The notes under the pieces: generated by a model | What the model saw: only the letters and a program-made list of their open reading frames with translations | Told to the model about the DNA's origin: nothing | The model's database searches: none | In this document: positions 1-64,000 of the stretch, piece after piece | Numbering within the stretch: the first letter of the stretch is position 1 | Layout: the number at the start of each line of letters is the position of its first letter | Origin: an uncultured Gammaproteobacteria bacterium | Lineage (GTDB): Bacteria > Pseudomonadota > Gammaproteobacteria > Pseudomonadales > Pseudohongiellaceae | Length of the DNA stretch: 64,000 bases | Direction of reading: 5' to 3' | NCBI GenBank assembly: GCA_903853385.1 | Contig: CAINTJ010000095.1 | Location: forward strand, 1 to 64,000 | Program-made: the position numbers and the translations under genes

Positions 1-141
1 CCGGGCGGCATGACGCTGGATCTGACCGGCAAAGTGGATGGAGACAGTCTGACACTGTTACCCGTCATGCCGGCAGGTGCCCCAGCCGGTGCTCCTGCGC
101 CACAACCCCTGGTCGCAAAACGCGCAGCTGCAGCCAAGTAA
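1..141 (+). CDS. C-terminal end of an unknown protein (partial)
   Basis: Frame 1 is open from the first base to a TAA at 139-141, giving the last 46 residues of a protein whose start lies outside the window. The visible part holds a short hydrophobic stretch (LTLLPVMPAG) followed by an alanine/proline-rich tail ending KRAAAAK. No family can be recognised from this. It converges on the photolyase gene, with 63 bases between the two stop codons. The codon choice (many GCC, GGC, CTG) resembles neighbouring genes, so I treat it as a real gene end. Confidence 0.5.
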   Translation, partial: PGGMTLDLTGKVDGDSLTLLPVMPAGAPAGAPAPQPLVAKRAAAAK

Positions 142-204
142 GCACTCCATGAGCGGACAGCGGGAACCCTTGCGTAGCGATTACCGGCAATTGGGAGCTT
201 GCAG

Positions 205-1608
205 TTAAATGTCTCCGCTACTGCGCTTGAAAGCCTGCAAGGCCCGCTCACGGCCAAAGCCCAGATCAATCATGGGCGGAGGATAGGCTGCGGGTCGCAA
301 CAAGCCAGGTGCATGCACTGCGCGATTGTCCATGCCAGAGAGTTCCGGCAGATAAGCACGGATAAACGCACCGGCTTCATCAAAACGCTGCGATTGCGTG
401 ACCGGGTTGAAGATGCGGAAATACGGCACTGCATCAGTGCCGGTGGAGGCACTCCACTGCCAGCCGCCGTTGTTGGCAGCAAAATCACCGTCAATCAGAT
501 GCTGCATGAACCAGCGCTCTCCCCAGCGCCAATCGATCAAAAGCTGCTTGGTGAGAAACATTGCAACCACCATGCGCAGGCGGTTGTGCATCCAGCCGGT
601 CTGCAATAATTGCTGCATTGCGGCATCGATAAGCGGAATGCCGGTGCGGCCTTCGCACCACTGCTGGAATTCGCTGTGATCATGCCGCCACGGCACATGG
701 CCCACATCGAGCTTCCAGGGCTTGTGCAGGCACACATGCGGGTAATGCCACATGATGTATTTGTAGAAATCATGCCACAGCAATTCATTTTGCCACGTGA
801 ATACGCCAGCACCATCCTGCCAGGCTTGGGCTGACTGCCAGCACTGACGAACCGAAATCACACCGGCATTCAGGTAGGGGGAAATAGTACTGGTACCATC
901 AATGGCCGGAAAATCACGCTGCAATTTGTAGTCAGCGATGCGCTGCTGACAAAAGACGCCGAGTCGCTGCTGCGCGTGTGGTTCCCCGGCCGGCCACATT
1001 GCCTCCCATTTTTTATTGGTATCGGCAAACGTGAGTGCAGCTACCGTCTTTACCAGTGGCAATGCCGGCAACTGCGGTGAAACTTGCACATTTATACCCA
1101 ACACTGGCAATGTCACTGGCAACAGTTCACGCACCGCGCGAGCATAAGGTGTAAATACCTTGTAGGGCTGCATACTCTTGTTGAGCAAACTGGCCGGCTC
1201 AATCAACACCTGGTCAAGATGCTGCTGCATCAACACACCAAACCGCTGGCATACCGAGGCTACCGCTTCATCCCGCTTGCGTTCATTGAGCGGATATTCG
1301 GCATTGCAATGCAGCTCTGCCACTTTGAGAAGCGGCAACAGCTGCTCCATGCGTGCGGGAATATCCCGCCAGGAATTGACCTGCAAACACAGCAACGGTA
1401 TGCCGTGTGCTTTCAACACCGATTCCAGCGCCAGCAAATTGCGCCGCCAGAAATCCAGTTTGACAGGCGCATCATCATGGGCCTGCCATTGGCCAGGTGT
1501 GGCTATGTAAAGTGCCACTACCGGGAGGCCAGAGCTTTGCGCCGCCGACAAACCCGGGTTGTCCGTCACCCGCAGATCGGTACGGAACCAATGCAGCGCG
1601 ATGCTCAC
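205..1608 (-). CDS. phrB: Deoxyribodipyrimidine photolyase (cryptochrome/photolyase family)
   Basis: A 467-residue protein, the usual length for a class I CPD photolyase, which repairs UV-made cyclobutane pyrimidine dimers with FADH- and a light-harvesting cofactor. The N-terminus (ALHWFRTDLRVTDNPGL) is the alpha/beta antenna domain. The C-terminal half carries the FAD-binding helices, with WQNELLWHDFYKYI, GIPLIDAAMQQL, GWMHNRLRM and the NGGWQWSASTGTDA signature that lines the flavin and substrate pocket. The start is GTG at 1608, overlapping the stop of the upstream DUF523/DUF1722 gene as GTGA, so the two are translationally coupled. Photolyase next to a DUF523/DUF1722 gene is, from memory, a common pairing in gammaproteobacteria. 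Confidence 0.95.
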   Translation of the reverse strand: MSIALHWFRTDLRVTDNPGLSAAQSSGLPVVALYIATPGQWQAHDDAPVKLDFWRRNLLALESVLKAHGIPLLCLQVNSWRDIPARMEQLLPLLKVAELHCNAEYPLNERKRDEAVASVCQRFGVLMQQHLDQVLIEPASLLNKSMQPYKVFTPYARAVRELLPVTLPVLGINVQVSPQLPALPLVKTVAALTFADTNKKWEAMWPAGEPHAQQRLGVFCQQRIADYKLQRDFPAIDGTSTISPYLNAGVISVRQCWQSAQAWQDGAGVFTWQNELLWHDFYKYIMWHYPHVCLHKPWKLDVGHVPWRHDHSEFQQWCEGRTGIPLIDAAMQQLLQTGWMHNRLRMVVAMFLTKQLLIDWRWGERWFMQHLIDGDFAANNGGWQWSASTGTDAVPYFRIFNPVTQSQRFDEAGAFIRAYLPELSGMDNRAVHAPGLLRPAAYPPPMIDLGFGRERALQAFKRSSGDI

Positions 1609-2573
1609 AGCGAATTTCTCAAACTCAGCTCATCAGGGTACGGCTGCCAGAATGCCTGCCGGTTGATATAGGGATCAGGAAACACATGGAAATAATGCTT
1701 CAGCATCGTCACAGGCACAATCAGCGGCACGATGCCTTGGCGGTAGTGTTCAATCACCTTGCCTAGACTGCTCTTCTCATTGCTTTGCAATTGCTTCTTC
1801 AGATAACCCTGCAGATGCATCAGCACATTGGTATTGGTTTTACGGGTGGCCTTGAGTTGCAGCATCTGCATCATGCCGGTGAAATAGCGTGGCCCCAGCT
1901 CGTTGGGATCATGCTTGCCGGCATCGGCCAGTAATTGGCCCAGTTTTGCATAGTTGTGCGGCGCATGCGCCATCAATGTGTATTTGTAGCGGGTATGCAG
2001 ATCAATCAGGCCGGCAGCCGTCAATCCCCGCGTGCACAACTGCTGCCATTCATGCATTGCAAACACGCGGGTAATGAAGTTCTCGCGCAGCACAGGATCA
2101 TGCAGGCGCCCATCTTCTTCCACCGGCAACAATGGCATGGCCTTGGTGAGTGCCGCCGCAAACACACCTCGACCCGGCGTCATGCCGGCATTGCCGTTGT
2201 CGAGGTAGACCTTGACGCGAAACAGGCCACAGCTGGGTGAATTCTTGATGAATATGTAGCCGGCCAGATCCTGCAATTGCGGAATGCGCTCAGCGGCATA
2301 ATCCTGCAGGAGCTGGGTGAAGTCGACCGCAGCGTCATCCACCCGCACTGCCCGCGGCGCATGGGGATCACCCACCAAGCGGATCGGAGGCCGCGGCACC
2401 CCCATGCCGGCACCCAGCTCCGGGCAGGTCGGCACAAATTCGAAATAACGGGAAAACTCCTGTGTCAGCATTGGCATGTGTTTGTGGGTGCCATTGAAGC
2501 GTACTTCCTGACCGAGCAGGCACGCGCTGACGCCGACTTTGATTCTGGCTGGAGTGGTGTGGGTTGCTGTCAT
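1605..2573 (-). CDS. DUF523 and DUF1722 two-domain protein (YbgA-like)
   Basis: A 322-residue protein with two known domains of unknown function. Residues ~10-155 are DUF523, with cysteine motifs SACLLG, CPE and NSPSCG that could bind a metal or cluster. Residues ~190-310 are DUF1722 (the E. coli YbgA domain), seen in HTRYKYTLMAHAP and the ATRKTNTNVLMHLQGY block. It starts with ATG at 2573 and runs directly into phrB through a GTGA overlap. Its association with photolyase suggests a role near UV or redox stress, but no reaction is established to my knowledge. Opposite it, a 100-bp gap separates the divergent hemH. Confidence 0.88.
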   Translation of the reverse strand: MTATHTTPARIKVGVSACLLGQEVRFNGTHKHMPMLTQEFSRYFEFVPTCPELGAGMGVPRPPIRLVGDPHAPRAVRVDDAAVDFTQLLQDYAAERIPQLQDLAGYIFIKNSPSCGLFRVKVYLDNGNAGMTPGRGVFAAALTKAMPLLPVEEDGRLHDPVLRENFITRVFAMHEWQQLCTRGLTAAGLIDLHTRYKYTLMAHAPHNYAKLGQLLADAGKHDPNELGPRYFTGMMQMLQLKATRKTNTNVLMHLQGYLKKQLQSNEKSSLGKVIEHYRQGIVPLIVPVTMLKHYFHVFPDPYINRQAFWQPYPDELSLRNSL

Positions 2574-2596
2574 CTGAAATTCAAACTCTTGCGTAC

Positions 2597-2624
2597 TTGC
2601 AGCATTATATTGGCATGTTATAAA
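2597..2624 (+). promoter_or_regulatory. Candidate sigma-70 promoter for hemH-hemJ
   Basis: TTGCAG (2597-2602) and TATAAA (2619-2624) are 16 bases apart, in the gap between the divergent DUF523/DUF1722 gene and hemH. The predicted start would lie near 2631, about 40 bases before the hemH ATG. The -10 matches consensus at five of six positions, but the -35 is weak (three of six). Assigned by eye only. Confidence 0.35.
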
Positions 2625-2673
2625 GCTTCGTCTTTGCTTGTTTTTTACGTACTCACTTTATGTTTGGATCGCC

Positions 2674-3711
2674 ATGACCTCACGCGCAGTATTATTGGCC
2701 AACCTCGGCTCCCCCGATCAACCGGATGTTCCCTCGGTCCGTCGTTATCTCAACCAGTTCCTGATGGACCCCTATGTGATCCAGCTGCCCTGGCTGCTGC
2801 GTCGGCTGATCGTCAGTTTGTTCGTGTTGCCGGCCCGCCCCAAGCGCTCTGCCCATGCCTATCAAAGCATCTGGACTGCCCAAGGTTCACCGTTAGTGGC
2901 CTTATCGATGCAGTTGCTGGAAAAAATCCGCAAGCAAACCGCTACTCCGGTAGCCATGGCGATGCGTTATGGCTCGCCATCGATCGAAAGCGAACTGCTG
3001 AAGCTGGCCGCACTGCCCGGCATTACCGAAATCATGCTGCTGCCGCTGTATCCGCACTATGCCGAAAGCACTGTACTGACTTCAGTGAAAGAAGCCGAGC
3101 GTGTCATCGCCGAGCACAAGCTCAACGTCAAACTGATCATCCCCAAACCGTTCTACGACAACCACGACTATATCCGCAATCTGGTCACCAGCGCCGAACC
3201 CTGGCTGAAGCAGGACTTCGATCACGTGCTGTTCAGTTATCACGGTCTGCCCGAACTGCATATCACCAAGGCCGACCCTAGCGGTCAGCATTGCCTGAAA
3301 ACTGCCAACTGCTGTCAAACCCCTTCGCCCGCCCACGCTACCTGTTATCGCCATCAGGTTCTGCGCACTACCGAACTGTTTGTTACCGCAGCTGGCCTGA
3401 ATGAAGCCCAATATTCCATCAGCTTCCAGTCACGCCTGGGCCGTGCCAAATGGCTGGACCCTTCGACCGAGACCGTCATTCAACAACTGGCGGCAAGGGG
3501 CGTGAAAAAGCTGCTGGTGTTGTGCCCGGCCTTTGTCACTGATTGCCTGGAAACGCTGGAAGAAATCGAAATCCAGGGAGCAGCACACTTCAAACAGGCC
3601 GGCGGCGACAGCCTGATCCTGGTGCCCTGCCTTAACGCCCATCCTGATTGGGTGCATACTCTCAGCCAGTGGATAACGCCTGTCACCATTACCGATTCCG
3701 GAGTCAACTGA
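2674..3711 (+). CDS. hemH: Ferrochelatase
   Basis: A 345-residue enzyme that inserts Fe2+ into protoporphyrin IX, the last step of haem synthesis. Family marks are AVLLANLGSPDQP at the N-terminus, LFSYHGLPE with the catalytic histidine, SFQSRLGRAKWL, and CPAFVTDCLETLEE with the conserved acidic face. Four cysteines in the segment CLKTANCC...CYRHQ are typical of some proteobacterial ferrochelatases and might ligate a cluster, but this is not certain. An upstream TTG at 2638 is in frame, but I chose ATG 2674 because the family start MTSRAVLLANLGSP aligns there. The stop overlaps the next start (TGATG), coupling it to hemJ. Confidence 0.95.
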   Translation: MTSRAVLLANLGSPDQPDVPSVRRYLNQFLMDPYVIQLPWLLRRLIVSLFVLPARPKRSAHAYQSIWTAQGSPLVALSMQLLEKIRKQTATPVAMAMRYGSPSIESELLKLAALPGITEIMLLPLYPHYAESTVLTSVKEAERVIAEHKLNVKLIIPKPFYDNHDYIRNLVTSAEPWLKQDFDHVLFSYHGLPELHITKADPSGQHCLKTANCCQTPSPAHATCYRHQVLRTTELFVTAAGLNEAQYSISFQSRLGRAKWLDPSTETVIQQLAARGVKKLLVLCPAFVTDCLETLEEIEIQGAAHFKQAGGDSLILVPCLNAHPDWVHTLSQWITPVTITDSGVN

Positions 3712-4121
3712 TGTATTTCCTGATCAAATCCCTGCACGTGCTGTTTGTGATGGCCTGGGTGGCAACGGTGTTCTACCTGCCGCGCATACTTGTCAACCTG
3801 GCCGAAGCAGGTGAAGTGCCGCTCATCAGTGAGCGTCTGCAACTGATGGGCAAACGCCTCTACAAGTTCGGGCATATCATGTTCGGGTTGGCGTTCTTGT
3901 TCGGGCTGTGGCTGTGGTTCGTATTTGGCATGGGTGGCCAGTGGCTCTATGCCAAGCTGGCGCTGGTGGCATTGGTGCTGGCGTATTTCATCGTTTGCGG
4001 ACGCATGCTGAAACAAGGGGCAAGCGCCCTGCCTTCATCGAAGAGGTTGCGTCTGATGAATGAGCTGCCAATCCTGCTGGTACTGGCAATCATCTATCTG
4101 GTATTGGCCAAACCATTCTGA
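3711..4121 (+). CDS. hemJ: Protoporphyrinogen IX oxidase HemJ (CopD-like membrane protein)
   Basis: A 136-residue integral membrane protein with four predicted helices. The pattern LIKSLHVLFVMAWVATVFYLPR at the N-terminus, the YAKLALV...Y..CGRMLK helix, and the C-terminal NELPILLVLAI...KPF match HemJ, the haem-containing oxidase that makes protoporphyrin IX from protoporphyrinogen. The histidine in SLHV is a candidate haem ligand. The ATG overlaps the hemH stop by one base, and the enzyme makes the substrate of ferrochelatase, so context and sequence agree. Annotation pipelines may call it only 'CopD family protein'. Confidence 0.85.
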   Translation: MYFLIKSLHVLFVMAWVATVFYLPRILVNLAEAGEVPLISERLQLMGKRLYKFGHIMFGLAFLFGLWLWFVFGMGGQWLYAKLALVALVLAYFIVCGRMLKQGASALPSSKRLRLMNELPILLVLAIIYLVLAKPF

Positions 4122-4144
4122 AAAAACGGGGGAGTCTTCCCCCG
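4121..4144 (-). terminator. Rho-independent terminator downstream of ygiQ
   Basis: On the minus strand a 7-bp perfect GC stem (CGGGGGA/TCCCCCG, 4127-4144, loop of four) is followed directly by six Ts (4126-4121). It sits about 118 bases beyond the ygiQ stop and abuts the hemJ stop codon, so it most likely ends minus-strand transcription before it runs antisense into hemJ. Confidence 0.75.
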
Positions 4145-4261
4145 GGTTCAGGCGACAAGCCATGATCGGGATAACCGGACTTCAAGCCTGGACGAGTGAC
4201 TGCAGCAATCCTGCTGCTGTCCTGGATCCTTGCCGGTCCCGGCTTGAGGTTCAACTGCGAT

Positions 4262-6439
4262 TCAACGCAATTTCCCGCCCTTGCCAGCAGGGCGGGTTTT
4301 CGCTGCCAACTTCGCTTTGCCCTGCGCGTATTTGGCAGCGCCCTGCTGCCAGTGCGGTATTGCTGCCGGCACCAGATGCTTGTCATCGTTACCGATCAGA
4401 TCGTTGCGCCCCATTTTCTGCAGCGCTTCGCGCAACTGCTCAAAATTGGCCGGATCGTGATAACGCAGGAATGCTTTCTGCAAACGCCGCTGCTCAAGTT
4501 TTTTCGGTATCTGCATTTTCTCGCTCTTGTAATGCAATTTCTTGAGCGGATTGCGACCCGAGTGATACATCGCAGTGGCGAGTGCCATTGGTGACGGATA
4601 GAAGGTTTGCACCTGATCGGGCTTGAACTTGTTCTTCTTCAGCCACAATGCGAGCGCGAGCATGTCTTCATCTCGCGAACCGGGATGGGCGGCGATGAAA
4701 TACGGAATCAAATACTGCTTCTTGCCTGCCAGTGCTGAAAAATGCTCGAACTGCTTCTTGAAATCTTCATAGAGGCCGATGGAAGGTTTCATCATCTGGT
4801 TGAGCGGGCCCTCTTCACTGTGTTCCGGCGCAATCTTCAGATAACCGCCGACATGATGGGTAACCAGTTCCTTGATGTATTCGGGATCGCGCAGCGCCAG
4901 GTCATAGCGCAGACCGGAGGCTATCAGGATTTTCTTGACGCCACGCAGCTGGCGCGCCTTGCGGTAAAGCTGGGTGGTCTGGCTGTGATCGGTCTTCAGA
5001 TGTTTGCAGATGGTGGGGAACACGCACGACAGACGGCGGCACTTCTGGCCAATTTCGTTATGCGCTTCCTTGCAGACCAGCCCATACATGTTGGCAGTGG
5101 GGCCGCCCAGATCAGAGATCACGCCGGTAAAGCCAGGCACCTGGTCGCGGATCTTTTCAATTTCGTTGAGGATGGATTGTTCGGAGCGACTCTGAATGAC
5201 GCGACCTTCATGTTCAGTGATTGAGCAGAATGTACAGCCGCCAAAGCAGCCACGCATGATGTTCACGGAAGTCTTGATCATGTCGTAGGCGGGAATCACG
5301 GCAGCGCCGTATACCGGATGTGGCCGCCGCTGGTATTGCAAATCAAAGATGCCGTCCATTTCGTGGGTTTCCAGCGGAAGCGGCGGCCGGTTGACCCAGA
5401 TTTCCTTGGTGCCATGTTTCTGCACCAGCACGCGACCGTTGAACGGACTCGCTTCCTGGTGCAGTACGCGCGACGCATGCGCATACAGCACCGGATCGTG
5501 GGTGACTTTCTCGAACGATGGCAGTCGCACATAAGTAGTGGCGACATCGAGTTTCTGTTTATGCTGCAGCGGCAGCGGAATGATTTTCAGAGGCTGGGGT
5601 GCAGACGGATCAACCGGCGTTGCATCTTGCTGTGTGCTGACGTATTCGTACGGATTCATCATTTTGTCGATCTTGCCGGGCCAGTCGACACGAGTGGAAT
5701 CCACTTCGGTCCAGCCAGCAGGCACATGATCGCGGATGATGGTAGTGCCGCGGATATCGGTGAGCTCATCCACCTTGCGGCCTTGCGCCAGCGCATGCGC
5801 CACTTCGGCAATCGCACGCTCGGCGTTGCCATACAACAGGATATCGGCCCCTGAATCAATCAGCACCGACCTGCGCACTTTGTCGCTCCAGTAATCGTAC
5901 TGCGCGATGCGGCGCAAACTGGCTTCGATACCGCCAATTACCAGCGGCACGTCCTTGTAGGCTTGCCTGCACAACTGGCTGTAGACAATGACAGCGCGGT
6001 CAGGCCGTTTACCACCTTCATCATTGGGCGTGTAGGCATCATCGCTACGCATGCGCAAATCGGCAGTGTAGCGGTTGATCATGGAATCCATGTTGCCGGC
6101 AGTAATGCCGAAGAACAGGTTCGGTTTGCCGAGCGCCATGAAGTCAGCAGTATTCTGCCACTTGGGCTGCGCAATGATGCCAACACGGAAACCTTGTGAT
6201 TCCAGGAAACGGCCAATTACTGCCATGCCGAAGCTGGGATGATCCACATAAGCATCACCACTTACGATGATGATGTCGCAGCTGTCCCAGCCGAGCGCAT
6301 CCATTTCCTTACGCGACATAGGGAGATAGGGGGCAATGCCAAAACTTTCAGCCCAGTACTTGGGATAGCTGAACAGGGAGCCGCTTTGTTCGGTACGCAG
6401 CAACGAGGGTTTGGGGACAGGCGCGATAGTAATACTCAT
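4262..6439 (-). CDS. YgiQ family radical SAM protein
   Basis: A 725-residue protein of the YgiQ family. The N-terminal half has a B12-binding-like/UPF0313 region ([42 protein letters not shown]). The radical SAM core has the CX3CX2C cluster motif in [12 protein letters not shown] near residue 390. The C-terminal part contains the family signature [22 protein letters not shown] and ends in a lysine-rich tail. The cellular reaction is unknown. ATG 6439 aligns with the usual start. It lies 49 bases downstream of the EAL/HDOD gene and may share its transcript, ending at the terminator at 4121-4144. Confidence 0.93.
4274..4300 (+). terminator. Terminator-like hairpin for hemJ, inside the ygiQ 3' end
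   Basis: CCCGCCC (4274-4280) pairs with GGGCGGG (4290-4296) across a nine-base loop and is followed by TTTT (4297-4300) on the plus strand. This orientation fits termination of the hemH-hemJ transcript. The sequence also encodes the last residues of YgiQ on the other strand, so the hairpin overlaps a coding region. Only four Ts follow, so efficiency may be modest. Confidence 0.5.
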
Positions 6440-6488
6440 TTGCCAATTCTACCCCAGGTCGCCCGGGAAGCTGGCAGTGAATCGGCAA

Positions 6489-7742
6489 TCACGCAGCAAG
6501 ATCGTCTTTTACCTTCTTGCTCCACTCCAGAGCCTGTTCGTAGGTGAGCTGAATAGCATCTTTGTGGACGAAGCGGTTGTGGATATGCTCCCAGTTGCCC
6601 ACCTCATAGTCTGTCACCGCTTTGAGCAACTCACCCAGCTCGCCTCTGCCTTCCAGCAGTGCGGCTTTTACTTCAATGCTAAGCGGCAATTGTGCCAGCA
6701 ACAGTGGCAATGGTTGATCCATGATGGCGTCCAGCAACGAGAACATGCCCACCGTGAACGCTGCCTCAGGTTTGAGCTTCAACTTCTCTGCCAGGCATTC
6801 ACAATGTCTGGCCCTGAGCAGGGCCAGCACCAACAGCTCGCTGGTTTTGCCCTTGACGGATGACAGGGTGATCAGCGTGACCCATTTTTTCAGCGCATTA
6901 AGTCCCAGCAGAATGAGCGCATGATGGACGGACTCCACCGTCTTGCCGATGTTATAGAAAGACGAATTGATGATTTTCAGCAATTTGAAGCTGAGCCCCA
7001 GATCATTGCCGATGATGTGTTCGAGATCTTCCACCTGGCACTCGGGATTTTGCAGTTTGGCGAGCACATTGAGCATTGATACCTGATTGGGCGACAACAC
7101 CTTGCCTGCCATCAGTACAGGCTTGCTGAAGAAATAGCCCTGGAAATAGCGGAAACCCAACTCTTTGCAAAGCTCATAGCGTGCATAAGTTTCCACTTTT
7201 TCAGCCAGCAAGGGCACACCGAAGCTGTACAAGCGTTCGGCTTGTTTGCACAAATCAGTCTCAGAAATATTCAGCACATCCACCTTGATATAGCTGGCGT
7301 ACGGAATAAAGGCCTGGCTGTCCTCATGCTCGACAAAGTCATCCAGTGCCATGGAGAAGCCTTGCTTGGTGAGTGCTTCCACCCCGGCCACAGCTTGCTT
7401 GTCTGCCACCACATCTTCCAGTACTTCCAGCACGACGATGGCAGGATCCAGCGGCATCGGCAGTTCGCCGGTGACGAACTTGCGCGGCAGATTAATGAAC
7501 ACTTTTTTGCCGTTGCTGATGGTATCGAAGCCGAGGGACAGGAAAGTATTGGTGATCAGTTCGGAAGTGGCCTTGCTGGCATCTTCGAACTGCGCGGAAT
7601 TGACATTGCTGCTGCGATACAAAAGTTCATAGGCGAATATGTCTTTTTTATCATCGAAGATCGGCTGTCTGGCCAGGTAAACCTTGGCCAATATCTCTTC
7701 AGGTACTTTTTGGGTATTGATGTTTTTTGCCAAACCCAACAC
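6489..7742 (-). CDS. EAL/HDOD signalling protein (YuxH-like)
   Basis: A 417-residue two-domain protein. Residues ~20-205 are a degenerate EAL domain: YELLYR replaces EAL-x-R, MALDDF lacks the following GTG turn, AEKVET replaces AEGVET, and YFQGYFFSKP closes the domain. Residues ~210-400 are an HDOD domain (IIGNDLGLSFKLLKIINSSFYN, VHHALILLGLNALKKW). Such proteins usually sense or bind partners rather than hydrolyse cyclic-di-GMP. The start is GTG at 7742, supported by GGAG nine bases upstream. No transmembrane segment is seen, so it should be cytoplasmic. It lies between the DUF1820 gene and ygiQ, all on the minus strand. Confidence 0.88.
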   Translation of the reverse strand: MLGLAKNINTQKVPEEILAKVYLARQPIFDDKKDIFAYELLYRSSNVNSAQFEDASKATSELITNTFLSLGFDTISNGKKVFINLPRKFVTGELPMPLDPAIVVLEVLEDVVADKQAVAGVEALTKQGFSMALDDFVEHEDSQAFIPYASYIKVDVLNISETDLCKQAERLYSFGVPLLAEKVETYARYELCKELGFRYFQGYFFSKPVLMAGKVLSPNQVSMLNVLAKLQNPECQVEDLEHIIGNDLGLSFKLLKIINSSFYNIGKTVESVHHALILLGLNALKKWVTLITLSSVKGKTSELLVLALLRARHCECLAEKLKLKPEAAFTVGMFSLLDAIMDQPLPLLLAQLPLSIEVKAALLEGRGELGELLKAVTDYEVGNWEHIHNRFVHKDAIQLTYEQALEWSKKVKDDLAA

Positions 7743-7875
7743 GCAGTGTTCTCCAACTTCAGCAAAGCACTTATGACATTACTTTACTACTACGACAAAT
7801 TGGAGAATTTACTTGAGCACGGCATCCAGGGCCGCGCCGGATAACGATGGAAGTTAGCGTACGGGTGGTGCCAGC

Positions 7876-8232
7876 CTACTCGGGCTGGCTCTGGGTGCGG
7901 GGGGTAAAGTGGATCGGGAACGGGGCGATATTGTCGCCCTTGCTGATGGTGGCAACGCCTTCTTTCTCGACTTCATCAATGCGGATGATGGCCTGCAGCG
8001 GTATGAAGCTGCGCTTGACGCCCACAAACTCGGTCTTGAGCTTTTCCTCGGAGGGATCCACCACCACCTGGTTGCGCTCACCGAATACAAAATTCTCGAT
8101 CTCGATGAAACCCCACAGATCACTTTGGTACACCTCGCGCGCATAGACTTCATACACCTGCCCCTTGTTGAGGAAGGTGATGCGAAACAGTTCGCGGGAT
8201 TCTTTGGATTTGATGCTCATGAGAGTGGCCAT
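7876..8232 (-). CDS. DUF1820 family protein
   Basis: A protein of about 118 residues. The core FRITFLNKGQVYEVYAREVYQ, WGFIEIENFVFGER, VVVDPSEEKLKTEF and IPLQAIIRIDEVEKEG matches DUF1820, a small gammaproteobacterial family of unknown function often found beside miaB. Two in-frame ATGs (8232 and 8220) are possible and neither has a clear Shine-Dalgarno sequence; the family alignment mildly favours 8220 (MSIKSKESRE). The open frame extends back to 8349, but that part overlaps the miaB start and looks non-coding. It is divergent from miaB. Confidence 0.85.
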   Translation of the reverse strand: MATLMSIKSKESRELFRITFLNKGQVYEVYAREVYQSDLWGFIEIENFVFGERNQVVVDPSEEKLKTEFVGVKRSFIPLQAIIRIDEVEKEGVATISKGDNIAPFPIHFTPRTQSQPE

Positions 8233-8278
8233 GGATTCAGTAGTTGCCAATATCAGGCCGACACCAGACGAATTCAAG

Positions 8279-8284
8279 TATAAT
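8279..8284 (+). promoter_or_regulatory. Perfect -10 box (TATAAT) upstream of miaB
   Basis: TATAAT lies 35 bases before the miaB ATG, giving a predicted start near 8291. No good -35 is visible at 16-18 bases, so either an activator helps or the match is fortuitous. Confidence 0.35.
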
Positions 8285-8319
8285 CGCCTCCGTTCTTCCT
8301 CTGTTTGCATCCCACATCC

Positions 8320-9642
8320 ATGTCCAAAAAAGTATTCATCCAGACTCACGGCTGCCAGATGAACGAGTACGATTCAGCTCGCATGCTGGATTTGCTACGC
8401 GAATTCAAAGGCATGGAAGTGACCACAGTGGCAGAGGAAGCTGATGTGCTGCTACTCAACACCTGCTCGATCCGCGAAAAAGCCCAGGAAAAAGTTTTTC
8501 ATCAACTGGGCCGCTGGCGCGAACTCAAGCGTCTCAACCCCAAGGTCAAGATCGCGGTCGGTGGCTGCGTAGCCAGCCAGGAAGGCGCCGCAATTGGCAA
8601 GCGTGCACCCTATGTCGATGTGGTATTCGGCCCACAAACACTGCATCGCCTGCCGGAACTGCTGGATGCAGCCACCGGCTCCAAGCCGGTGGTCGACATC
8701 AGCTTCCCCGAAATCGAGAAATTTGACCGCCTGCCTGAGCCTAAAGCCGACGGCTTCTCGGCTTTTCTAACCGTGCAGGAAGGCTGCAGCAAATACTGTT
8801 CTTTCTGTGTAGTTCCTTACACGCGTGGTGAAGAAGTGAGCCGGCCGCTGGACGACATCCTTGCCGAGGCTGCACATCTGACCGGTCAGGGCGTGAAGGA
8901 AATCAATTTGCTGGGCCAGAACGTCAACGCCTGGCGTGGCAAGACCCACGACGGCCACACCAGCGATCTCGCCACCCTCATTACCCTGATCGCCGCCTTC
9001 GACGGTATCGAACGCATCCGTTTCACCACTTCCCATCCGATGGAATTCAACCAGGCCCTGATCGACTGCTACGCCACCGTTCCCAAGCTGGTCAGCCATC
9101 TGCATTTGCCGGTGCAAGCCGGTTCCGACCGCGTGCTGGCGATGATGAAGCGCAATCACACTGTGCTTGAGTACAAGAGCATTATCCGCAAATTGCACAA
9201 GATCCGGCCGGGCATGAGCATTTCCAGTGATTTCATCGTAGGTTTTCCCGGCGAAACCGCACAAGACTTCGAAGACACCATGAAGCTGATTGCCGACATC
9301 GGCTTTGATACTTCCTACAGCTTTACCTACAGTGCCCGCCCCGGCACGCCGGCGGCAGAACTGACCGATGACACGAGCGAAGCCGTCAAAAAACAGCGCC
9401 TGGCCCGTTTGCAGGAACGCATTACCCACAACGCCATGCGGATCAGTGAATTGATGGTCGGCACCGTGCAAGCGGTCCTGGTCAGTGGCCGTTCCCGCCA
9501 TGACCCCGGCTCACTGCAGGGCCGCACCGAAAACAACCGCTCCGTCACCTTCCGCGCCGATCCGGCCCTGATTGGCCAACTGGTACCGATCCGCATCACT
9601 CACGTGCACGCCTCCAATTCGCTGCGTGGCGAGCCGGTCTGA
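8320..9642 (+). CDS. miaB: tRNA-2-methylthio-N6-dimethylallyladenosine synthase
   Basis: A 440-residue radical SAM methylthiotransferase that adds a methylthio group to i6A37 in tRNAs reading UNN codons. The N-terminal UPF0004 domain has cysteines in [15 protein letters not shown] and VGGCVAS (second cluster). The radical SAM core has CSKYCSFC (CX3CX2C) near residue 155 and [20 protein letters not shown] domain ends the protein ([21 protein letters not shown]). ATG 8320 ([12 protein letters not shown]) fits the family start. It heads the phoH-ybeY-ybeX-lnt row but is separated from it by 224 bases. Confidence 0.97.
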
Positions 9643-9689
9643 GCTCACGTGAACAAGCGCCACAAGTTCACTTGCGCCACGCGCAGATC

Positions 9690-9735
9690 TTGTCAAAATA
9701 ATACAAGTCATTGTTTATATTATTAATATTAAATA
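9690..9735. other. AT-rich island in the miaB-phoH gap
   Basis: A stretch of almost pure A/T (runs such as TTTATATTATTAATATT) stands out in an otherwise GC-rich window. It includes TTGTCA at 9690-9695. It may act as an UP-like element or a binding site for an AT-preferring protein upstream of the phoH promoter; no specific site can be named. The rest of the 9643-9866 gap holds no gene. Confidence 0.4.
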
Positions 9736-9817
9736 TTTCAAGAAGCTGACCTCCACAATTGCCGGCCTGTGCAGTCAGGCGCAACCGCAAAATTTAACGC
9801 GTCCGCACCCCCTGCCT

Positions 9818-9826
9818 TGCTATACT
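9818..9826 (+). promoter_or_regulatory. Extended -10 promoter for phoH-ybeY-ybeX-lnt
   Basis: TGC-TATACT (TG at 9818-9819, hexamer 9821-9826) is an extended -10 element with five of six consensus bases. The predicted start near 9833 gives a leader of about 34 bases before the phoH ATG. No clear -35 is present, which extended -10 promoters tolerate. Confidence 0.45.
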
Positions 9827-9866
9827 GCCAACCATCCTGGTCACATGGGGTTCCCCCCTCCTTTTC

Positions 9867-10919
9867 ATGATCGCTCAAGTCCCCTCGCGCAGGCTGGCGT
9901 TGCAGCCTGACAACCCCCAGCGGTTGGCCAATCTGCTTGGCCGGCACAATGAACACCTGCGGCAACTGGAAGAAAGTCTCGACTTGCGCATCAGCAATCG
10001 CGGCAATGAATTCATGCTGACCGGCAGTGAAGAAGCATTGCAAAGCGGTGAACAACTGCTGCAGTTGCTTTACGCGCAAACCGAACATATTCCCGTGCTG
10101 ACGCCTGAACACTTCCATCTGGCACTGGCTGAAGTCAGACCCCGACCGCAACAGGAAATGTTTGAACGGCCTGAAGGCGCAGTCCAGCACGACAACATCC
10201 AGCTGCTGCGCACCCCCAAATGCTCGGTCAAGCCACGTACGCCGCACCAGATTCAATACGTCAATGCGATTGCCCGTCATGACATCAACTTCGGCATCGG
10301 TCCGGCCGGCACCGGCAAAACCTACCTGGCTGTCGCCTGCGCGGTAGAAGCACTAGTGGCGGAACGGGTGGAACGCATCCTGCTGGTACGCCCGGCGGTG
10401 GAAGCCGGCGAAAAACTCGGATTTTTGCCAGGTGATCTCAACCAGAAAGTCGACCCCTATCTGCGTCCGCTGTATGACGCACTCTATGAAATGCTGGGCT
10501 TTGAACGTGTCGCCCGCCTCATTGAACGCAACGTGATCGAGATTGCCCCGCTTGCCTACATGCGGGGCCGCACGCTCAACAACTCGTTCATCATTCTCGA
10601 CGAAAGCCAGAACACCACCACCACCCAAATGAAGATGTTCCTGACCCGTATCGGCTTCGGCTCCACCGCGGTGATTACCGGTGACGTTACCCAGATCGAT
10701 TTGCCGAAAGGCACCCGATCGGGGCTGATCCAGGGCAGCGGCGTGCTGAGCAAAGTGAAAGGCGTCAGCTTCACCTGGTTCAATTCAGCAGATGTGGTGA
10801 GGCATCCGATTGTGCAGCGCATCGTCGATGCCTACGACGAATTTGACCGGCAAAATGTGGCGGCCCTCAACAACCCGGACAAGGACAGCAAAGAGCGGCT
10901 GCATGAGCGTGATAATTGA
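9867..10919 (+). CDS. ybeZ: PhoH family ATPase (YbeZ)
   Basis: A 350-residue P-loop protein of the PhoH-like family. Walker A is [13 protein letters not shown] (about residues 148-160) and Walker B is [12 protein letters not shown]. An N-terminal KH-like region ([10 protein letters not shown]...) precedes the ATPase core. It is thought to work with the RNase YbeY, encoded immediately downstream, in rRNA processing. ATG 9867 is taken as start although no Shine-Dalgarno is visible. It overlaps ybeY by 17 bases, consistent with coupled translation. Confidence 0.94.
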
Positions 10920-11361
10920 GTTAGTGAATGCCAGCGGCGAGCGAGGCTTGCCGCTGCGCCGCCTGTTCAAATTGTGGGCGGAGGCAGCGCTGGCAGGCGC
11001 TGGCAAAGCCGGCCTTTACAGCAACCTTAGCATCCGTATTGTGAATTCCGATGAATCAGCCAGCCTGAATCAGCACTACCGGCACAAGCACTACGCTACC
11101 AATGTGCTGTCGTTTCCGGTACCGGAACAAATGCAGGCCGCCGGTCAGCTGGGCGACCTGGCGCTGTGTGCAGCCGTGATAAAGCAGGAAGCTGGTGAAC
11201 AAAAGAAGACCGTCGGCAACCACTGGGCCCATCTGGTGGTACATGGTGTGCTGCACTTGCTTGGTTACGATCACGAACACAACAAAGACGCCAAAAAGAT
11301 GGAAACCCTGGAAGTAAAGATACTTGCCAGTCTTGGCATACCGGACCCTTATCAATCATGA
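10903..11361 (+). CDS. ybeY: Endoribonuclease YbeY (rRNA maturation factor)
   Basis: A 152-residue metal-dependent RNase used in 16S rRNA 3' processing and ribosome quality control. The zinc motif [13 protein letters not shown] is intact near residue 115, and the family block [12 protein letters not shown] is present. The open frame extends to 10810, but ATG 10903 ([11 protein letters not shown]) is the natural start, inside the end of phoH. The stop overlaps the ybeX start as ATGA. Confidence 0.95.
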
Positions 11362-12230
11362 CCGACGACCATTTGCCACCGCACCCTCCCCTCACCCTGA
11401 CCTTGATGGAACGTCTGCGCGACGTATTTACCGACAGTATTGCCGACAGTGAAGAACTGATCCGCGTGCTGCGCAAAGCCCAGCGCCGCAAAGTGCTCGA
11501 CAACGATGCACTCAGCATCATCGAAGGCGCGCTGCAGGTCGCCGACATGCAAGTGCGCGACATCATGGTGCCGCGCTCGCAGGTGATCACCGTCAACGCC
11601 AGTGATTCACCGCAGGACATTCTGCCAGTGGTGATTGAAGCGCAGCATTCACGTTTTCCGGTTATCGGCGAAAGCATTGACGACGTGGTTGGCATTCTGC
11701 TCGCCAAGGATCTGCTGCCGCTGGCGCTCGATCGCGATCAGCGCAAGTTCGACATCAAGGATGTGATGCGTCCGGCCTACTATGTGCCGGAATCAAAACG
11801 CCTCAACGTATTGCTGAAAGAGTTTCGTGAAAACCGCAACCACATGGCGATAGTCATCGACGAATACGGCGATCTGGCAGGGCTCTGCTCTATTGAGGAC
11901 GTGCTCGAACAGATCGTCGGCGAAATTGAAGATGAACACGACATCGAAGATGAAGCCTTTATCAAGCAACTCGATAACCACACCTTCACAGTAAAAGCGC
12001 TGACCACTGTCGATGATTTCAACGAACACTTCGGCAGTGATTTTCCCACGGAAGAATTCGACACCATCGGTGGCGTGGTGCTGAGCAACTTCGGCCATAT
12101 CCCGCAGCGCGATGAGCACATCATCATCGGCAATTTCAATTTTAGGATACTCAACGCTGACAATCGTCAAATCCGGCTATTGCATGTGAGCATTTCCCAT
12201 GCAGACGCAGCCACTGCGCATGAACTGTGA
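11358..12230 (+). CDS. ybeX: CBS-domain protein YbeX/CorC (HlyC/CorC family)
   Basis: A 290-residue protein with a basic N-terminal helix region, two CBS domains at about 65-185 ([49 protein letters not shown]) and a C-terminal CorC_HlyC domain ([28 protein letters not shown]). Family members are linked to Mg2+/Co2+ efflux and to ribosome function. It has no transmembrane helices. Its ATG overlaps the ybeY stop, and lnt begins 12 bases after its stop, so it sits within one operon. Confidence 0.94.
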
Positions 12231-12242
12231 AAGAGTCTGCCA

Positions 12243-13787
12243 GTGCTGACAGCTGACGAAACCCACCCTGCCACTTTGCAGTCATTGCCATCGTGGTCGC
12301 TGTTGATGCTGGCACTGATGGCCGGCGCCGTCATTCCGTTCAGCTTCAGCCCGTTTACATGGTGGCCGCTCGGCTTTGTCGGCATCGCGTTTTATTACCT
12401 GTGTTTGCAACAAACCACTGCCCGCACTGCGCTGCAGCGCGGCTTTGCCTTTGGTTTCGGTCTGTTTGGAGTAGGTGCCTCATGGATCTATGTGAGCATC
12501 CACGATTTCGGGGAAGCGCCATCCTGGCTAGCCGGCTTTATTACCATCAGCTTTGTGGCCCTGATGGCGCTGTACAACGGCGTGCAGGCCTGGCTGTGGC
12601 GCCGTTATGCCAGTCACTGCAACCCGGCACTGGGCTTTGCCGCCAGCTGGGTATTGTGTGAAGCCTTTCGCGGCTGGTTTCTCACCGGCTTTCCGTGGCT
12701 GCTGCTGGGCTATGCGCATGTCACTTCACCATTCTCGGGTTTGGCGCCGATAGCTGGTGTGCATGGGCTCAGTTTTATAGTGGCGCTGTGTGGAGCCTTG
12801 CTGGCCACGCTTGCGTTTTCCACATCAACCACACATTACCGACAGTACTGGCGCCAACCGGCACTGTGGTCATTGCTGGCTGTCCTGGTGCTGGCACTTG
12901 CCACCCGCCACCTTGAATGGACCCATCCCTCACCACATTTGCCGGTCAGCGTTGGCATGGTGCAGGGTAATATTCCTCAGGAAGTGAAATTCAATCCCGA
13001 TGCGATCCAACCCGGTCTCAATCGCTATGCCGAACTCAGCAAGCCGTTATGGAGCTCGGATATTGTGCTGTGGCCGGAAACAGCAGTGCCGCTGCTTTAC
13101 CAGAATGAACCCGAGTTGATTGCGCAACTGGCAGCACAGGCCCGCAGCAAACATACTGCTTTGCTCACTGGCATTTTCTATCGTAACGAGCTTGGCACCC
13201 ACAACTCCATCATCGCGCTTGGCAATGGCAGTGGCGTCTGGCACAAGCAAAAACTGGTGCCGTTTGGCGAATATGTACCTCTGCAGAGCTTGCTGTCGAA
13301 TCTGCTGGAATTGTTCAAATTGCCACAATCATCTCTTACACCCGGAGCCGCTGATCAAGTCTTGCTGCAAGCCGCCGGATTGAAAATTGCACCGTTCATC
13401 TGCTATGAAGTGGTCTATCCGGATTTTGTGCGCAGTGTCGGCGGCGATGCAGACCTGTTGCTGACCATCAGCAACGATACCTGGTTTGGTGCCTCATTCG
13501 GGCCACTGCAACATCTGCAGATGGCAGCAATGCGCGCGCGTGAACTGGGCCGCTATATGATCAGAGCCACTAACAATGGCGTGTCAGCCTTCATCAATGC
13601 CAAGGGTGAGATCATCGCACAAACCCATCAATTCACCGCCGAAACCCTGCAAGGCACAGTTCAGGTTTATGAAGGCACCACCCCGTTTGCGCGCTTTGGC
13701 TCATGGCCGGTGTGGTTGCTGAGCGTAGCGATCATTGCTTTCAATCTATGGCGACGCTATCAACCCATTCAGGACAACACCGGTTGA
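12243..13787 (+). CDS. lnt: Apolipoprotein N-acyltransferase
   Basis: A 514-residue inner-membrane enzyme that adds the third acyl chain to bacterial lipoproteins, needed for their sorting by Lol. The N-terminal ~200 residues form several transmembrane helices (FSFSPFTWWPLGFVGIAFYY and others). The C-terminal nitrilase domain holds the catalytic triad: Glu in LWPETAVPLL, Lys in KQKLVPFGEYVP and Cys in APFICYEVVYPDF. A final helix (WLLSVAIIAFNLW) anchors the end. The start is GTG 12243 with an AAGAG-type ribosome site. Its 3' end overlaps the convergent AEC transporter by 19 bases. Confidence 0.96.
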   Translation: MLTADETHPATLQSLPSWSLLMLALMAGAVIPFSFSPFTWWPLGFVGIAFYYLCLQQTTARTALQRGFAFGFGLFGVGASWIYVSIHDFGEAPSWLAGFITISFVALMALYNGVQAWLWRRYASHCNPALGFAASWVLCEAFRGWFLTGFPWLLLGYAHVTSPFSGLAPIAGVHGLSFIVALCGALLATLAFSTSTTHYRQYWRQPALWSLLAVLVLALATRHLEWTHPSPHLPVSVGMVQGNIPQEVKFNPDAIQPGLNRYAELSKPLWSSDIVLWPETAVPLLYQNEPELIAQLAAQARSKHTALLTGIFYRNELGTHNSIIALGNGSGVWHKQKLVPFGEYVPLQSLLSNLLELFKLPQSSLTPGAADQVLLQAAGLKIAPFICYEVVYPDFVRSVGGDADLLLTISNDTWFGASFGPLQHLQMAAMRARELGRYMIRATNNGVSAFINAKGEIIAQTHQFTAETLQGTVQVYEGTTPFARFGSWPVWLLSVAIIAFNLWRRYQPIQDNTG

Positions 13788-14734
13788 TTCAACCACCATG
13801 CCCAGAAGGCAAGGCTCGCCACCGACAACAGTGACGACAGCACAATCGCGGTTGCCGCCACGGTTTCACATTCTCCATAGCGGCGAGAAAACACATAAAC
13901 ACTGATGCCCACCGGCATAGCCGCAATCATCACCGCCGTTTTCATCCAGAATGGCTCTACGCTGAACACCTGCGTCATCAGCCACCACATCAACGCTGGC
14001 ATCAAGAGCAGCTTGATCACCACCATCACCAGCGCTTTGCCGATTTCTCCGCGAATTTGATAACGCGTCAGCGCTGCGCCCAGGCCAAACACTGAACCAG
14101 GCACTGCTGCTGCCGCCAGCAGATCCAGGGTGTTATCGAGAACGCCAGGCAAGCCCAGCCCGGCAAAATTGAACAGCGAACCTGCCAGCAAACTCCCGCT
14201 AATAGGATTCAGCAGCAATTCGACACCCACACGCTGGAAACGGGCTCGCCATCCCCTGGCCGCAGCGTCCTCGATTGTGGACAACGGCGGGTTCCATTCA
14301 GCCAGTGCGGTGCCCAGTGAAAAAATCATCAGGTTATGCACACAGATAATTACCAGCATTGGCACTAACGCTGCCTTGCCCAGCACCGCTAGCGTTACCG
14401 GAATACCCAGCACCGTGGCATTTGCATAGGCACCGCCCATGCCAAAAATGCTGAGTTCTCGCAAGTTGTAATCGAACAGCCAGTGCCCCATTGCCATACC
14501 AGTACCATAGACCACCAGCACTACCAGATAGAATCCCCCCAGATAAGCCCAATGCATGTCAGCCGGAAACTGCGCAGTGGCAGCACCATGAAACAACAGG
14601 CATGGAATCAGAAACCAGAATGAAATGCGCTCAATGGCCGCAGCCTCCGGCTCGTTCAGCCAGTGACGGCGACGGGCCAGATAGCCAAGCAGAGCGATGA
14701 GGACAACCGGGAACAATGCGTTGATGATATACAT
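13769..14734 (-). CDS. AEC family transporter (auxin efflux carrier-like permease)
   Basis: A 321-residue hydrophobic protein with about ten predicted helices. The opening INALFPVVLIALLGYLARR and the later GGAYANATVLGIPVTLAVLG and PVGISVYVFSRRY segments are typical of the AEC (MdcF/YwkB-like) family, which exports or imports small organic acids. The substrate cannot be read from sequence. The gene stands alone on the minus strand; its last 19 bases overlap the end of lnt. Confidence 0.9.
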   Translation of the reverse strand: MYIINALFPVVLIALLGYLARRRHWLNEPEAAAIERISFWFLIPCLLFHGAATAQFPADMHWAYLGGFYLVVLVVYGTGMAMGHWLFDYNLRELSIFGMGGAYANATVLGIPVTLAVLGKAALVPMLVIICVHNLMIFSLGTALAEWNPPLSTIEDAAARGWRARFQRVGVELLLNPISGSLLAGSLFNFAGLGLPGVLDNTLDLLAAAAVPGSVFGLGAALTRYQIRGEIGKALVMVVIKLLLMPALMWWLMTQVFSVEPFWMKTAVMIAAMPVGISVYVFSRRYGECETVAATAIVLSSLLSVASLAFWAWWLNQPVLS

Positions 14735-14793
14735 GGGTCAAGTGTGCACCATGTGCTCAATATGAGCCATAAATCAGCGCACCGACTTGGGCC

Positions 14794-14830
14794 GGGGGCT
14801 GCCAGGGTGGACATCACGAAAACAGCCCCC
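14794..14830. repeat. 8-bp inverted repeat between divergent AEC and SET genes
   Basis: GGGGGCTG (14794-14801) and CAGCCCCC (14823-14830) are perfect complements 21 bases apart, in the 138-base gap between the divergent AEC and SET-domain genes. It might be an operator or a weak hairpin; no T tract follows. Confidence 0.35.
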
Positions 14831-14872
14831 TATCCTGCTTGTACTTTTGCAGTTCAGTAATGAGAGTCATTC

Positions 14873-15334
14873 ATGATCGTCCCGAAATACCAAGTCCGCC
14901 CAGCCGCCTATGCCGATGGCAAAGGCGTGTTCCTGCTGGAATCCGTCAAACGCGGCCAGGTGCTGGTGGCGCCGGATGCGATCAACAAGGTCTACAACGC
15001 CGCACAACGGGCCGCGCTGGTGCCGGGCTCACCGGAAGATGATGCTTGCGTGCGCTGGTTCGAGAGCTATCACACGGTTAGCACCGACTGGCCGGATGAC
15101 TGTTATGTGAATCACTCATTTAATCCTAGCGGCCTGTGGCATCTGGGATTTGTGTTTGCTACCCGTGACCTGGCTGCGGGGGATGAAATAACGGCCGATT
15201 ACCGCTTTCTGGTGAATGACAATGAAGTAATGCCGTTCACGGATGCAGCAACCGGCCGTGACATTGTGGGTTATACCTGGGAAGAAAATCTGCGACTATC
15301 GACAGAAATGTTATTGAAGTTGCTGCACCAATAA
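14873..15334 (+). CDS. SET domain-containing protein
   Basis: A 153-residue protein that is essentially one SET domain, the fold of protein lysine methyltransferases. SET marks visible are GKGVFLLESVKRGQVL near the start, YVNHSFNPSG (the NHS motif that binds S-adenosylmethionine) and GDEITADYRF (the ELxxDY-like catalytic motif). It starts at ATG 14873 after GAGA. It has no secretion signal or partner domain. Bacterial SET proteins of this size are known, but their targets are mostly unknown. The downstream gene is a small membrane protein with no obvious link. Confidence 0.87.
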   Translation: MIVPKYQVRPAAYADGKGVFLLESVKRGQVLVAPDAINKVYNAAQRAALVPGSPEDDACVRWFESYHTVSTDWPDDCYVNHSFNPSGLWHLGFVFATRDLAAGDEITADYRFLVNDNEVMPFTDAATGRDIVGYTWEENLRLSTEMLLKLLHQ

Positions 15335-15460
15335 AATTTTGTTTGTTTCCGGGCTGTTTGCATGGGCCCTGGTGACTACCCTTAGTGTTCCGCCTGTATG
15401 CAAGTCAACCAAGCGTCCAGCTGCTGGCAACTACCCTTTAACTAATGCGAGCATTTGTTC

Positions 15461-15805
15461 ATGTACGAGTCCCGCACACACAAACCCCTGGCGACCGGGG
15501 CTTTCGCCTCCCGGCTGGCTTCACACGTATTGATCGCCACCTTGTTGCTGGCATTATCGCTCGTCATAGGCATGGCCGGTTATATGGAATTTGAAAACCT
15601 GTCGGCGATGGACTCATTTCTGAATGCCTCCATGCTGCTGGGCGGCATGGGACCAGTGAATGCCCCGCAAACAGAGGCCGGCAAATTTTTTGCCGGCTGC
15701 TATGCACTCTATGCAGGCTTGGTGTTTATTGTCACGGCCGCGCTGATCCTCACCCCGGTTGTGCACCGGGTGCTGCACAAGTTTCACTGGGATGGGGAAG
15801 AGTAA
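15461..15805 (+). CDS. Small two-helix membrane protein, channel-like
   Basis: A 114-residue hypothetical protein. Two hydrophobic helices (VLIATLLLALSLVIGMAGYMEF at ~24-45 and YALYAGLVFIVTAALILTPVV at ~78-100) flank a segment LNASMLLGGMGPVNAPQTEAGKFFAG that sits where a pore loop would be in two-helix potassium channels, though it lacks the TVGYGD filter. The C-terminus is LHKFHWDGEE. I recall similar hypothetical proteins in other proteobacteria, but none with a known function. ATG 15461 is chosen over the TTG two codons earlier. It converges on the peroxiredoxin gene with a three-base gap. Confidence 0.7.
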   Translation: MYESRTHKPLATGAFASRLASHVLIATLLLALSLVIGMAGYMEFENLSAMDSFLNASMLLGGMGPVNAPQTEAGKFFAGCYALYAGLVFIVTAALILTPVVHRVLHKFHWDGEE

Positions 15806-15808
15806 CTG

Positions 15809-16291
15809 TTACAGCACTTTCAGTATGGCTTCGGCCGAGCTCTCAACGATGCCGCCCGGCGGCTCGATTGCCATAAAGCTGACCACGCCATTCTCAATGA
15901 CCATCGCCATGCGTTTGCAACGCACACCCATGCCTTTGTCGGCGAGGTCTAGTTCAAGGCCCATGGCTTTGGCGAAGTCGGCACTGCCGTCAGCCAGCAT
16001 GATAAGGTGCTCGGCATTCTGGGCTTCACCCCAGGCATGCATGACAAACGCATCATTGACTGCCATGCAGATGATGCTATCCACACCCTTGGCCTTGATG
16101 GCATCGGCGTGCACTACAAAGCCGGGTAAATGTGTCTTGGAGCAGCCCGGAGTGAAGGCGCCGGGCACAGCAAACATTACCACCTTCTTGCCGGCGAACA
16201 GTTCGTCCGTGGTGATGGCCTGTGGACCTTTTTCGCCGAATATCCTGAGCGTGGCACAGGATGGGATTTTGTCGCCAACTTTAATGGTCAT
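15809..16291 (-). CDS. Peroxiredoxin (Prx5 family)
   Basis: A 160-residue thiol peroxidase that reduces hydrogen peroxide and organic hydroperoxides in the cytoplasm. The peroxidatic cysteine lies in VPGAFTPGCSKTHLPGF, the Prx5 signature. A second cysteine lies further on in VDSIICMAVNDAFV, and a third in MGVRCKRMAMV, the position of the atypical resolving residue in some members. There is no glutaredoxin fusion. It starts at ATG 16291 and follows the RimK-like gene on the same strand by 23 bases, so they may be co-transcribed. Confidence 0.93.
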   Translation of the reverse strand: MTIKVGDKIPSCATLRIFGEKGPQAITTDELFAGKKVVMFAVPGAFTPGCSKTHLPGFVVHADAIKAKGVDSIICMAVNDAFVMHAWGEAQNAEHLIMLADGSADFAKAMGLELDLADKGMGVRCKRMAMVIENGVVSFMAIEPPGGIVESSAEAILKVL

Positions 16292-16314
16292 GAAGTACTC
16301 CTGGTTTGGGGCTG

Positions 16315-17805
16315 CTATTCTTCCATCCTGCGCACGAACTCCTGCATGATCAAACTGTAGAGTTCATTGCCGAGATACTGGTCTTCCACCCCGGCATCAA
16401 TGCTGGGGTTGTCATTCACTTCAATCACAAAGGCCTTGTCGCCCCACTGTTTCACATCGACACCATAGAAACCGTCGCCGATGCCTTTGGTGGCTTTGAG
16501 CGCAGCCTGCAACACTACCCTTGGCACTTCGAAGGTGGGCAAGGTGTCAAAACCACCGGATTTGGTTTTGTCGTCCTTGTCGACCAGACTGGCTTCGTCA
16601 TCATTCTGATGGTGATAGATTTGCCAGTGGTCTTTCACCATGTAGTAGCGACAAGCATAGAGTGCGCGGTTGTTGAGAACGCCGATGCGCCAGTCGAAAT
16701 CCGTATAGAGAAATTCCTGGCATAACAACAGGCTTGATTCCTCGAACAGCGTCGCGGCTTTGGCCTTGAGCTCTTCCAGATCATCCACCTTCACGATACC
16801 GCGTGAAAATGAACCATCCGGGATTTTCACCACAATCGGGAAGCCGAGGGTTTCTGCGGCATTTTCCAGCTGTTCTTCACGACCACGGCTGATAATCAGC
16901 GTACGCGGTGCCGGCACGCCATTGGCCGAAAACAAGTCAGCGAGGTAGATCTTGTTGGTGCAACGCAGGATCGAAGTGGGGTCATCCAGCACCACCAAAC
17001 CCATGCTTTCGGCCTTTTTGGCGAAACGGTAGGTATGATGCTCGATACTGGTGGTTTCGCGGATGAACAGAGCGTCGAACTCGGGCAGGCGCATGAAGTC
17101 ATCCGGGGAGATGATTTCCACATCCACACCCAGGTTCTTGCCAGCCTGGATGAATTTCTTGATGGCAGGCATGTTGCTGGGCGGCAGTTTTTCCTGATCA
17201 TTCAGCAAAATGGCCAGATCGTATTTGGCATGCTTGCGCGCCTTCTTCGGATGCCAGATCTGGCGACTGAAGATGTCGAGCGCCTCGCCAAACGAAGTCT
17301 CTTCGGCATCGGTGAGACTCTTGTGATCGACCACATGCAAGTCGGCGATCACCCAATGGCCATCGTCGAGGGATTTCAGTGTTACCGACACCACCGGCGC
17401 GGCAAAACGCTCAAACACAACACGGGCCAGCGGTTTCAGCGAAGGCTCGGCCACCTGACCAAAATAGGCTTTGAATTCCAGAGTGGCAGGCCGCTCACCT
17501 TTCTTGAACATCTTTTCGAGCGTGAGAAACACTTCTTCGACATTGAGCTGATAGAGTAGCGGCGACCACACGTCATTAAGCACCTTGCTGGTGGGAATGA
17601 CATGATGGCCTTTGGCTTCCGCTAGCAGCGAGCAGTAGTAGCCCGGGCTCAGATAGCTGTAATCACTGCAAAGATTGATGACACGCACGCGCTGATGGGG
17701 GGGTGATTTCAGCGACAGATACTGATCGAAAGAGATTACCAGATCACTCGGATAATACGGTTCCCAGTCTTCGAGTCTATCCACGACGATGAGGACATTT
17801 GACAT
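16315..17805 (-). CDS. RimK-like ATP-grasp ligase with N-terminal RLAN domain
   Basis: A 496-residue protein. The first ~150 residues (VLIVVDRLEDWEPYYPSD, INLCSDYSYLSPGYYCSLLAE) match the RLAN domain known to precede certain RimK-type ligases. The C-terminal ~300 residues are an ATP-grasp fold: FIRETTSIEHHTYRFA, LGFPIVVKIPDGSFSRG for the nucleotide-binding lysine, and VIEVNDNPSIDAGVED for the Mg2+-binding acidic residues. The family makes an amide bond between an acid and an amine, but this subgroup's substrate is unknown. The frame runs upstream to 18078; ATG 17805 (MSNVLIVVDRL) is the family start. A GNAT gene is divergent from it, 115 bases away. Confidence 0.9.
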   Translation of the reverse strand: MSNVLIVVDRLEDWEPYYPSDLVISFDQYLSLKSPPHQRVRVINLCSDYSYLSPGYYCSLLAEAKGHHVIPTSKVLNDVWSPLLYQLNVEEVFLTLEKMFKKGERPATLEFKAYFGQVAEPSLKPLARVVFERFAAPVVSVTLKSLDDGHWVIADLHVVDHKSLTDAEETSFGEALDIFSRQIWHPKKARKHAKYDLAILLNDQEKLPPSNMPAIKKFIQAGKNLGVDVEIISPDDFMRLPEFDALFIRETTSIEHHTYRFAKKAESMGLVVLDDPTSILRCTNKIYLADLFSANGVPAPRTLIISRGREEQLENAAETLGFPIVVKIPDGSFSRGIVKVDDLEELKAKAATLFEESSLLLCQEFLYTDFDWRIGVLNNRALYACRYYMVKDHWQIYHHQNDDEASLVDKDDKTKSGGFDTLPTFEVPRVVLQAALKATKGIGDGFYGVDVKQWGDKAFVIEVNDNPSIDAGVEDQYLGNELYSLIMQEFVRRMEE

Positions 17806-17920
17806 GGGGCGAGCTAGTCTCCTTCTATGGAAAATATGGTCTGCGAGTATGCCTATTTTGCTGGCAAAGCAACACTGTGTCTTGCGAGAATTCTCCGTCA
17901 ATTTCCAGAAGCGCTCCTTT

Positions 17921-18394
17921 ATGTCCTCCAGCTCCCGCAGTGCCTTGCCCCCGGTCCGCCTTCGCCGCGCCCTCATCAGCGACGTGCCGGCACTGTTTGA
18001 GGTGGAACATACGAGCTTTGACGGCGACCAACTGAGCGCGCGGCAGCTGCGCCACTGGGTGGATGCTCCCAACGGCATTCTGTTGTTGGCCCACAGTGGT
18101 GCGGCAGTGCTGGGTTTTTGCCTGGTGTTCAGCCGGGCTGACAGTCCTGCCGCCCGCCTTTACTCCATCGCCATCAGCAGAGCGGCACGCGGCCAGGGAC
18201 TCGGCAAGAAGTTGCTGCGCAGAGCCGAGGCGCTAGCCCGCGAGCAGGGCAGTGCGTCGATGCGACTCGAGGTGGCAGCCAGTAACCACGTCGCCATCGG
18301 CCTCTACCAGAAGCTCGGCTATCACATCTTCGGCCATAAACCGGGCTATTACGAAGATGGGCAGGATGGGATCAGGATGCAGAAAGCCCTGTAG
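17921..18394 (+). CDS. GNAT family N-acetyltransferase
   Basis: A 157-residue single-domain acetyltransferase resembling RimI and the GNAT half of GNAT/peptidase-C39 fusions. The acetyl-CoA loop is ISRAARGQGLGKKLL, followed by the LEVAASNHVAIGLYQKLGY motif and a C-terminal YYEDGQDGIRMQK. As I recall, the GNAT/C39 fusion is often encoded beside RLAN-type RimK proteins; here the GNAT stands without the C39 part, since the frame stops at 18394. ATG 17921 is taken as start; the frame upstream overlaps the rimK-like promoter region and reads poorly. Confidence 0.87.
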   Translation: MSSSSRSALPPVRLRRALISDVPALFEVEHTSFDGDQLSARQLRHWVDAPNGILLLAHSGAAVLGFCLVFSRADSPAARLYSIAISRAARGQGLGKKLLRRAEALAREQGSASMRLEVAASNHVAIGLYQKLGYHIFGHKPGYYEDGQDGIRMQKAL

Positions 18395-18513
18395 CCCGCC
18401 AAACTGCAACACTGCCCCGGGTAGCCCCGCGCTGGAAACCCCCAGTGGGTGCCCAGCAAGGTCCCCCCTCACTCAAACCGGCTTGTATTCACCCAACGGT
18501 AAAAGCTGCGTAA

Positions 18514-21057
<2,544 letters not shown>

Positions 21058-21062
21058 TAAAC

Positions 21063-21548
21063 ATGCTGCGCTTCCTGACCCTCGGCTTTTTCACCCTGCT
21101 GTTGACCAGTTGTGGTTTCGCGTTGCGCGGCACAGCCGAGTTGCCGGCCAGTTTGCAGCCGCTGCATCTGGACAACGTCAACGACAGCACGGCAATGGGG
21201 CGGGAATTGATGCGCACGCTGGTCAACAACAAGGTCAAGCTGACCGACACCACCGGCGCCAGCATCTACAGCCTTGCCCTGGGCGCCGAGACCAGCATTG
21301 AACGCGCCATCAGCGTAAATGCCAACGCGCGTGCCGGTGAATATGAAATCATCATGACGGTGCCATTCCAGCTCAAACGTGGCAACGCTGCCTCGATACC
21401 CGAGCAGAGGTTGAGCCTGACCAAGGTTTACCTGGCCGATCCGGAAAATGCTGTCGCCAAAACCGAAGAAGCCTTGATCATCCAGAATGAAATGCGCCAG
21501 GAACTGTCGCAATTGATCCTGCGCCGGTTACAAGCGTTTGCACCATGA
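21063..21548 (+). CDS. lptE: LPS-assembly lipoprotein LptE
   Basis: A 161-residue outer-membrane lipoprotein that plugs the LptD barrel during LPS export. The signal peptide ends in the lipobox LLTSC (Cys at about residue 17), followed by GFALRGTAELPASLQPLHLD, the family's characteristic start. The C-terminus is amphipathic (RQELSQLILRRLQAF). It follows leuS by five bases. In most relatives the next gene is holA; here the stop codon overlaps the start of a broken DUF486 gene instead. Confidence 0.93.
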   Translation: MLRFLTLGFFTLLLTSCGFALRGTAELPASLQPLHLDNVNDSTAMGRELMRTLVNNKVKLTDTTGASIYSLALGAETSIERAISVNANARAGEYEIIMTVPFQLKRGNAASIPEQRLSLTKVYLADPENAVAKTEEALIIQNEMRQELSQLILRRLQAFAP

Positions 21549-21673
21549 ATCTACCCCCGATAGTCAGCGTCATATTGTTGCTTTTGTGCAGCAATGTGTT
21601 CATGACTTTCGCATGGTATGCGCACCTCAAAACCCTCAACCACAAACCTGGATGCTGCCCAGCCCGGGATTGA
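21545..21673 (+). pseudogene. Truncated DUF486 membrane protein gene
   Basis: An ATG overlapping the lptE stop (ATGA) opens a 42-codon frame. Its first ~35 residues (starting MNLPPIVSVILLLLCSN, then VFMTFAWYAHLKTL, then NHKP) match the N-terminus of DUF486, a family of four-helix membrane proteins of about 110-115 residues. After NHKP the similarity stops abruptly: six unrelated codons follow, then TGA at 21671-21673, three bases before the end of the opposing fcl gene. The rest of the DUF486 gene is not seen anywhere in the window. I read this as a gene cut by a rearrangement near 21645-21652. It is too short for standard gene calls. Confidence 0.75.
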
Positions 21674-21675
21674 CG

Positions 21676-22647
21676 CTAGTAACCGCGCATCCCACCTTGG
21701 GTTTGCTGCTGTAAAAACCAGTCAAAGGTATGTTGCAAGCCCTGTTCCAGCGAGATGGCGGCCTGCCAGCCCAGTGCTGACAAATGTGACACATCCACCA
21801 GTTTGCGCGGCGGTCCATCAGGTTTGCTGGTGTCAAATACCAGGCTGCCTTTATAGCCGGTGATGTTTGCCAACAAGACGGCCAGCTCACGGATAGAGCA
21901 ATCTACACCAGTGCCAACATTCAGATGCGAGAGTCTCGGCAGGGTTTGTGTCTGATACTGCGCCAGCGGCAGCTCCAGCACATGCACACACGCGGCTGCC
22001 ATGTCGTCGACATGCAGGAATTCCCGCCGGGGCGTACCGCTGCCCCAGATCACGACTTCAGCCAGTCCAGCACGGGCGGCTTCATGCAAACGCCGCATCA
22101 AAGCCGGAATCACATGACTGTTGTCCGGATGGAAATTGTCACCAAGGCCGTAGAGATTGGTGGGCATCACGCTGCGATAGTCGCGCATATATTGACGGTT
22201 GTAGCTTTCACACAATTTGATGCCGGCGATCTTGGCTATGGCATAAGGCTCATTGGTGGACTCGAGCGGACCCGTCAATAAAGCTGCTTCCGCCATCGGC
22301 TGCGGTGCCAGCTTTGGATAAATGCACGAGGAGCCAAGAAACAACAACTGCTGTACTCCGGCCAGATGCGCGGCATGCACAACATTGCATTGCACTTGCA
22401 GGTTTTCGTAGATGAATTCGGCAGGGTAGGTGTCGTTGGCATGGATGCCACCCACTTTGGCTGCGGCCAGATAAATCTGGTCCGGACGCCGGGTCCGCAT
22501 AAAGTCCTGCACGGCAGCCTGATTGGTGAGATCAAGTTCGGCGCGCGATGCAGTCAAGAGCTCTACATCGTTGCGCTGCTGCAGGCAACGCACCAGCGCA
22601 GAGCCCACCATGCCCTTGTTTCCTGCAACAAAGATGCGTCGTTTCAC
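21676..22647 (-). CDS. fcl: GDP-L-fucose synthase
   Basis: A 323-residue short-chain dehydrogenase that epimerises and reduces GDP-4-keto-6-deoxymannose to GDP-L-fucose with NADPH. Seen are the Rossmann motif [22 protein letters not shown] with the catalytic Ser/Cys, the YAIAK tyrosine-lysine pair, and [22 protein letters not shown]. The frame extends to 22782, but GTG 22647 gives the normal length. It lies 11 bases downstream of gmd, whose product is its substrate maker. Its stop lies three bases from the broken DUF486 gene. Confidence 0.95.
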
Positions 22648-22658
22648 TGCAAAGCTGC

Positions 22659-23744
22659 CTATTCGTGATGATCCATGGCTTTGTAACCATGCTCTCTTAC
22701 CAACGCATCGCGTTTGGCAGACTGGAAATCCGCTTGTGCCATCTCTGCCACCAATTCCGCGAAAGTGGTACGCGGGACCCACCCGAGCTGGATGCGTGCC
22801 TTCGATGCATCACCGAGCAGGGTTTCTACCTCGGCCGGGCGGAAATAGCGGGCATCAACTGCGACAATGCAGCGCCCTTTTTCATCATAACCCTTGCGAT
22901 CGATACCACTGCCCTGCCAGCTAATGCCAATCTCAAGTTCGGCAGCTGCAGCATTGACGAATTCTTCCACTGAATGCTGTTCGCCTGTGGCAATCACAAA
23001 ATCATCAGGCTTGGGCTGTTGCAACATCAGCCACATCATCTCGATGTAATCGCGCGCATGGCCCCAGTCGCGTTTGGCAGCAAGATTGCCGAGATACAGA
23101 CAGTCCTGCAAACCCAGCTTGATGCGCGCCAGTGCGCGGGTGATCTTGCGGGTGACAAAGGTTTCGCCGCGATTGGGAGATTCGTGATTGAACAAAATCC
23201 CGTTGCAGGCATACAGTCCATAAGCTTCACGATAGTTGATAGTGATCCAGTACGCATAGAGCTTGGCCACGGCGTAGGGACTGCGCGGATAGAAGGGTGT
23301 GGTTTCCTTCTGCGGGGTTTCTTGCACCAGACCATAGAGCTCACTGGTAGAGGCCTGGTAAAAACGCGTGGTCTGTTCCAGACCGAGGATGCGGATGGCT
23401 TCCAGCAAACGCAGGGTGCCGATTGCATCGGAGTTGGCAGTATATTCCGGCTCCTCGAACGACACGGCCACATGACTCTGCGCGGCCAGGTTGTAGATTT
23501 CGTCCGGGCGCACCTGCTGGATAATGCGGATCAGGCTGGAACTATCGGTGAGGTCACCATGATGCAAAATGAAATGGCGGTTACGGACTTCCGGACCTTC
23601 ATACAAATGATCGATGCGATCAGTATTGAACAGGGAAGTACGCCGCTTGAGGCCATGCACTTCATAACCTTTGTTGAGCAGGAATTCAGCCAGGTAGGCT
23701 CCGTCCTGCCCGGTAACGCCGGTTACAAAAGCCTTCTTCATCAT
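22659..23744 (-). CDS. gmd: GDP-mannose 4,6-dehydratase
   Basis: A 361-residue NADP-dependent enzyme that turns GDP-D-mannose into GDP-4-keto-6-deoxy-D-mannose. Visible marks are [20 protein letters not shown] (nucleotide binding), [31 protein letters not shown] with the catalytic Thr/Ser-Glu, and [20 protein letters not shown] with the Tyr-Lys pair. A GGAG ribosome site lies five bases before ATG 23744, which I chose over the in-frame ATG at 23759. It forms a pathway pair with fcl downstream; manC upstream makes GDP-mannose. Confidence 0.95.
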
Positions 23745-23818
23745 CGGAACTCCATTCATGCTGATTCGACTGTCAATCTGTTAATCAAAGGATCTTTGGT
23801 TTTCAGTAACTGCATGTT

Positions 23819-24478
23819 TCAGCCGGAAAAATGCTTGGCTATTGCGGCCAGTAACGCCGACGGTGTCGACACTATTTGCGCCTGCGCAGAAACCAGTTGC
23901 ACGCCTACACCATAACCCCACGCCACTGCCAGGAAAGGCAGTCCGGCCCTGGCTGCCGCCACCTCATCATGACAGGTGTCCCCAACATAAATACTGTGCC
24001 GGGGAGTCAATGATTGTGTCTGTAACATTGCCGTAAGCATGCGCGACTTGTCGGCATAGGGGGGGTCTTGCGAGTCCAGACAATAAACCCCGGTGAAGCA
24101 TTCAGCCAGTTTGAATTTGGCCAGTAACCGCTCGGTTGGAAATTTGCGTTTGTTGGTGGCCAGCATCAGCCGGTAGCCTGACTTTACCAAAGCCGGAAGC
24201 AATGTCTCCATTCCCGCATACAACAGCGTGGATTCCAGCCCAGTGCTGTCATAAACCGCTTTGAAACTGCCTATCAATTGCTCAAGTTTTGCCTTGTCAC
24301 TGATGCCGGTCAATGCCGTCAGCGTGGCAGGCAGTGGCGGACCAATCAAATCGTGGCTGACCGGCCGCCGGGGCTTGAGCTGATGCTTGGCCAGCACCTG
24401 TTCCAGCGTATCAAGGATGGCGGGAGCCGAATCTACAATGGTACCGTCAAAATCAAAAATTACAGTATTGCCCAACAT
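23819..24478 (-). CDS. HAD-family phosphatase (Gph-like)
   Basis: A 219-residue haloacid-dehalogenase hydrolase. The nucleophile motif is VIFDFDGTIVDSAP; motif II is LMLATNKR; motif III Lys and motif IV are seen in ADKSRMLTAML and IYVGDTCHDEVAA. Overall it resembles phosphoglycolate phosphatase. ATG 24478 has AAGGA six bases upstream and is preferred over GTG 24499. It sits between manC and gmd, so it may act on a sugar phosphate of the same pathway, but no substrate can be assigned. No phosphomannomutase gene is present nearby. Confidence 0.85.
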   Translation of the reverse strand: MLGNTVIFDFDGTIVDSAPAILDTLEQVLAKHQLKPRRPVSHDLIGPPLPATLTALTGISDKAKLEQLIGSFKAVYDSTGLESTLLYAGMETLLPALVKSGYRLMLATNKRKFPTERLLAKFKLAECFTGVYCLDSQDPPYADKSRMLTAMLQTQSLTPRHSIYVGDTCHDEVAAARAGLPFLAVAWGYGVGVQLVSAQAQIVSTPSALLAAIAKHFSG

Positions 24479-24526
24479 CGTTGTCCTTTTACCCGGCACG
24501 GGCTGCGCGCATGCAGTAAGCCGTAT

Positions 24527-25975
24527 TCATTGGGTGTGCCGTTGATATTTATCTTCGAAGCGCACGATATCATCTTCGCCCAGATAACTCCCTGACTGCA
24601 CTTCAATCAATTGCAATATGGCGTCATGGCGGTTTTCCAGCCGGTGCCTGTCGCCCAGCGGTATGTAAACTGATTGGTTGACATCAACTTCCCTGACTGT
24701 GTCACCGACAGTCACTGTAGCTTTGCCACAGACCACCACCCAATGCTCGGCACGATGATGATGCAATTGCAGCGAAATTTTTTCCCCTGGATTCACCTGC
24801 AGACGCTTCACCTTGAAATTCTCACCCTGGTCGATTTCCTCATACCAGCCCCACGGCCGATAAACACGCAGATTCTGCAAACTCTCGCTGCGGCCCTGCA
24901 GGCGCAACTGTTCCACCACTTTTTTCACATCCTGGGCTGCATCGGTATGCATTACCAGCACGGCATCCTTGGTCTCTACCACGGTGACCTTGTCCAGCCC
25001 GATCACTGACACTTGCCGGGATTCAGCCCGCAGATAGCTGTTGGTGGTATTGATCGCCAGCACATCACCATGAATGGCATTGCCCTTGTCATCGCGATTG
25101 GCCAGTCGCCACAGTGATTCCCACGAGCCGACATCGCTCCAGCCCATGTCCGCCTTCACCACTGCGGCCTGCCGGGTGGCCTGCATTACTGCATAGTCGA
25201 TGGAGTCAGCCGGACACTGCACAAACGCAGCCTTATCGGGCCGGTAAAAACCCAGATCAGTGGTGCGCTGCTGCCAGGCCAGAGTGATCGCCTGGCTTAT
25301 GTCGGGACGGTATCTCTCCAGTTCCTGCAAATAAGTGCCCGCCGTGAACAGAAACATGCCGCTGTTCCAGCTGTAAGAGCCATCCAGCAGGAAGGCCTTG
25401 GCCCGCTCCAGATCAGGCTTTTCAACAAATTGCGCTACTGCCGCCGCACCGGGCAAGGCCGGCAAGAGGGCGCCGCTCCTGATATAGCCATAGCCGGTTT
25501 CCGGATAGCCCGGCGCGATGCCGAAAGTGACGAGCTTGCCGTGTCGGGCAGCAGCAGCGGCCTGCTCTACCGCAGTGCTGAATGCCTGCCGGTTCTGGAT
25601 AACGTGATCGGCCGGCATCACCAGCATCAATGCCTCCGGATCCGGATGCTCGCCCTGGGCCAGATGCAAGGCTGCCAGCGCAATCGCCGGCGCCGTGTTA
25701 CGACCGGTTGGCTCCAGATAAATGGCGGCAGGGTTGTAGCCAGCGCTCTGGCATTGTTCCCGCACCAGGAAACGGTGTTCTTCATTGCAAACCAACAGGG
25801 GTGCTGCCACCGCCAGCTGGGCTGATGACAATTGCATCGCGCGCAGCACGGTTTCCTGCAGCATGGTTTGCGCTGTCTGCAAGGGCAGCAGCTGTTTGGG
25901 ATAGGCTTCACGTGACAAGGGCCACAGGCGGGAACCGCTGCCACCGGACAGGATCACTGGGTGAAGGATGTTCAT
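24527..25975 (-). CDS. manC: Mannose-1-phosphate guanylyltransferase / mannose-6-phosphate isomerase
   Basis: A 482-residue bifunctional enzyme. The N-terminal guanylyltransferase domain has VILSGGSGSRLWPLSREAYPKQ, then FVEKPDLERA. The C-terminal cupin (type II phosphomannose isomerase) has FKVKRLQVNPGEKISLQLHHHR with metal-binding histidines and AEHWVVVCGKA. It should make GDP-mannose from fructose-6-phosphate once a phosphomannomutase, not found in this window, converts the intermediate. The frame extends to 26170, but ATG 25975 gives the family start MNILHPVILSGG. It is first in the fcl-gmd-HAD-manC minus-strand group. Confidence 0.95.
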   Translation of the reverse strand: MNILHPVILSGGSGSRLWPLSREAYPKQLLPLQTAQTMLQETVLRAMQLSSAQLAVAAPLLVCNEEHRFLVREQCQSAGYNPAAIYLEPTGRNTAPAIALAALHLAQGEHPDPEALMLVMPADHVIQNRQAFSTAVEQAAAAARHGKLVTFGIAPGYPETGYGYIRSGALLPALPGAAAVAQFVEKPDLERAKAFLLDGSYSWNSGMFLFTAGTYLQELERYRPDISQAITLAWQQRTTDLGFYRPDKAAFVQCPADSIDYAVMQATRQAAVVKADMGWSDVGSWESLWRLANRDDKGNAIHGDVLAINTTNSYLRAESRQVSVIGLDKVTVVETKDAVLVMHTDAAQDVKKVVEQLRLQGRSESLQNLRVYRPWGWYEEIDQGENFKVKRLQVNPGEKISLQLHHHRAEHWVVVCGKATVTVGDTVREVDVNQSVYIPLGDRHRLENRHDAILQLIEVQSGSYLGEDDIVRFEDKYQRHTQ

Positions 25976-26154
25976 ACGATTGGACGCCTGTTGTATAAGG
26001 GGAAAACAGTAACCATGCCTGCCCAGCAGGGTGCCTTGGAAAGGCCAGGCCAGAATACCCAGCCAATGTAGGGATTGTCGACCTTGGCGGGCAGCTTTTG
26101 CAGGGGAAAGACTCCTGAAATGCAGGGGCTGCGACTTAGCTAGTGCTTGCCGGG

Positions 26155-26183
26155 CTGGCACATCCTGCACAGGCCTTTATACT
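26155..26183 (+). promoter_or_regulatory. Sigma-70 promoter for the methyltransferase/P-loop fusion gene
   Basis: CTGGCA (26155-26160) and TATACT (26178-26183) are separated by 17 bases; they match consensus at four and five positions. The predicted start near 26190 rules out translation starts upstream of it and supports the GTG at 26213. Confidence 0.5.
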
Positions 26184-26212
26184 TTCCACATACACTCCTG
26201 CTGGACACCCAC

Positions 26213-27652
26213 GTGCAAGCACCACCCTCGACACCTGCCACCCCCCAGTACCAGAGCTTTCCGGAGGTCGGCGGCGACTCCAACTCGCTGGAAAAACTGA
26301 AAGCCCTGCGGCTGCCAACGCTGGCCCACAAGAGTTTTCTGGATGTGGGCTGTAATGAAGGATTCTTCTGTGGCTATGCGCTGCATGATGGTGCCAGTCG
26401 CGCGGTGGGCCTGGATGCATCCCCCCTCTACATTGAGCGGGCCCGCCGGCGCTTTCCGGCCGCTGAATTTCTGTGCCAAAGCTGGGACACGCTGCCAGCA
26501 GCAGGCTTCGATGTGATCCTGCTGGCTTCATCGCTGCATTATGCTGCCGATCAAGCGGCATTGATTACACGCTTGATGCAGTTATTGAATCCGGATGGCA
26601 CGCTGGTGCTGGAGCTGGGCGTGTCGACAGAAAGATGCAAGCAATGGGTACAAGTGGATCGCAGCATGGACGTGCGCAGCTATCCTACCTGGCCCCTGCT
26701 CAGCGACATCCTGCAACCCTATGCCTGGAAAGTGATTGGCAACAGTGTGAGCCAGCGCGGGGACCCGGTGCCCCGCCATGTCCTGCATATCACCCGGCGC
26801 AAACCGCTGGTCTATCTGTTGATGCAGGCCTCCGGTTCCGGCAAGAGCAGTGTGGCAGGCAGCCTGCTTGTACCCGCCGGCGTACCGGTGATCAGCGGCG
26901 ATAAAGTACTGACCCAGATCGCTGCGGGCCATCTGGAGGCGCCGGCGGAGTTAAAAGCCCTGCTCGGCCCCGACCTTGATCACACCCGACTTGATGACTC
27001 CTATCGCAAAATTTTCCAGGCCGGACTGCTGGCACCGCTGCTGCAACTCTGGCAGGCCACGGCCGGAGGTGGCTCATTTGCGCTGGATGCCTATATCCCG
27101 GAAGAGCGGCGTGAAGAGGTAGTGGCCTGCATGATCGCGGCCGGCTACCTGGTGGTGACACTCACCATGTCAGGCATGACCGGTCTTGAGCCACGCGGGC
27201 ATCGCCATAGCTCCGCACAAAATTATTTTGACGGGCTTCAGAACCCCGTCATGCAGCACCCCGATCACAGTCCACCCGCTCTCAGCAGAGCGCTGCCTTT
27301 TTCCGGCACCGTGGGTTTTGTCGATTCGGTGACTGTCGATGACCGCTTCGTAAAAGTTGTGGGTTGGGCGGTGCAGACGAACGGAGTCGCTGCCCAATGG
27401 CTGGATCTGTGCATCGATGGTGTTTCCGCTCAGCATCAGCATGTTGCTAAATCTCCTCGTCCCGATCTTCAAAAACGCCTGCACCTCAATTACGACCAGG
27501 TAGGTTTCCGCATCACCATTCCCACGCCTGCCACGCTGGTGCAGACCAATCTGGCGCTGCGTGTGGAAGTCTACGCCGGGGAATCGGCGGCCAGCGCTAC
27601 CAGGCTGTGGTCGATACCGGCTCACAACGTACCGGACCAGTTACCGTTCTGA
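26213..27652 (+). CDS. Fusion of SAM methyltransferase, P-loop kinase-like domain and beta-rich C-terminal module
   Basis: About 479 residues in three parts. Residues ~20-200: class I methyltransferase (motif I FLDVGCNEG at ~43-50, acidic AVGLDAS, and FDVILLASSLHY). Residues ~200-345: a small P-loop domain, QASGSGKSS (Walker A, ~206-213) then VISGDKVL, resembling zeta-toxin or sugar/nucleoside kinases. Residues ~362-479: a beta-rich module (GFVDSV...VVGWAVQT, CIDGV, GFRITIP) like accessory modules I recall beside glycosyltransferases. The frame opens at a TTG (26147) upstream of the promoter; GTG 26213 is preferred. It is divergent from manC, so glycan modification is a reasonable guess, not shown. 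Confidence 0.75.
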   Translation: MQAPPSTPATPQYQSFPEVGGDSNSLEKLKALRLPTLAHKSFLDVGCNEGFFCGYALHDGASRAVGLDASPLYIERARRRFPAAEFLCQSWDTLPAAGFDVILLASSLHYAADQAALITRLMQLLNPDGTLVLELGVSTERCKQWVQVDRSMDVRSYPTWPLLSDILQPYAWKVIGNSVSQRGDPVPRHVLHITRRKPLVYLLMQASGSGKSSVAGSLLVPAGVPVISGDKVLTQIAAGHLEAPAELKALLGPDLDHTRLDDSYRKIFQAGLLAPLLQLWQATAGGGSFALDAYIPEERREEVVACMIAAGYLVVTLTMSGMTGLEPRGHRHSSAQNYFDGLQNPVMQHPDHSPPALSRALPFSGTVGFVDSVTVDDRFVKVVGWAVQTNGVAAQWLDLCIDGVSAQHQHVAKSPRPDLQKRLHLNYDQVGFRITIPTPATLVQTNLALRVEVYAGESAASATRLWSIPAHNVPDQLPF

Positions 27653-27674
27653 TGTTAAATCCAACGCTGCCCGC

Positions 27675-29342
27675 TCATGAATTCTTGACCAGTCCATAGG
27701 GGTTTTCCGGCTTGCATTTACGCACCTGCGGCAGGAATCGCAGCCAGAACGCAGTGGGGATGTCGGTGATCTGAAAGTCGATCACGGCTGTCTCATTGAG
27801 CGCGATCAGTTCACGTAGCGCCAACTGCATCTGCTCCGGCGTAGTAACGCGGCGCGCGGCTACTCCGAAGCTGTCGGCAAATTTCACAAAGTCGGGATTC
27901 TTGAGCGTGGTGGCAATGGCGCGGCCACCATAGCTGCGATTAAGGATGCCTTCAACATTTTTGTAGGCGCCATCATTGATCACCAGCATGATCACTGCAA
28001 TGTTGAATTGCACGGCAGTGGCCAGTTCCTGGCACGCATACATGAAACCACCATCACCCACCAGACACACCACCGGCACTTCCGGCTTGCCCACCTTCGC
28101 TCCCATGGCAGTGCAAGGTCCAAAACCGAGCGTACCTTGATAGCCGGAGCTGATATAGGTGCGCGGTTTGTAGACCGGATACATGTCGAGCGCCGCGTGA
28201 TTCAGCTGGGTAACATCCGCCACCAGAATGCCGTCTTCACCCAGCTCGCTGCGAATAATTTCAACGATGCGGCGCGGCAGCGCCAGCTTGGCGAGCAGTG
28301 CCTTGCATTCATCACGCACGCGCGTGAACGTGGCACTATGGTCACGCCGCTGTTGCAGATATTTCGGCACTGCCTCGCACAGTGCTACCACAAAACCGGC
28401 GGCGTCGGCATGAATGCTGTACAGCGGTACCGGCAACCGGTGCAGCTCACTGCTATCGATATCGACTTTGAAAATTTTGAGTTGATCGTCATAACCCCAG
28501 TTGTAGATGGGCGCATACAGGCGGGTGCCCAGCGCCAGTACCACATCTGCTTTGGCCCATAACTTGTTAGCGCCCAATTGGGTGAAGGCGAGCGGATGCC
28601 GCGCATCCAGCGTGCCGAGGCCGTTTTCGCTCATGCCCACTGGTGCGGCCAACAGCTCAGCCAGCTGGCGGATTGGTTCGCAGGCGCCGGCGGCGCCACC
28701 TCCGGCCATCAATAAGGGGAACTGCGCATTGGCCAATGCCTGGGCCACTGTTTCAACCTGCTGTTGCTGCAGTGCCGGTACCAGTTGCCGGGTACGTGCC
28801 GGCAACAAAGCCGGCAGCTCCATCTGCATCCTGACCACATCGGACGGCAGCTCCACATACACCGGTCGTGGTCGCAGAGTGCGGATTTCTTCCAGTGCCA
28901 TGGTAAGCAGCGGCACGATTTGCTCCGTTGACTCTACCCGCACTGCCCATTTGGTCAGACTGCGGGCAATGCCGATCTGGTTGTCGAGCTCATGCAACAC
29001 GCCCACACCCGAGCCGATGAACATGCGCTCGCTCTGTCCAACCAGGCACAGCATCGGGTTATTGCAGGCATGCGCTGTCAGCATGCCGGTAGTGGCATTG
29101 AGAAAGCCTGGGCCTGGTACCACCAGCATGGTGCCGATCCTGCCGCTGACATGCGCATAACCATAAGCCATCAAGGCTACGCCCTGCTCATGACGGGCGT
29201 GGTAGATACGCACCTGGTCGCGCACGTCGTACAGGCCGGCAAATACCGGATCCAATTGCACCCCAGGAATACCAAACAGCGTATCAATACCGTTGGCTAC
29301 CAGGGTTTGTGCGACTACTTCGCCGCCACTGATCTTGGACAT
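27675..29342 (-). CDS. Thiamine-diphosphate-dependent enzyme (acetolactate synthase-like)
   Basis: A 555-residue protein with the three domains of the acetolactate synthase/benzoylformate decarboxylase group. The catalytic glutamate is in YHARHEQGVALMAYGYA (~residue 51), the central domain has LMAGGGAAGA, and the ThDP/Mg2+ motif is VGDGGFMYACQELATAVQ with the downstream Asn-Asp-Gly. It lacks a regulatory partner gene, which argues against a biosynthetic acetolactate synthase. It could be a 2-oxo acid decarboxylase or a related carboligase; the substrate is open. It converges on the fusion gene with 22 bases between. Confidence 0.88.
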   Translation of the reverse strand: MSKISGGEVVAQTLVANGIDTLFGIPGVQLDPVFAGLYDVRDQVRIYHARHEQGVALMAYGYAHVSGRIGTMLVVPGPGFLNATTGMLTAHACNNPMLCLVGQSERMFIGSGVGVLHELDNQIGIARSLTKWAVRVESTEQIVPLLTMALEEIRTLRPRPVYVELPSDVVRMQMELPALLPARTRQLVPALQQQQVETVAQALANAQFPLLMAGGGAAGACEPIRQLAELLAAPVGMSENGLGTLDARHPLAFTQLGANKLWAKADVVLALGTRLYAPIYNWGYDDQLKIFKVDIDSSELHRLPVPLYSIHADAAGFVVALCEAVPKYLQQRRDHSATFTRVRDECKALLAKLALPRRIVEIIRSELGEDGILVADVTQLNHAALDMYPVYKPRTYISSGYQGTLGFGPCTAMGAKVGKPEVPVVCLVGDGGFMYACQELATAVQFNIAVIMLVINDGAYKNVEGILNRSYGGRAIATTLKNPDFVKFADSFGVAARRVTTPEQMQLALRELIALNETAVIDFQITDIPTAFWLRFLPQVRKCKPENPYGLVKNS

Positions 29343-29464
29343 TGGGGACTACCTGCAGAAAGAGGACAAGGGCAGATTAAAACATAGGCTCATGCCAATT
29401 TTTCCATGGCAGTGTCATCAGTGTGCTGCGCAAGCCGGCAATAATTCGCGCCCTTGCGACTCTG

Positions 29465-31369
29465 TCACCACGCTACGCCGTAATCATCGCCAAAGTTGCT
29501 GGACCCTCCCATCAAGGTATGATGGTTCTGATCAATGAAGATGCCATTGATAGGGCCGGAGGTCAGCTCCTCGTTAACGATCATGTAGCCCATGTCCTGC
29601 AAGCGGTATTGCACCGGCAAGGGCGTATCCATACGCAGCAACAGTTTGCCGGGTTCGCTGGTATGTTCACCAAACGAATCATGCATCTGATAGCTGCCCA
29701 TGTTGGCGGCTTCGGTGGCTTGCTGCACATCCATGCCGAACTCGACAATGTTCAGGAAAAACTGCAGCAGATTCTGATCCTGGAAATCGCCGCCCTGCAC
29801 CGCAAACGACAGGAATGGCTTGCCATCCTTCAGTGCCATGCCGGGTGACAAGGTGGCACGCGGCCGCTTGCCGGGTGCCAGCACATTGAACGGGTTCTGA
29901 CCTTCTTCCGCATCCATGATGAAGCTTTGCATGCGCTGCGATAGACCCACGCCAGTGCTGCCGGCGATGAAAGCAGGTGTCCAGCCGCCACTGGGCGTGA
30001 TCGATACGACCCAGCCTTCGGCATCAGCGGCTTGTATCGAGGTAGTGCCGGCGCGGCGTGATTCTTCGGTGGTTCTGGTAATGGTGCTGTCTGCCACCCG
30101 CGCAGGACCAACGCGTGGCTGCCACTTGTTCAACAGCGCAGCATAGGGATTCTTGCCATTCTGGTAAGGATAGGGATCGCCAGGCTTCACCAGCGGGTTG
30201 TTGTAATACTTTGGCATCGTGGCCATACGGGCGCGCGCATAGTCCTTGCTCAACAAGCCCTTGATGGGTTCTTCCGGCGGAAAGTAGGGATCGCCGTAGT
30301 AAAAATCGCGATCAGCAAAGGCGAGGTTCATCGCCTGATACAGCGTGTGAATATACTCGGGGCTGTTGTAACCCATTGCTTGCAAATCCTTGCCTTCAAG
30401 CAGATTAAGTTCCTGCAGCAACACCGGCCCCTGCACCCAGGTATTGAGTTTGTAGACATCGATGCCTTTGTAGTTGGTGGTTACTGGCGCTTCGATGTGC
30501 ACCTGCCACTTGGCAAGATCATCCATTGTGATCAGCCCGCCAGCCTCCTGCACTGCGCGGGTAAGCTCCTCGGCGATGTCGCCTTTATAGAAGCGTTCAT
30601 ACGCCGCCATGATGGCTTGCTGGCGATTCTTGCCGGCCGCCAGCGCCGCTTTTTCTGTGTCCACCAGTTTGGTAAGTGTGGTCAGCAAATCTTTCTGCAC
30701 AAACATTTCACCGGCAGTGGGCGCAGCATGGGCGTTGGGATGTGCCGGATCCAGATTGGGCAGCATGATGCGACGCGCATCCTTCCACTGCAGGATAAAA
30801 GGTTGGTAGCGATCCAGCGTATCCACCAGGTTTTGTTCCATGGGATAACCGGCGGCCATTTCCATCGCCGGGGCCAGCACCTGTGCAAGACTCAGTTTGC
30901 CGAACTCGGCCAGCATCACCAGCAAGCCACCGGGAGTGCCAGGAGTGATGGCTGCGAGCGGTCCATATTCAGGGGGATATTTCATACCGAGCTGCTGGCG
31001 GAAATATTCGGGAGTGGCACCAGTGGGAGCAACGCCGAGCGCGTTGATGGCGATGACTTTGCCGGTAAGGGGATTATGGATAAGTGCCTGGGTTTCACCG
31101 CCCCAGCTCATGGTGTCCCACATGGTGGCGGCCGCAGCCAGCATGGCACAGGCGGCATCCACTGCATTGCCACCTTTGGCAAAGGTGAGGGCACCAGCAG
31201 AAGCAGCCAGTGGCTTGCCGGTGATGGCGACCCAGTGGCTGCCATGCAAAGGCGGCTTGAGCGAGCGTTTGGGTTCCTGCGCGTGCAGGGTGGCGCCGGC
31301 AAGACCCAGAGCTGCGAGCAGCAGGCTGAGTTTGGCAACAACAGTTGGCTTGATCCGGGGTGGCTGCAT
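29465..31369 (-). CDS. Periplasmic gamma-glutamyltransferase family protein
   Basis: A 634-residue Ntn-hydrolase. The signal peptide (KLSLLLAALGLAGATLHAQ) directs it to the periplasm. The N-terminal marks SAGALTFAKGGNAVDAA and MSWGGETQALIHNP belong to the family. The self-cleavage and nucleophile threonine is expected in RRAGTTSIQAADAEG (~residue 450), followed by RPRATLSPGMALKDG. Active enzymes hydrolyse or transfer the glutamyl group of glutathione; this divergent member may have another amide substrate. The frame extends to 31462, but ATG 31369 begins the signal peptide. The 122-base gap upstream of the ThDP gene holds nothing recognisable. Confidence 0.9.
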   Translation of the reverse strand: MQPPRIKPTVVAKLSLLLAALGLAGATLHAQEPKRSLKPPLHGSHWVAITGKPLAASAGALTFAKGGNAVDAACAMLAAAATMWDTMSWGGETQALIHNPLTGKVIAINALGVAPTGATPEYFRQQLGMKYPPEYGPLAAITPGTPGGLLVMLAEFGKLSLAQVLAPAMEMAAGYPMEQNLVDTLDRYQPFILQWKDARRIMLPNLDPAHPNAHAAPTAGEMFVQKDLLTTLTKLVDTEKAALAAGKNRQQAIMAAYERFYKGDIAEELTRAVQEAGGLITMDDLAKWQVHIEAPVTTNYKGIDVYKLNTWVQGPVLLQELNLLEGKDLQAMGYNSPEYIHTLYQAMNLAFADRDFYYGDPYFPPEEPIKGLLSKDYARARMATMPKYYNNPLVKPGDPYPYQNGKNPYAALLNKWQPRVGPARVADSTITRTTEESRRAGTTSIQAADAEGWVVSITPSGGWTPAFIAGSTGVGLSQRMQSFIMDAEEGQNPFNVLAPGKRPRATLSPGMALKDGKPFLSFAVQGGDFQDQNLLQFFLNIVEFGMDVQQATEAANMGSYQMHDSFGEHTSEPGKLLLRMDTPLPVQYRLQDMGYMIVNEELTSGPINGIFIDQNHHTLMGGSSNFGDDYGVAW

Positions 31370-31501
31370 AGTGAGTACCAGACAGAAGTGACCTGCCAGT
31401 AACATAACACAGGATTCTGTGCAGGGCCTCTTGTGGCGAGACTGGGAGCAGCCCGCTTTCACATTCAGTGCAGCAGCAAAACAAACCCGCTTTCTTGGAG
31501 A

Positions 31502-33397
31502 CTACATCTGCACTCTGGCGCCGAGTTCGACTACGGCATTGTCGGGCAGCCTGAAGAATTCAACGACGCCGCCTGCATTGCGGTTCATCGCTGCGAACAA
31601 GGCCTGGCGCCAGCGTGCCATATTTTTGCCGGGGGCCACCACGATGGTTTCGCGACTGAGGAAATAACTGGTCTGGAACAAAGCGATTTTCAATCCTGCA
31701 CTTTCGCCCAACCTCAACGCATTGGGCACATCCGGGGTTTCCATAAAGCCGAAATTGAGTGTGACACGCCAGAAATTTTTGCCGAGGTTCTCGAGCTTCA
31801 GTCGCTCTGATTCCGTCACCCACGGCACTTCGCTGAAGCGCACCGTGAGGATGACATTGGTTTCATGCAGAGTCTGGTAATGCTTGATGTTGTGCAACAG
31901 CGCCTGCGGCACAGTGGAAGGATCGGCCACCATGTAAACAGCTACGCGTTTCGCACATTGAAAATCGCCGATGTCGAGATTTTGCAAAAAGGTTGCCAGT
32001 GAAACCCCGTCACGTTTGATGGATGCCACCAGAATCGTGCGGCCGCGTCGCCAGGTACTCATGGTCAGGAACAACAGCAAGGCTGCCAGCAACGGGAACC
32101 AGCCGCCGTCGAAAAACTTGATGGCACAACCTGCCACCAACAGCACATCAATGGTGAGGAAGAAGGCAGTAGAGGCATAGGCCAGCGGCGCTGGCACCTT
32201 GAAGCGACCCAGCACCACAAACAAGGTCATCACGGTGGTAATCAGCATCGTCATGGTTACTGCCACACCGTAAGCCCCGGCCAGTGCGGTGGAACTGCCG
32301 AACAGCAGCACGGTGCCAATTACTGCTGCCAGCAAACTCCAGTTCACGGCCGGCATGTAGATCTGACCCGACTCCTGCGCCGAGGTATGCAATACCGACA
32401 TGCGTGGCAGAAAACCGAGCTGTATGGCTTGGCGCGTCATCGAATAAGCCCCGGAAATTACCGCTTGCGATGCAATGATCGCGGCCATGCTGGCCAGTAT
32501 CAGCGCCGGCCATAGCAGTGCAGGCGGAAACATCAGATAAAACGGGTTTGCTATCGCCGCCGGATTGGCCAGCAACAAGGCGCCCTGCCCCATGTAATTC
32601 AATGCCAGTGACGGCAACACTAACAGGGTCCATGCCATCTGGATCGGCTTGCGTCCGAAATGTCCCATGTCGGCATAGAGCGCTTCACCCCCGGTCAACG
32701 CCAGCACAATGGCGCCCACTGCCGAGAACACCAGCGGGCCACGCTCCAGCAAAAAATGCCAGGCCTGCAGTGGATTCAGTGCCTGCAGGATCACCGGAAC
32801 CGCAAGTATGTGTTGCAGACCGGATACTGCCAGCGTCGCAAACCACACTAGCACGACCGGGCCAAACACTTTGCCCACACTGGCGGTGCCAAAGCGTTGC
32901 ATCACGAACAGCGACAGTACAATAAGCAGCGTGAACGGCAGGATCAACGGCTCCAGCTGCGGCGTTACCACTTCCACCCCTTCGATGGCGCCCAGTACCG
33001 AAATCGCCGGGGTGATGACACTGTCACCATAAAACAGCGTGGCACCGAACAGGCCCAGCGTCAGCATCGCACGGCGCAGTCTGGGCCGCGAACCCAGCAC
33101 CTGGCTGGCCAGCGCTGTCAGCGCGAGAATGCCGCCTTCGCCATGGTTGTCGGCACGCAGCACCAGATAGACATATTTGAAAGTCACTACCAGCATCAGT
33201 GCCCAGAAGATGGTCGACACTGCACCTATCACATGCAACTGATCCAGCGGGATGCCGGTGGTCGCACCGAAAATCTCCTTCATCGTGTAAAGCGGACTGG
33301 TACCGATATCGCCATACACCACACCCAGTGCTGCCAGCATAAGCACGGCAAGACCTTGACGACCTGGACTGTGGGAATCTGCTGATTTACTGCTCAT
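31502..33397 (-). CDS. kup: Kup low-affinity potassium transporter
   Basis: A 631-residue transporter of the KUP/HAK/KT family, carrying K+ inward with protons. The N-terminus has [20 protein letters not shown], the family signature. About twelve transmembrane helices follow, including [13 protein letters not shown] and [16 protein letters not shown]. The C-terminal ~150 residues form the cytoplasmic tail ([22 protein letters not shown]). ATG 33397 is chosen over the upstream TTG 33445. A small open frame lies between it and the deacetylase gene. It is on the same strand as the gamma-glutamyltransferase gene but 132 bases away. Confidence 0.96.
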
Positions 33398-33450
33398 AGT
33401 GACTGCCTTTGCAGGAACAACTTGAAAAATAAACAACTGTTCCAACCAAA

Positions 33451-33561
33451 TTATTGAGCGGCAACTTCCAATTCCGGCACATCAAGAAATTCAACACGTG
33501 GTTTCTGGACCGGCCAGTAAATTTGCGCGGCAGCATAGCAGGGTGCATATAAGAATTTCAT
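33451..33561 (-). CDS. Candidate 36-residue small ORF upstream of kup
   Basis: ATG 33561 to TAA 33451 on the minus strand encodes [17 protein letters not shown] and 19 further residues, ending PELEVAAQ. It lies 53 bases upstream of kup in the same direction. It has no strong ribosome site and no family I recognise. It may be a leader peptide, a real small protein, or chance. The rest of the 33398-33639 gap shows no other gene. Confidence 0.25.
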
Positions 33562-33639
33562 AATGTCTTTGCTTGCACATGGGTCCCGATGGCAAGCAGT
33601 CAAAGACAACCATGTAACATGGCTGTAACATTGCACCAT

Positions 33640-34383
33640 ATGATTAAAATTCCCATTTGTTTTACCCTCGACAATCTCGGGGATGCGGCCGATCTCTTTC
33701 GTGGAAATATCATCGCACCCCGTCCGCAAGGCACCAATTACGCACTCGAAGTGGGGGTTCCCGCCCTGCTCGACTTGTGTGAGCGTTATCGCGTGCCCAT
33801 CACCTATTTCGTGGAAGGTTGGAGCGCCGAGCGCTATCCGGATCTGGTCAGGGCAATGGATGCCAGAGGCGTGGTCATTGGCATGCATGGCTGGCAGCAT
33901 GAAATCTGGCATCTGTTGTCAGATGCCGAAGTCGATACGCTGGTGAAGCGAGCGCATGCAAGTCACACCCGCACTCTTGGCAAAGCTCCCACCATCTTTC
34001 GCGCCCCCGGTGGCCACGCTACCGCCTATACGCAGCAACTGCTGGCCGAGCTCGGTTATGAAATCGACGCCAGCTATCACGAGCAGGCCAAGCCCTCGCG
34101 CGCCCAAGCTCAATTGGTCAACATTCCCTATCAATGGCCCGGCGTGGATGCCACCCACTGGCTCTGGCACAAATACACTCCTGCCGAAGCTTTGCATAAA
34201 TGGGAACAAACCATTGATCAAGCGGTTGCCACTCAGACTCCGCTGACCTTTATTTTTCATTCCCATGTGATGGGCATGCAGGCTGAAAGGCTGGCGGTGG
34301 GCGAAGCGCTGATCCAGAAAGTGCTGGCGGATCCACGTTTGCAAGTAGTGCCTATGGCAACCATACGAGCAGGCCTGATGTGA
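33640..34383 (+). CDS. Polysaccharide deacetylase family protein
   Basis: A 247-residue NodB-fold protein without a signal peptide, so probably cytoplasmic. Recognisable motifs are VVIGMHGWQHEIWHL (metal-binding HxxxH), TIFRAPGGHATAY (RxPxG type) and LTFIFHSHVMG near the end. Motif 1, usually TFDDG, reads CFTLDNLGD, so the catalytic aspartate arrangement is unusual. The target may be a sugar or a purine/pyrimidine derivative, as in PuuE relatives. In-frame ATGs at 33589 and 33619 are also possible. Its stop overlaps the next start as GTGA. Confidence 0.82.
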   Translation: MIKIPICFTLDNLGDAADLFRGNIIAPRPQGTNYALEVGVPALLDLCERYRVPITYFVEGWSAERYPDLVRAMDARGVVIGMHGWQHEIWHLLSDAEVDTLVKRAHASHTRTLGKAPTIFRAPGGHATAYTQQLLAELGYEIDASYHEQAKPSRAQAQLVNIPYQWPGVDATHWLWHKYTPAEALHKWEQTIDQAVATQTPLTFIFHSHVMGMQAERLAVGEALIQKVLADPRLQVVPMATIRAGLM

Positions 34384-35192
34384 AAGTACCGCAATTACTG
34401 ATCGAGAACGCACTGGGCTCGGCCCGCATTTCGCTGTTCGGTGGCCAGGTGCTGAGCTTCTGCCCCAGGCACGATGGTCGCGAGCGCCTGTTCCTCAGCA
34501 GCAAGGCACTGCTCGATGGCAGCAAGTCGATCCGTGGCGGCATCCCGCTGTGCTGGCCGTGGTTTGGCGCCTACCAAGGCCCGGCAGCAACTACCCCCAT
34601 GCCTGCGCATGGCTATGCCCGCACCCGCCGCTGGGATGTGGTGGACATTACCGAGCAAGCTGGCAGCACCGAGGTGTTGTTGCAGCTGGAAGACAGCAGC
34701 GGCCCCGGCTTCAATGGTGTCGCCCAGGTACAGGTGCTGATCAACGTTGGCAGCAAGCTTAAAGTGGGGCTCTATACCCTGAACCAGGGCCCAGCCGCCT
34801 TTAGCTTAAGTGCCGCGTTGCACACTTACTTTGCGATCGACGATATCCATCAGACGCAATTGCGGGGTTTGAGCGGTCTTTACTCTGACAAAACCCAAAA
34901 CTGGGCCCGATTGCCTACCCCGCCCAACTACCGGTTTTCAGCGGAAACCGACCGCATTCATCTGCTGGCAGCACCCACTGTCGAAATTGTGTCACCTGCC
35001 AGCAAAATCACCCTAGAATCCAGCGGTCACGACAGTGTGGTGGTATGGAACCCGTGGGACAACGGCAGCCAGGCGTTCGCCGATCTTGCCGCTGACGAGT
35101 ATCAGCGCTTTATCTGTGTTGAAACCGCCCTGACCCAGGGCTTCTCGCTGCAACCAGGACAGCAGCACTGTCTGCAACAGACCATTACCTGA
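34380..35192 (+). CDS. D-hexose-6-phosphate mutarotase (YeaD-like)
   Basis: A 270-residue aldose-1-epimerase-like enzyme that interconverts alpha and beta forms of hexose-6-phosphates. Family signatures are SIRGGIPLCWPWFG, PAHGYARTRRWDV, AALHTYFAIDDI and VVVWNPWDN. The start is GTG 34380, overlapping the deacetylase stop, so the two are translationally coupled. The pairing suggests that both act on a sugar derivative, but no pathway is evident. Confidence 0.93.
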   Translation: MKVPQLLIENALGSARISLFGGQVLSFCPRHDGRERLFLSSKALLDGSKSIRGGIPLCWPWFGAYQGPAATTPMPAHGYARTRRWDVVDITEQAGSTEVLLQLEDSSGPGFNGVAQVQVLINVGSKLKVGLYTLNQGPAAFSLSAALHTYFAIDDIHQTQLRGLSGLYSDKTQNWARLPTPPNYRFSAETDRIHLLAAPTVEIVSPASKITLESSGHDSVVVWNPWDNGSQAFADLAADEYQRFICVETALTQGFSLQPGQQHCLQQTIT

Positions 35193-35324
35193 TCCCTGGG
35201 CAGAACCAGACCCCACATCTTTCTCTCCTCCAACCGCGCAGACCAGGCCACTGCTGCAGCTGCGTGATGTGGGTCGTGATTATCCTGGCGGCAGTCGGGG
35301 ACTGGATTTACATCAGCCACTTCC

Positions 35325-35341
35325 TGACTCAGAATCAGTCA
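35325..35341. promoter_or_regulatory. Imperfect palindrome upstream of the carboxylesterase gene
   Basis: TGACT...AGTCA arms (35325-35329 and 35337-35341) around a seven-base centre lie 48 bases before the esterase start. The 196-base gap holds no gene. The site could be an operator; no regulator is encoded next to it. Confidence 0.25.
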
Positions 35342-35388
35342 ATGGAGAATCAAAAACACAAAACAAACATCCAGAGGGGATAATTCCA

Positions 35389-36915
35389 ATGCGCGTTTTA
35401 CTGTCAGCGTTTGTAATCATGTTCGCGAGCCAGCTTGCCCAAGCGCAGATTTCCACTGCGAAAGTCACCGGCGGCGAAGTCAGCGGTAGCATCGACGGCA
35501 CCATTGCTGTCTTCAAAGGCATACCGTTTGCCGCACCACCGGTGGGCAATCTGCGCTGGCAGGCGCCGGCACCGGTAGCACCATGGTCGGGAGTCAAACC
35601 GGCCACAGACTTTGCCAAGGCCTGCATGCAGGCACCCAATACTCAAGGCAACACCGCACCGGTCAGCGAAGACTGTCTCTATCTGAATGTATGGACTCCG
35701 GCGAAAAGTGCGGCAGCGAAAATTCCCGTCATCGTGTGGATCCACGGCGGTGGCTATGTCGGTGGTTCCACCAGCATCTCGATGTATGAAGGCAAGGGTT
35801 TCGCGGGCAAGGGCGTGGTGCTGGTGAGTCTCGCGTATCGGCTGGGACCCTACGGTTTCATGGCGCATCCTGAACTGAGTCGCGAAAGCGGCCACGGCTC
35901 CGGCGCTTACGGCATCCTGGATCTTGTCAAAGGGCTGGAATGGGTACGCGACAACATCGCCGCGTTTGGCGGCGACCCCGGCAATGTCACCATTTATGGC
36001 CATTCCGCCGGCGCCGGCGCGGTCGCATTTCTTGCCGCCTCACAGTTGACGAAGGGCCTGTTTCATCGCGTCATCGCGATGAGCGGCGGCACCTTCACGC
36101 CACTGCAGACCACCGAACAAGGCGGTGGTGGCATGACGATCCCGGCGCTGAAGGTTGCCGAGGCCAGCGGCACTGCTTTCCTGACAAAACTCGGTGTCAC
36201 CAGCATCGCCGACGCGCGTAAACTGGGCGCCGACCAGGTTCAGGCGGCCACTGACGGAACGTCGTTCCGGCCCGCTGCCGACGGCTACGTGCTCTCAAAC
36301 GATCTTTACACTCTCTATCAGCAGGGTAAATTTAACGACACGCCGGTGCTGGTAGGACACACGTCCGATGAAACGCTGGTCTTCGGTGGCGCCAAGTCGC
36401 TGAAGCCAGCCGACTTCGAACAACAGATCAACAGCCAGTACGGGGCGCAGGCCAAGGCCATACTGGACGTCCACCCTCACGCCAACGAAGCCGATGCAGC
36501 CAGAGCAGCCAGGCACGTGCGCAACGAAACCACATTTTTCTGGAACGCGTGGACCTGGGAGCGCCAGCAATCTGCGCACGGCAAGAACAAGGTCTATGGC
36601 TACTACTACAACAACCACGCGCCGGAAGCCGAGGGCTCCGGCCACGGCAGCGATGTTCCGTTTGCCTTCCAGACTCTGGCGGGCCGCAAGGGTGTCAGCG
36701 AAGCGGATCTGAAATTGTCTGACCTGATCAGTTCCTACTACGTCAACTTCGCCATCACCGGCGATCCCAATGGCAAGGGCCTGCCGCAATGGCCGGCGTT
36801 CACCACTGCCAACCAGAGCGTGATGGTGTTTGATGCCGCTCCCGGTGCGCGCACCTATCCGATGCTGGACAAGGTGAAACTGTTCGACGCGTACTTCGAC
36901 GGCAACCGCAAATAG
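35389..36915 (+). CDS. Secreted type B carboxylesterase
   Basis: A 508-residue alpha/beta hydrolase of the carboxylesterase/lipase type B family. A signal peptide (RVLLSAFVIMFASQLAQAQ) leads to the mature start. Then come FKGIPFAAPPVGNLRWQAP, SEDCLYLNVWTP, WIHGGGYVGGST (oxyanion hole) and the nucleophile elbow YGHSAGAGAVA. The acid is likely Glu in HTSDETLVFGG and the histidine lies in GSGHGSDVPFAF. ATG 35389 has AGGGGA ten bases upstream and is preferred over the longer frame from 35269. It is followed after 31 bases by another secreted hydrolase. Confidence 0.93.
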   Translation: MRVLLSAFVIMFASQLAQAQISTAKVTGGEVSGSIDGTIAVFKGIPFAAPPVGNLRWQAPAPVAPWSGVKPATDFAKACMQAPNTQGNTAPVSEDCLYLNVWTPAKSAAAKIPVIVWIHGGGYVGGSTSISMYEGKGFAGKGVVLVSLAYRLGPYGFMAHPELSRESGHGSGAYGILDLVKGLEWVRDNIAAFGGDPGNVTIYGHSAGAGAVAFLAASQLTKGLFHRVIAMSGGTFTPLQTTEQGGGGMTIPALKVAEASGTAFLTKLGVTSIADARKLGADQVQAATDGTSFRPAADGYVLSNDLYTLYQQGKFNDTPVLVGHTSDETLVFGGAKSLKPADFEQQINSQYGAQAKAILDVHPHANEADAARAARHVRNETTFFWNAWTWERQQSAHGKNKVYGYYYNNHAPEAEGSGHGSDVPFAFQTLAGRKGVSEADLKLSDLISSYYVNFAITGDPNGKGLPQWPAFTTANQSVMVFDAAPGARTYPMLDKVKLFDAYFDGNRK

Positions 36916-36946
36916 ACCATTGATGCCCTGCATCGGGAAACCGCCC

Positions 36947-37819
36947 ATGAAAAAACTATACGCGCCACTCTTGCTGCTGCTCTTGTCCACTTCACTGCAA
37001 CTCACCGCAGCGGAACCACAAGCGCCCGCCTTCGTCGGTCCGGGCAAATCCAGCGAAGAGCTGGCCGCCATGTCGCAAACCCGCGGTGCCCAGGGAGACC
37101 AGCAGCGCCATTACCGCTTCGAAGAGGCCGGCAAGGAAATCGGTTATCACCTGTATGTGCCCAAGAACTATGACCCGGCCAAGGGCGCGCCGCTGGTGGT
37201 GGCTCTGCACGGCTACGGCGTGAACCAGGAATTCTTCTTCGGCTTCGTGCAGGAACTGCCGCAGTTGTGCGAGAAATACGGCTTCATTTGCGTGGCACCG
37301 ATGGGCTATTCCATCACCGGCTGGTACGGTGCGCCGATCAGCGTGCCGGGCGCGCCGCCACCGGGTTCGAAACTGCCGGTACCGCAAACCGGCAACGACC
37401 AGGAACAACTGCGTGAACGTCAACTCAGCGAACGCGACGTAATGAACGTGGTGTCGCTGGTGAAGTCGGAATACAAAGTGAATACGCGCCGCGTCTATCT
37501 GATGGGCCACTCCATGGGAGGCTTCGGCACCTGGTTCATGGGCGCGAAATACAGCGATATGTGGGCTGCCATTGCGCCGATGTCTGGCATCAACGAGAAC
37601 GCTCTGAAGGAAATTGATATTGCCAAACTCGCCAAACTGCCGGTCATGGTGGCAGTAGGCGAACAGGAAAATTCAACGGTAGTCGACAGCAAGAAGGCGG
37701 TGGAAATACTCAAAGCCAAGGGCGGCGTAGTCGAGTACGTGGAGATCGCCGGCGGCACGCATGGCTCCATGGTTGCGCCCAGCACGGCGCGGATCCTGGA
37801 GTTCTTCTCGAAGCACTGA
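36947..37819 (+). CDS. Secreted alpha/beta hydrolase (PHB depolymerase/LpqC-like esterase)
   Basis: A 290-residue protein with signal peptide (KKLYAPLLLLLLSTSLQLTAAE). The fold marks are YHLYVPKNYDPAKGAPLVVALHGYG, the nucleophile elbow MGHSMGGFGTW and the histidine in AGGTHGSMV; the acid residue is probably Glu or Asp in VAVGEQENSTVVDSKK. Such proteins hydrolyse esters or short peptides outside the cytoplasm. ATG 36947 is chosen over the upstream frame start at 36920 because it begins the signal peptide. It is probably co-transcribed with the carboxylesterase. Confidence 0.9.
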   Translation: MKKLYAPLLLLLLSTSLQLTAAEPQAPAFVGPGKSSEELAAMSQTRGAQGDQQRHYRFEEAGKEIGYHLYVPKNYDPAKGAPLVVALHGYGVNQEFFFGFVQELPQLCEKYGFICVAPMGYSITGWYGAPISVPGAPPPGSKLPVPQTGNDQEQLRERQLSERDVMNVVSLVKSEYKVNTRRVYLMGHSMGGFGTWFMGAKYSDMWAAIAPMSGINENALKEIDIAKLAKLPVMVAVGEQENSTVVDSKKAVEILKAKGGVVEYVEIAGGTHGSMVAPSTARILEFFSKH

Positions 37820-38033
37820 GCACTCGCTCGGACTTCGTAAGCGCTGGAGGCGTGAAGCCGTCACGGTCTATATGGCCGTTCATGGTGCTGAGTTGCGGAT
37901 CCGCGCTGGTGTAGTTGCTGCAAGTCATGTTGGGCGGCAACGGGAATGGATTTCCCCCTTGAGAATTATTGGAGTATCGATTGAGGCATGATGGAAGTCG
38001 TTCGCTAATCACCAATTACCTGTCAGGAAAAAA

Positions 38034-39305
38034 ATGAAACGACCTTATCTGGGAATTCTGGGTTTGCTACTTGGTATCGCGACGACGGCGGTTGTTGCCA
38101 GTGCCGCGCTCGCTCAGCCTGTACTGCCGCAAGGCGATGCGAAAAGCGCAGGCATGTCGACGGCACGACTGGCAATTCTCGATGCCGGGATACAAGCCGA
38201 AATTGACAAGGGCACTGTAGCCGGAGTCGTGGTGGCGGTGGCTCGTCACGGTCATGTGGTGCACAACAAGGCCTACGGCTACGCCGATCTCGCTACGCAC
38301 AAGCCCATGCGCAAGGATGACCTGTTTCGTCTGTATTCGATGACCAAGGCAGTAGCCAGCGTTGCGCTGCTTACCTTGTACGAGCAGGGACGTTTCCAGC
38401 TGAACGATCCGCTGGAACTGTATATTCCGTCGTTCAAAAACCTGAAGGTCTATGCCGGCAAGGACGCGAACGGCAACGTGATACTGGAAGACATGAAACG
38501 CAAGCCGACCGTACTCGACGCCTTCCGTCACACGCTGGGACTGGCGTCAGGTGTTGGTCAACACGCAGTAGACACCATCTACCGCGAGCATGGTCTCACC
38601 ATGGGCTCGCTTGATTCACTCAGCCAGGAAATGCAAAAAATAGGCGAAGTGCCGTTGCGCTACCAGCCTGGCGAACAATGGGTCTATGGCCTTGGGCACG
38701 ATGTACAGGCCTACCTGGTGGAATATTTTTCCGGCATGCCTTACGCGGAGTATCTGCAGAAAGTGATCTTCACTCCGCTCGGCATGAAGGACACCATGTT
38801 TGGCGTGCCGCCTGCCTTCGCCGACCGCTTCGCGACCTTGTATAACGTCAACAAGGATGGCGCCCTGCAGCCGCAACAGACGGAAGGCTATGCACGCTAC
38901 ACCACTCATGCTTTTGCCACACTGAGTCTTTCCGGCTCCACTGGCGATTATCTGAAGTTTGCGCAGATGCTGCTGAACAAGGGCGAACTCGATGGTGTAC
39001 GCATTCTGGGCCGCAAGACCGTGGAAATGATGGGGCGAAACTGGCTCCCCCCCAACATTGCTTCCATTAACAGCAACGACCGTTCAACCGGCTGGGGCCT
39101 TGGCGTGTCCGTCGTGATCGACGATCTGGCCTATGGTCACCTCGGCTCTACCGGTGCCTTCGGATGGTCGGGCGCAGCTACCACCTTTTTCACAGTAGAT
39201 CCGGCGGAAGACATGGCTTATGTCATCATGGCGCAAAAAATGCCGACCGACGGCAATATCCGCAACAAGATCGAAAACCTGATTTATCAGGCGCTGGTCA
39301 AGTAA
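38034..39305 (+). CDS. Secreted serine hydrolase (class C beta-lactamase-like)
   Basis: A 423-residue protein of the beta-lactamase/transpeptidase-like family (esterase EstB type). The signal peptide is ILGLLLGIATTAVVASAALAQ. The nucleophile SxxK motif is YSMTKAVAS; the YxN position reads WVYGLGHD; a late HLGSTGAFGWSG stands where KTG-like motifs lie. It is more likely an esterase or peptidase than a drug-resistance enzyme. A 214-base gap separates it from the upstream hydrolase, with no gene seen there. It ends at the bidirectional terminator at 39401. Confidence 0.92.
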   Translation: MKRPYLGILGLLLGIATTAVVASAALAQPVLPQGDAKSAGMSTARLAILDAGIQAEIDKGTVAGVVVAVARHGHVVHNKAYGYADLATHKPMRKDDLFRLYSMTKAVASVALLTLYEQGRFQLNDPLELYIPSFKNLKVYAGKDANGNVILEDMKRKPTVLDAFRHTLGLASGVGQHAVDTIYREHGLTMGSLDSLSQEMQKIGEVPLRYQPGEQWVYGLGHDVQAYLVEYFSGMPYAEYLQKVIFTPLGMKDTMFGVPPAFADRFATLYNVNKDGALQPQQTEGYARYTTHAFATLSLSGSTGDYLKFAQMLLNKGELDGVRILGRKTVEMMGRNWLPPNIASINSNDRSTGWGLGVSVVIDDLAYGHLGSTGAFGWSGAATTFFTVDPAEDMAYVIMAQKMPTDGNIRNKIENLIYQALVK

Positions 39306-39400
39306 CAAGTATCCGACAGCGCCCTGCTCCGGCGCCGGCAACCGCGGTGATTACTGCAAGCCGATGGGTACGGATGAGTTCGAGAGTCACTGACAGCCAC

Positions 39401-39430
39401 AAAAAAGCCCGCGAAATGCCGGCTTTTTTT
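39401..39430. terminator. Bidirectional Rho-independent terminator
   Basis: AAAAAAGCC (39401-39409) pairs with GGCTTTTTT (39421-39429) around an 11-base loop. The A run and T run make it work in both directions: it ends the serine hydrolase gene on the plus strand and the helicase gene, whose stop codon abuts it, on the minus strand. Confidence 0.85.
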
Positions 39431-41469
39431 CAGAACTTCTTCTTGCGCGTGAACGGCTTCTTGTCGACCACCGCTTCACTTCTGCCACCGCCGTCAAACG
39501 GAGCGATGCCCAACTGCTTGTTGGCCACCCATACCTTCTTCAGGTGCTGCAGGATTTTCGGCGGCATGCCTTCGGGCAAATCGATCACCGAGAAGCTGTC
39601 GTAGATATTGATGCGACCGATGAACTTGCTGTCAATGCCGGCTTCGTTGGCGATGGCGCCGACGATGTTGCCGGGCTTGACGTTGTCGGCGTGACCTACG
39701 TCAACACGATAACGTTGCATGCCGGCTTCGGTGGGACCGAGCAAATCCGGTGGCGGCACCGGACGACGTTCTGCCGTGCTGCCGGCATCGCGGTCACGGC
39801 TGAATTTGCGGTCGCCTTTCGGAATGCCGCCGAATTCGTCGCGGCTTTTACGGGCCGGTCGCTCGGAAAACGCTGCAGGAGCAGCCTCTTCGAATTTGCG
39901 CTTGCGCTCAGGCTTGTCGGCAAAGCTGGCCGAGGGGGCATCTTCAAAGCGTTTCTGGCGGTCATCCTTGCTTTCATTTTTGCGCTCAGCTTTGCGTTCG
40001 AATTTGGGTTCAAACGAGCGTTCGGCCGGACGCTCACTGCTGCGCGCTTCGGAACGCTCAAGCGGACGCGAGTCCTTGCGCTCCCGGCGCTGGCGTGGCG
40101 CTGCTTCTTCGGAATCAGACGCATAGGCGTGTTCCGCCTTGTCACTGCGTTTGTCGAGCAACAGTGGCGTCTCACCCTGCAGCATGCACAACAGCGCGGC
40201 CGCCACTTCCTGCGCCGGTACGTTGTGATCGCGCTGGTAGCGTTCAACTATCTGTGAATATTCGGTGAGATCGCCCTGCGCCAGGGTGTCGGTAATGCGC
40301 TGCATGAATTTGGAGATGCGCTTGTCGTTGATCACTTCGGTGGACGGTAGCTCCAGCAACGCGATTTTGCGGCGGGTGGCGCGCTCAATCATGCTCAGCA
40401 TGCGCATTTCACGCGGTGCCACAAACAGGATGGCATCACCCTCGCGACCGGCACGACCGGTGCGGCCAATGCGGTGCACATAGGTTTCCACGTCCTGCGG
40501 AATGTCGTAGTTGATGACATGGCTGATGCGCTCCACATCCAGACCGCGGGCGGCGACGTCGGTGGCGATCAGGATGTCGAGCTTGCCTTTACGCAGTTTG
40601 TCGACGGTCTTTTCACGCAATTGCTGTGAAACATCACCATTGAGCGCGGATGCAGAAAACCCGCGTGCACTCAGTTTGTCGGCCAGTTCCACCGTGAGAA
40701 TCTTGGTACGCACAAACACAATCATCGCGGTGAATTCTTCTGCCTCCAGAATACGGGTGAGCGCATCGAGCTTGTTGAGCCCGCGCACCGGCCAGTAACG
40801 CTGGCGGATGGTGTCGGCTTCCACGTTTTTCATTTCGATGGTGACGTGTTCCGGGTTGCGCAAATGCTGGTTGGCAATCTTGCGGATCACCGGCGGCATC
40901 GTGGCCGAGAACAGTGCGATCTGCCGTTCGGCGGGCATTTGTTCCAGAATCCACTGCACATCGTCGATAAAACCCATGCGCAGCATTTCGTCAGCTTCAT
41001 CCAGCACCAGCGTTTTCAGGCCCTTCAAATCGAGGGTACCGCGCCGCATGTGATCCATGACGCGGCCGGGCGTGCCGACGATGACATGGGAACCGCGCCG
41101 CAGCCCCTGCAACTGTCCACGGAAATCGGACCCGCCGTACACCGGCAACACGTGAAAACCCTTGATGGCGCTGGCATAGGTCTGGAACGCTTCTGCCACC
41201 TGAATGGCCAGCTCGCGGGTCGGGGTCAACACCAGTACCTGCGGGTCTTTCTGGTCGAGATCGAGCTTGCTCAGCAGCGGCCAGGCAAAGGCAGCGGTCT
41301 TGCCGGTGCCGGTCTGGGCCTGGCCGATTACGTCTTTGCCGGCCAGCAACAGCGGAACGGTCAGCGCCTGAATGGGGGAAGGACGTTCGTAACCGATGCT
41401 TTCAATCGCCTTCAGTACGGCCGGGCTCAACGCCAATTCGCTGAACGTGGGGATAGTGGGGGAATTCAT
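39430..41469 (-). CDS. deaD: DEAD-box RNA helicase with DbpA-type RNA-binding domain
   Basis: A 679-residue helicase close to DeaD/CsdA. The Q motif (FSELALSPAVLKAIESIGY...PIQ), Walker A AQTGTGKTAAF, PTRELA, LVLDEADEML, SAT, and the C-terminal HRIGRTGRAGREG are all present. Residues ~440-600 are a highly charged, low-complexity linker rich in Arg, Glu, Ser and Lys. The end (VDVGHADNVKPGNIVGAIANEAGI) is the DbpA RNA-binding fold, and KKPFTRKKKF a basic tail. It should unwind rRNA or mRNA structures in ribosome assembly and cold response. ATG 41469 is the start. Confidence 0.96.
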   Translation of the reverse strand: MNSPTIPTFSELALSPAVLKAIESIGYERPSPIQALTVPLLLAGKDVIGQAQTGTGKTAAFAWPLLSKLDLDQKDPQVLVLTPTRELAIQVAEAFQTYASAIKGFHVLPVYGGSDFRGQLQGLRRGSHVIVGTPGRVMDHMRRGTLDLKGLKTLVLDEADEMLRMGFIDDVQWILEQMPAERQIALFSATMPPVIRKIANQHLRNPEHVTIEMKNVEADTIRQRYWPVRGLNKLDALTRILEAEEFTAMIVFVRTKILTVELADKLSARGFSASALNGDVSQQLREKTVDKLRKGKLDILIATDVAARGLDVERISHVINYDIPQDVETYVHRIGRTGRAGREGDAILFVAPREMRMLSMIERATRRKIALLELPSTEVINDKRISKFMQRITDTLAQGDLTEYSQIVERYQRDHNVPAQEVAAALLCMLQGETPLLLDKRSDKAEHAYASDSEEAAPRQRRERKDSRPLERSEARSSERPAERSFEPKFERKAERKNESKDDRQKRFEDAPSASFADKPERKRKFEEAAPAAFSERPARKSRDEFGGIPKGDRKFSRDRDAGSTAERRPVPPPDLLGPTEAGMQRYRVDVGHADNVKPGNIVGAIANEAGIDSKFIGRINIYDSFSVIDLPEGMPPKILQHLKKVWVANKQLGIAPFDGGGRSEAVVDKKPFTRKKKF

Positions 41470-41496
41470 GGGGGTAACCTGGGTGCGGGGGAACTA

Positions 41497-41502
41497 ATTA
41501 TA
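41497..41502 (-). promoter_or_regulatory. Perfect -10 box (TATAAT) for the helicase gene
   Basis: On the minus strand TATAAT (41502-41497) lies 27 bases upstream of the helicase ATG, with a predicted start near 41490. The -35 region is not convincing; TG just before the hexamer (off by one from the extended -10 position) may help. Confidence 0.45.
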
Positions 41503-41544
41503 CACGCTTGGCAGTGCCCAGCCCCGTTGTTTCCGCTCCCGGTT

Positions 41545-41566
41545 GCCGATTTGCCGCGCAATCGGC
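41545..41566 (-). terminator. Hairpin directly after the FAD oxidoreductase stop codon
   Basis: GCCGATT and AATCGGC form a perfect 7-bp stem with an eight-base loop (41545-41566), starting at the base after the stop codon of the minus-strand FAD gene. There is no T tract behind it in that direction, so it may protect the 3' end or terminate poorly. Confidence 0.35.
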
Positions 41567-43180
41567 TTAATTCCTGGCCAGCATGTCCAGGGCGACAGCT
41601 TCCGCCACCCGGATTCCGTCCACGCCAGCAGACAAAATACCCCCGGCATAGCCTGCCCCTTCACCGGCCGGATAGAGACCCCGGATGTTGAGACTTTGCA
41701 AGGTATGCGGGTCGCGGGTAATGCGTATGGGTGAAGAGGTGCGGGTTTCGACCCCGGTGAGCACGGCATCCTTGCGATCAAAACCCCGGATTTGTTTGCC
41801 AAATTCCGGCAAGGCTTCCCGTATGGCCGCTATCGCATACGCCGGCAAGGCACTGGCCAGATCCACCAGACGCACTCCGGGCTGGTAGGACGGCTCCACT
41901 TCACCAAGGGCAGTGGAGGCAACACCCCGCAGGAAATCCCCGACCAATTGTGCTGGCGCACAGTAGTCGCTGCCGCCGAGGCTGTAGGCATGGGATTCCA
42001 GCCTTTCCTGCAGCTCCATGCCGGCCAGCGGACCTCCGGGAAAGTCCTGCTCCGGGGTGATGCCAACCACAATGCCGGCATTGGCGTTGTGCTCGTTGCG
42101 TGAATACTGGCTCATGCCATTGGTCACCACCCGCTGCGGTTCCGAGGTGGCTGCCACCACGGTGCCACCGGGGCACATGCAAAAGCTGTAAACAGCCCGG
42201 CCGTTGCTGGCCTGATGCACCAGCTTGTAATCCGCTGCGCCCAATTGCGGATGGCCGGCATATTGGCCGAGTCGTGCGCGGTCAATCATTGATTGCGGAT
42301 GCTCGATACGGAAGCCGATGGCAAAGGGCTTGGGTTCGATGAACACACCCTGGCGATGCAAGCTGCGAAAACTGTCACGGGCACTGTGGCCAAGCGCCAG
42401 CACCACATGCGAGCTGCGCAACTCTTCACCGCAGTCCAGCACCACTCCTCTGACCAGCCCATCCGCCAGCAAGAGTTCACTCACCTTGCTGGCGAACCGT
42501 ACTTCACCTCCCAGTGCGATGATTTCTGCGCGCATGGCTGCCACCACCCCGGTCAAGCGAAAGGTGCCAATATGCGGTTTGCTGACATGCATGATCTCGG
42601 CCGGCGCGCCGGCGCGCACAAATTCGTGCATCACCTTACGGCCATAAAATTTCGGATCTTTGATCTGGCTGTACAGTTTGCCATCGGAGAACAGACCCGC
42701 GCCGCCTTCGCCAAACTGCACATTCGATTCCGGCGTCAGCACCTTGTGGCGCCACAGCGCCCAGGTGTCCTTGGTGCGCGCGCGCACTTCCTTGCCACGT
42801 TCCAGCACGATCGGCTTGAAGCCCATTTGCGCCAGCAGCAAGGCGGCAAACAAACCACAGGGGCCAAAGCCGACCACAATGGGTCGCTCCGCCAGTGGCA
42901 CCGGCGCCTGCGCCACCGGGTAATAGGCAGTGTCGGGCGCCACCCGCACATGCTGATCGTTGCCAAAACGCTGCAACACCGCAGCCTCATTGAGCACTTC
43001 CACGTCGACGATGTAGACAAACATGATCACGCTGTTCTTCTTGCGCGCGTCATAACTGCGCTTGAACACAGTGAAGTTCAACAGGCTGGAGTCAGGGATA
43101 TCGAGCCGGGCGACAATCGCCGCGCGCAAAGCTGCGGCAGCATGTTCGAGCGGCAGGGAAAGTTCAGTAATACGAATCAT
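41567..43180 (-). CDS. FAD-dependent oxidoreductase (COG2509-type)
   Basis: A 537-residue protein of an uncharacterised FAD-dependent dehydrogenase family. After ~90 N-terminal residues comes the dinucleotide motif PIVVGFGPCGLFAALLLAQMG, then VLERGKEVRAR, the GEGGAGLFSDGKL loop, and a C-terminal IRGLYPAGEGAGYAGGILSAGVDGIRVAEA that closes the FAD site. Cysteines in YSFCMCPGG may be near the flavin. The substrate is unknown. ATG 43180 gives the family start (MIRITELSLPL). It is divergent from holA. Confidence 0.92.
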   Translation of the reverse strand: MIRITELSLPLEHAAAALRAAIVARLDIPDSSLLNFTVFKRSYDARKKNSVIMFVYIVDVEVLNEAAVLQRFGNDQHVRVAPDTAYYPVAQAPVPLAERPIVVGFGPCGLFAALLLAQMGFKPIVLERGKEVRARTKDTWALWRHKVLTPESNVQFGEGGAGLFSDGKLYSQIKDPKFYGRKVMHEFVRAGAPAEIMHVSKPHIGTFRLTGVVAAMRAEIIALGGEVRFASKVSELLLADGLVRGVVLDCGEELRSSHVVLALGHSARDSFRSLHRQGVFIEPKPFAIGFRIEHPQSMIDRARLGQYAGHPQLGAADYKLVHQASNGRAVYSFCMCPGGTVVAATSEPQRVVTNGMSQYSRNEHNANAGIVVGITPEQDFPGGPLAGMELQERLESHAYSLGGSDYCAPAQLVGDFLRGVASTALGEVEPSYQPGVRLVDLASALPAYAIAAIREALPEFGKQIRGFDRKDAVLTGVETRTSSPIRITRDPHTLQSLNIRGLYPAGEGAGYAGGILSAGVDGIRVAEAVALDMLARN

Positions 43181-43299
43181 GCTAATCCTGGCCGGTGACT
43201 CCGGCAGAGGGTGGGAATTCAGGCGGATTGTAACCCTGCTCCTGCCTTCAATTAATAAAATTAATCATGCAATATGCCCACACCCGGAGCGCAGTGGCA

Positions 43300-43308
43300 T
43301 GATAAAAT
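43300..43308 (+). promoter_or_regulatory. Candidate extended -10 element at the holA start
   Basis: TGA-TAAAAT (43300-43308) is an extended -10 with five of six hexamer matches. Its predicted start site falls at or very near the holA ATG (43315), which would make a leaderless transcript. An alternative is that a promoter further upstream is used. An ATTAAT-AAA-ATTAAT inverted repeat lies at about 43252-43266. Confidence 0.3.
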
Positions 43309-43314
43309 TCACCA

Positions 43315-44334
43315 ATGCAAATAAAAATTGAACAGCTGCCCCAGCGTCTCAAGCAACAACTGCCAGCCCTGCTCTGGATCAGCGGCGATGAAACCTTGCT
43401 GGTGCAGGAAGCCTGCGACCTGATCCGTAAATTTGCGCGTGAGCAAGGCTTTGGCGAGCGCGAAGTCATTGATGCCAGCAAGGGGTTCGACTGGAACCAG
43501 TTGCTGCTCAGCAACAACTCACTGTCACTGTTTGCCGAGCGCAAACTGATAGACCTGCGCGCAGACAAGCTGGATGAGCCGGCTCGGGAAGCGCTGATTG
43601 CCTATCTGGCCAACCCCAACCCCGACAACCTGCTGTTGCTGACTACCGGCAAGATCGAAAAAGCAGCGCAATCGAGCAAGTGGTTTACCAATATCGAATC
43701 CAAAGCCCTGTTCTGCCCAATCTGGCCGGTGAGCGAACAGCAATTGCCACAATGGGTTGAACAAAGGTTGCGCGCGCGCGGGCTCGGCATTGAACGCGAA
43801 GCGCTGCAATTGTTGTGTGACCGCGTCGAAGGCAACTTGCTGGCCGCAGCCCAGGAAATCGAAAAACTGCAGCTGCATGCAAATGGCGACACCGTCACTG
43901 CTGCCAGCGTGCTGGAGCTGGTGGCCGACAATGCCCGCTTCACTGTATTCACCCTGGTCGACGCCTGTGTGGGCGGCAACACCGAACGCGCATTGAAAAT
44001 TCTTGAACATCTGCATGCCGAAGGCGATGAGCCGCTGGCACTGCTGGCCATGCTGGTACGCGAGTTGCGCAACCTCAGCGCGATGCTGGTGGACATGGAG
44101 CGCGGCCAGTCAGCCCGTGACGTCGTGCAGGCACATCGGGTCTGGGGCAACAAGGTGCAGCTGACTGAACGCGCACTGCATGTGCACACCCAGCGCAGCC
44201 TGACGGCCTTGCTGGAACGTGCCCGCGTGATTGATCAGACCGTAAAAGGTTTGCTCAAGCGCTCGGTGTGGGATGAACTGGGCAGCCTAGTGCTGAACTT
44301 CTCAAATCCGCGACTGCTTGTCGGCGTGATATGA
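43315..44334 (+). CDS. holA: DNA polymerase III delta subunit
   Basis: A 339-residue clamp-loader subunit that opens the beta sliding clamp. The N-terminus ([36 protein letters not shown]) and the [42 protein letters not shown] and [13 protein letters not shown] blocks match HolA. It normally follows leuS-lptE directly; here the accessory block lies between, so it must have its own promoter. Its 3' end overlaps the convergent lipA by 33 bases. Confidence 0.95.
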
Positions 44335-45279
44335 GGAACGCACCATGGGGCCACTGGCCACGTGCCTGAAACCCATGTCCATGCCGATGCGTTCGAATTC
44401 GGCAAATTCATCCGGATGCAGGAAACGTTCAATCGGCAAATGATCACGACTCGGCTGCAGATACTGACCGATCGTCACCATATCAAGCTTGTGTTCCTTC
44501 ATGTCGCGCAACACCTGGATCACTTCTTCGCGGGTTTCGCCAATGCCCACCATGATGCCGCTTTTGGTAAGCACGTCCGGCGCCTGCTCCTTGTATTGTT
44601 TGAGCAGATCCAGTGACCACTGGTAGTCAGACCCGGGCCGCACTTTCAGATACAGAGAAGGCACGGTTTCCAGGTTGTGGTTGAACACATCCGGCCGGGT
44701 CTTGCCGAGAATATCGAGCGCAATATTGCCACGCCCACGAAAATCCGGCACCAGCACTTCCACCTTGATGCCGGGATTCAAGCGCCGCGTCTCGGCAATG
44801 CAACGGGCAAAATGATCAGCACCACCATCGCGCAAATCATCACGATCCACCGAAGTGATCACCACATATTTCAATTTGAGTTCGGCAATGGCGGTCGCCA
44901 GTGCCAGTGGTTCGTTCTCCATCAATGCATTGGGGCGCCCATGCGCCACATCGCAGAACGGACACCGGCGGGTACAGATGTCGCCCATGATCATGAAGGT
45001 GGCAGTGCCGCCACTGAAACATTCGCCGATGTTGGGACACGCCGCTTCTTCACACACCGAGCTGAGCTTGTGCCTGCGCAGAATCTCCTTGATCTCGCCT
45101 ACCCTGCCCGCATCGCCCATGCGCACCCGAATCCAGTCCGGCTTTTTCGGCAGATCGATAGTCGGCAATATCTTCACCGGAATGCGCGCCATCTTGTCAG
45201 CACCCCGCAGCTTTTCACCCTGCACCACTTTCTTGGGCGGCGCTGGCGTGGCTGGATCAACAACAGTTGGTTCTGACAT
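44302..45279 (-). CDS. lipA: Lipoyl synthase
   Basis: A 325-residue radical SAM enzyme that inserts two sulfurs into protein-bound octanoyl groups. The auxiliary cluster cysteines are in [15 protein letters not shown] and the radical SAM CX3CX2C in [13 protein letters not shown]. Other blocks: [19 protein letters not shown] and [12 protein letters not shown]. The conserved serine near the C-terminus is in VRSSYHAD. The frame extends to 45330; ATG 45279 with GGGAAA upstream is preferred. It lies downstream of lipB, whose product makes its substrate, across a gap that holds a structured repeat. Confidence 0.97.
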
Positions 45280-45354
45280 AAAGATTTCCCGGTAATTTCC
45301 AGAATCTGTACAAGAAAGCAGCGCCTTCAAAAATTGAATTACGCTGTGACTTCC

Positions 45355-45467
45355 GAGCCTTGGGCAGCTATATGCTTCGGCAACCGTCTGAGGCCATGGA
45401 TGGCCGAAGCGAGCCTACACGGACGTATTCACGGCGTGTTTCAGAAGTATATAGCTGCCCAAGGCTC
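45355..45467. repeat. Structured dispersed repeat, copy 1 (lipB-lipA gap)
   Basis: A perfect 19-bp inverted repeat (45355-45373 with 45449-45467), extended by a G-T pair and four more pairs (CTTC/GAAG), encloses a 55-bp core at 45384-45438. The core is 48/55 identical to the reverse complement of 56287-56341. Read in the direction of lipB-lipA transcription, the core contains TACG-TCCG-TGTA, a four-pair hairpin that covaries with copy 2. It begins 13 bases after the lipB stop and ends 75 bases before the lipA start. Confidence 0.85.
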
Positions 45468-45480
45468 TACACCGGAACAA

Positions 45481-46104
45481 TTATAGCAAAGCCCGCAGCA
45501 ATTCCCCGACCACTCGCGCTTCCGCCTCGGCAAATAAACCAGCCGGGGGCGCCACCAGCAAATCCCGCAACTGCGTACACTCCAACCCCGCATAGCCACA
45601 AGGATTGATGCGCGCAAACGGCGCCAGATCCATGTCAATGTTGAAACTCAACCCGTGCAGTGAACACCCGCGCCGGATCCGCAACCCCAGCGCCGCTATT
45701 TTACGATTGTCCACATAGACACCCGGCGCACTCTTGCGCAATTCAGCTTCGATGCCGTAACTGGCCAGCACCCGCAGCAAGCTTTGCTCAAGCAGATCCA
45801 CCAGTGTGCGCACACCGGCCTCACGCCGCCGCACATCCAGCAGGAAATAGACGATTAACTGGCCAGGGCCGTGATAGGTAACCTGACCACCACGATCACT
45901 CTGGATAACCGGGATGTCGCCGGCGTTGAGCACATGCTCGGCCTTGCCGGCCTGCCCTTGCGTGAACACGCGCTCGTGCTGCAAGAGCCACAGCTCATCG
46001 ACCGTGTCGGGGGTGCGCGCAGCAGTGAAAGCATGCATGTCTGCCAACACGTCCGCGTAGGGCCGTAACCCGAGCGAACGAACCTTGCAGGCCTGGCGTT
46101 TCAA
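45481..46104 (-). CDS. lipB: Octanoyltransferase
   Basis: A 207-residue enzyme that moves octanoate from acyl carrier protein to lipoyl domains, the first step of lipoate assembly. The family motif [20 protein letters not shown] is intact; the catalytic cysteine is in [16 protein letters not shown] and the lysine in [11 protein letters not shown]. The start appears to be TTG 46104, six codons before VRSLGLRPY, since no ATG lies before residue 24. It lies three bases after the ybeD stop, in the same frame (TAA AGC TTG). Confidence 0.95.
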
Positions 46105-46107
46105 GCT

Positions 46108-46377
46108 TTACAGCACCACGGACACACGTCCGCTGGCCTTGAGATCTTCAAACAGGGCCTGGATATGTTCAGGCCCCTGCGCTGTGATCGTGATGGTGAG
46201 CGCCGCATAACGACCCTGGCCGCTGGCGCGTACCGTAACATGTTCCTCACGCACCAGGGGATCGTGCAGCTGCACAATGCTGATGATCACACTGGCAAAA
46301 TCCTCGCTGTGCTCGCCCAGCACCTTGATCGGATAGGGGCACGGATAAACCAGCTTGGGAGGGTCCTGCTTAACCAT
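46108..46377 (-). CDS. ybeD: YbeD family protein (DUF493)
   Basis: An 89-residue ferredoxin-fold-like protein. The family pattern is seen in LVYPCPYPIKVLGEHSEDFASVI and YAALTITITAQGPEHIQALFEDLKA. It is a suspected allosteric or regulatory partner of lipB or dacA, between which it nearly always lies, but its function is not proven. It starts at ATG 46377, 12 bases after the dacA stop. Confidence 0.93.
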   Translation of the reverse strand: MVKQDPPKLVYPCPYPIKVLGEHSEDFASVIISIVQLHDPLVREEHVTVRASGQGRYAALTITITAQGPEHIQALFEDLKASGRVSVVL

Positions 46378-46389
46378 GAGACACCAGCA

Positions 46390-47664
46390 TCAACCAAACA
46401 GTGACAGGAAGAACAGATGCAGCCAGTCCATAAACCGCTTCAGCCAGCTGCCCTGCTCCACTTCTTGCAGCGCCACGACCGGGCCATCATAGAACACTTG
46501 CGTGCCCGCAGTGACTTTGAGAGTGCCCAATACCTGCCCGATGGCGATAGGCGCCCTGATCTTGTCATTAAGCGTCAAGGTGGTGGTGAGCTTGTCAGCC
46601 GCGCCGCGTGGAATCGTGGTAATCAATGCGTCCTGCACCCCCACTTCCACCACATCGGTCTTGCCTGACCACACCTTGGCGCTGCCCATCACCTGATTAG
46701 CGGCAATGATCTGGGTGGTTTCGAAGAAGCGGAAACCGTAACCCAGCAGTTTTTCCGCTTCTTCCGCTCTGGCATTGGCAGAAGGGGTCCCCATCACGAC
46801 GGCAATCAAACGCTGGCCATCACGGATGGCAGAAGCCACCAGACAATAACCGGCCGCATCAGTGAAGCCGGTCTTCATGCCATCGACATTGCGATCGGTA
46901 AACAGCAGCGCGTTGCGGTTGGGCTGACGGATGTTGTTGTAGGTGAACTCACGTTCTCCATACATTTTGTAAGGTTCCGGAAAACGTGTGATTACCGCGC
47001 GCGCCAGTGTGGACAGATCACGTGCCGACATGACATGGTCAGGATCCGGCAAACCGGAAGCATTGGTGAAATGACTGCTGCTCATGCCCAGATCTTTCGC
47101 ATGCTGGTTCATCAAGTCCGCGAAGGCTTCTTCACTGCCACCAATATGCTCGGCCAGCGCAATGGCCGCATCGTTGCCCGACTGGATGATGACGCCACGC
47201 ATAATGTCTTCCAGCCGCACCTTGGTGCCTTCCTTGATGAACATCTTGGAACCGTCGGTATGCCAGGCCTTCACACTCACAAACACTTCATCGTTGAGGG
47301 AAATCCGGCCCGCCTTTATTTCGTTATCGGCCACGTAGGTGGTCATGATCTTGGTGAGACTGGCCGGTGGCAGCGCCTGGTCGGCATTGAATTCGGTCAG
47401 GGTGGCGCCGGTGGCGGCGTCGATCAGGATGTAACTTGATGCATTGATCTGCGGCGGCCGTGGCGTGATTTGCGGCTCACCAGCCTTGGCTGCGCCGGTC
47501 TTGCCTGCTGCGGGCCTGGGCGCCGACAGTTGTGGCGTTGGTCTTGGCAGCGGTGCCGTCATTTTCTTCGGGGCAGCACCAATGGCGGGATCGTCTTGTG
47601 CGAACACCGGCGTGCACAGCAGCAGGGCCAGGGTGGTAACGAGCAAAGGCTTGAATGAAAACAT
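46390..47664 (-). CDS. dacA: D-alanyl-D-alanine carboxypeptidase (PBP5/6 type)
   Basis: A 424-residue periplasmic enzyme that removes the terminal D-Ala from peptidoglycan stems. After the signal peptide (FKPLLVTTLALLLCTPVFAQ) comes an unusual ~45-residue Pro/Ala-rich linker (PLPRPTPQLSAPRPAAG). The peptidase domain has PASLTKIMTTYV (SxxK), IIQSGNDAAIAL (SxN) and DGMKTGFTDAAGY (KTG). The C-terminal beta domain and the amphipathic FMDWLHLFFLSLF helix anchor it to the inner membrane. ATG 47664 is chosen; a TTG at 47679 is five codons upstream. Confidence 0.95.
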   Translation of the reverse strand: MFSFKPLLVTTLALLLCTPVFAQDDPAIGAAPKKMTAPLPRPTPQLSAPRPAAGKTGAAKAGEPQITPRPPQINASSYILIDAATGATLTEFNADQALPPASLTKIMTTYVADNEIKAGRISLNDEVFVSVKAWHTDGSKMFIKEGTKVRLEDIMRGVIIQSGNDAAIALAEHIGGSEEAFADLMNQHAKDLGMSSSHFTNASGLPDPDHVMSARDLSTLARAVITRFPEPYKMYGEREFTYNNIRQPNRNALLFTDRNVDGMKTGFTDAAGYCLVASAIRDGQRLIAVVMGTPSANARAEEAEKLLGYGFRFFETTQIIAANQVMGSAKVWSGKTDVVEVGVQDALITTIPRGAADKLTTTLTLNDKIRAPIAIGQVLGTLKVTAGTQVFYDGPVVALQEVEQGSWLKRFMDWLHLFFLSLFG

Positions 47665-47697
47665 AGGATAATTACTCAACTGGTATTACGGTATTGA

Positions 47698-48651
47698 TCA
47701 GAGTCTTACTTTGAACGGTGTGCCCAATTTGGCTGCCGCCATTGCATCCTGCAGTGCCTGCCCCTGGCTGTCATCTGTCAGCGGTCCCACGCGCACCCGG
47801 TACAACTTGGCACCCTTGGCGGCGGTTTCAGCCTGGATTACAACCGGCATTTTGGTCATGGCCTGCAAGCGGGCTTGCAACGCCAATGCTGATTTCTCGG
47901 AACCGAACGCGCCTGCCTGCATGAATTCCTTGCCACGACCTGCCTCGATCATCAGCCGCTCTTTGGCCACAATCTCCTCACTGACCGAGGGATTCACTAC
48001 CACTGGCTGCACTTGCGCAATTTCCACCGGCGCCGGGCTCTTCGACCCGGTGCGGGCTCCATCCGGCACTATAGACTCTACTTTGACCCTGGCGGTTCCC
48101 GCTCCGGCATAACCGAGCATCACAGCCGAGGCATAGGACATGTCGATGATGCGGCCCGGATGGAAAGGACCACGGTCATTCACGCGTGCCACAATGCTTT
48201 TGCCGTTATCCAGATTGGTCACCTTGATATAACTGGGAATCGGCAGCGTGGTGTGAGCGGCTGACAACTGGAACATGTCATAGCGTTCACCATTGGAAGT
48301 GAGATGGCCATGGAATTTGCGCCCATACCAGGAAGCAACCCCCACTTCCGAATAACCTGCTTCGTTTTCCCGTATCTGGTAGACCTTGCCCAGCACAGTA
48401 TAGGGACTCTTGTTGCCAGCCTGCGTGCGCGGTTCCACATGCGGAATCACCGGCTTGATCGCTGCCAGATCGAGCGTCTCCAGCAAGGGCACATCATTTT
48501 GTAGCGTATAGCGTCCACCGGGTTTGGCTGTATTCGCGGCAGTCGCAGTTGCCGTCGCTGCCGGAGGCGGGGTGGAGGAGCGGCAGGCTGTCAACGCGAC
48601 AGCCAGTAGCAGAGTGATGAACCTTATGGTTGCTGACAACGAGGTCGTCAT
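47698..48651 (-). CDS. rlpA: Septal ring lytic transglycosylase RlpA
   Basis: A 317-residue lipoprotein. The lipobox LTAC (Cys at about 23) follows a short signal; a Thr/Ala-rich spacer leads to the double-psi beta-barrel (GVASWYGRKFHGHLTSNGERYDM, VNDRGPFHPGRIIDMSYA), and the last ~75 residues are a SPOR domain (EFMQAGAFGSEKSALALQARL) that binds denuded glycan at the septum. It cleaves naked glycan strands in Pseudomonas. The gene lies nine bases before rodA's stop with no mltB between them. Confidence 0.95.
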   Translation of the reverse strand: MTTSLSATIRFITLLLAVALTACRSSTPPPAATATATAANTAKPGGRYTLQNDVPLLETLDLAAIKPVIPHVEPRTQAGNKSPYTVLGKVYQIRENEAGYSEVGVASWYGRKFHGHLTSNGERYDMFQLSAAHTTLPIPSYIKVTNLDNGKSIVARVNDRGPFHPGRIIDMSYASAVMLGYAGAGTARVKVESIVPDGARTGSKSPAPVEIAQVQPVVVNPSVSEEIVAKERLMIEAGRGKEFMQAGAFGSEKSALALQARLQAMTKMPVVIQAETAAKGAKLYRVRVGPLTDDSQGQALQDAMAAAKLGTPFKVRL

Positions 48652-48660
48652 GCGTTTGCT

Positions 48661-49812
48661 TCAATAGCCTATACGGACGGTGCGGTGAGTATGGATGGAC
48701 ATCAGAATGCCGAAGCCTGCCATCAGGCTGATGATGGAAGTTCCACCCAGACTGACCAATGGCAAAGGGACTCCAACCACGGGCAACAATCCCGACACCA
48801 TGCCTATATTCACGAACACATAAACGAAAAAGGTAAGTGCCAGACTGCCTGCCAACAGACGGGAAAACAAATCCTGTGCGACGCCGGCAATATACAGAGC
48901 GCGCCCGATTATCACAACATAGAGTGACAACAAAAACAGGATGCCCACCAGTCCGAATTCTTCAGCCAGCACAGCCACAATGAAATCGGTGTGGCCTTCC
49001 GGCAGAAAGTCGAGTCGTGATTGCACGCCCTTGAGCCAGCCCTTGCCATTTACGCCACCTGAGCCGATGGCGGTTTTCGACTGAATGATGTTCCAGCCAG
49101 CACCAAGGGGTTCGCGCTCCGGATCAACAAAAGTATGGATGCGGTTCTTCTGGTAATCATCCATGTAGAACACCCACAGTGCCGGGGCAGCCATCAGCGC
49201 CACCATCAACACGATCATCACCCATTTCCAGCGGATGCCTGCCAGCAGCAACACAAACACTCCCGCTACCGTAATCAGCAGCGCAGTGCCAAGATCAGGC
49301 TGTTTGGCAATGAGAATTACCGGCACACCGATAATCACCAGACTAATGCAAAGATGCCAGAAACTGGGTGGCATCATCTTGCGTGACAGATAGGAGGCAA
49401 CCGTCAACGGCACCAGGATTTTCATCACTTCGCTGGGCTGGAAGCGCGGCAAACCCGGGAAATTGAGCCAGCGGCGGGCACCATTGGTCACTTCACCGAA
49501 TACCAATACCGCTACCAGCAACAACACGCCCCCCAGAAACATCCACGGCGCCCAATTGCGCAGCCAGCGCACATCAAATTGCGCGATGCCAAACATCATG
49601 ACAAAGGCGACCCCGGTGAAATAAAGCTGCCGGCGCATTTCCGGGACACTCTGGTTGGTGGCACTGTAGAGCACCATCAAGCCAAAGATCAGCAGCACGA
49701 CCAGCGCGCACAGCAGGGGGATGTCCACATGCAAACGCTGCGGCCACGACAGCTTGCGCTCAAGACCGGCACCTACACTGCCGGTGTATTTGCGTGTTTC
49801 AGGGGTTAGCAT
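48661..49812 (-). CDS. rodA: Peptidoglycan glycosyltransferase RodA (SEDS family)
   Basis: A 383-residue SEDS polymerase with about ten transmembrane helices that, with PBP2, elongates the cell wall. Family marks are YSATNQSVPEMRRQLY, GARRWLNFPGLPRFQPSEVMKI, AKQPDLGTALLI, DFLPEGHTDFIVAVLAEEFG with the catalytic Asp, and VSLGGTSIISLMAGFGI. ATG 49812 is chosen; a TTG three codons earlier would overlap the mrdA stop. It is five bases after mrdA, its partner gene. Confidence 0.96.
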   Translation of the reverse strand: MLTPETRKYTGSVGAGLERKLSWPQRLHVDIPLLCALVVLLIFGLMVLYSATNQSVPEMRRQLYFTGVAFVMMFGIAQFDVRWLRNWAPWMFLGGVLLLVAVLVFGEVTNGARRWLNFPGLPRFQPSEVMKILVPLTVASYLSRKMMPPSFWHLCISLVIIGVPVILIAKQPDLGTALLITVAGVFVLLLAGIRWKWVMIVLMVALMAAPALWVFYMDDYQKNRIHTFVDPEREPLGAGWNIIQSKTAIGSGGVNGKGWLKGVQSRLDFLPEGHTDFIVAVLAEEFGLVGILFLLSLYVVIIGRALYIAGVAQDLFSRLLAGSLALTFFVYVFVNIGMVSGLLPVVGVPLPLVSLGGTSIISLMAGFGILMSIHTHRTVRIGY

Positions 49813-49817
49813 CCGGC

Positions 49818-51773
49818 TCAAGGGTCGGTGGAGCTTATCAAGGCGGGGGCGGGCGGACTTTTCGGCCGGAATTCCGGTTTCAGCTGTCCGTCTGCTCCGA
49901 CAAGATAGGCATCAAGAATCTGCCGGGCAATGGGACCAGCGACACCGCTGCCGCCAGCGCCGTGTTCGACGTAAACAGCTACTGCAATCTTCGGATCTGA
50001 TGCCGGCGCAAATGCAATAAACAACGCATTGTCCTTGTCATCTTCATCCACTGCATCACCATTTTTATGGTCAGCAGTCAATTCGGCCACCTGGGCGGTG
50101 CCGCTCTTGCCGGCCATCGTATAGGCAATCGGCATTTTATTGTTGGCGATGATGGCCTTGTAGGCAGTACCGGTATTGAAAGCGCCACCGGTATTCTTGT
50201 GCACGACTTCCGTCATCGCATTGACCAGGAAATTCCAGTCATCTTCGTTGTTGAGTTTGATATCGGGATAAGTACTGGGATGATTGATATCTTCACCGTC
50301 AAGCCCAATGCGCTTGATCATCGCTGGCTGATGCCATTTGCCATGATTGGCCATCAGCATCGCAGCAGTGGCGAGTTGCATGGGAGTCACTTCGGTATAT
50401 CCCTGACCAATGGCGGAGTTGACCGTCTCGCCCTCATACCACGGCTGGCCCATGGCCTCTTTCTTCCATTTGCGAGAAGGCAAGACTCCGGTGCTGGCTT
50501 GGGGAATATCCAGACTGGCATTGCGGCCGAAGCCGAATCGCGACAGGAAATCATGCATGACGTCGATATCCATGTCGGTAGCAAGATCATAAAAATAGGT
50601 ATCGCACGACACGTAAATGGCTTTTTCCAGACTTACCACATCATGCCCGCTGCGATTATGCCACCAGGTCCAGTCATGGTAGACGTGGCTGCTGCCATCC
50701 AGCTGGAAATGGCCCGGATCACTGATAGCGTACTCACGCGTGCGGATGCCGGTATCGAGTGCGCCCAGGCCCAGGAATGGCTTGATGGTAGAACCCGGCG
50801 AATATTTGCCGAGTGCGCGATTGAACAGCGGAGTGTCTTCCTTGTTGTTGTTCAACTTCGCATAATCTGCGCGGGAAATGCCACCAATGAAAAGATTGGG
50901 ATCAAACGAGGGTTTACTGACCATGGCCATGACGCCGCCGTTTTGCGGATCCAGCACGACCACACCACCCCTGAAATCAGCCAGTGCTTCCGAGGCTGCC
51001 TTCTGCAGCTTGCTGTCAAGATAAAGCACTATGTCTTTGCCGGCGACCGGATCAGTGCGCGACAATATCTGCATGATGCGGCCACTGGCATTCTTCTCTA
51101 CCTGTTCATAGCCAACGGTGCCGTGCAGCGTGTTTTCATAGAATTTCTCCACCCCCATCTTGCCGATACCATCAGTACCTTCATAGTTCACCGGGTCGAC
51201 CGTTTTCAATTCCTCTTCACTCATGCTGCCGATGTAACCCAGCGCATGCGCCATCAACTCTCCCTGCGGATAATGACGGGCGAGTTGTGCTTCGATCGCA
51301 AAGCCGGGTAAACGGAACTGGTTCACTGCAATGTTGGCGATATCGACTTCGGACAGATTCTGTCGCACCTGCACCGGCGAGAACGGCACCGCGCGACGCT
51401 TGAGACGCACACGCAGCTTGTCGACTTCTTCCGGTGACAGCCTGATCAGATCGGCCAGCAAGCCGAGACTGGCATTCAGGTCTTTGGCATTTTCCTTGAT
51501 GACGGTCAGAAAGTAGCTGGGCTTGTTCTCGGCCAGCAGGATGCCGTTACGGTCATAGATGCGGCCGCGATTGGGCGCAATCGGCAAGGTATGGATACGA
51601 TAGCTGTCGGACTTGGTGGTGTAGTAGTAAGCGTGCTCGCTCACTTGCAGATAAACCATGCGAGCGATAAGCGTAAATACCAGCACTACTGCTATACCCG
51701 CTCCGATGAACAGTCTGGAAAGAAACAAGCGTCTTTCCTGATTGTGATCTTTGAGGATGTGGCGTTCTGTCAT
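49818..51773 (-). CDS. mrdA: Penicillin-binding protein 2
   Basis: A 651-residue transpeptidase of rod elongation. One N-terminal helix (LFIGAGIAVVLVFTLIARMVYL) anchors it. The pedestal domain follows (RGRIYDRNGILLAENKPSYFL). The catalytic domain has YSPGSTIKPFLGLG (SxxK), YVSCDTYFYDLA (SxD) and MAGKSGTAQVAEL (KSG). It is the usual target of mecillinam-type beta-lactams. ATG 51773 is used. It is 110 bases from rlmH, the largest gap in this operon, which may hold a promoter, though none is obvious. Confidence 0.96.
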   Translation of the reverse strand: MTERHILKDHNQERRLFLSRLFIGAGIAVVLVFTLIARMVYLQVSEHAYYYTTKSDSYRIHTLPIAPNRGRIYDRNGILLAENKPSYFLTVIKENAKDLNASLGLLADLIRLSPEEVDKLRVRLKRRAVPFSPVQVRQNLSEVDIANIAVNQFRLPGFAIEAQLARHYPQGELMAHALGYIGSMSEEELKTVDPVNYEGTDGIGKMGVEKFYENTLHGTVGYEQVEKNASGRIMQILSRTDPVAGKDIVLYLDSKLQKAASEALADFRGGVVVLDPQNGGVMAMVSKPSFDPNLFIGGISRADYAKLNNNKEDTPLFNRALGKYSPGSTIKPFLGLGALDTGIRTREYAISDPGHFQLDGSSHVYHDWTWWHNRSGHDVVSLEKAIYVSCDTYFYDLATDMDIDVMHDFLSRFGFGRNASLDIPQASTGVLPSRKWKKEAMGQPWYEGETVNSAIGQGYTEVTPMQLATAAMLMANHGKWHQPAMIKRIGLDGEDINHPSTYPDIKLNNEDDWNFLVNAMTEVVHKNTGGAFNTGTAYKAIIANNKMPIAYTMAGKSGTAQVAELTADHKNGDAVDEDDKDNALFIAFAPASDPKIAVAVYVEHGAGGSGVAGPIARQILDAYLVGADGQLKPEFRPKSPPAPALISSTDP

Positions 51774-51883
51774 GGGTCGGAGCTTGGTGGCTGAACTGCC
51801 GGGGGATTGGCCGCAATATTACAGTTGCACATCAGGAAATAACAGCATCATGCTGATTATTAGTGAAATACCTCCCGGTTTGA

Positions 51884-52354
51884 TCAGGCCCGGTGGTAGG
51901 GGTGATTATTGAGCAGACTCCACACCCGGTAAATTTGTTCTGCCACGATTATCCGCACTACCGGATGTGGAAAGGTGAGTGCCGACAGCGACCAACTGGC
52001 ATCGGCCCGGGCCAGAGCGGCCGCCGCCAGTCCGTCGGGCCCACCTATCAGCATTGATACATTGCGACCGCCATCGCGCAGCTCGCCCAATTTGCCAGCC
52101 ATCTGCTCAGTGCCCAAACTCTTGCCTTTGACATCCAGCGCAATCAGGTAATCACCAGCGCCCACCGCCCGCAGGCAGGCTTCCCCTTCCCGGTTGATGG
52201 CTTGCACCAGATTAGTGGTTTTGCTGCGCTGGGACATGGGGATTTCCACCAGTTTGAGCTCAAAATCCCGGGGCAGACGCTTGCGGTATTCAGCAACCCC
52301 GGCTTCCACCCAGTCCGGCATGCGGGTTCCGACACAAAGCAGGGTAATTTTCAC
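51884..52354 (-). CDS. rlmH: 23S rRNA (pseudouridine1915-N3)-methyltransferase
   Basis: A 156-residue SPOUT (alpha/beta knot) methyltransferase that acts on assembled 70S ribosomes. The sequence KITLLCVGTRMPDWVEAGVAEYRKRLP, SMLIGGPDGLAAAALARADASWSLSALTFPHPVVRIIVAEQIYRVWSLLNNHPYH is the full family pattern, ending NHPYHRA. It starts at ATG 52354, 12 bases after the rsfS stop. Confidence 0.97.
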   Translation of the reverse strand: MKITLLCVGTRMPDWVEAGVAEYRKRLPRDFELKLVEIPMSQRSKTTNLVQAINREGEACLRAVGAGDYLIALDVKGKSLGTEQMAGKLGELRDGGRNVSMLIGGPDGLAAAALARADASWSLSALTFPHPVVRIIVAEQIYRVWSLLNNHPYHRA

Positions 52355-52366
52355 GGGGCGGCGGGC

Positions 52367-52699
52367 TCAACCGGCAGGGGTCAATTTCCAGAGTGATTCC
52401 AGATCATAGAGTTTGCGGGTTGCACCTTGCATGACATGCACAATCACATCGCCAAGATCGAGCAGCACCCATTCGGCGCCTTCCTGGCCTTCCATGCCGC
52501 GAATAGTTACTCCTTTGTCCTTGCAGCGCTTTTCCACTTCGCCGGCAATCGAGCGCACATGGCGGCTGGAAGTACCCGTCACTACCAGCATGTAATCAGC
52601 AATACTCGACATCTTCTGGATGTCCATGATGACCACATTCTGGCCCTTCATGTCAGCGACAGCAGTCTCGACAAAATCGCGCAATTTTTTGGCTTTCAA
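52367..52699 (-). CDS. rsfS: Ribosome silencing factor RsfS
   Basis: A 110-residue protein that binds ribosomal protein uL14 and blocks subunit joining in starvation. The pattern DMKGQNVVIMDIQKMSSIADYMLVVTGTSSRHVRSIA and GAEWVLLDLGDVIVHVM is diagnostic. The start is TTG 52699 (TTG AAA GCC), with GGAG seven bases before it and a TTGA overlap with the nadD stop; no ATG fits. Confidence 0.95.
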   Translation of the reverse strand: MKAKKLRDFVETAVADMKGQNVVIMDIQKMSSIADYMLVVTGTSSRHVRSIAGEVEKRCKDKGVTIRGMEGQEGAEWVLLDLGDVIVHVMQGATRKLYDLESLWKLTPAG

Positions 52700-53406
52700 T
52701 CAGTATCTCCACTTAGGTATAGGCAGTGTGCCCGGATATGGGCAGCCACAGCGGGGTGCAGTATAGAACCGAGCCCACCCCCTGTCTTTATAAGCTCACG
52801 CACCCGGGTGGATGAGAGGTCGGGGGTAAGGACATCCACGCTGAGGATGGCACCGCGCTTTTGCGCGGCCAGCAGGCTGAAATCCTGCACCTGCCGCTGT
52901 TGCCACTCCTGCCGCAACCCGGGCGGCAAAAGGTCCGGATCCAGTGCATAACCCGGGCGGGTCATGACCACCAGATTGACTTGATCCAGCAACTGCTGCC
53001 ACTGTTTCCAGCCTGGCAAGCCAAGAAAAGCATCGATTCCGACCAGCAAATACCAGCTGACTCCGGGCTGCTCCCGCTGCAGGCTGCTGATGGTGTCAAT
53101 CATGTAGGAAGGTGCGTCGGAGCGCACTTCACGGCGATCCAGTTGCAAGAACGGCTCACCAGCGATGGCCAGCTCCACCATCGCACACCGCTCGGATGCG
53201 GAAGCAAAAGCATGCCCCCGGTGCACCGGATTACCGCAAGGCACCAACAGCACCTGTTCAAGCCCGAGCGCCCTGCCTGCAACAAGGGCGGCATTGGTAT
53301 GCCCAAGGTGGATCGGGTCAAACATGCTGCCCAGCACACCAATGCGACGCAGCGCAGTGTTGCTGCCGATAGCTGCCTGGCCCGCCTCAGCGGCGCACAT
53401 GGCCAT
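52696..53406 (-). CDS. nadD: Nicotinate-nucleotide adenylyltransferase
   Basis: A 236-residue enzyme that makes deamido-NAD from nicotinate mononucleotide and ATP. The nucleotidyltransferase motif is [18 protein letters not shown] (the usual G-G-T-F-D reads GSMFD), and the second is [13 protein letters not shown] 53406 or 53400 could be used; both lie within the end of proA, a 20-base overlap or less. Confidence 0.95.
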
Positions 53407-54646
53407 CGCCCAGTACGATGTATTTTTGCGAGGTCAGTCCTTCCAGACCCACCGGCCCACGGGCATGGATCTTGTCGGTGGAAATGCCGATTTCGGCGCC
53501 CAGACCATATTCAAAGCCGTCAGCAAAGCGGGTAGAGGCATTCACCATGACCGAACTTGAATCCACCTCGCGCAGGAACCGGCGCGCGCGCGTGTAGTTC
53601 TCGGTAACAATGGCATCGGTATGCTGGGAGCCGTATTTATTGATGTGGGCGATGGCTTCCTCAAGGCTGTCGACGATGCGGATCGCCAGGATCGGCGCCA
53701 GATATTCTGCATACCAATCTTGCTCGGTGGCCTGCTGTACGCCGGATTTGATCGCGCGGGTGCGATTGCATCCGCGCAACTCGACGCCCTTGGCCTGCAA
53801 CTGATCAATCAAGGGCAGCAGCACTTTTTCGGCCACGCTGAATGCCACCAGCAGGGTTTCCATGGCATTGCAGACGCCATAGCGATGGGTCTTGGCATTC
53901 ATTGCAATGGGGATGGCTTTTTCGACATCGGCAAAATCATCGACGTAGACATGGCAGACGCCATCAAGGTGCTTGATTACCGGCACTTTGGCATCTTTGC
54001 TGATCCGTTCGATCAGACCTTTGCCACCCCGTGGCACGATTACGTCAACATACTGCGGCATCGTGATGAGCTCGCCGACTGCAGCACGATCAGTGGTTGC
54101 GACGATTTGTACTGCAAACTCGGGCAAACCAGCTGCTTGCAAACCCTGGCGGATACACAAAGCAATCGCCATATTGGAATGGATTGCTTCGGAACCACCG
54201 CGCAGAATGCAGGCATTGCCGGATTTCAGGCACAGACTGGCCGCTTCCACTGTTACATTGGGGCGCGATTCGTAGATGATACCAATGACGCCCAAAGGCA
54301 CACGCATGCGTCCTACCTGGATGCCACTTGGCATGTAGCGCATATCGGTGATTGCACCGATCGGATCGGCCAGCGCCGCCACCTGCTCCAGGCCTTCAAT
54401 CATCGCCTCTATGCGCGTGGGAGTCAGCTCAAGCCGGTCCAGCATGGCCGGTTCAAGGCCACTGGCACGGCCGGCTGCCATGTCCAGCGCATTGGCTTGC
54501 AACAGTGCCTCGGCCTGGGCTGTGAGTGCCTGGGCTGTTGCCAGCAAGGCGCGGTTTTTGGCATTGGTATCGGCGGCAGCCATGGCACGCGAGGCGTGAC
54601 GGGCCTGCTGGCCGAGTACCTGCATTTGATCTTTGAGAGTGGTCAT
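53387..54646 (-). CDS. proA: Gamma-glutamyl phosphate reductase
   Basis: A 419-residue NADPH-dependent enzyme of proline synthesis. Family marks: [58 protein letters not shown], and the catalytic cysteine in [16 protein letters not shown] 54646 follows AGGA by nine bases. A perfect TATAAT lies 27 bases upstream, inside the end of the GIY-YIG gene, so the operon may also begin here. Confidence 0.96.
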
Positions 54647-54672
54647 CGCTGAGTTTCCTGGTTCAAGTGGTA

Positions 54673-54678
54673 ATTATA
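54673..54678 (-). promoter_or_regulatory. Perfect -10 box before proA
   Basis: TATAAT on the minus strand (54678-54673) overlaps the stop codon of the GIY-YIG gene and lies 27 bases before the proA ATG. No clear -35 at 16-18 bases. It could start the proA-to-lipA transcript independently of the small gene upstream. Confidence 0.4.
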
Positions 54679-54949
54679 ACTGGGGAGGGAGCTCGCCCTG
54701 CACAATTCTTTCCTTGTCAGCTTTGGGCAAACGCTTGAGTTTGGCTTCCAGGCGGCTGGCGCTGCTGCGATCCGGCACAGGCCACTGCCAGACCAGTTGC
54801 AGCGGGCCTTTACCGCGCAGGCTGCGGGCCCCGGCCTTGCCGCCAGCATGTTCACCGAGCCTGCGCTCCACATCGGTGGTGATGCCGGTATAAAGCGCGC
54901 CAGCGCCTGTACGCAGGATATAGACAAACCAGGGTTTGTTAGTGCTCAT
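54674..54949 (-). CDS. GIY-YIG nuclease-domain protein
   Basis: A 91-residue protein consisting of one GIY-YIG domain, like E. coli YhbQ. The motif reads WFVYILRTGAGALYTGITTDVERRLGEH, with Tyr-x-x-Leu...Tyr-Thr-Gly as the GIY-YIG equivalents, the arginine in ERRLGEH and the glutamate in SRLEAKLK. Cellular role is unsettled (DNA repair or recombination suspected). It is first on the minus strand, divergent from serA. Confidence 0.93.
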   Translation of the reverse strand: MSTNKPWFVYILRTGAGALYTGITTDVERRLGEHAGGKAGARSLRGKGPLQLVWQWPVPDRSSASRLEAKLKRLPKADKERIVQGELPPQL

Positions 54950-54975
54950 GTCAATTCGCCCGGACCCGATGCGGC

Positions 54976-55004
54976 TGGAAATTTGGGCCTAATGTTTGTA
55001 TAAA
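54976..55004 (+). promoter_or_regulatory. Sigma-70 promoter for serA
   Basis: TGGAAA (54976-54981) and TATAAA (54999-55004) lie 17 bases apart, with four and five consensus matches. The predicted start near 55011 gives a ~60-base leader before serA. Confidence 0.5.
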
Positions 55005-55071
55005 GGTCACGCTTTCAAATCCGCGCCATTGCGTTCCTTGTGCCGCTGGCGCCCAGCCAAAAGTGAATCCG

Positions 55072-56241
55072 ATGTACAAAATCCAGACCTTTAACCAGAT
55101 TTCCGACAAGGGACTCTCGCGCTTTCCCCACCAGGCCTATCAGGTAGGGGCAGATGTAGCCAATCCTGACGCGATTCTTGTGCGCAGCAACCAGCTCACG
55201 CGCGAGCAACTCCACCCCATGCTGAAAGCGGTGGCACGGGCCGGAGCCGGGACCAACAACATCCCGGTGGAAGACTACACCAAAGCCGGCGTGGTCGTAT
55301 TCAACTCGCCAGGCGCCAATGCCAATGCCGTGAAGGAATTATTGCTATGTGGCCTGCTGCTGGCTTCCCGCAGCGTATTACCGGCCATCAACTGGATCAA
55401 CCAGCAAAGCCCGTCCACTTCCCGCGCTGATCTCAACCAGCTGATGGAACACCACAAGAAAAATTTCAAAGGTTGCGAACTGGCCGGTAAAACCATTGGG
55501 GTTGTGGGTCTGGGTGCCATCGGCGCACTGGTGGCTGATATTGCGATCCAGCTTGGCATGAAAGTGCTGGGCTATGATCCGGCCTTATCGGTGGAAGCCG
55601 CCTGGCGGTTGGCCAACCAGGTCGAGAAACAGGAGAACCTGACCTCGCTGATTGCACGTGCCGATTACGTTTCCCTGCATCTACCGGTGCTGGAAAACAC
55701 CCGCAACCTGATTGATCGCAAGATCATCAACTATTTCAAAACCGGCGCCGTGCTGCTCAACTATTCACGTGATGCCCTCGTCGACGACAATGCCTTGCTC
55801 GACGGCCTCAATTCCGGCCGCCTGTCGTGCTACGTCACCGACTTCCCGACGCCGGCACTGCTGGGCCACCCCAAGGCGATCCTGCTGCCGCATATCGGTG
55901 CCAGCACCGATGAAGCAGAAGACAACTGCGCGGTAATGGCGGTTGATCAGCTGCGTGACTTCCTGGAAAACGGCAATATCCGCAATTCGGTGAATTTCCC
56001 GAATCTGCAGCTGGAACGCTCCTCCGCCACTCGCCTGGCCATCGTCAACCAGAACGTGCCCGGCATGTTGGGGCAGATTCTGTCGATTCTGGCTGATCGC
56101 GAGATCAACGTGATGGACATGCTCAACAAGAGTCGTGGCGACATTGCCTATAACCTGATTGATATTGAAGCAGAAGCGACTGAAGAGACGCTGGCGGAGA
56201 TTCGTGCGATTAATCATGTGATCAAGGTGTGGTCGGTTTAG
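55072..56241 (+). CDS. serA: D-3-phosphoglycerate dehydrogenase
   Basis: A 389-residue enzyme for the first step of serine synthesis. Residues ~90-280 are the NAD-binding domain (TIGVVGLGAIGALVADIA, with PHIGASTDEAEDNCA carrying the catalytic histidine), and the C-terminus is an ACT domain (LAIVNQNVPGMLGQILSILADREINV) that may sense serine. It is a short form with no extra intervening domain. ATG 55072 is preferred over GTG 55063. serC follows 194 bases later, across the second copy of the structured repeat. Confidence 0.95.
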   Translation: MYKIQTFNQISDKGLSRFPHQAYQVGADVANPDAILVRSNQLTREQLHPMLKAVARAGAGTNNIPVEDYTKAGVVVFNSPGANANAVKELLLCGLLLASRSVLPAINWINQQSPSTSRADLNQLMEHHKKNFKGCELAGKTIGVVGLGAIGALVADIAIQLGMKVLGYDPALSVEAAWRLANQVEKQENLTSLIARADYVSLHLPVLENTRNLIDRKIINYFKTGAVLLNYSRDALVDDNALLDGLNSGRLSCYVTDFPTPALLGHPKAILLPHIGASTDEAEDNCAVMAVDQLRDFLENGNIRNSVNFPNLQLERSSATRLAIVNQNVPGMLGQILSILADREINVMDMLNKSRGDIAYNLIDIEAEATEETLAEIRAINHVIKVWSV

Positions 56242-56274
56242 TTTTATTTCGCTCAAAGAATAGTGCACAGCCCA

Positions 56275-56353
56275 CGGGTTGCTCTCCACGCCGTAAACCC
56301 ATCCGTGGGGGCTCGCTTCGGCCATCCATGACCTCAGACGGTCGCGCAACCCG
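56275..56353. repeat. Structured dispersed repeat, copy 2 (serA-serC gap)
   Basis: An 8-bp inverted repeat (CGGGTTGC 56275-56282 with GCAACCCG 56346-56353) encloses a 55-bp core (56287-56341) that is 48/55 identical to copy 1 in reverse. The core's hairpin reads CCCA-TCCG-TGGG here and TACG-TCCG-TGTA in copy 1: pairing is kept while bases change. It starts 33 bases after the serA stop and ends 82 bases before serC, in the same sense relative to its operon as copy 1. Confidence 0.85.
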
Positions 56354-56435
56354 CTGTCTGCCTCTGGCTTGAAACGAAACTTGAAACCGCTTTGCCAAGA
56401 CACACGTACAACAGCATTTGATATGGAAGTGAACC

Positions 56436-57527
56436 ATGAACGATCCCGTCTATAACTTCGGTGCCGGACCGGCGATGTTGCCGGTGCCGGTGATGCAACA
56501 GATCCAGCGCGATTTCCTCAATTTCAACAACATGGGCGTCTCGGTGATCGAGATCAGCCATCGTTCGAAGGAATTTGAAGCGGTGCTGGCACGTTGTGAC
56601 GAGCTGGTACGCGAAGTTGGCAACCTGCCTTCGAACTACCAGATCCTTTATACGCATGGCGGCGCACAGATGCAGTTTGCCGGCGTGCCGATGAATTTGC
56701 TGGCACGCAAGCCGGCACGCAAAGCTGTATACGCGGAAACCGGGCATTTCTCCCGACTGGCCAATACCGAAGCAAAACGCTTCGGCAATATTGTGATTGC
56801 CCATTCCAGCAGCGAAACCAAATTTGATCGCATCCCTGAGCTCACGCGCGCGATGGTGGATGATGATGCGTCTTACGCTTTCATCACCAGTAACAACACG
56901 ATCTTTGGCACCCAGTACCGTGAAATTCCCGATCTGGGCGATATGCCGCTGGTGGTCGATGCCACTTCAGATATTTTTTCGCGCCCGCTGGACTTCAGCA
57001 AACTGGGGGTAGTGTTTGCGGGCATGCAGAAAAATCTGGGGCCGGCCGGCACCGCGCTGGTGATCGTGCGTGAAGATCTGGTCGGTCACGCCATGGAGCG
57101 CACGCCTTCGTTGCTGGACTGGCAGGTCTATGTGAAGAACCATTCACTCGCCAATACCAACAGCACTTTCAACATTTATGTAATGTCACTGGTGATGCAA
57201 TGGCTCAAGGATCAGGGTGGCACCACGGGCATGGCCAGGATCAATGAGGAAAAAGCACAAACCCTGTACCGGGTGCTGGACTCCACCTCGTTCTACCGCG
57301 GCACCGCCCATCCTGACCATCGCTCGCGCATGAATGTGACCTGGGTACTGCCCAATGAAGAACTGACCGCGACCTTCCTCAAAGAAGCCGCTGCCAATGG
57401 CCTCTACGCACTCAAAGGCCATAAAGTGGTGGGTGGCGTCAGGGCTTCAATTTATAATGCGATGCCTTTGCAAGGCTGCCAGAAACTGGCAGAGTTCATG
57501 CGGGAATTTGAACGCACACGGGGTTAA
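56436..57527 (+). CDS. serC: Phosphoserine aminotransferase
   Basis: A 363-residue PLP enzyme making 3-phosphoserine (and acting in vitamin B6 synthesis). Marks are YNFGAGPAMLPVPV at the start, MGVSVIEISHRS, the PLP lysine in FAGMQKNLGPAG, and HKVVGGVRASIYNAMP near the end. ATG 56436 follows GGAA. With serA it covers two of the three serine steps; serB is not in the window. Confidence 0.97.
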   Translation: MNDPVYNFGAGPAMLPVPVMQQIQRDFLNFNNMGVSVIEISHRSKEFEAVLARCDELVREVGNLPSNYQILYTHGGAQMQFAGVPMNLLARKPARKAVYAETGHFSRLANTEAKRFGNIVIAHSSSETKFDRIPELTRAMVDDDASYAFITSNNTIFGTQYREIPDLGDMPLVVDATSDIFSRPLDFSKLGVVFAGMQKNLGPAGTALVIVREDLVGHAMERTPSLLDWQVYVKNHSLANTNSTFNIYVMSLVMQWLKDQGGTTGMARINEEKAQTLYRVLDSTSFYRGTAHPDHRSRMNVTWVLPNEELTATFLKEAAANGLYALKGHKVVGGVRASIYNAMPLQGCQKLAEFMREFERTRG

Positions 57528-57547
57528 TTTAACTGACGGGGCAAGCA

Positions 57548-59251
57548 ATGAATCTCAAGTCGGTCACTGAATATTTTTTTGTAGCCGACCAGCTTGGCCT
57601 CGACGATCTGGATACCATCGCCGCCAAAGGCATCCGTACGCTGATTTGTAATCGACCCGATTCTGAACTGGCTAGCCACAACACCTTCGCTGAAATCAGC
57701 GAACGCGCCGCACAGCTGGGCATCAGCACCCACTATCTGCCGGTCGTACATGACACCATCAACAGCCTCAATGTCCGCAATTTCACTGCCCTTTTGCAAA
57801 ATGCCGAAGCACCCGTGCTGGCCTGGTGTCGCAGCGGCTTGCGCTCGATAACGCTTTGGAGTCTGTCACGCATAGAACAGGGCGACGACAGCGCCGCAAT
57901 GGTGCCGGCAGCCGCTGCGCTGGGCTTTGATTTCAGTACTTTTCCCGGCAAATTTGCCGGCGTTATTGCCGAACTCACCAACAGCTTCAGCAAACTGCCG
58001 ATTGCGCACCACTGCCCGGTGTTGATTGTAGGTGGCGGCTCCGCCGGCATTGCACTGGCTGCCAGCTTGCAACGCAGAAATGCTGAACTGGCTATCACCA
58101 TCGTGGATCCCGCCCCGCTCCATTACTATCAGCCAGGCTTCACTTTGGTCGGTGCAGGCGAGATGCCTGCGCACAAGACTGTGCGCGAGATGGCAAAAGT
58201 AATTCCATCAGGTGTGCACTGGCTCCAGACTGCGGTGACGCATTTTCTGCCTGAACTTTCGCAACTGGTGCTCGCCGACAACACCCGCCTCAGCTATGAA
58301 CGTCTGTGTGTCTGTCCCGGCCTCAAACTCAATTGGGCAGCGATAGCCGGACTGCAGGAAACGCTTGGCAAGAATGGTGTCACTTCCAACTATTTGCCGG
58401 AGCTCGCCCCTTATACCTGGCAGCTCGTACAACAACTCAAACAAGGTCGCGCCGTTTTCACGCAGCCCCCGATGCCGATCAAGTGCGCAGGCGCCCCGCA
58501 GAAAGCGCTGTACCTGTCAGCCGATTACTGGCAGCGTCAGGGCACGCTGACCAATGTCGCAATCGATTTCTACAATGCCGGTGCCGTGTTGTTTGGGGTC
58601 AAGGAATTTGTGCCGGCTCTGCAGAATTACATCGAGCGCTACCACGCCAACCTCAAGTTTGGACACAACCTTATAAAAGTGGATGGCGACCGCAAAATCG
58701 CTACCTTTGCCAATATTGATGCCACTGGCGCCAGCCTCACGGTAGAGGTCAATTTTGATTTGTTGCACGTGTGCCCGCCGCAGTGCGCCCCCGATTTCAT
58801 CCGCAACAGCCCGCTGGCAGATCGCGCTGGCTGGGTCGACGTGGACAAACATACCCTGCGCCACAAACTTTACCCCAATGTTTGGGGCCTGGGTGATTGT
58901 ATCAACGCCCCCAATGCCAAAACTGCTGCAGCGATACGCAAGCAGGTTCCGGTGGTGGCCGACAATCTGATCGATGACATGCAAAGCAAACAGCATCTTG
59001 CGCGTTATGAAGGTTATGGTGCCTGTCCGTTAACGGTCGAACGCGGGCGTGTAGTACTGGCCGAATTTGGTTACGGCGGCACCCTGCAGCCTACACTGCC
59101 GGTTGAGTGGCTTGATGGCAGCGAACCGACCTGGCTTGGCTGGTTTCTTAAAAAACATGTGATGCCGCTGATCTATTGGCAGCTAATGCTGAAAGGACGC
59201 GAGTGGCTGGCTGGCCATAGCAAACCAGTCGTGCAAGACCTGCTCCCATGA
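57548..59251 (+). CDS. Fusion of BLH/DUF442 phosphatase-like domain and sulfide:quinone oxidoreductase-like domain
   Basis: A 567-residue protein in two parts. Residues 1-~110 match the DUF442/TIGR01244 family (FVADQLGLDDLDTIAAKGI, ICNRPDSE, and the CxxxxxR loop LAWCRSGLRS), a phosphatase-like/sulfurtransferase fold. Residues ~155-567 are an FAD/NAD(P)-binding oxidoreductase like sulfide:quinone oxidoreductase ([52 protein letters not shown]), with candidate redox cysteines in LCVCPGLK and the CPPQC region. It probably oxidises sulfide and passes on the sulfur. The stop overlaps the SulP start as ATGA. Confidence 0.9.
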   Translation: MNLKSVTEYFFVADQLGLDDLDTIAAKGIRTLICNRPDSELASHNTFAEISERAAQLGISTHYLPVVHDTINSLNVRNFTALLQNAEAPVLAWCRSGLRSITLWSLSRIEQGDDSAAMVPAAAALGFDFSTFPGKFAGVIAELTNSFSKLPIAHHCPVLIVGGGSAGIALAASLQRRNAELAITIVDPAPLHYYQPGFTLVGAGEMPAHKTVREMAKVIPSGVHWLQTAVTHFLPELSQLVLADNTRLSYERLCVCPGLKLNWAAIAGLQETLGKNGVTSNYLPELAPYTWQLVQQLKQGRAVFTQPPMPIKCAGAPQKALYLSADYWQRQGTLTNVAIDFYNAGAVLFGVKEFVPALQNYIERYHANLKFGHNLIKVDGDRKIATFANIDATGASLTVEVNFDLLHVCPPQCAPDFIRNSPLADRAGWVDVDKHTLRHKLYPNVWGLGDCINAPNAKTAAAIRKQVPVVADNLIDDMQSKQHLARYEGYGACPLTVERGRVVLAEFGYGGTLQPTLPVEWLDGSEPTWLGWFLKKHVMPLIYWQLMLKGREWLAGHSKPVVQDLLP

Positions 59252-61017
59252 AAACACCGGCTCGCTGGCTGTCAAAACTCCCTGCGATGAGCTGGCTGCG
59301 TGAATACAACACGCAATTGCTGGGCAGTGATCTGCTGGCTGCCTGCATTGTCACTCTCATGCTGATTCCGCAGTCACTGGCTTATGCCTTGCTGGCCGGT
59401 CTGCCAGCCGAGACGGGGCTCTATGCAAGCATGTTACCGCTGCTCGCCTATGCACTGTTCGGCTCCAGCCGCACCCTGTCAGTGGGCCCGGTGGCGGTGA
59501 TCTCACTGATGACTGCGGTGGCACTCCAACGCATTGATCCTGCCTCCGGACTCACGCATACACAGGCAGCCAGCATTCTGGCGCTGGAATCTGGAGCAAT
59601 GCTGGGCATGCTGGGATTGTTACGCTTCGGCTTTGTGGCCAATTTCCTGTCGCATCCGGTTGTAGCAGGCTTCATCTCCTCTTCAGGGGTGCTTATCGTA
59701 CTGAGCCAGGTCAAACACCTGCTCGGCATTGCTGCTAGCGGTGATACTGTGCCAGAGCTGCTGAAATCCTTGTATGCCGGTCTCGCCCACTTCAATCCCC
59801 ACACCTTGCTACTGGGTTTGACTACGCTGGCCTACCTGCTGCTGGCCAGAACCTTTTTGGCCCGGCTCCTTCATCGCATCGGCGCCGCGCCGTTTATTAC
59901 CAGCTTGTGTGTGAAGGCCGCGCCCATCGTGGCCTTGCTGCTGGCGACTACGCTTGCCTGGTTCTTGCAACTGGATCAATACGGGATCGCAGTGGTGGGC
60001 GCAATTCCGGCCAAGCTGCCGGTTCTGCAGTTGCCGCCGCTTGATGCCGGCACTTTCTATCAGCTGGCGCCTTCAGCGCTGCTGATATCGCTGATAGGCT
60101 ATGTTGAATCTATCTCGGTTGGCAAAATTCTGGGTGGACGCCGGCAACAAAAAATTGTGCCGGACCAGGAATTGGTAGGGCTCGGAGTCGCTAACCTGGC
60201 TTCTGCCATCAGTGGCGGCTTTCCTGTCACTGGCGGATTTTCCCGCTCGATAGTCAATTTCGACGCCGGTGCCCAAACTCCAGCTGCCGGCTTTTTTTCT
60301 GCACTTGGCATCTTGCTGGCAGTGCTGCTGTTGACCCCGCTGCTCGCCTGGTTACCTACCGCAACACTGGCAGCCACCATCATCGTTGCAGTGCTGAGCC
60401 TGATCGATTTCTCGATTCTGCGCTTGGCCTGGGATTATTCGAAAAGCGATTTTACGGCGGTAATGGCAACCATTGCGGCAACTTTTTTGTGGGGCGTGGA
60501 AACCGGCGTGAGCTGCGGTGTAATCGCCTCGCTGCTGCTGCATTTGTATAAATCCTCACGCCCCCATATTGCTGAAGTGGGTGAAATTGCCGGCACCGGC
60601 CACTTCCGCAACATCAAACGCCACCAGGTGGAGACCCATCCTTCGATACTGTCACTACGAGTGGATGAGAGCTTGTATTTCGCCAATGCATCATTTATCG
60701 AAGACGAAATATTCCGCACTTTTCAAACGCGACCTGGCATTCACAACGTAATTTTGCTGTGCGCCGCCGTCAACGAAATTGATCTGAGTGCGCTGGAAGT
60801 GTTGTCCACAGTGAACAAGCGGTTACAGGCAATGCAAATCGGCTTTCACCTGTCGGAAGTAAAAGGCCCGGTAATGGATGCCCTGCAGCTTGCCGACTTT
60901 CTGCAGCAGCTGAACGGCGAGGTGTTTCTGAGTCATCGTACGGCTGTCAACACACTGCTCGAACGTGAGCTGCACAGCCTGCGTGTACATCCTGGATTCC
61001 AGGACTTCCAGATCTAG
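59248..61017 (+). CDS. SulP family inorganic anion transporter
   Basis: A 589-residue SLC26/SulP permease. The N-terminal ~410 residues give 12-14 helices (LIPQSLAYALLAGLPAETGLYA, SRTLSVGPVAVISLM, GGFPVTGGFSRSIVNFDAGAQTP). The C-terminal ~130 residues are a STAS domain (HPSILSLRVDESLYFANASFIEDEI). Substrates in the family include sulfate, bicarbonate and organic acids; with the sulfide-oxidation gene overlapping upstream, sulfate or sulfite is likely. It converges on the M14 peptidase gene. Confidence 0.94.
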   Translation: MKTPARWLSKLPAMSWLREYNTQLLGSDLLAACIVTLMLIPQSLAYALLAGLPAETGLYASMLPLLAYALFGSSRTLSVGPVAVISLMTAVALQRIDPASGLTHTQAASILALESGAMLGMLGLLRFGFVANFLSHPVVAGFISSSGVLIVLSQVKHLLGIAASGDTVPELLKSLYAGLAHFNPHTLLLGLTTLAYLLLARTFLARLLHRIGAAPFITSLCVKAAPIVALLLATTLAWFLQLDQYGIAVVGAIPAKLPVLQLPPLDAGTFYQLAPSALLISLIGYVESISVGKILGGRRQQKIVPDQELVGLGVANLASAISGGFPVTGGFSRSIVNFDAGAQTPAAGFFSALGILLAVLLLTPLLAWLPTATLAATIIVAVLSLIDFSILRLAWDYSKSDFTAVMATIAATFLWGVETGVSCGVIASLLLHLYKSSRPHIAEVGEIAGTGHFRNIKRHQVETHPSILSLRVDESLYFANASFIEDEIFRTFQTRPGIHNVILLCAAVNEIDLSALEVLSTVNKRLQAMQIGFHLSEVKGPVMDALQLADFLQQLNGEVFLSHRTAVNTLLERELHSLRVHPGFQDFQI

Positions 61018-61028
61018 ACAAGCTCCTG

Positions 61029-62138
61029 CTAGTGGGCTTGCGCAGTCTGGCTGTCGATCATTTTCTTGCGACCTTCACGATCCAGCCAGCTGACGAGATC
61101 AGCCCACATCAAGGCTACCTGATCAGGCTGCGGCATGATGCCGGCTGACGGCAACTCCAGTGTGACCACCGGGATGCTTTTGTTCAGCCCGGCATAATTA
61201 CCGAGCGATCCCGGGTAAACGCCAAGCTGATGCAAATAGAGTTCACCGATGTTGCGGGGGGCCTGTATGGGACCATCAAAATCCAGCAGATGATAAGGAG
61301 CATGTACCGATACAATCACGTCGGGTTTGAAATCGATCATTTGTTGCACGATCCAGCGCACTTCCGGCTCACTGCCCGGCCGGTTGCCCGGAAAGCGGCG
61401 CGGATTGGCACCAGTGCTGTCCTGCCAATAACCGACTGCAGTGGCGTTCCAGTCTTCCGAGGGGAAATTACGATTGAGATCAACGCCATTGGCATTCTGC
61501 CGATTGGCCTGTTTGCCTTCCAGCAAACCATCGGGATTCACCAACGGCGCAAAGCGCCAGTGGTACTCGCCTTCCAGCGAATTCGGTGAATACAGCTGCA
61601 GCCATTTGAAGATGATTGAAATCGACGAGTATTCGTCGCCGTGCACGCCACCCATCAACAATACGCGGAATTCCTTGTTTTGCTTTCTGGCGGGAAACAC
61701 ATCCTTGAACATAAGCGGCCGGCCATTGACTGAATAGCTGCCACCGAAGCGGAACAGCTGATCCAGACAGTCTTTGGTATTCACACTGGTAAGTTTGCTG
61801 CCTATCTGGGCACAGAGTTTGTCGACTTCGCCCTGGTGGGCTGCCAATTCTTCCACGGTGAGCGGTGCTGATCCGGCAATTGGCAGTGCCGATGGCTGAT
61901 CCGGCTCTACCACCACACCACTTTGCGCCATGCCCTTGGACTGCACTCCATAAGTGTGAGCCTCGGCAGCGGCCTTCTCCTCTTCACTCGCAGAAGTGGC
62001 CTGCTCTGGCACTTTCATATCAGCATTGGCATGATCTTCAATCGTTATTTTCTGATTGTCGTTAACGTCAGAGCAACCCGGTAACAAGAACATCAGGGCC
62101 ACTGTGCTGCACGATGCCAGTTTCAAATATCTGATCAT
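61029..62138 (-). CDS. Lipoprotein M14-family zinc carboxypeptidase
   Basis: A 369-residue lipoprotein (lipobox LLPGC, Cys ~22) with an acidic spacer to about residue 90, then an M14 domain. Zinc ligands are His and Glu in MGGVHGDEYSS and a His in VSVHAPYHLLDFDG; the catalytic Glu is in VVTLELPSAGI. DLNRNFPSEDWN fits the substrate-binding region. MpaA-like enzymes cut D-gamma-Glu-diaminopimelate bonds in murein peptides. The ATG directly follows the stop of the L,D-transpeptidase (TAGATG), so both likely act on peptidoglycan. Confidence 0.9.
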   Translation of the reverse strand: MIRYLKLASCSTVALMFLLPGCSDVNDNQKITIEDHANADMKVPEQATSASEEEKAAAEAHTYGVQSKGMAQSGVVVEPDQPSALPIAGSAPLTVEELAAHQGEVDKLCAQIGSKLTSVNTKDCLDQLFRFGGSYSVNGRPLMFKDVFPARKQNKEFRVLLMGGVHGDEYSSISIIFKWLQLYSPNSLEGEYHWRFAPLVNPDGLLEGKQANRQNANGVDLNRNFPSEDWNATAVGYWQDSTGANPRRFPGNRPGSEPEVRWIVQQMIDFKPDVIVSVHAPYHLLDFDGPIQAPRNIGELYLHQLGVYPGSLGNYAGLNKSIPVVTLELPSAGIMPQPDQVALMWADLVSWLDREGRKKMIDSQTAQAH

Positions 62139-63257
62139 CTAGAAATAATCACCTTCATAAATAATTTTCCAGCCTTCATCAGTCTGGCGCCACAACTGCT
62201 GCTTTTTGCCCTGCCAGCGAAAACTGTCACTGGCATAATTTTGCTGGAACACGACATTCACCACGTCGGGTTTCCCGGGTTCAACCAGCATATTCACTTC
62301 GGAAACATCAACATGAATGAATTTCTTGTCACTATTAACCTTGGCCTTGTAATCAGACCACTGGGCTTTGTTGCGATGCAAATCCGAAAACTCCTGTGCA
62401 TAAAAGCCCAGATAATCCACGGTATTGCGTGACTCCCAGGCAGAACGCCAGCTGTCGATTGCCAGCTGCAGCGATGAGCGGCGCATATCCTGCTGTTTGG
62501 CATCAACCCAAAGCAGCTCATGCGAAGTCAGCACAATGGTAGCCCCTTGACCGATCTCGCCAGCCAACGCTTCCAGACTCTGATTGTCGATAATCACGCA
62601 ACCTTCACTGCTCAAGAACGGTCGTTGCTGGGCCAGTTTCGGCAATCCGTGCAACCAGATGCCGTGCCCTGTATGCGATTCCAGCAGATCCAGCGCATTC
62701 GGATAATTGAGCGGATAGGCACCAATTCCATAATAATCATCAAGCCCGGCATCCTGCAGGAAAGAGGTAATCCGGTAAATACCGATTGGAGTCTTGTTGT
62801 CACCCTCCTGTTTTTTGCCTATGCCGTGTTTGCCTATTGAAACAGGGATGCGTTTACGGAGCACAACGCCTGCATCCCCCAGATTCTCCAGTACATTGAG
62901 GCGTCCCTGCTCCAGTTCAACCCACAACAAGTAATGGGTGGCCGCTGTCAGCTCCATTACTCCGTCCGGCTTCAGCGCCCGCGCCTGTACACCGCCGGGC
63001 GGATTGGGCGTTGATCCATTAAGCGAGTGATAAAACATTTGCGGTGAATTGAAATACTGCGGCGGCCTGGAACCCGCTTGCGCGGCCACTTGGCTGCAGG
63101 AAATTGCTAGCAGGCAACTTCCTATTAATCGCCCTATTAATCGCCCTTTCCATGATCCCAGCTCTGCCCCTAACCCGGCAGCAAAGCTCAGCAAACCATG
63201 CAGAGAGAAAGCCACTCTGCGGCTTGTGAGTGTGATCAGCTGGCGCAGGTCTTTCAA
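62139..63257 (-). CDS. L,D-transpeptidase with C-terminal Cds6-like domain
   Basis: Up to 372 residues. The YkuD catalytic site is GIWLHGLPK...LSSEGCVIID (His, Ser, Cys). The C-terminal ~110 residues (WRSAWESRNTVDYLGFYAQEFSDL) form an NTF2-like module as in the Cds6 group. The start is uncertain: TTG 63257 and GTG 63215 are in frame, none with a good ribosome site. A membrane segment (IGSCLLAISCSQVAAQ) follows. A 12-base tandem repeat (twice) lies just upstream of that segment and encodes GRLIGRLI. It is first in the operon with the M14 gene. Confidence 0.88.
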   Translation of the reverse strand: MKDLRQLITLTSRRVAFSLHGLLSFAAGLGAELGSWKGRLIGRLIGSCLLAISCSQVAAQAGSRPPQYFNSPQMFYHSLNGSTPNPPGGVQARALKPDGVMELTAATHYLLWVELEQGRLNVLENLGDAGVVLRKRIPVSIGKHGIGKKQEGDNKTPIGIYRITSFLQDAGLDDYYGIGAYPLNYPNALDLLESHTGHGIWLHGLPKLAQQRPFLSSEGCVIIDNQSLEALAGEIGQGATIVLTSHELLWVDAKQQDMRRSSLQLAIDSWRSAWESRNTVDYLGFYAQEFSDLHRNKAQWSDYKAKVNSDKKFIHVDVSEVNMLVEPGKPDVVNVVFQQNYASDSFRWQGKKQQLWRQTDEGWKIIYEGDYF

Positions 63258-63297
63258 AATGATGGCCCGGATATTCTGGGTGAAAATTACTGTCAGC

Positions 63298-63326
63298 AGA
63301 ATACTGAGGCCCAGTGGTCAAATCAA
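63298..63326 (-). promoter_or_regulatory. Sigma-70 promoter for the L,D-transpeptidase operon
   Basis: On the minus strand TTGATT (63326-63321) and TATTCT (63303-63298) lie 17 bases apart (four and four matches). The predicted start near 63291 gives a leader of ~34 bases to the TTG at 63257 and is consistent with that longer start. Confidence 0.45.
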
Positions 63327-63406
63327 GGTGCAACCACTAGAAGTGCCGTTAGGAAGAGGTCACACCCACAATCTGTAGGGAAGTCCCACCTGGATGTGGC
63401 CTTCAC

Positions 63407-63922
63407 TCAACGCGAGGGCTGGTCGGCTGCGTTATCGTCGGGCGGGGGTGGCAAAGCTCGGGGCAAACGCGGGGGGCGGCCGGATGGCTTGTTGGGGGTA
63501 TCTCCCGGAAATGCGCCGGGAGGACGGCTCTGAAACTGTTCACGCAATTGCCGACGTCGCGGCTCCGGCAAGTTCTGGAAATCCTGAAACCGTTGTTGTA
63601 TTGCCTGCCGCTGCTCGGGATCCAGATCACGGAAGCGGCCAAACCGGTCACGAATCTGCTTCTTTTGCTCAGCACTGAGCTGTTGCCAATCGCGCAGGCG
63701 TTGCTGGGCCTGCTGACGCTGTTCGGGGGTCAGTTTCTGCCAGCGTTCGGCTCCATGCAAAATGGCACGCTGCCTCAAGGGCGGCAGTTGATCCCAATTC
63801 TTCTGCAGCGGGGCCAGTAACTGACGCTGGTTCTCACTGAGCCGGCTCCACGCAATCGCATCCTGCGCCAATGCCAGCAGCGGCAGTAGTGACAGACTGA
63901 TGATTGCGAGGATGTGTTTCAT
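63407..63922 (-). CDS. DUF3106 domain-containing secreted protein
   Basis: A 171-residue protein with a signal peptide (HILAIISLSLLPLLALAQ). The middle repeats a pattern of Leu-x-x-x-Gln-Arg (LSENQRQLLAPL, LTPEQRQQAQQRL, LSAEQKKQIRDRF, LDPEQRQAIQQRF, LPEPRRRQLREQF), the DUF3106 signature of a helical, periplasmic protein. The tail is Pro/Arg-rich. The function is unknown; it is often found after a sigma factor and anti-sigma-like gene. It follows the partial gene at the window end by six bases. Confidence 0.9.
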   Translation of the reverse strand: MKHILAIISLSLLPLLALAQDAIAWSRLSENQRQLLAPLQKNWDQLPPLRQRAILHGAERWQKLTPEQRQQAQQRLRDWQQLSAEQKKQIRDRFGRFRDLDPEQRQAIQQRFQDFQNLPEPRRRQLREQFQSRPPGAFPGDTPNKPSGRPPRLPRALPPPPDDNAADQPSR

Positions 63923-63928
63923 TAGCGC

Positions 63929-64000
63929 CTAGTCCTGGGCCAACCACTGGTAAAAATCATAATCCGCATAGAGATCAAGCGCTTCATTGCCCGCTAGAAT
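63929..64000 (-). CDS. C-terminal end of an unknown acidic protein (partial)
   Basis: On the minus strand the window ends within a frame that stops at TAG 63931-63929. The last 23 residues read ILAGNEALDLYADYD then FYQWLAQD. I recall acidic tails of this kind in proteins encoded just before DUF3106 genes in other gammaproteobacteria. It is probably the first gene of the same operon; its start lies outside the window. Confidence 0.5.
   Translation of the reverse strand: MLAGNEALDLYADYDFYQWLAQD

Follow-up and report, generated by a model that had tools for sequence, protein, structure and literature searches.

The open frame at 26213-27652 on the forward strand of the window (the whole stretch of DNA analysed here, 64,000 nucleotides) encodes a methyltransferase, a P-loop kinase-type domain and an Ig-like module of carbohydrate-binding type fused in one protein of 479 residues. 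Its most likely role is to cap a cell-surface sugar chain, probably with methyl-phosphate, and we put at about 0.5 the probability that it is a methyltransferase-kinase which caps glycan ends, as an analogue of WbdD and Klebsiella O7 ORF6. We judge end-capping the likeliest role because the functions follow one another in the same order as in these terminators, with a third kinase fold, no coiled coil by a crude scan and an exporter-type module; modification of sugars within the chain comes next. A sequence-only reading of the locus had recognised three domains in one protein and proposed an ordered double modification of a glycan, for example at a chain end. The 479-residue frame, the Pfam matches and the structural models confirm this observation, and its interpretation is supported in part, chain-end capping fitting by analogy and by the gene context of relatives.

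Domains of the fusion protein and their conservation

The frame comprises 479 codons with a GTG start at 26213 and a stop at 27652. The start is backed by alignment with two orthologues, which were found at the same site in two of the ten congeners searched (69% and 61% identity) and adjoin the same TPP-enzyme and manC genes as the window gene. The N-terminal domain (residues about 10-192; 26240-26788, forward strand) carries the SAM motif FLDVGCNEGFFC and matches Pfam Methyltransf_11 (E 4e-13), in accordance with the class I SAM methyltransferase first read there. The P-loop domain follows (residues about 194-345; 26792-27247) and was modelled by AlphaFold2 from a 54-row alignment with a pLDDT of 88.5. 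On its own this part of the window protein matches Pfam AAA_33 weakly (single-sequence search, E 0.018, below the cut-off); the commonest Pfam matches of the relatives are AAA_33 (32 of 54), AAA_17 and Zeta_toxin, with CPT and shikimate kinase also seen. In a Foldseek search no match passed E 0.001 and the best 50 listed are P-loop-type kinases (adenylate, gluconate, APS and dephospho-CoA kinases). VIA-align gave T4 polynucleotide kinase as the best match (Z 9.2, rmsd 3.5, 114 residues), with P-loop kinases throughout among the matches listed. The kinase fold proposed for the middle part was therefore returned by both structure prediction and structure search.

As in AAA_33-like kinases, a Walker A motif (QASGSGKS, residues 205-212; 26825-26848) and a following Asp are present on an alpha/beta P-loop kinase fold. 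This residue, Asp230 (26900-26902), is the candidate general base of the kinase and lies past the second strand; a further acidic residue, Asp292 (27086-27088), lies past the third. P-loop kinases acting on hydroxyls use the Asp past the second strand as their base, and D230 occupies that position. The domain is a candidate hydroxyl kinase. Conserved LID arginines were not seen in the alignment of relatives and none could be assigned.

Relatives were collected by scanning one genome per species in 84,980 species with the patterns CNEGFFC and QYQxFP. As these patterns selected the relatives, part of the invariance of the methyltransferase motif follows from the search itself. The P-loop was not among the selection criteria. 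The 53 relatives found come from Lysobacteraceae, Halomonadaceae, Aeromonadaceae, Accumulibacter, Desulfovibrionaceae and some other proteobacteria, and all 53 keep the P-loop core. Across the 54 rows, window included, K211 and D230 are invariant, G210 and S/T212 are each kept in 53, and position 292 is acidic throughout (D in 45, E in 9). Identity to the window protein, taken over five relatives, is highest in the methyltransferase (58-77%), lower in the P-loop domain (35-66%) and lowest in the beta module (20-67%). The module is both optional and movable, being absent in many relatives and N-terminal to the methyltransferase in three. Domain loss in homologues, which the sequence-only reading had named as evidence against it, is therefore seen for the module, and the methyltransferase is degenerate in one relative, whereas the P-loop core persists in all. 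A P-loop profile added no relatives when run against samples of the window's order and class, and tblastn gave no match in a phage or plasmid collection. One relative lies on a contig labelled Candidatus Micrarchaeota (archaeal MAG; L075:7501-8589), which may mean that the contig was misbinned or that the gene was transferred to archaea. Another (G706/L111), seemingly devoid of the methyltransferase, was left out because its contig ends within the gene.

The beta module and its link to the O-antigen exporter

The C-terminal module (residues about 360-479; 27290-27649) is modelled as an Ig-like beta sandwich (pLDDT 84.8). It matches no Pfam family, and of 37 module sequences none had PF14524 (Wzt_C) among its Pfam matches. 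Structure searches gave no better than marginal matches. Neither a resemblance to the N-terminal domains of TarK/TarL (Z 6.3) nor one to a muramoyl-alanine amidase domain (E 0.003) was strong enough to use. A profile built solely from the enzymes' modules finds the neighbouring Wzt, in its C-terminal domain, at ten Lysobacteraceae loci (E 1e-17 to 1e-27) as well as copies in neighbouring GT2 proteins. Searched on its own (single-sequence phmmer), the window module matches the best-scoring Wzt C-termini with E values of 9e-10 to 3e-9, and hhalign aligns the module profile with that of the Lysobacteraceae Wzt C-terminal domains over 111 columns (probability 99.6, E 2e-24). Whole-genome searches of 24 relatives' genomes showed two strong module copies about 1.4 kb apart in 13 Lysobacteraceae genomes, one lying in the fusion and the other in a frame of 377-475 residues just upstream, identified as Wzt by similarity in ten of the 13 and by position and size in three; a weaker third copy is present in 2 of the 13. 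Modules paired within a locus are no more alike than pairs drawn between loci (permutation p 0.77), and so show no sign of matched specificity. In one genome sampled from the window's class, a module also ends a sulfotransferase-like protein amid glycosyltransferase-like genes (names given by eye). Its occurrence on Wzt, GT2 glycosyltransferases and this sulfotransferase-like protein places the module among glycan assembly proteins, as had been noted for glycosyltransferases; it presumably binds the sugar chain. GT2-like proteins at L062:4932-8087, L065:736-3393 and L063:5545-8913 carry several copies in their N-terminal part.

The gene order in Lysobacteraceae is usually metB-wzm-wzt-fusion-(sulfotransferase or GT)-GT, where metB, wzm and wzt were named by NCBIfam/Pfam annotation in one locus and by similarity in the others. 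Xanthomonads have been described to carry an LPS locus that begins with wzm and wzt after metB (PMC2238763). The fusion is flanked by large glycosyltransferases in Halomonas, Zobellella, Oceanimonas and Accumulibacter, and in many relatives outside Lysobacteraceae no wzm-wzt was found in the genes nearest the fusion. The CBM-bearing Wzt beside the gene is thus seen in Lysobacteraceae relatives. Within the window neither wzm-wzt nor a glycosyltransferase was found near the fusion gene, which makes the function of this copy the point on which our reading is least sure. The window genome has its wzm-wzt on another contig (contig 72), and wzt is present in all 11 genomes of the genus. The Wzt of the window genome ends in PF14524; profile comparison of this domain with the beta module detected no relation, and this Wzt was rejected as a partner with the same module since its C-terminal domain is different. 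The pair (L092:14249-16284) lies behind type II secretion-like genes.

These settings bear on whether the enzyme would act at the end of a chain or within it. It could instead phosphorylate and methylate sugars along or beside the chain, for instance as non-stoichiometric methyl-phosphate, while the chain continues to grow and is terminated by another protein such as the sulfotransferase- or methyltransferase-coiled-coil proteins encoded nearby. A coiled coil is said to mark terminators (PMC11231755), and a crude home-made heptad scan found none of 42 residues in the fusion protein, whose 479 residues are filled by the three globular domains. In several relatives the neighbour combines Sulfotransfer_3 or Methyltransf_24 with a long coiled coil, the usual build of a terminator, and the window copy adjoins sugar-nucleotide genes only. 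Against such internal decoration, a position directly after wzt and a module shared with Wzt are what is expected of an end-group enzyme, and on balance we consider it rather unlikely.

Proteins with long predicted coiled coils, and with a sulfotransferase domain, a methyltransferase domain or none recognised, are encoded near the fusion at L027:11870-13630, L045:14965-16848, L042:3168-5759 and L054:5219-7147; they are possibly separate chain-length proteins. A ruler supplied in trans is not claimed, because genes within two positions of the fusion are no richer in coiled-coil proteins (9 of 159) than those farther away (16 of 348; p 0.66).

By analogy the fusion protein may work like a methyltransferase-kinase terminator. 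In end-capping, the lysine of Walker A, K211, would let the P-loop domain bind ATP-Mg, and Asp230 would serve as the general base in the transfer of phosphate to a hydroxyl of the non-reducing terminal sugar of a cytoplasmic, lipid-linked glycan. SAM would then supply a methyl group, which the methyltransferase would place on the new phosphate or on a hydroxyl next to it, with the C-terminal Ig-like module holding the glycan. In Lysobacteraceae the module of the same kind on the neighbouring Wzt would read the chain for export by Wzm-Wzt. Exporter CBMs are described as reading the terminal modification (PMC11231755; PMC9445017).

The GDP-fucose cassette and a variant with a degenerate methyltransferase

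On the opposite strand of the window lie manC (mannose-1-phosphate guanylyltransferase / mannose-6-phosphate isomerase; 24527-25975, TIGR01479, 662 bits), a HAD-family hydrolase (23819-24499; Pfam HAD_2, E 7e-26), gmd (GDP-mannose 4,6-dehydratase; 22659-23741, TIGR01472, 581 bits) and fcl (GDP-L-fucose synthase; 21676-22647, NF047922, 521 bits, above the cut-off), all four named by Pfam and NCBIfam. The likeliest start of manC is 25975, giving about 240 bp between manC and the fusion gene. A promoter-like site of the fusion gene lies at 26155-26183 on the forward strand, with CTTTATACTT kept in three species and a -10 element, TATACT (26178-26183), that ends about 30 bases upstream of the GTG. 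That of the manC operon (TCGACA-N18-TATTCT) lies at 26052-26081 on the reverse strand. The forward -10 element and both reverse hexamers are sequence common to the three species, in agreement with the divergent promoters that had been placed here from the letters of the window.

Among the 11 genomes of the genus, the fusion is found only in the three that carry manC-HAD-gmd-fcl at this site; a fourth has fcl elsewhere. The link to GDP-fucose that had been drawn is thus local, since relatives elsewhere adjoin wzm-wzt and glycosyltransferases rather than this cassette. One congener that lacks the fusion carries gmd-fcl elsewhere, adjoining an APS-kinase-like gene (L096:406-3116). In the window about 22 kb (21549-43314) separate leuS/lptE-like genes (18580-21548) from a holA-like gene (43315-44334). 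We take leuS, lptE and holA to be usual neighbours, their names in the window being assigned by eye only, and this suggests that the 22-kb stretch, including the fusion and the GDP-fucose genes, is an inserted variable stretch.

The cassette raises the question of a smaller substrate, a free sugar or sugar phosphate, which the enzyme would modify to feed the adjoining GDP-mannose/GDP-fucose pathway together with the HAD phosphatase. Such a role would suit the divergent promoter region common to the two transcription units and kept in three species, the restriction of the fusion within the genus to genomes with the cassette at this site, and structural matches that include small-molecule kinases such as gluconate kinase. 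The linkage of relatives elsewhere to wzm-wzt and glycosyltransferases, and a kind of module that is found on Wzt, GT2 and sulfotransferase-like proteins, make it improbable.

In one relative (G710; L112:5730-10236, contig 1) the gene immediately follows wzm and a wzt that bears the module. Its product has LLVGPESDR as SAM motif, the stretch holding the second acidic motif is gone and Pfam finds no methyltransferase in it, with the kinase residues and the module intact. Kinase and module therefore persist despite decay of the methyltransferase, which is compatible with a kinase-first cap. The next gene encodes a Methyltransf_24 domain and a predicted coiled coil. An ATP-dependent switch for the methyltransferase, or for its assembly with the glycan machinery, with methylation as the only chemistry, would accommodate the weak similarity to any single kinase family and the lack of visible LID arginines, but it is the least probable of the alternatives given the invariant Asp past strand 2, the P-loop kinases as top structural matches and this relative, which lost the methyltransferase motif and retained the P-loop residues.

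Comparison with known terminators

WbdD phosphorylates the terminal mannose and methylates the phosphate (PMC3482155). In WbdD of E. coli O9a / K. pneumoniae O3 (PMC3482155), as in the fusion protein, methyltransferase and kinase follow one another in one chain, but WbdD has a eukaryotic protein kinase fold and a long terminal coiled coil where the fusion has a P-loop kinase and an Ig-like module. WbdD is absent from the sequence matches of the fusion protein in the PDB. Of the features that WbdD and O7 ORF6 share as terminators, a methyltransferase and a same-chain kinase domain, both with predicted activity, are present in the fusion protein and the coiled coil was not found by the heptad scan; the protein-kinase-like fold of WbdD proper is replaced by a middle domain modelled as a P-loop kinase. 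We do not file the protein as WbdD because it was examined for this kinase fold and for the coiled coil and neither was found.

The N-terminal part of Klebsiella O7 ORF6 comprises a methyltransferase, a kinase and an Ig-like CBM, and in vitro it produces a methyl-phosphate terminus; CBMs had not previously been identified in other terminators, as stated in the same report (PMC11231755). Compared by this published description, K. pneumoniae O7 ORF6 has the same domain order as the fusion protein and differs in a kinase that resembles the amicoumacin kinase AmiN and in the coiled coil and GT2 modules that follow.

The C-terminal domain of the Lysobacteraceae Wzt, part of the metB-linked O-antigen exporter, is homologous to the beta module, but sits on an ABC ATPase rather than an enzyme and is not of the PF14524 Wzt_C type. 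The middle domain has its fold and Walker A motif in common with T4 polynucleotide kinase and further P-loop kinases (1ltq, 1ko4, 2yvu), which likewise have an Asp after strand 2; identity to them is 14-20% and no single kinase family fits. The gene for WbdD lies after wzm-wzt, as does the fusion in Lysobacteraceae relatives. A bioinformatic survey of terminators, reportedly published in Glycobiology in 2019 (cwz066), may already include such proteins.

At least two methyltransferase-kinase terminators have been described, with two different kinase folds. We tentatively speculate that the fusion protein could represent a third, independently assembled class of methyl-phosphate terminator, in which the kinase is of P-loop type and a glycan-binding module shared with the exporter replaces the built-in coiled-coil ruler; capping enzyme and exporter would thereby read the same feature of the chain. 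If our hypothesis were correct, a widespread third terminator with a P-loop kinase would mean that this cap chemistry has been put together more than once, and the module common to capping enzyme and exporter would offer a direct test of how ABC exporters recognise finished chains and of how length could be set without a ruler inside the terminator.
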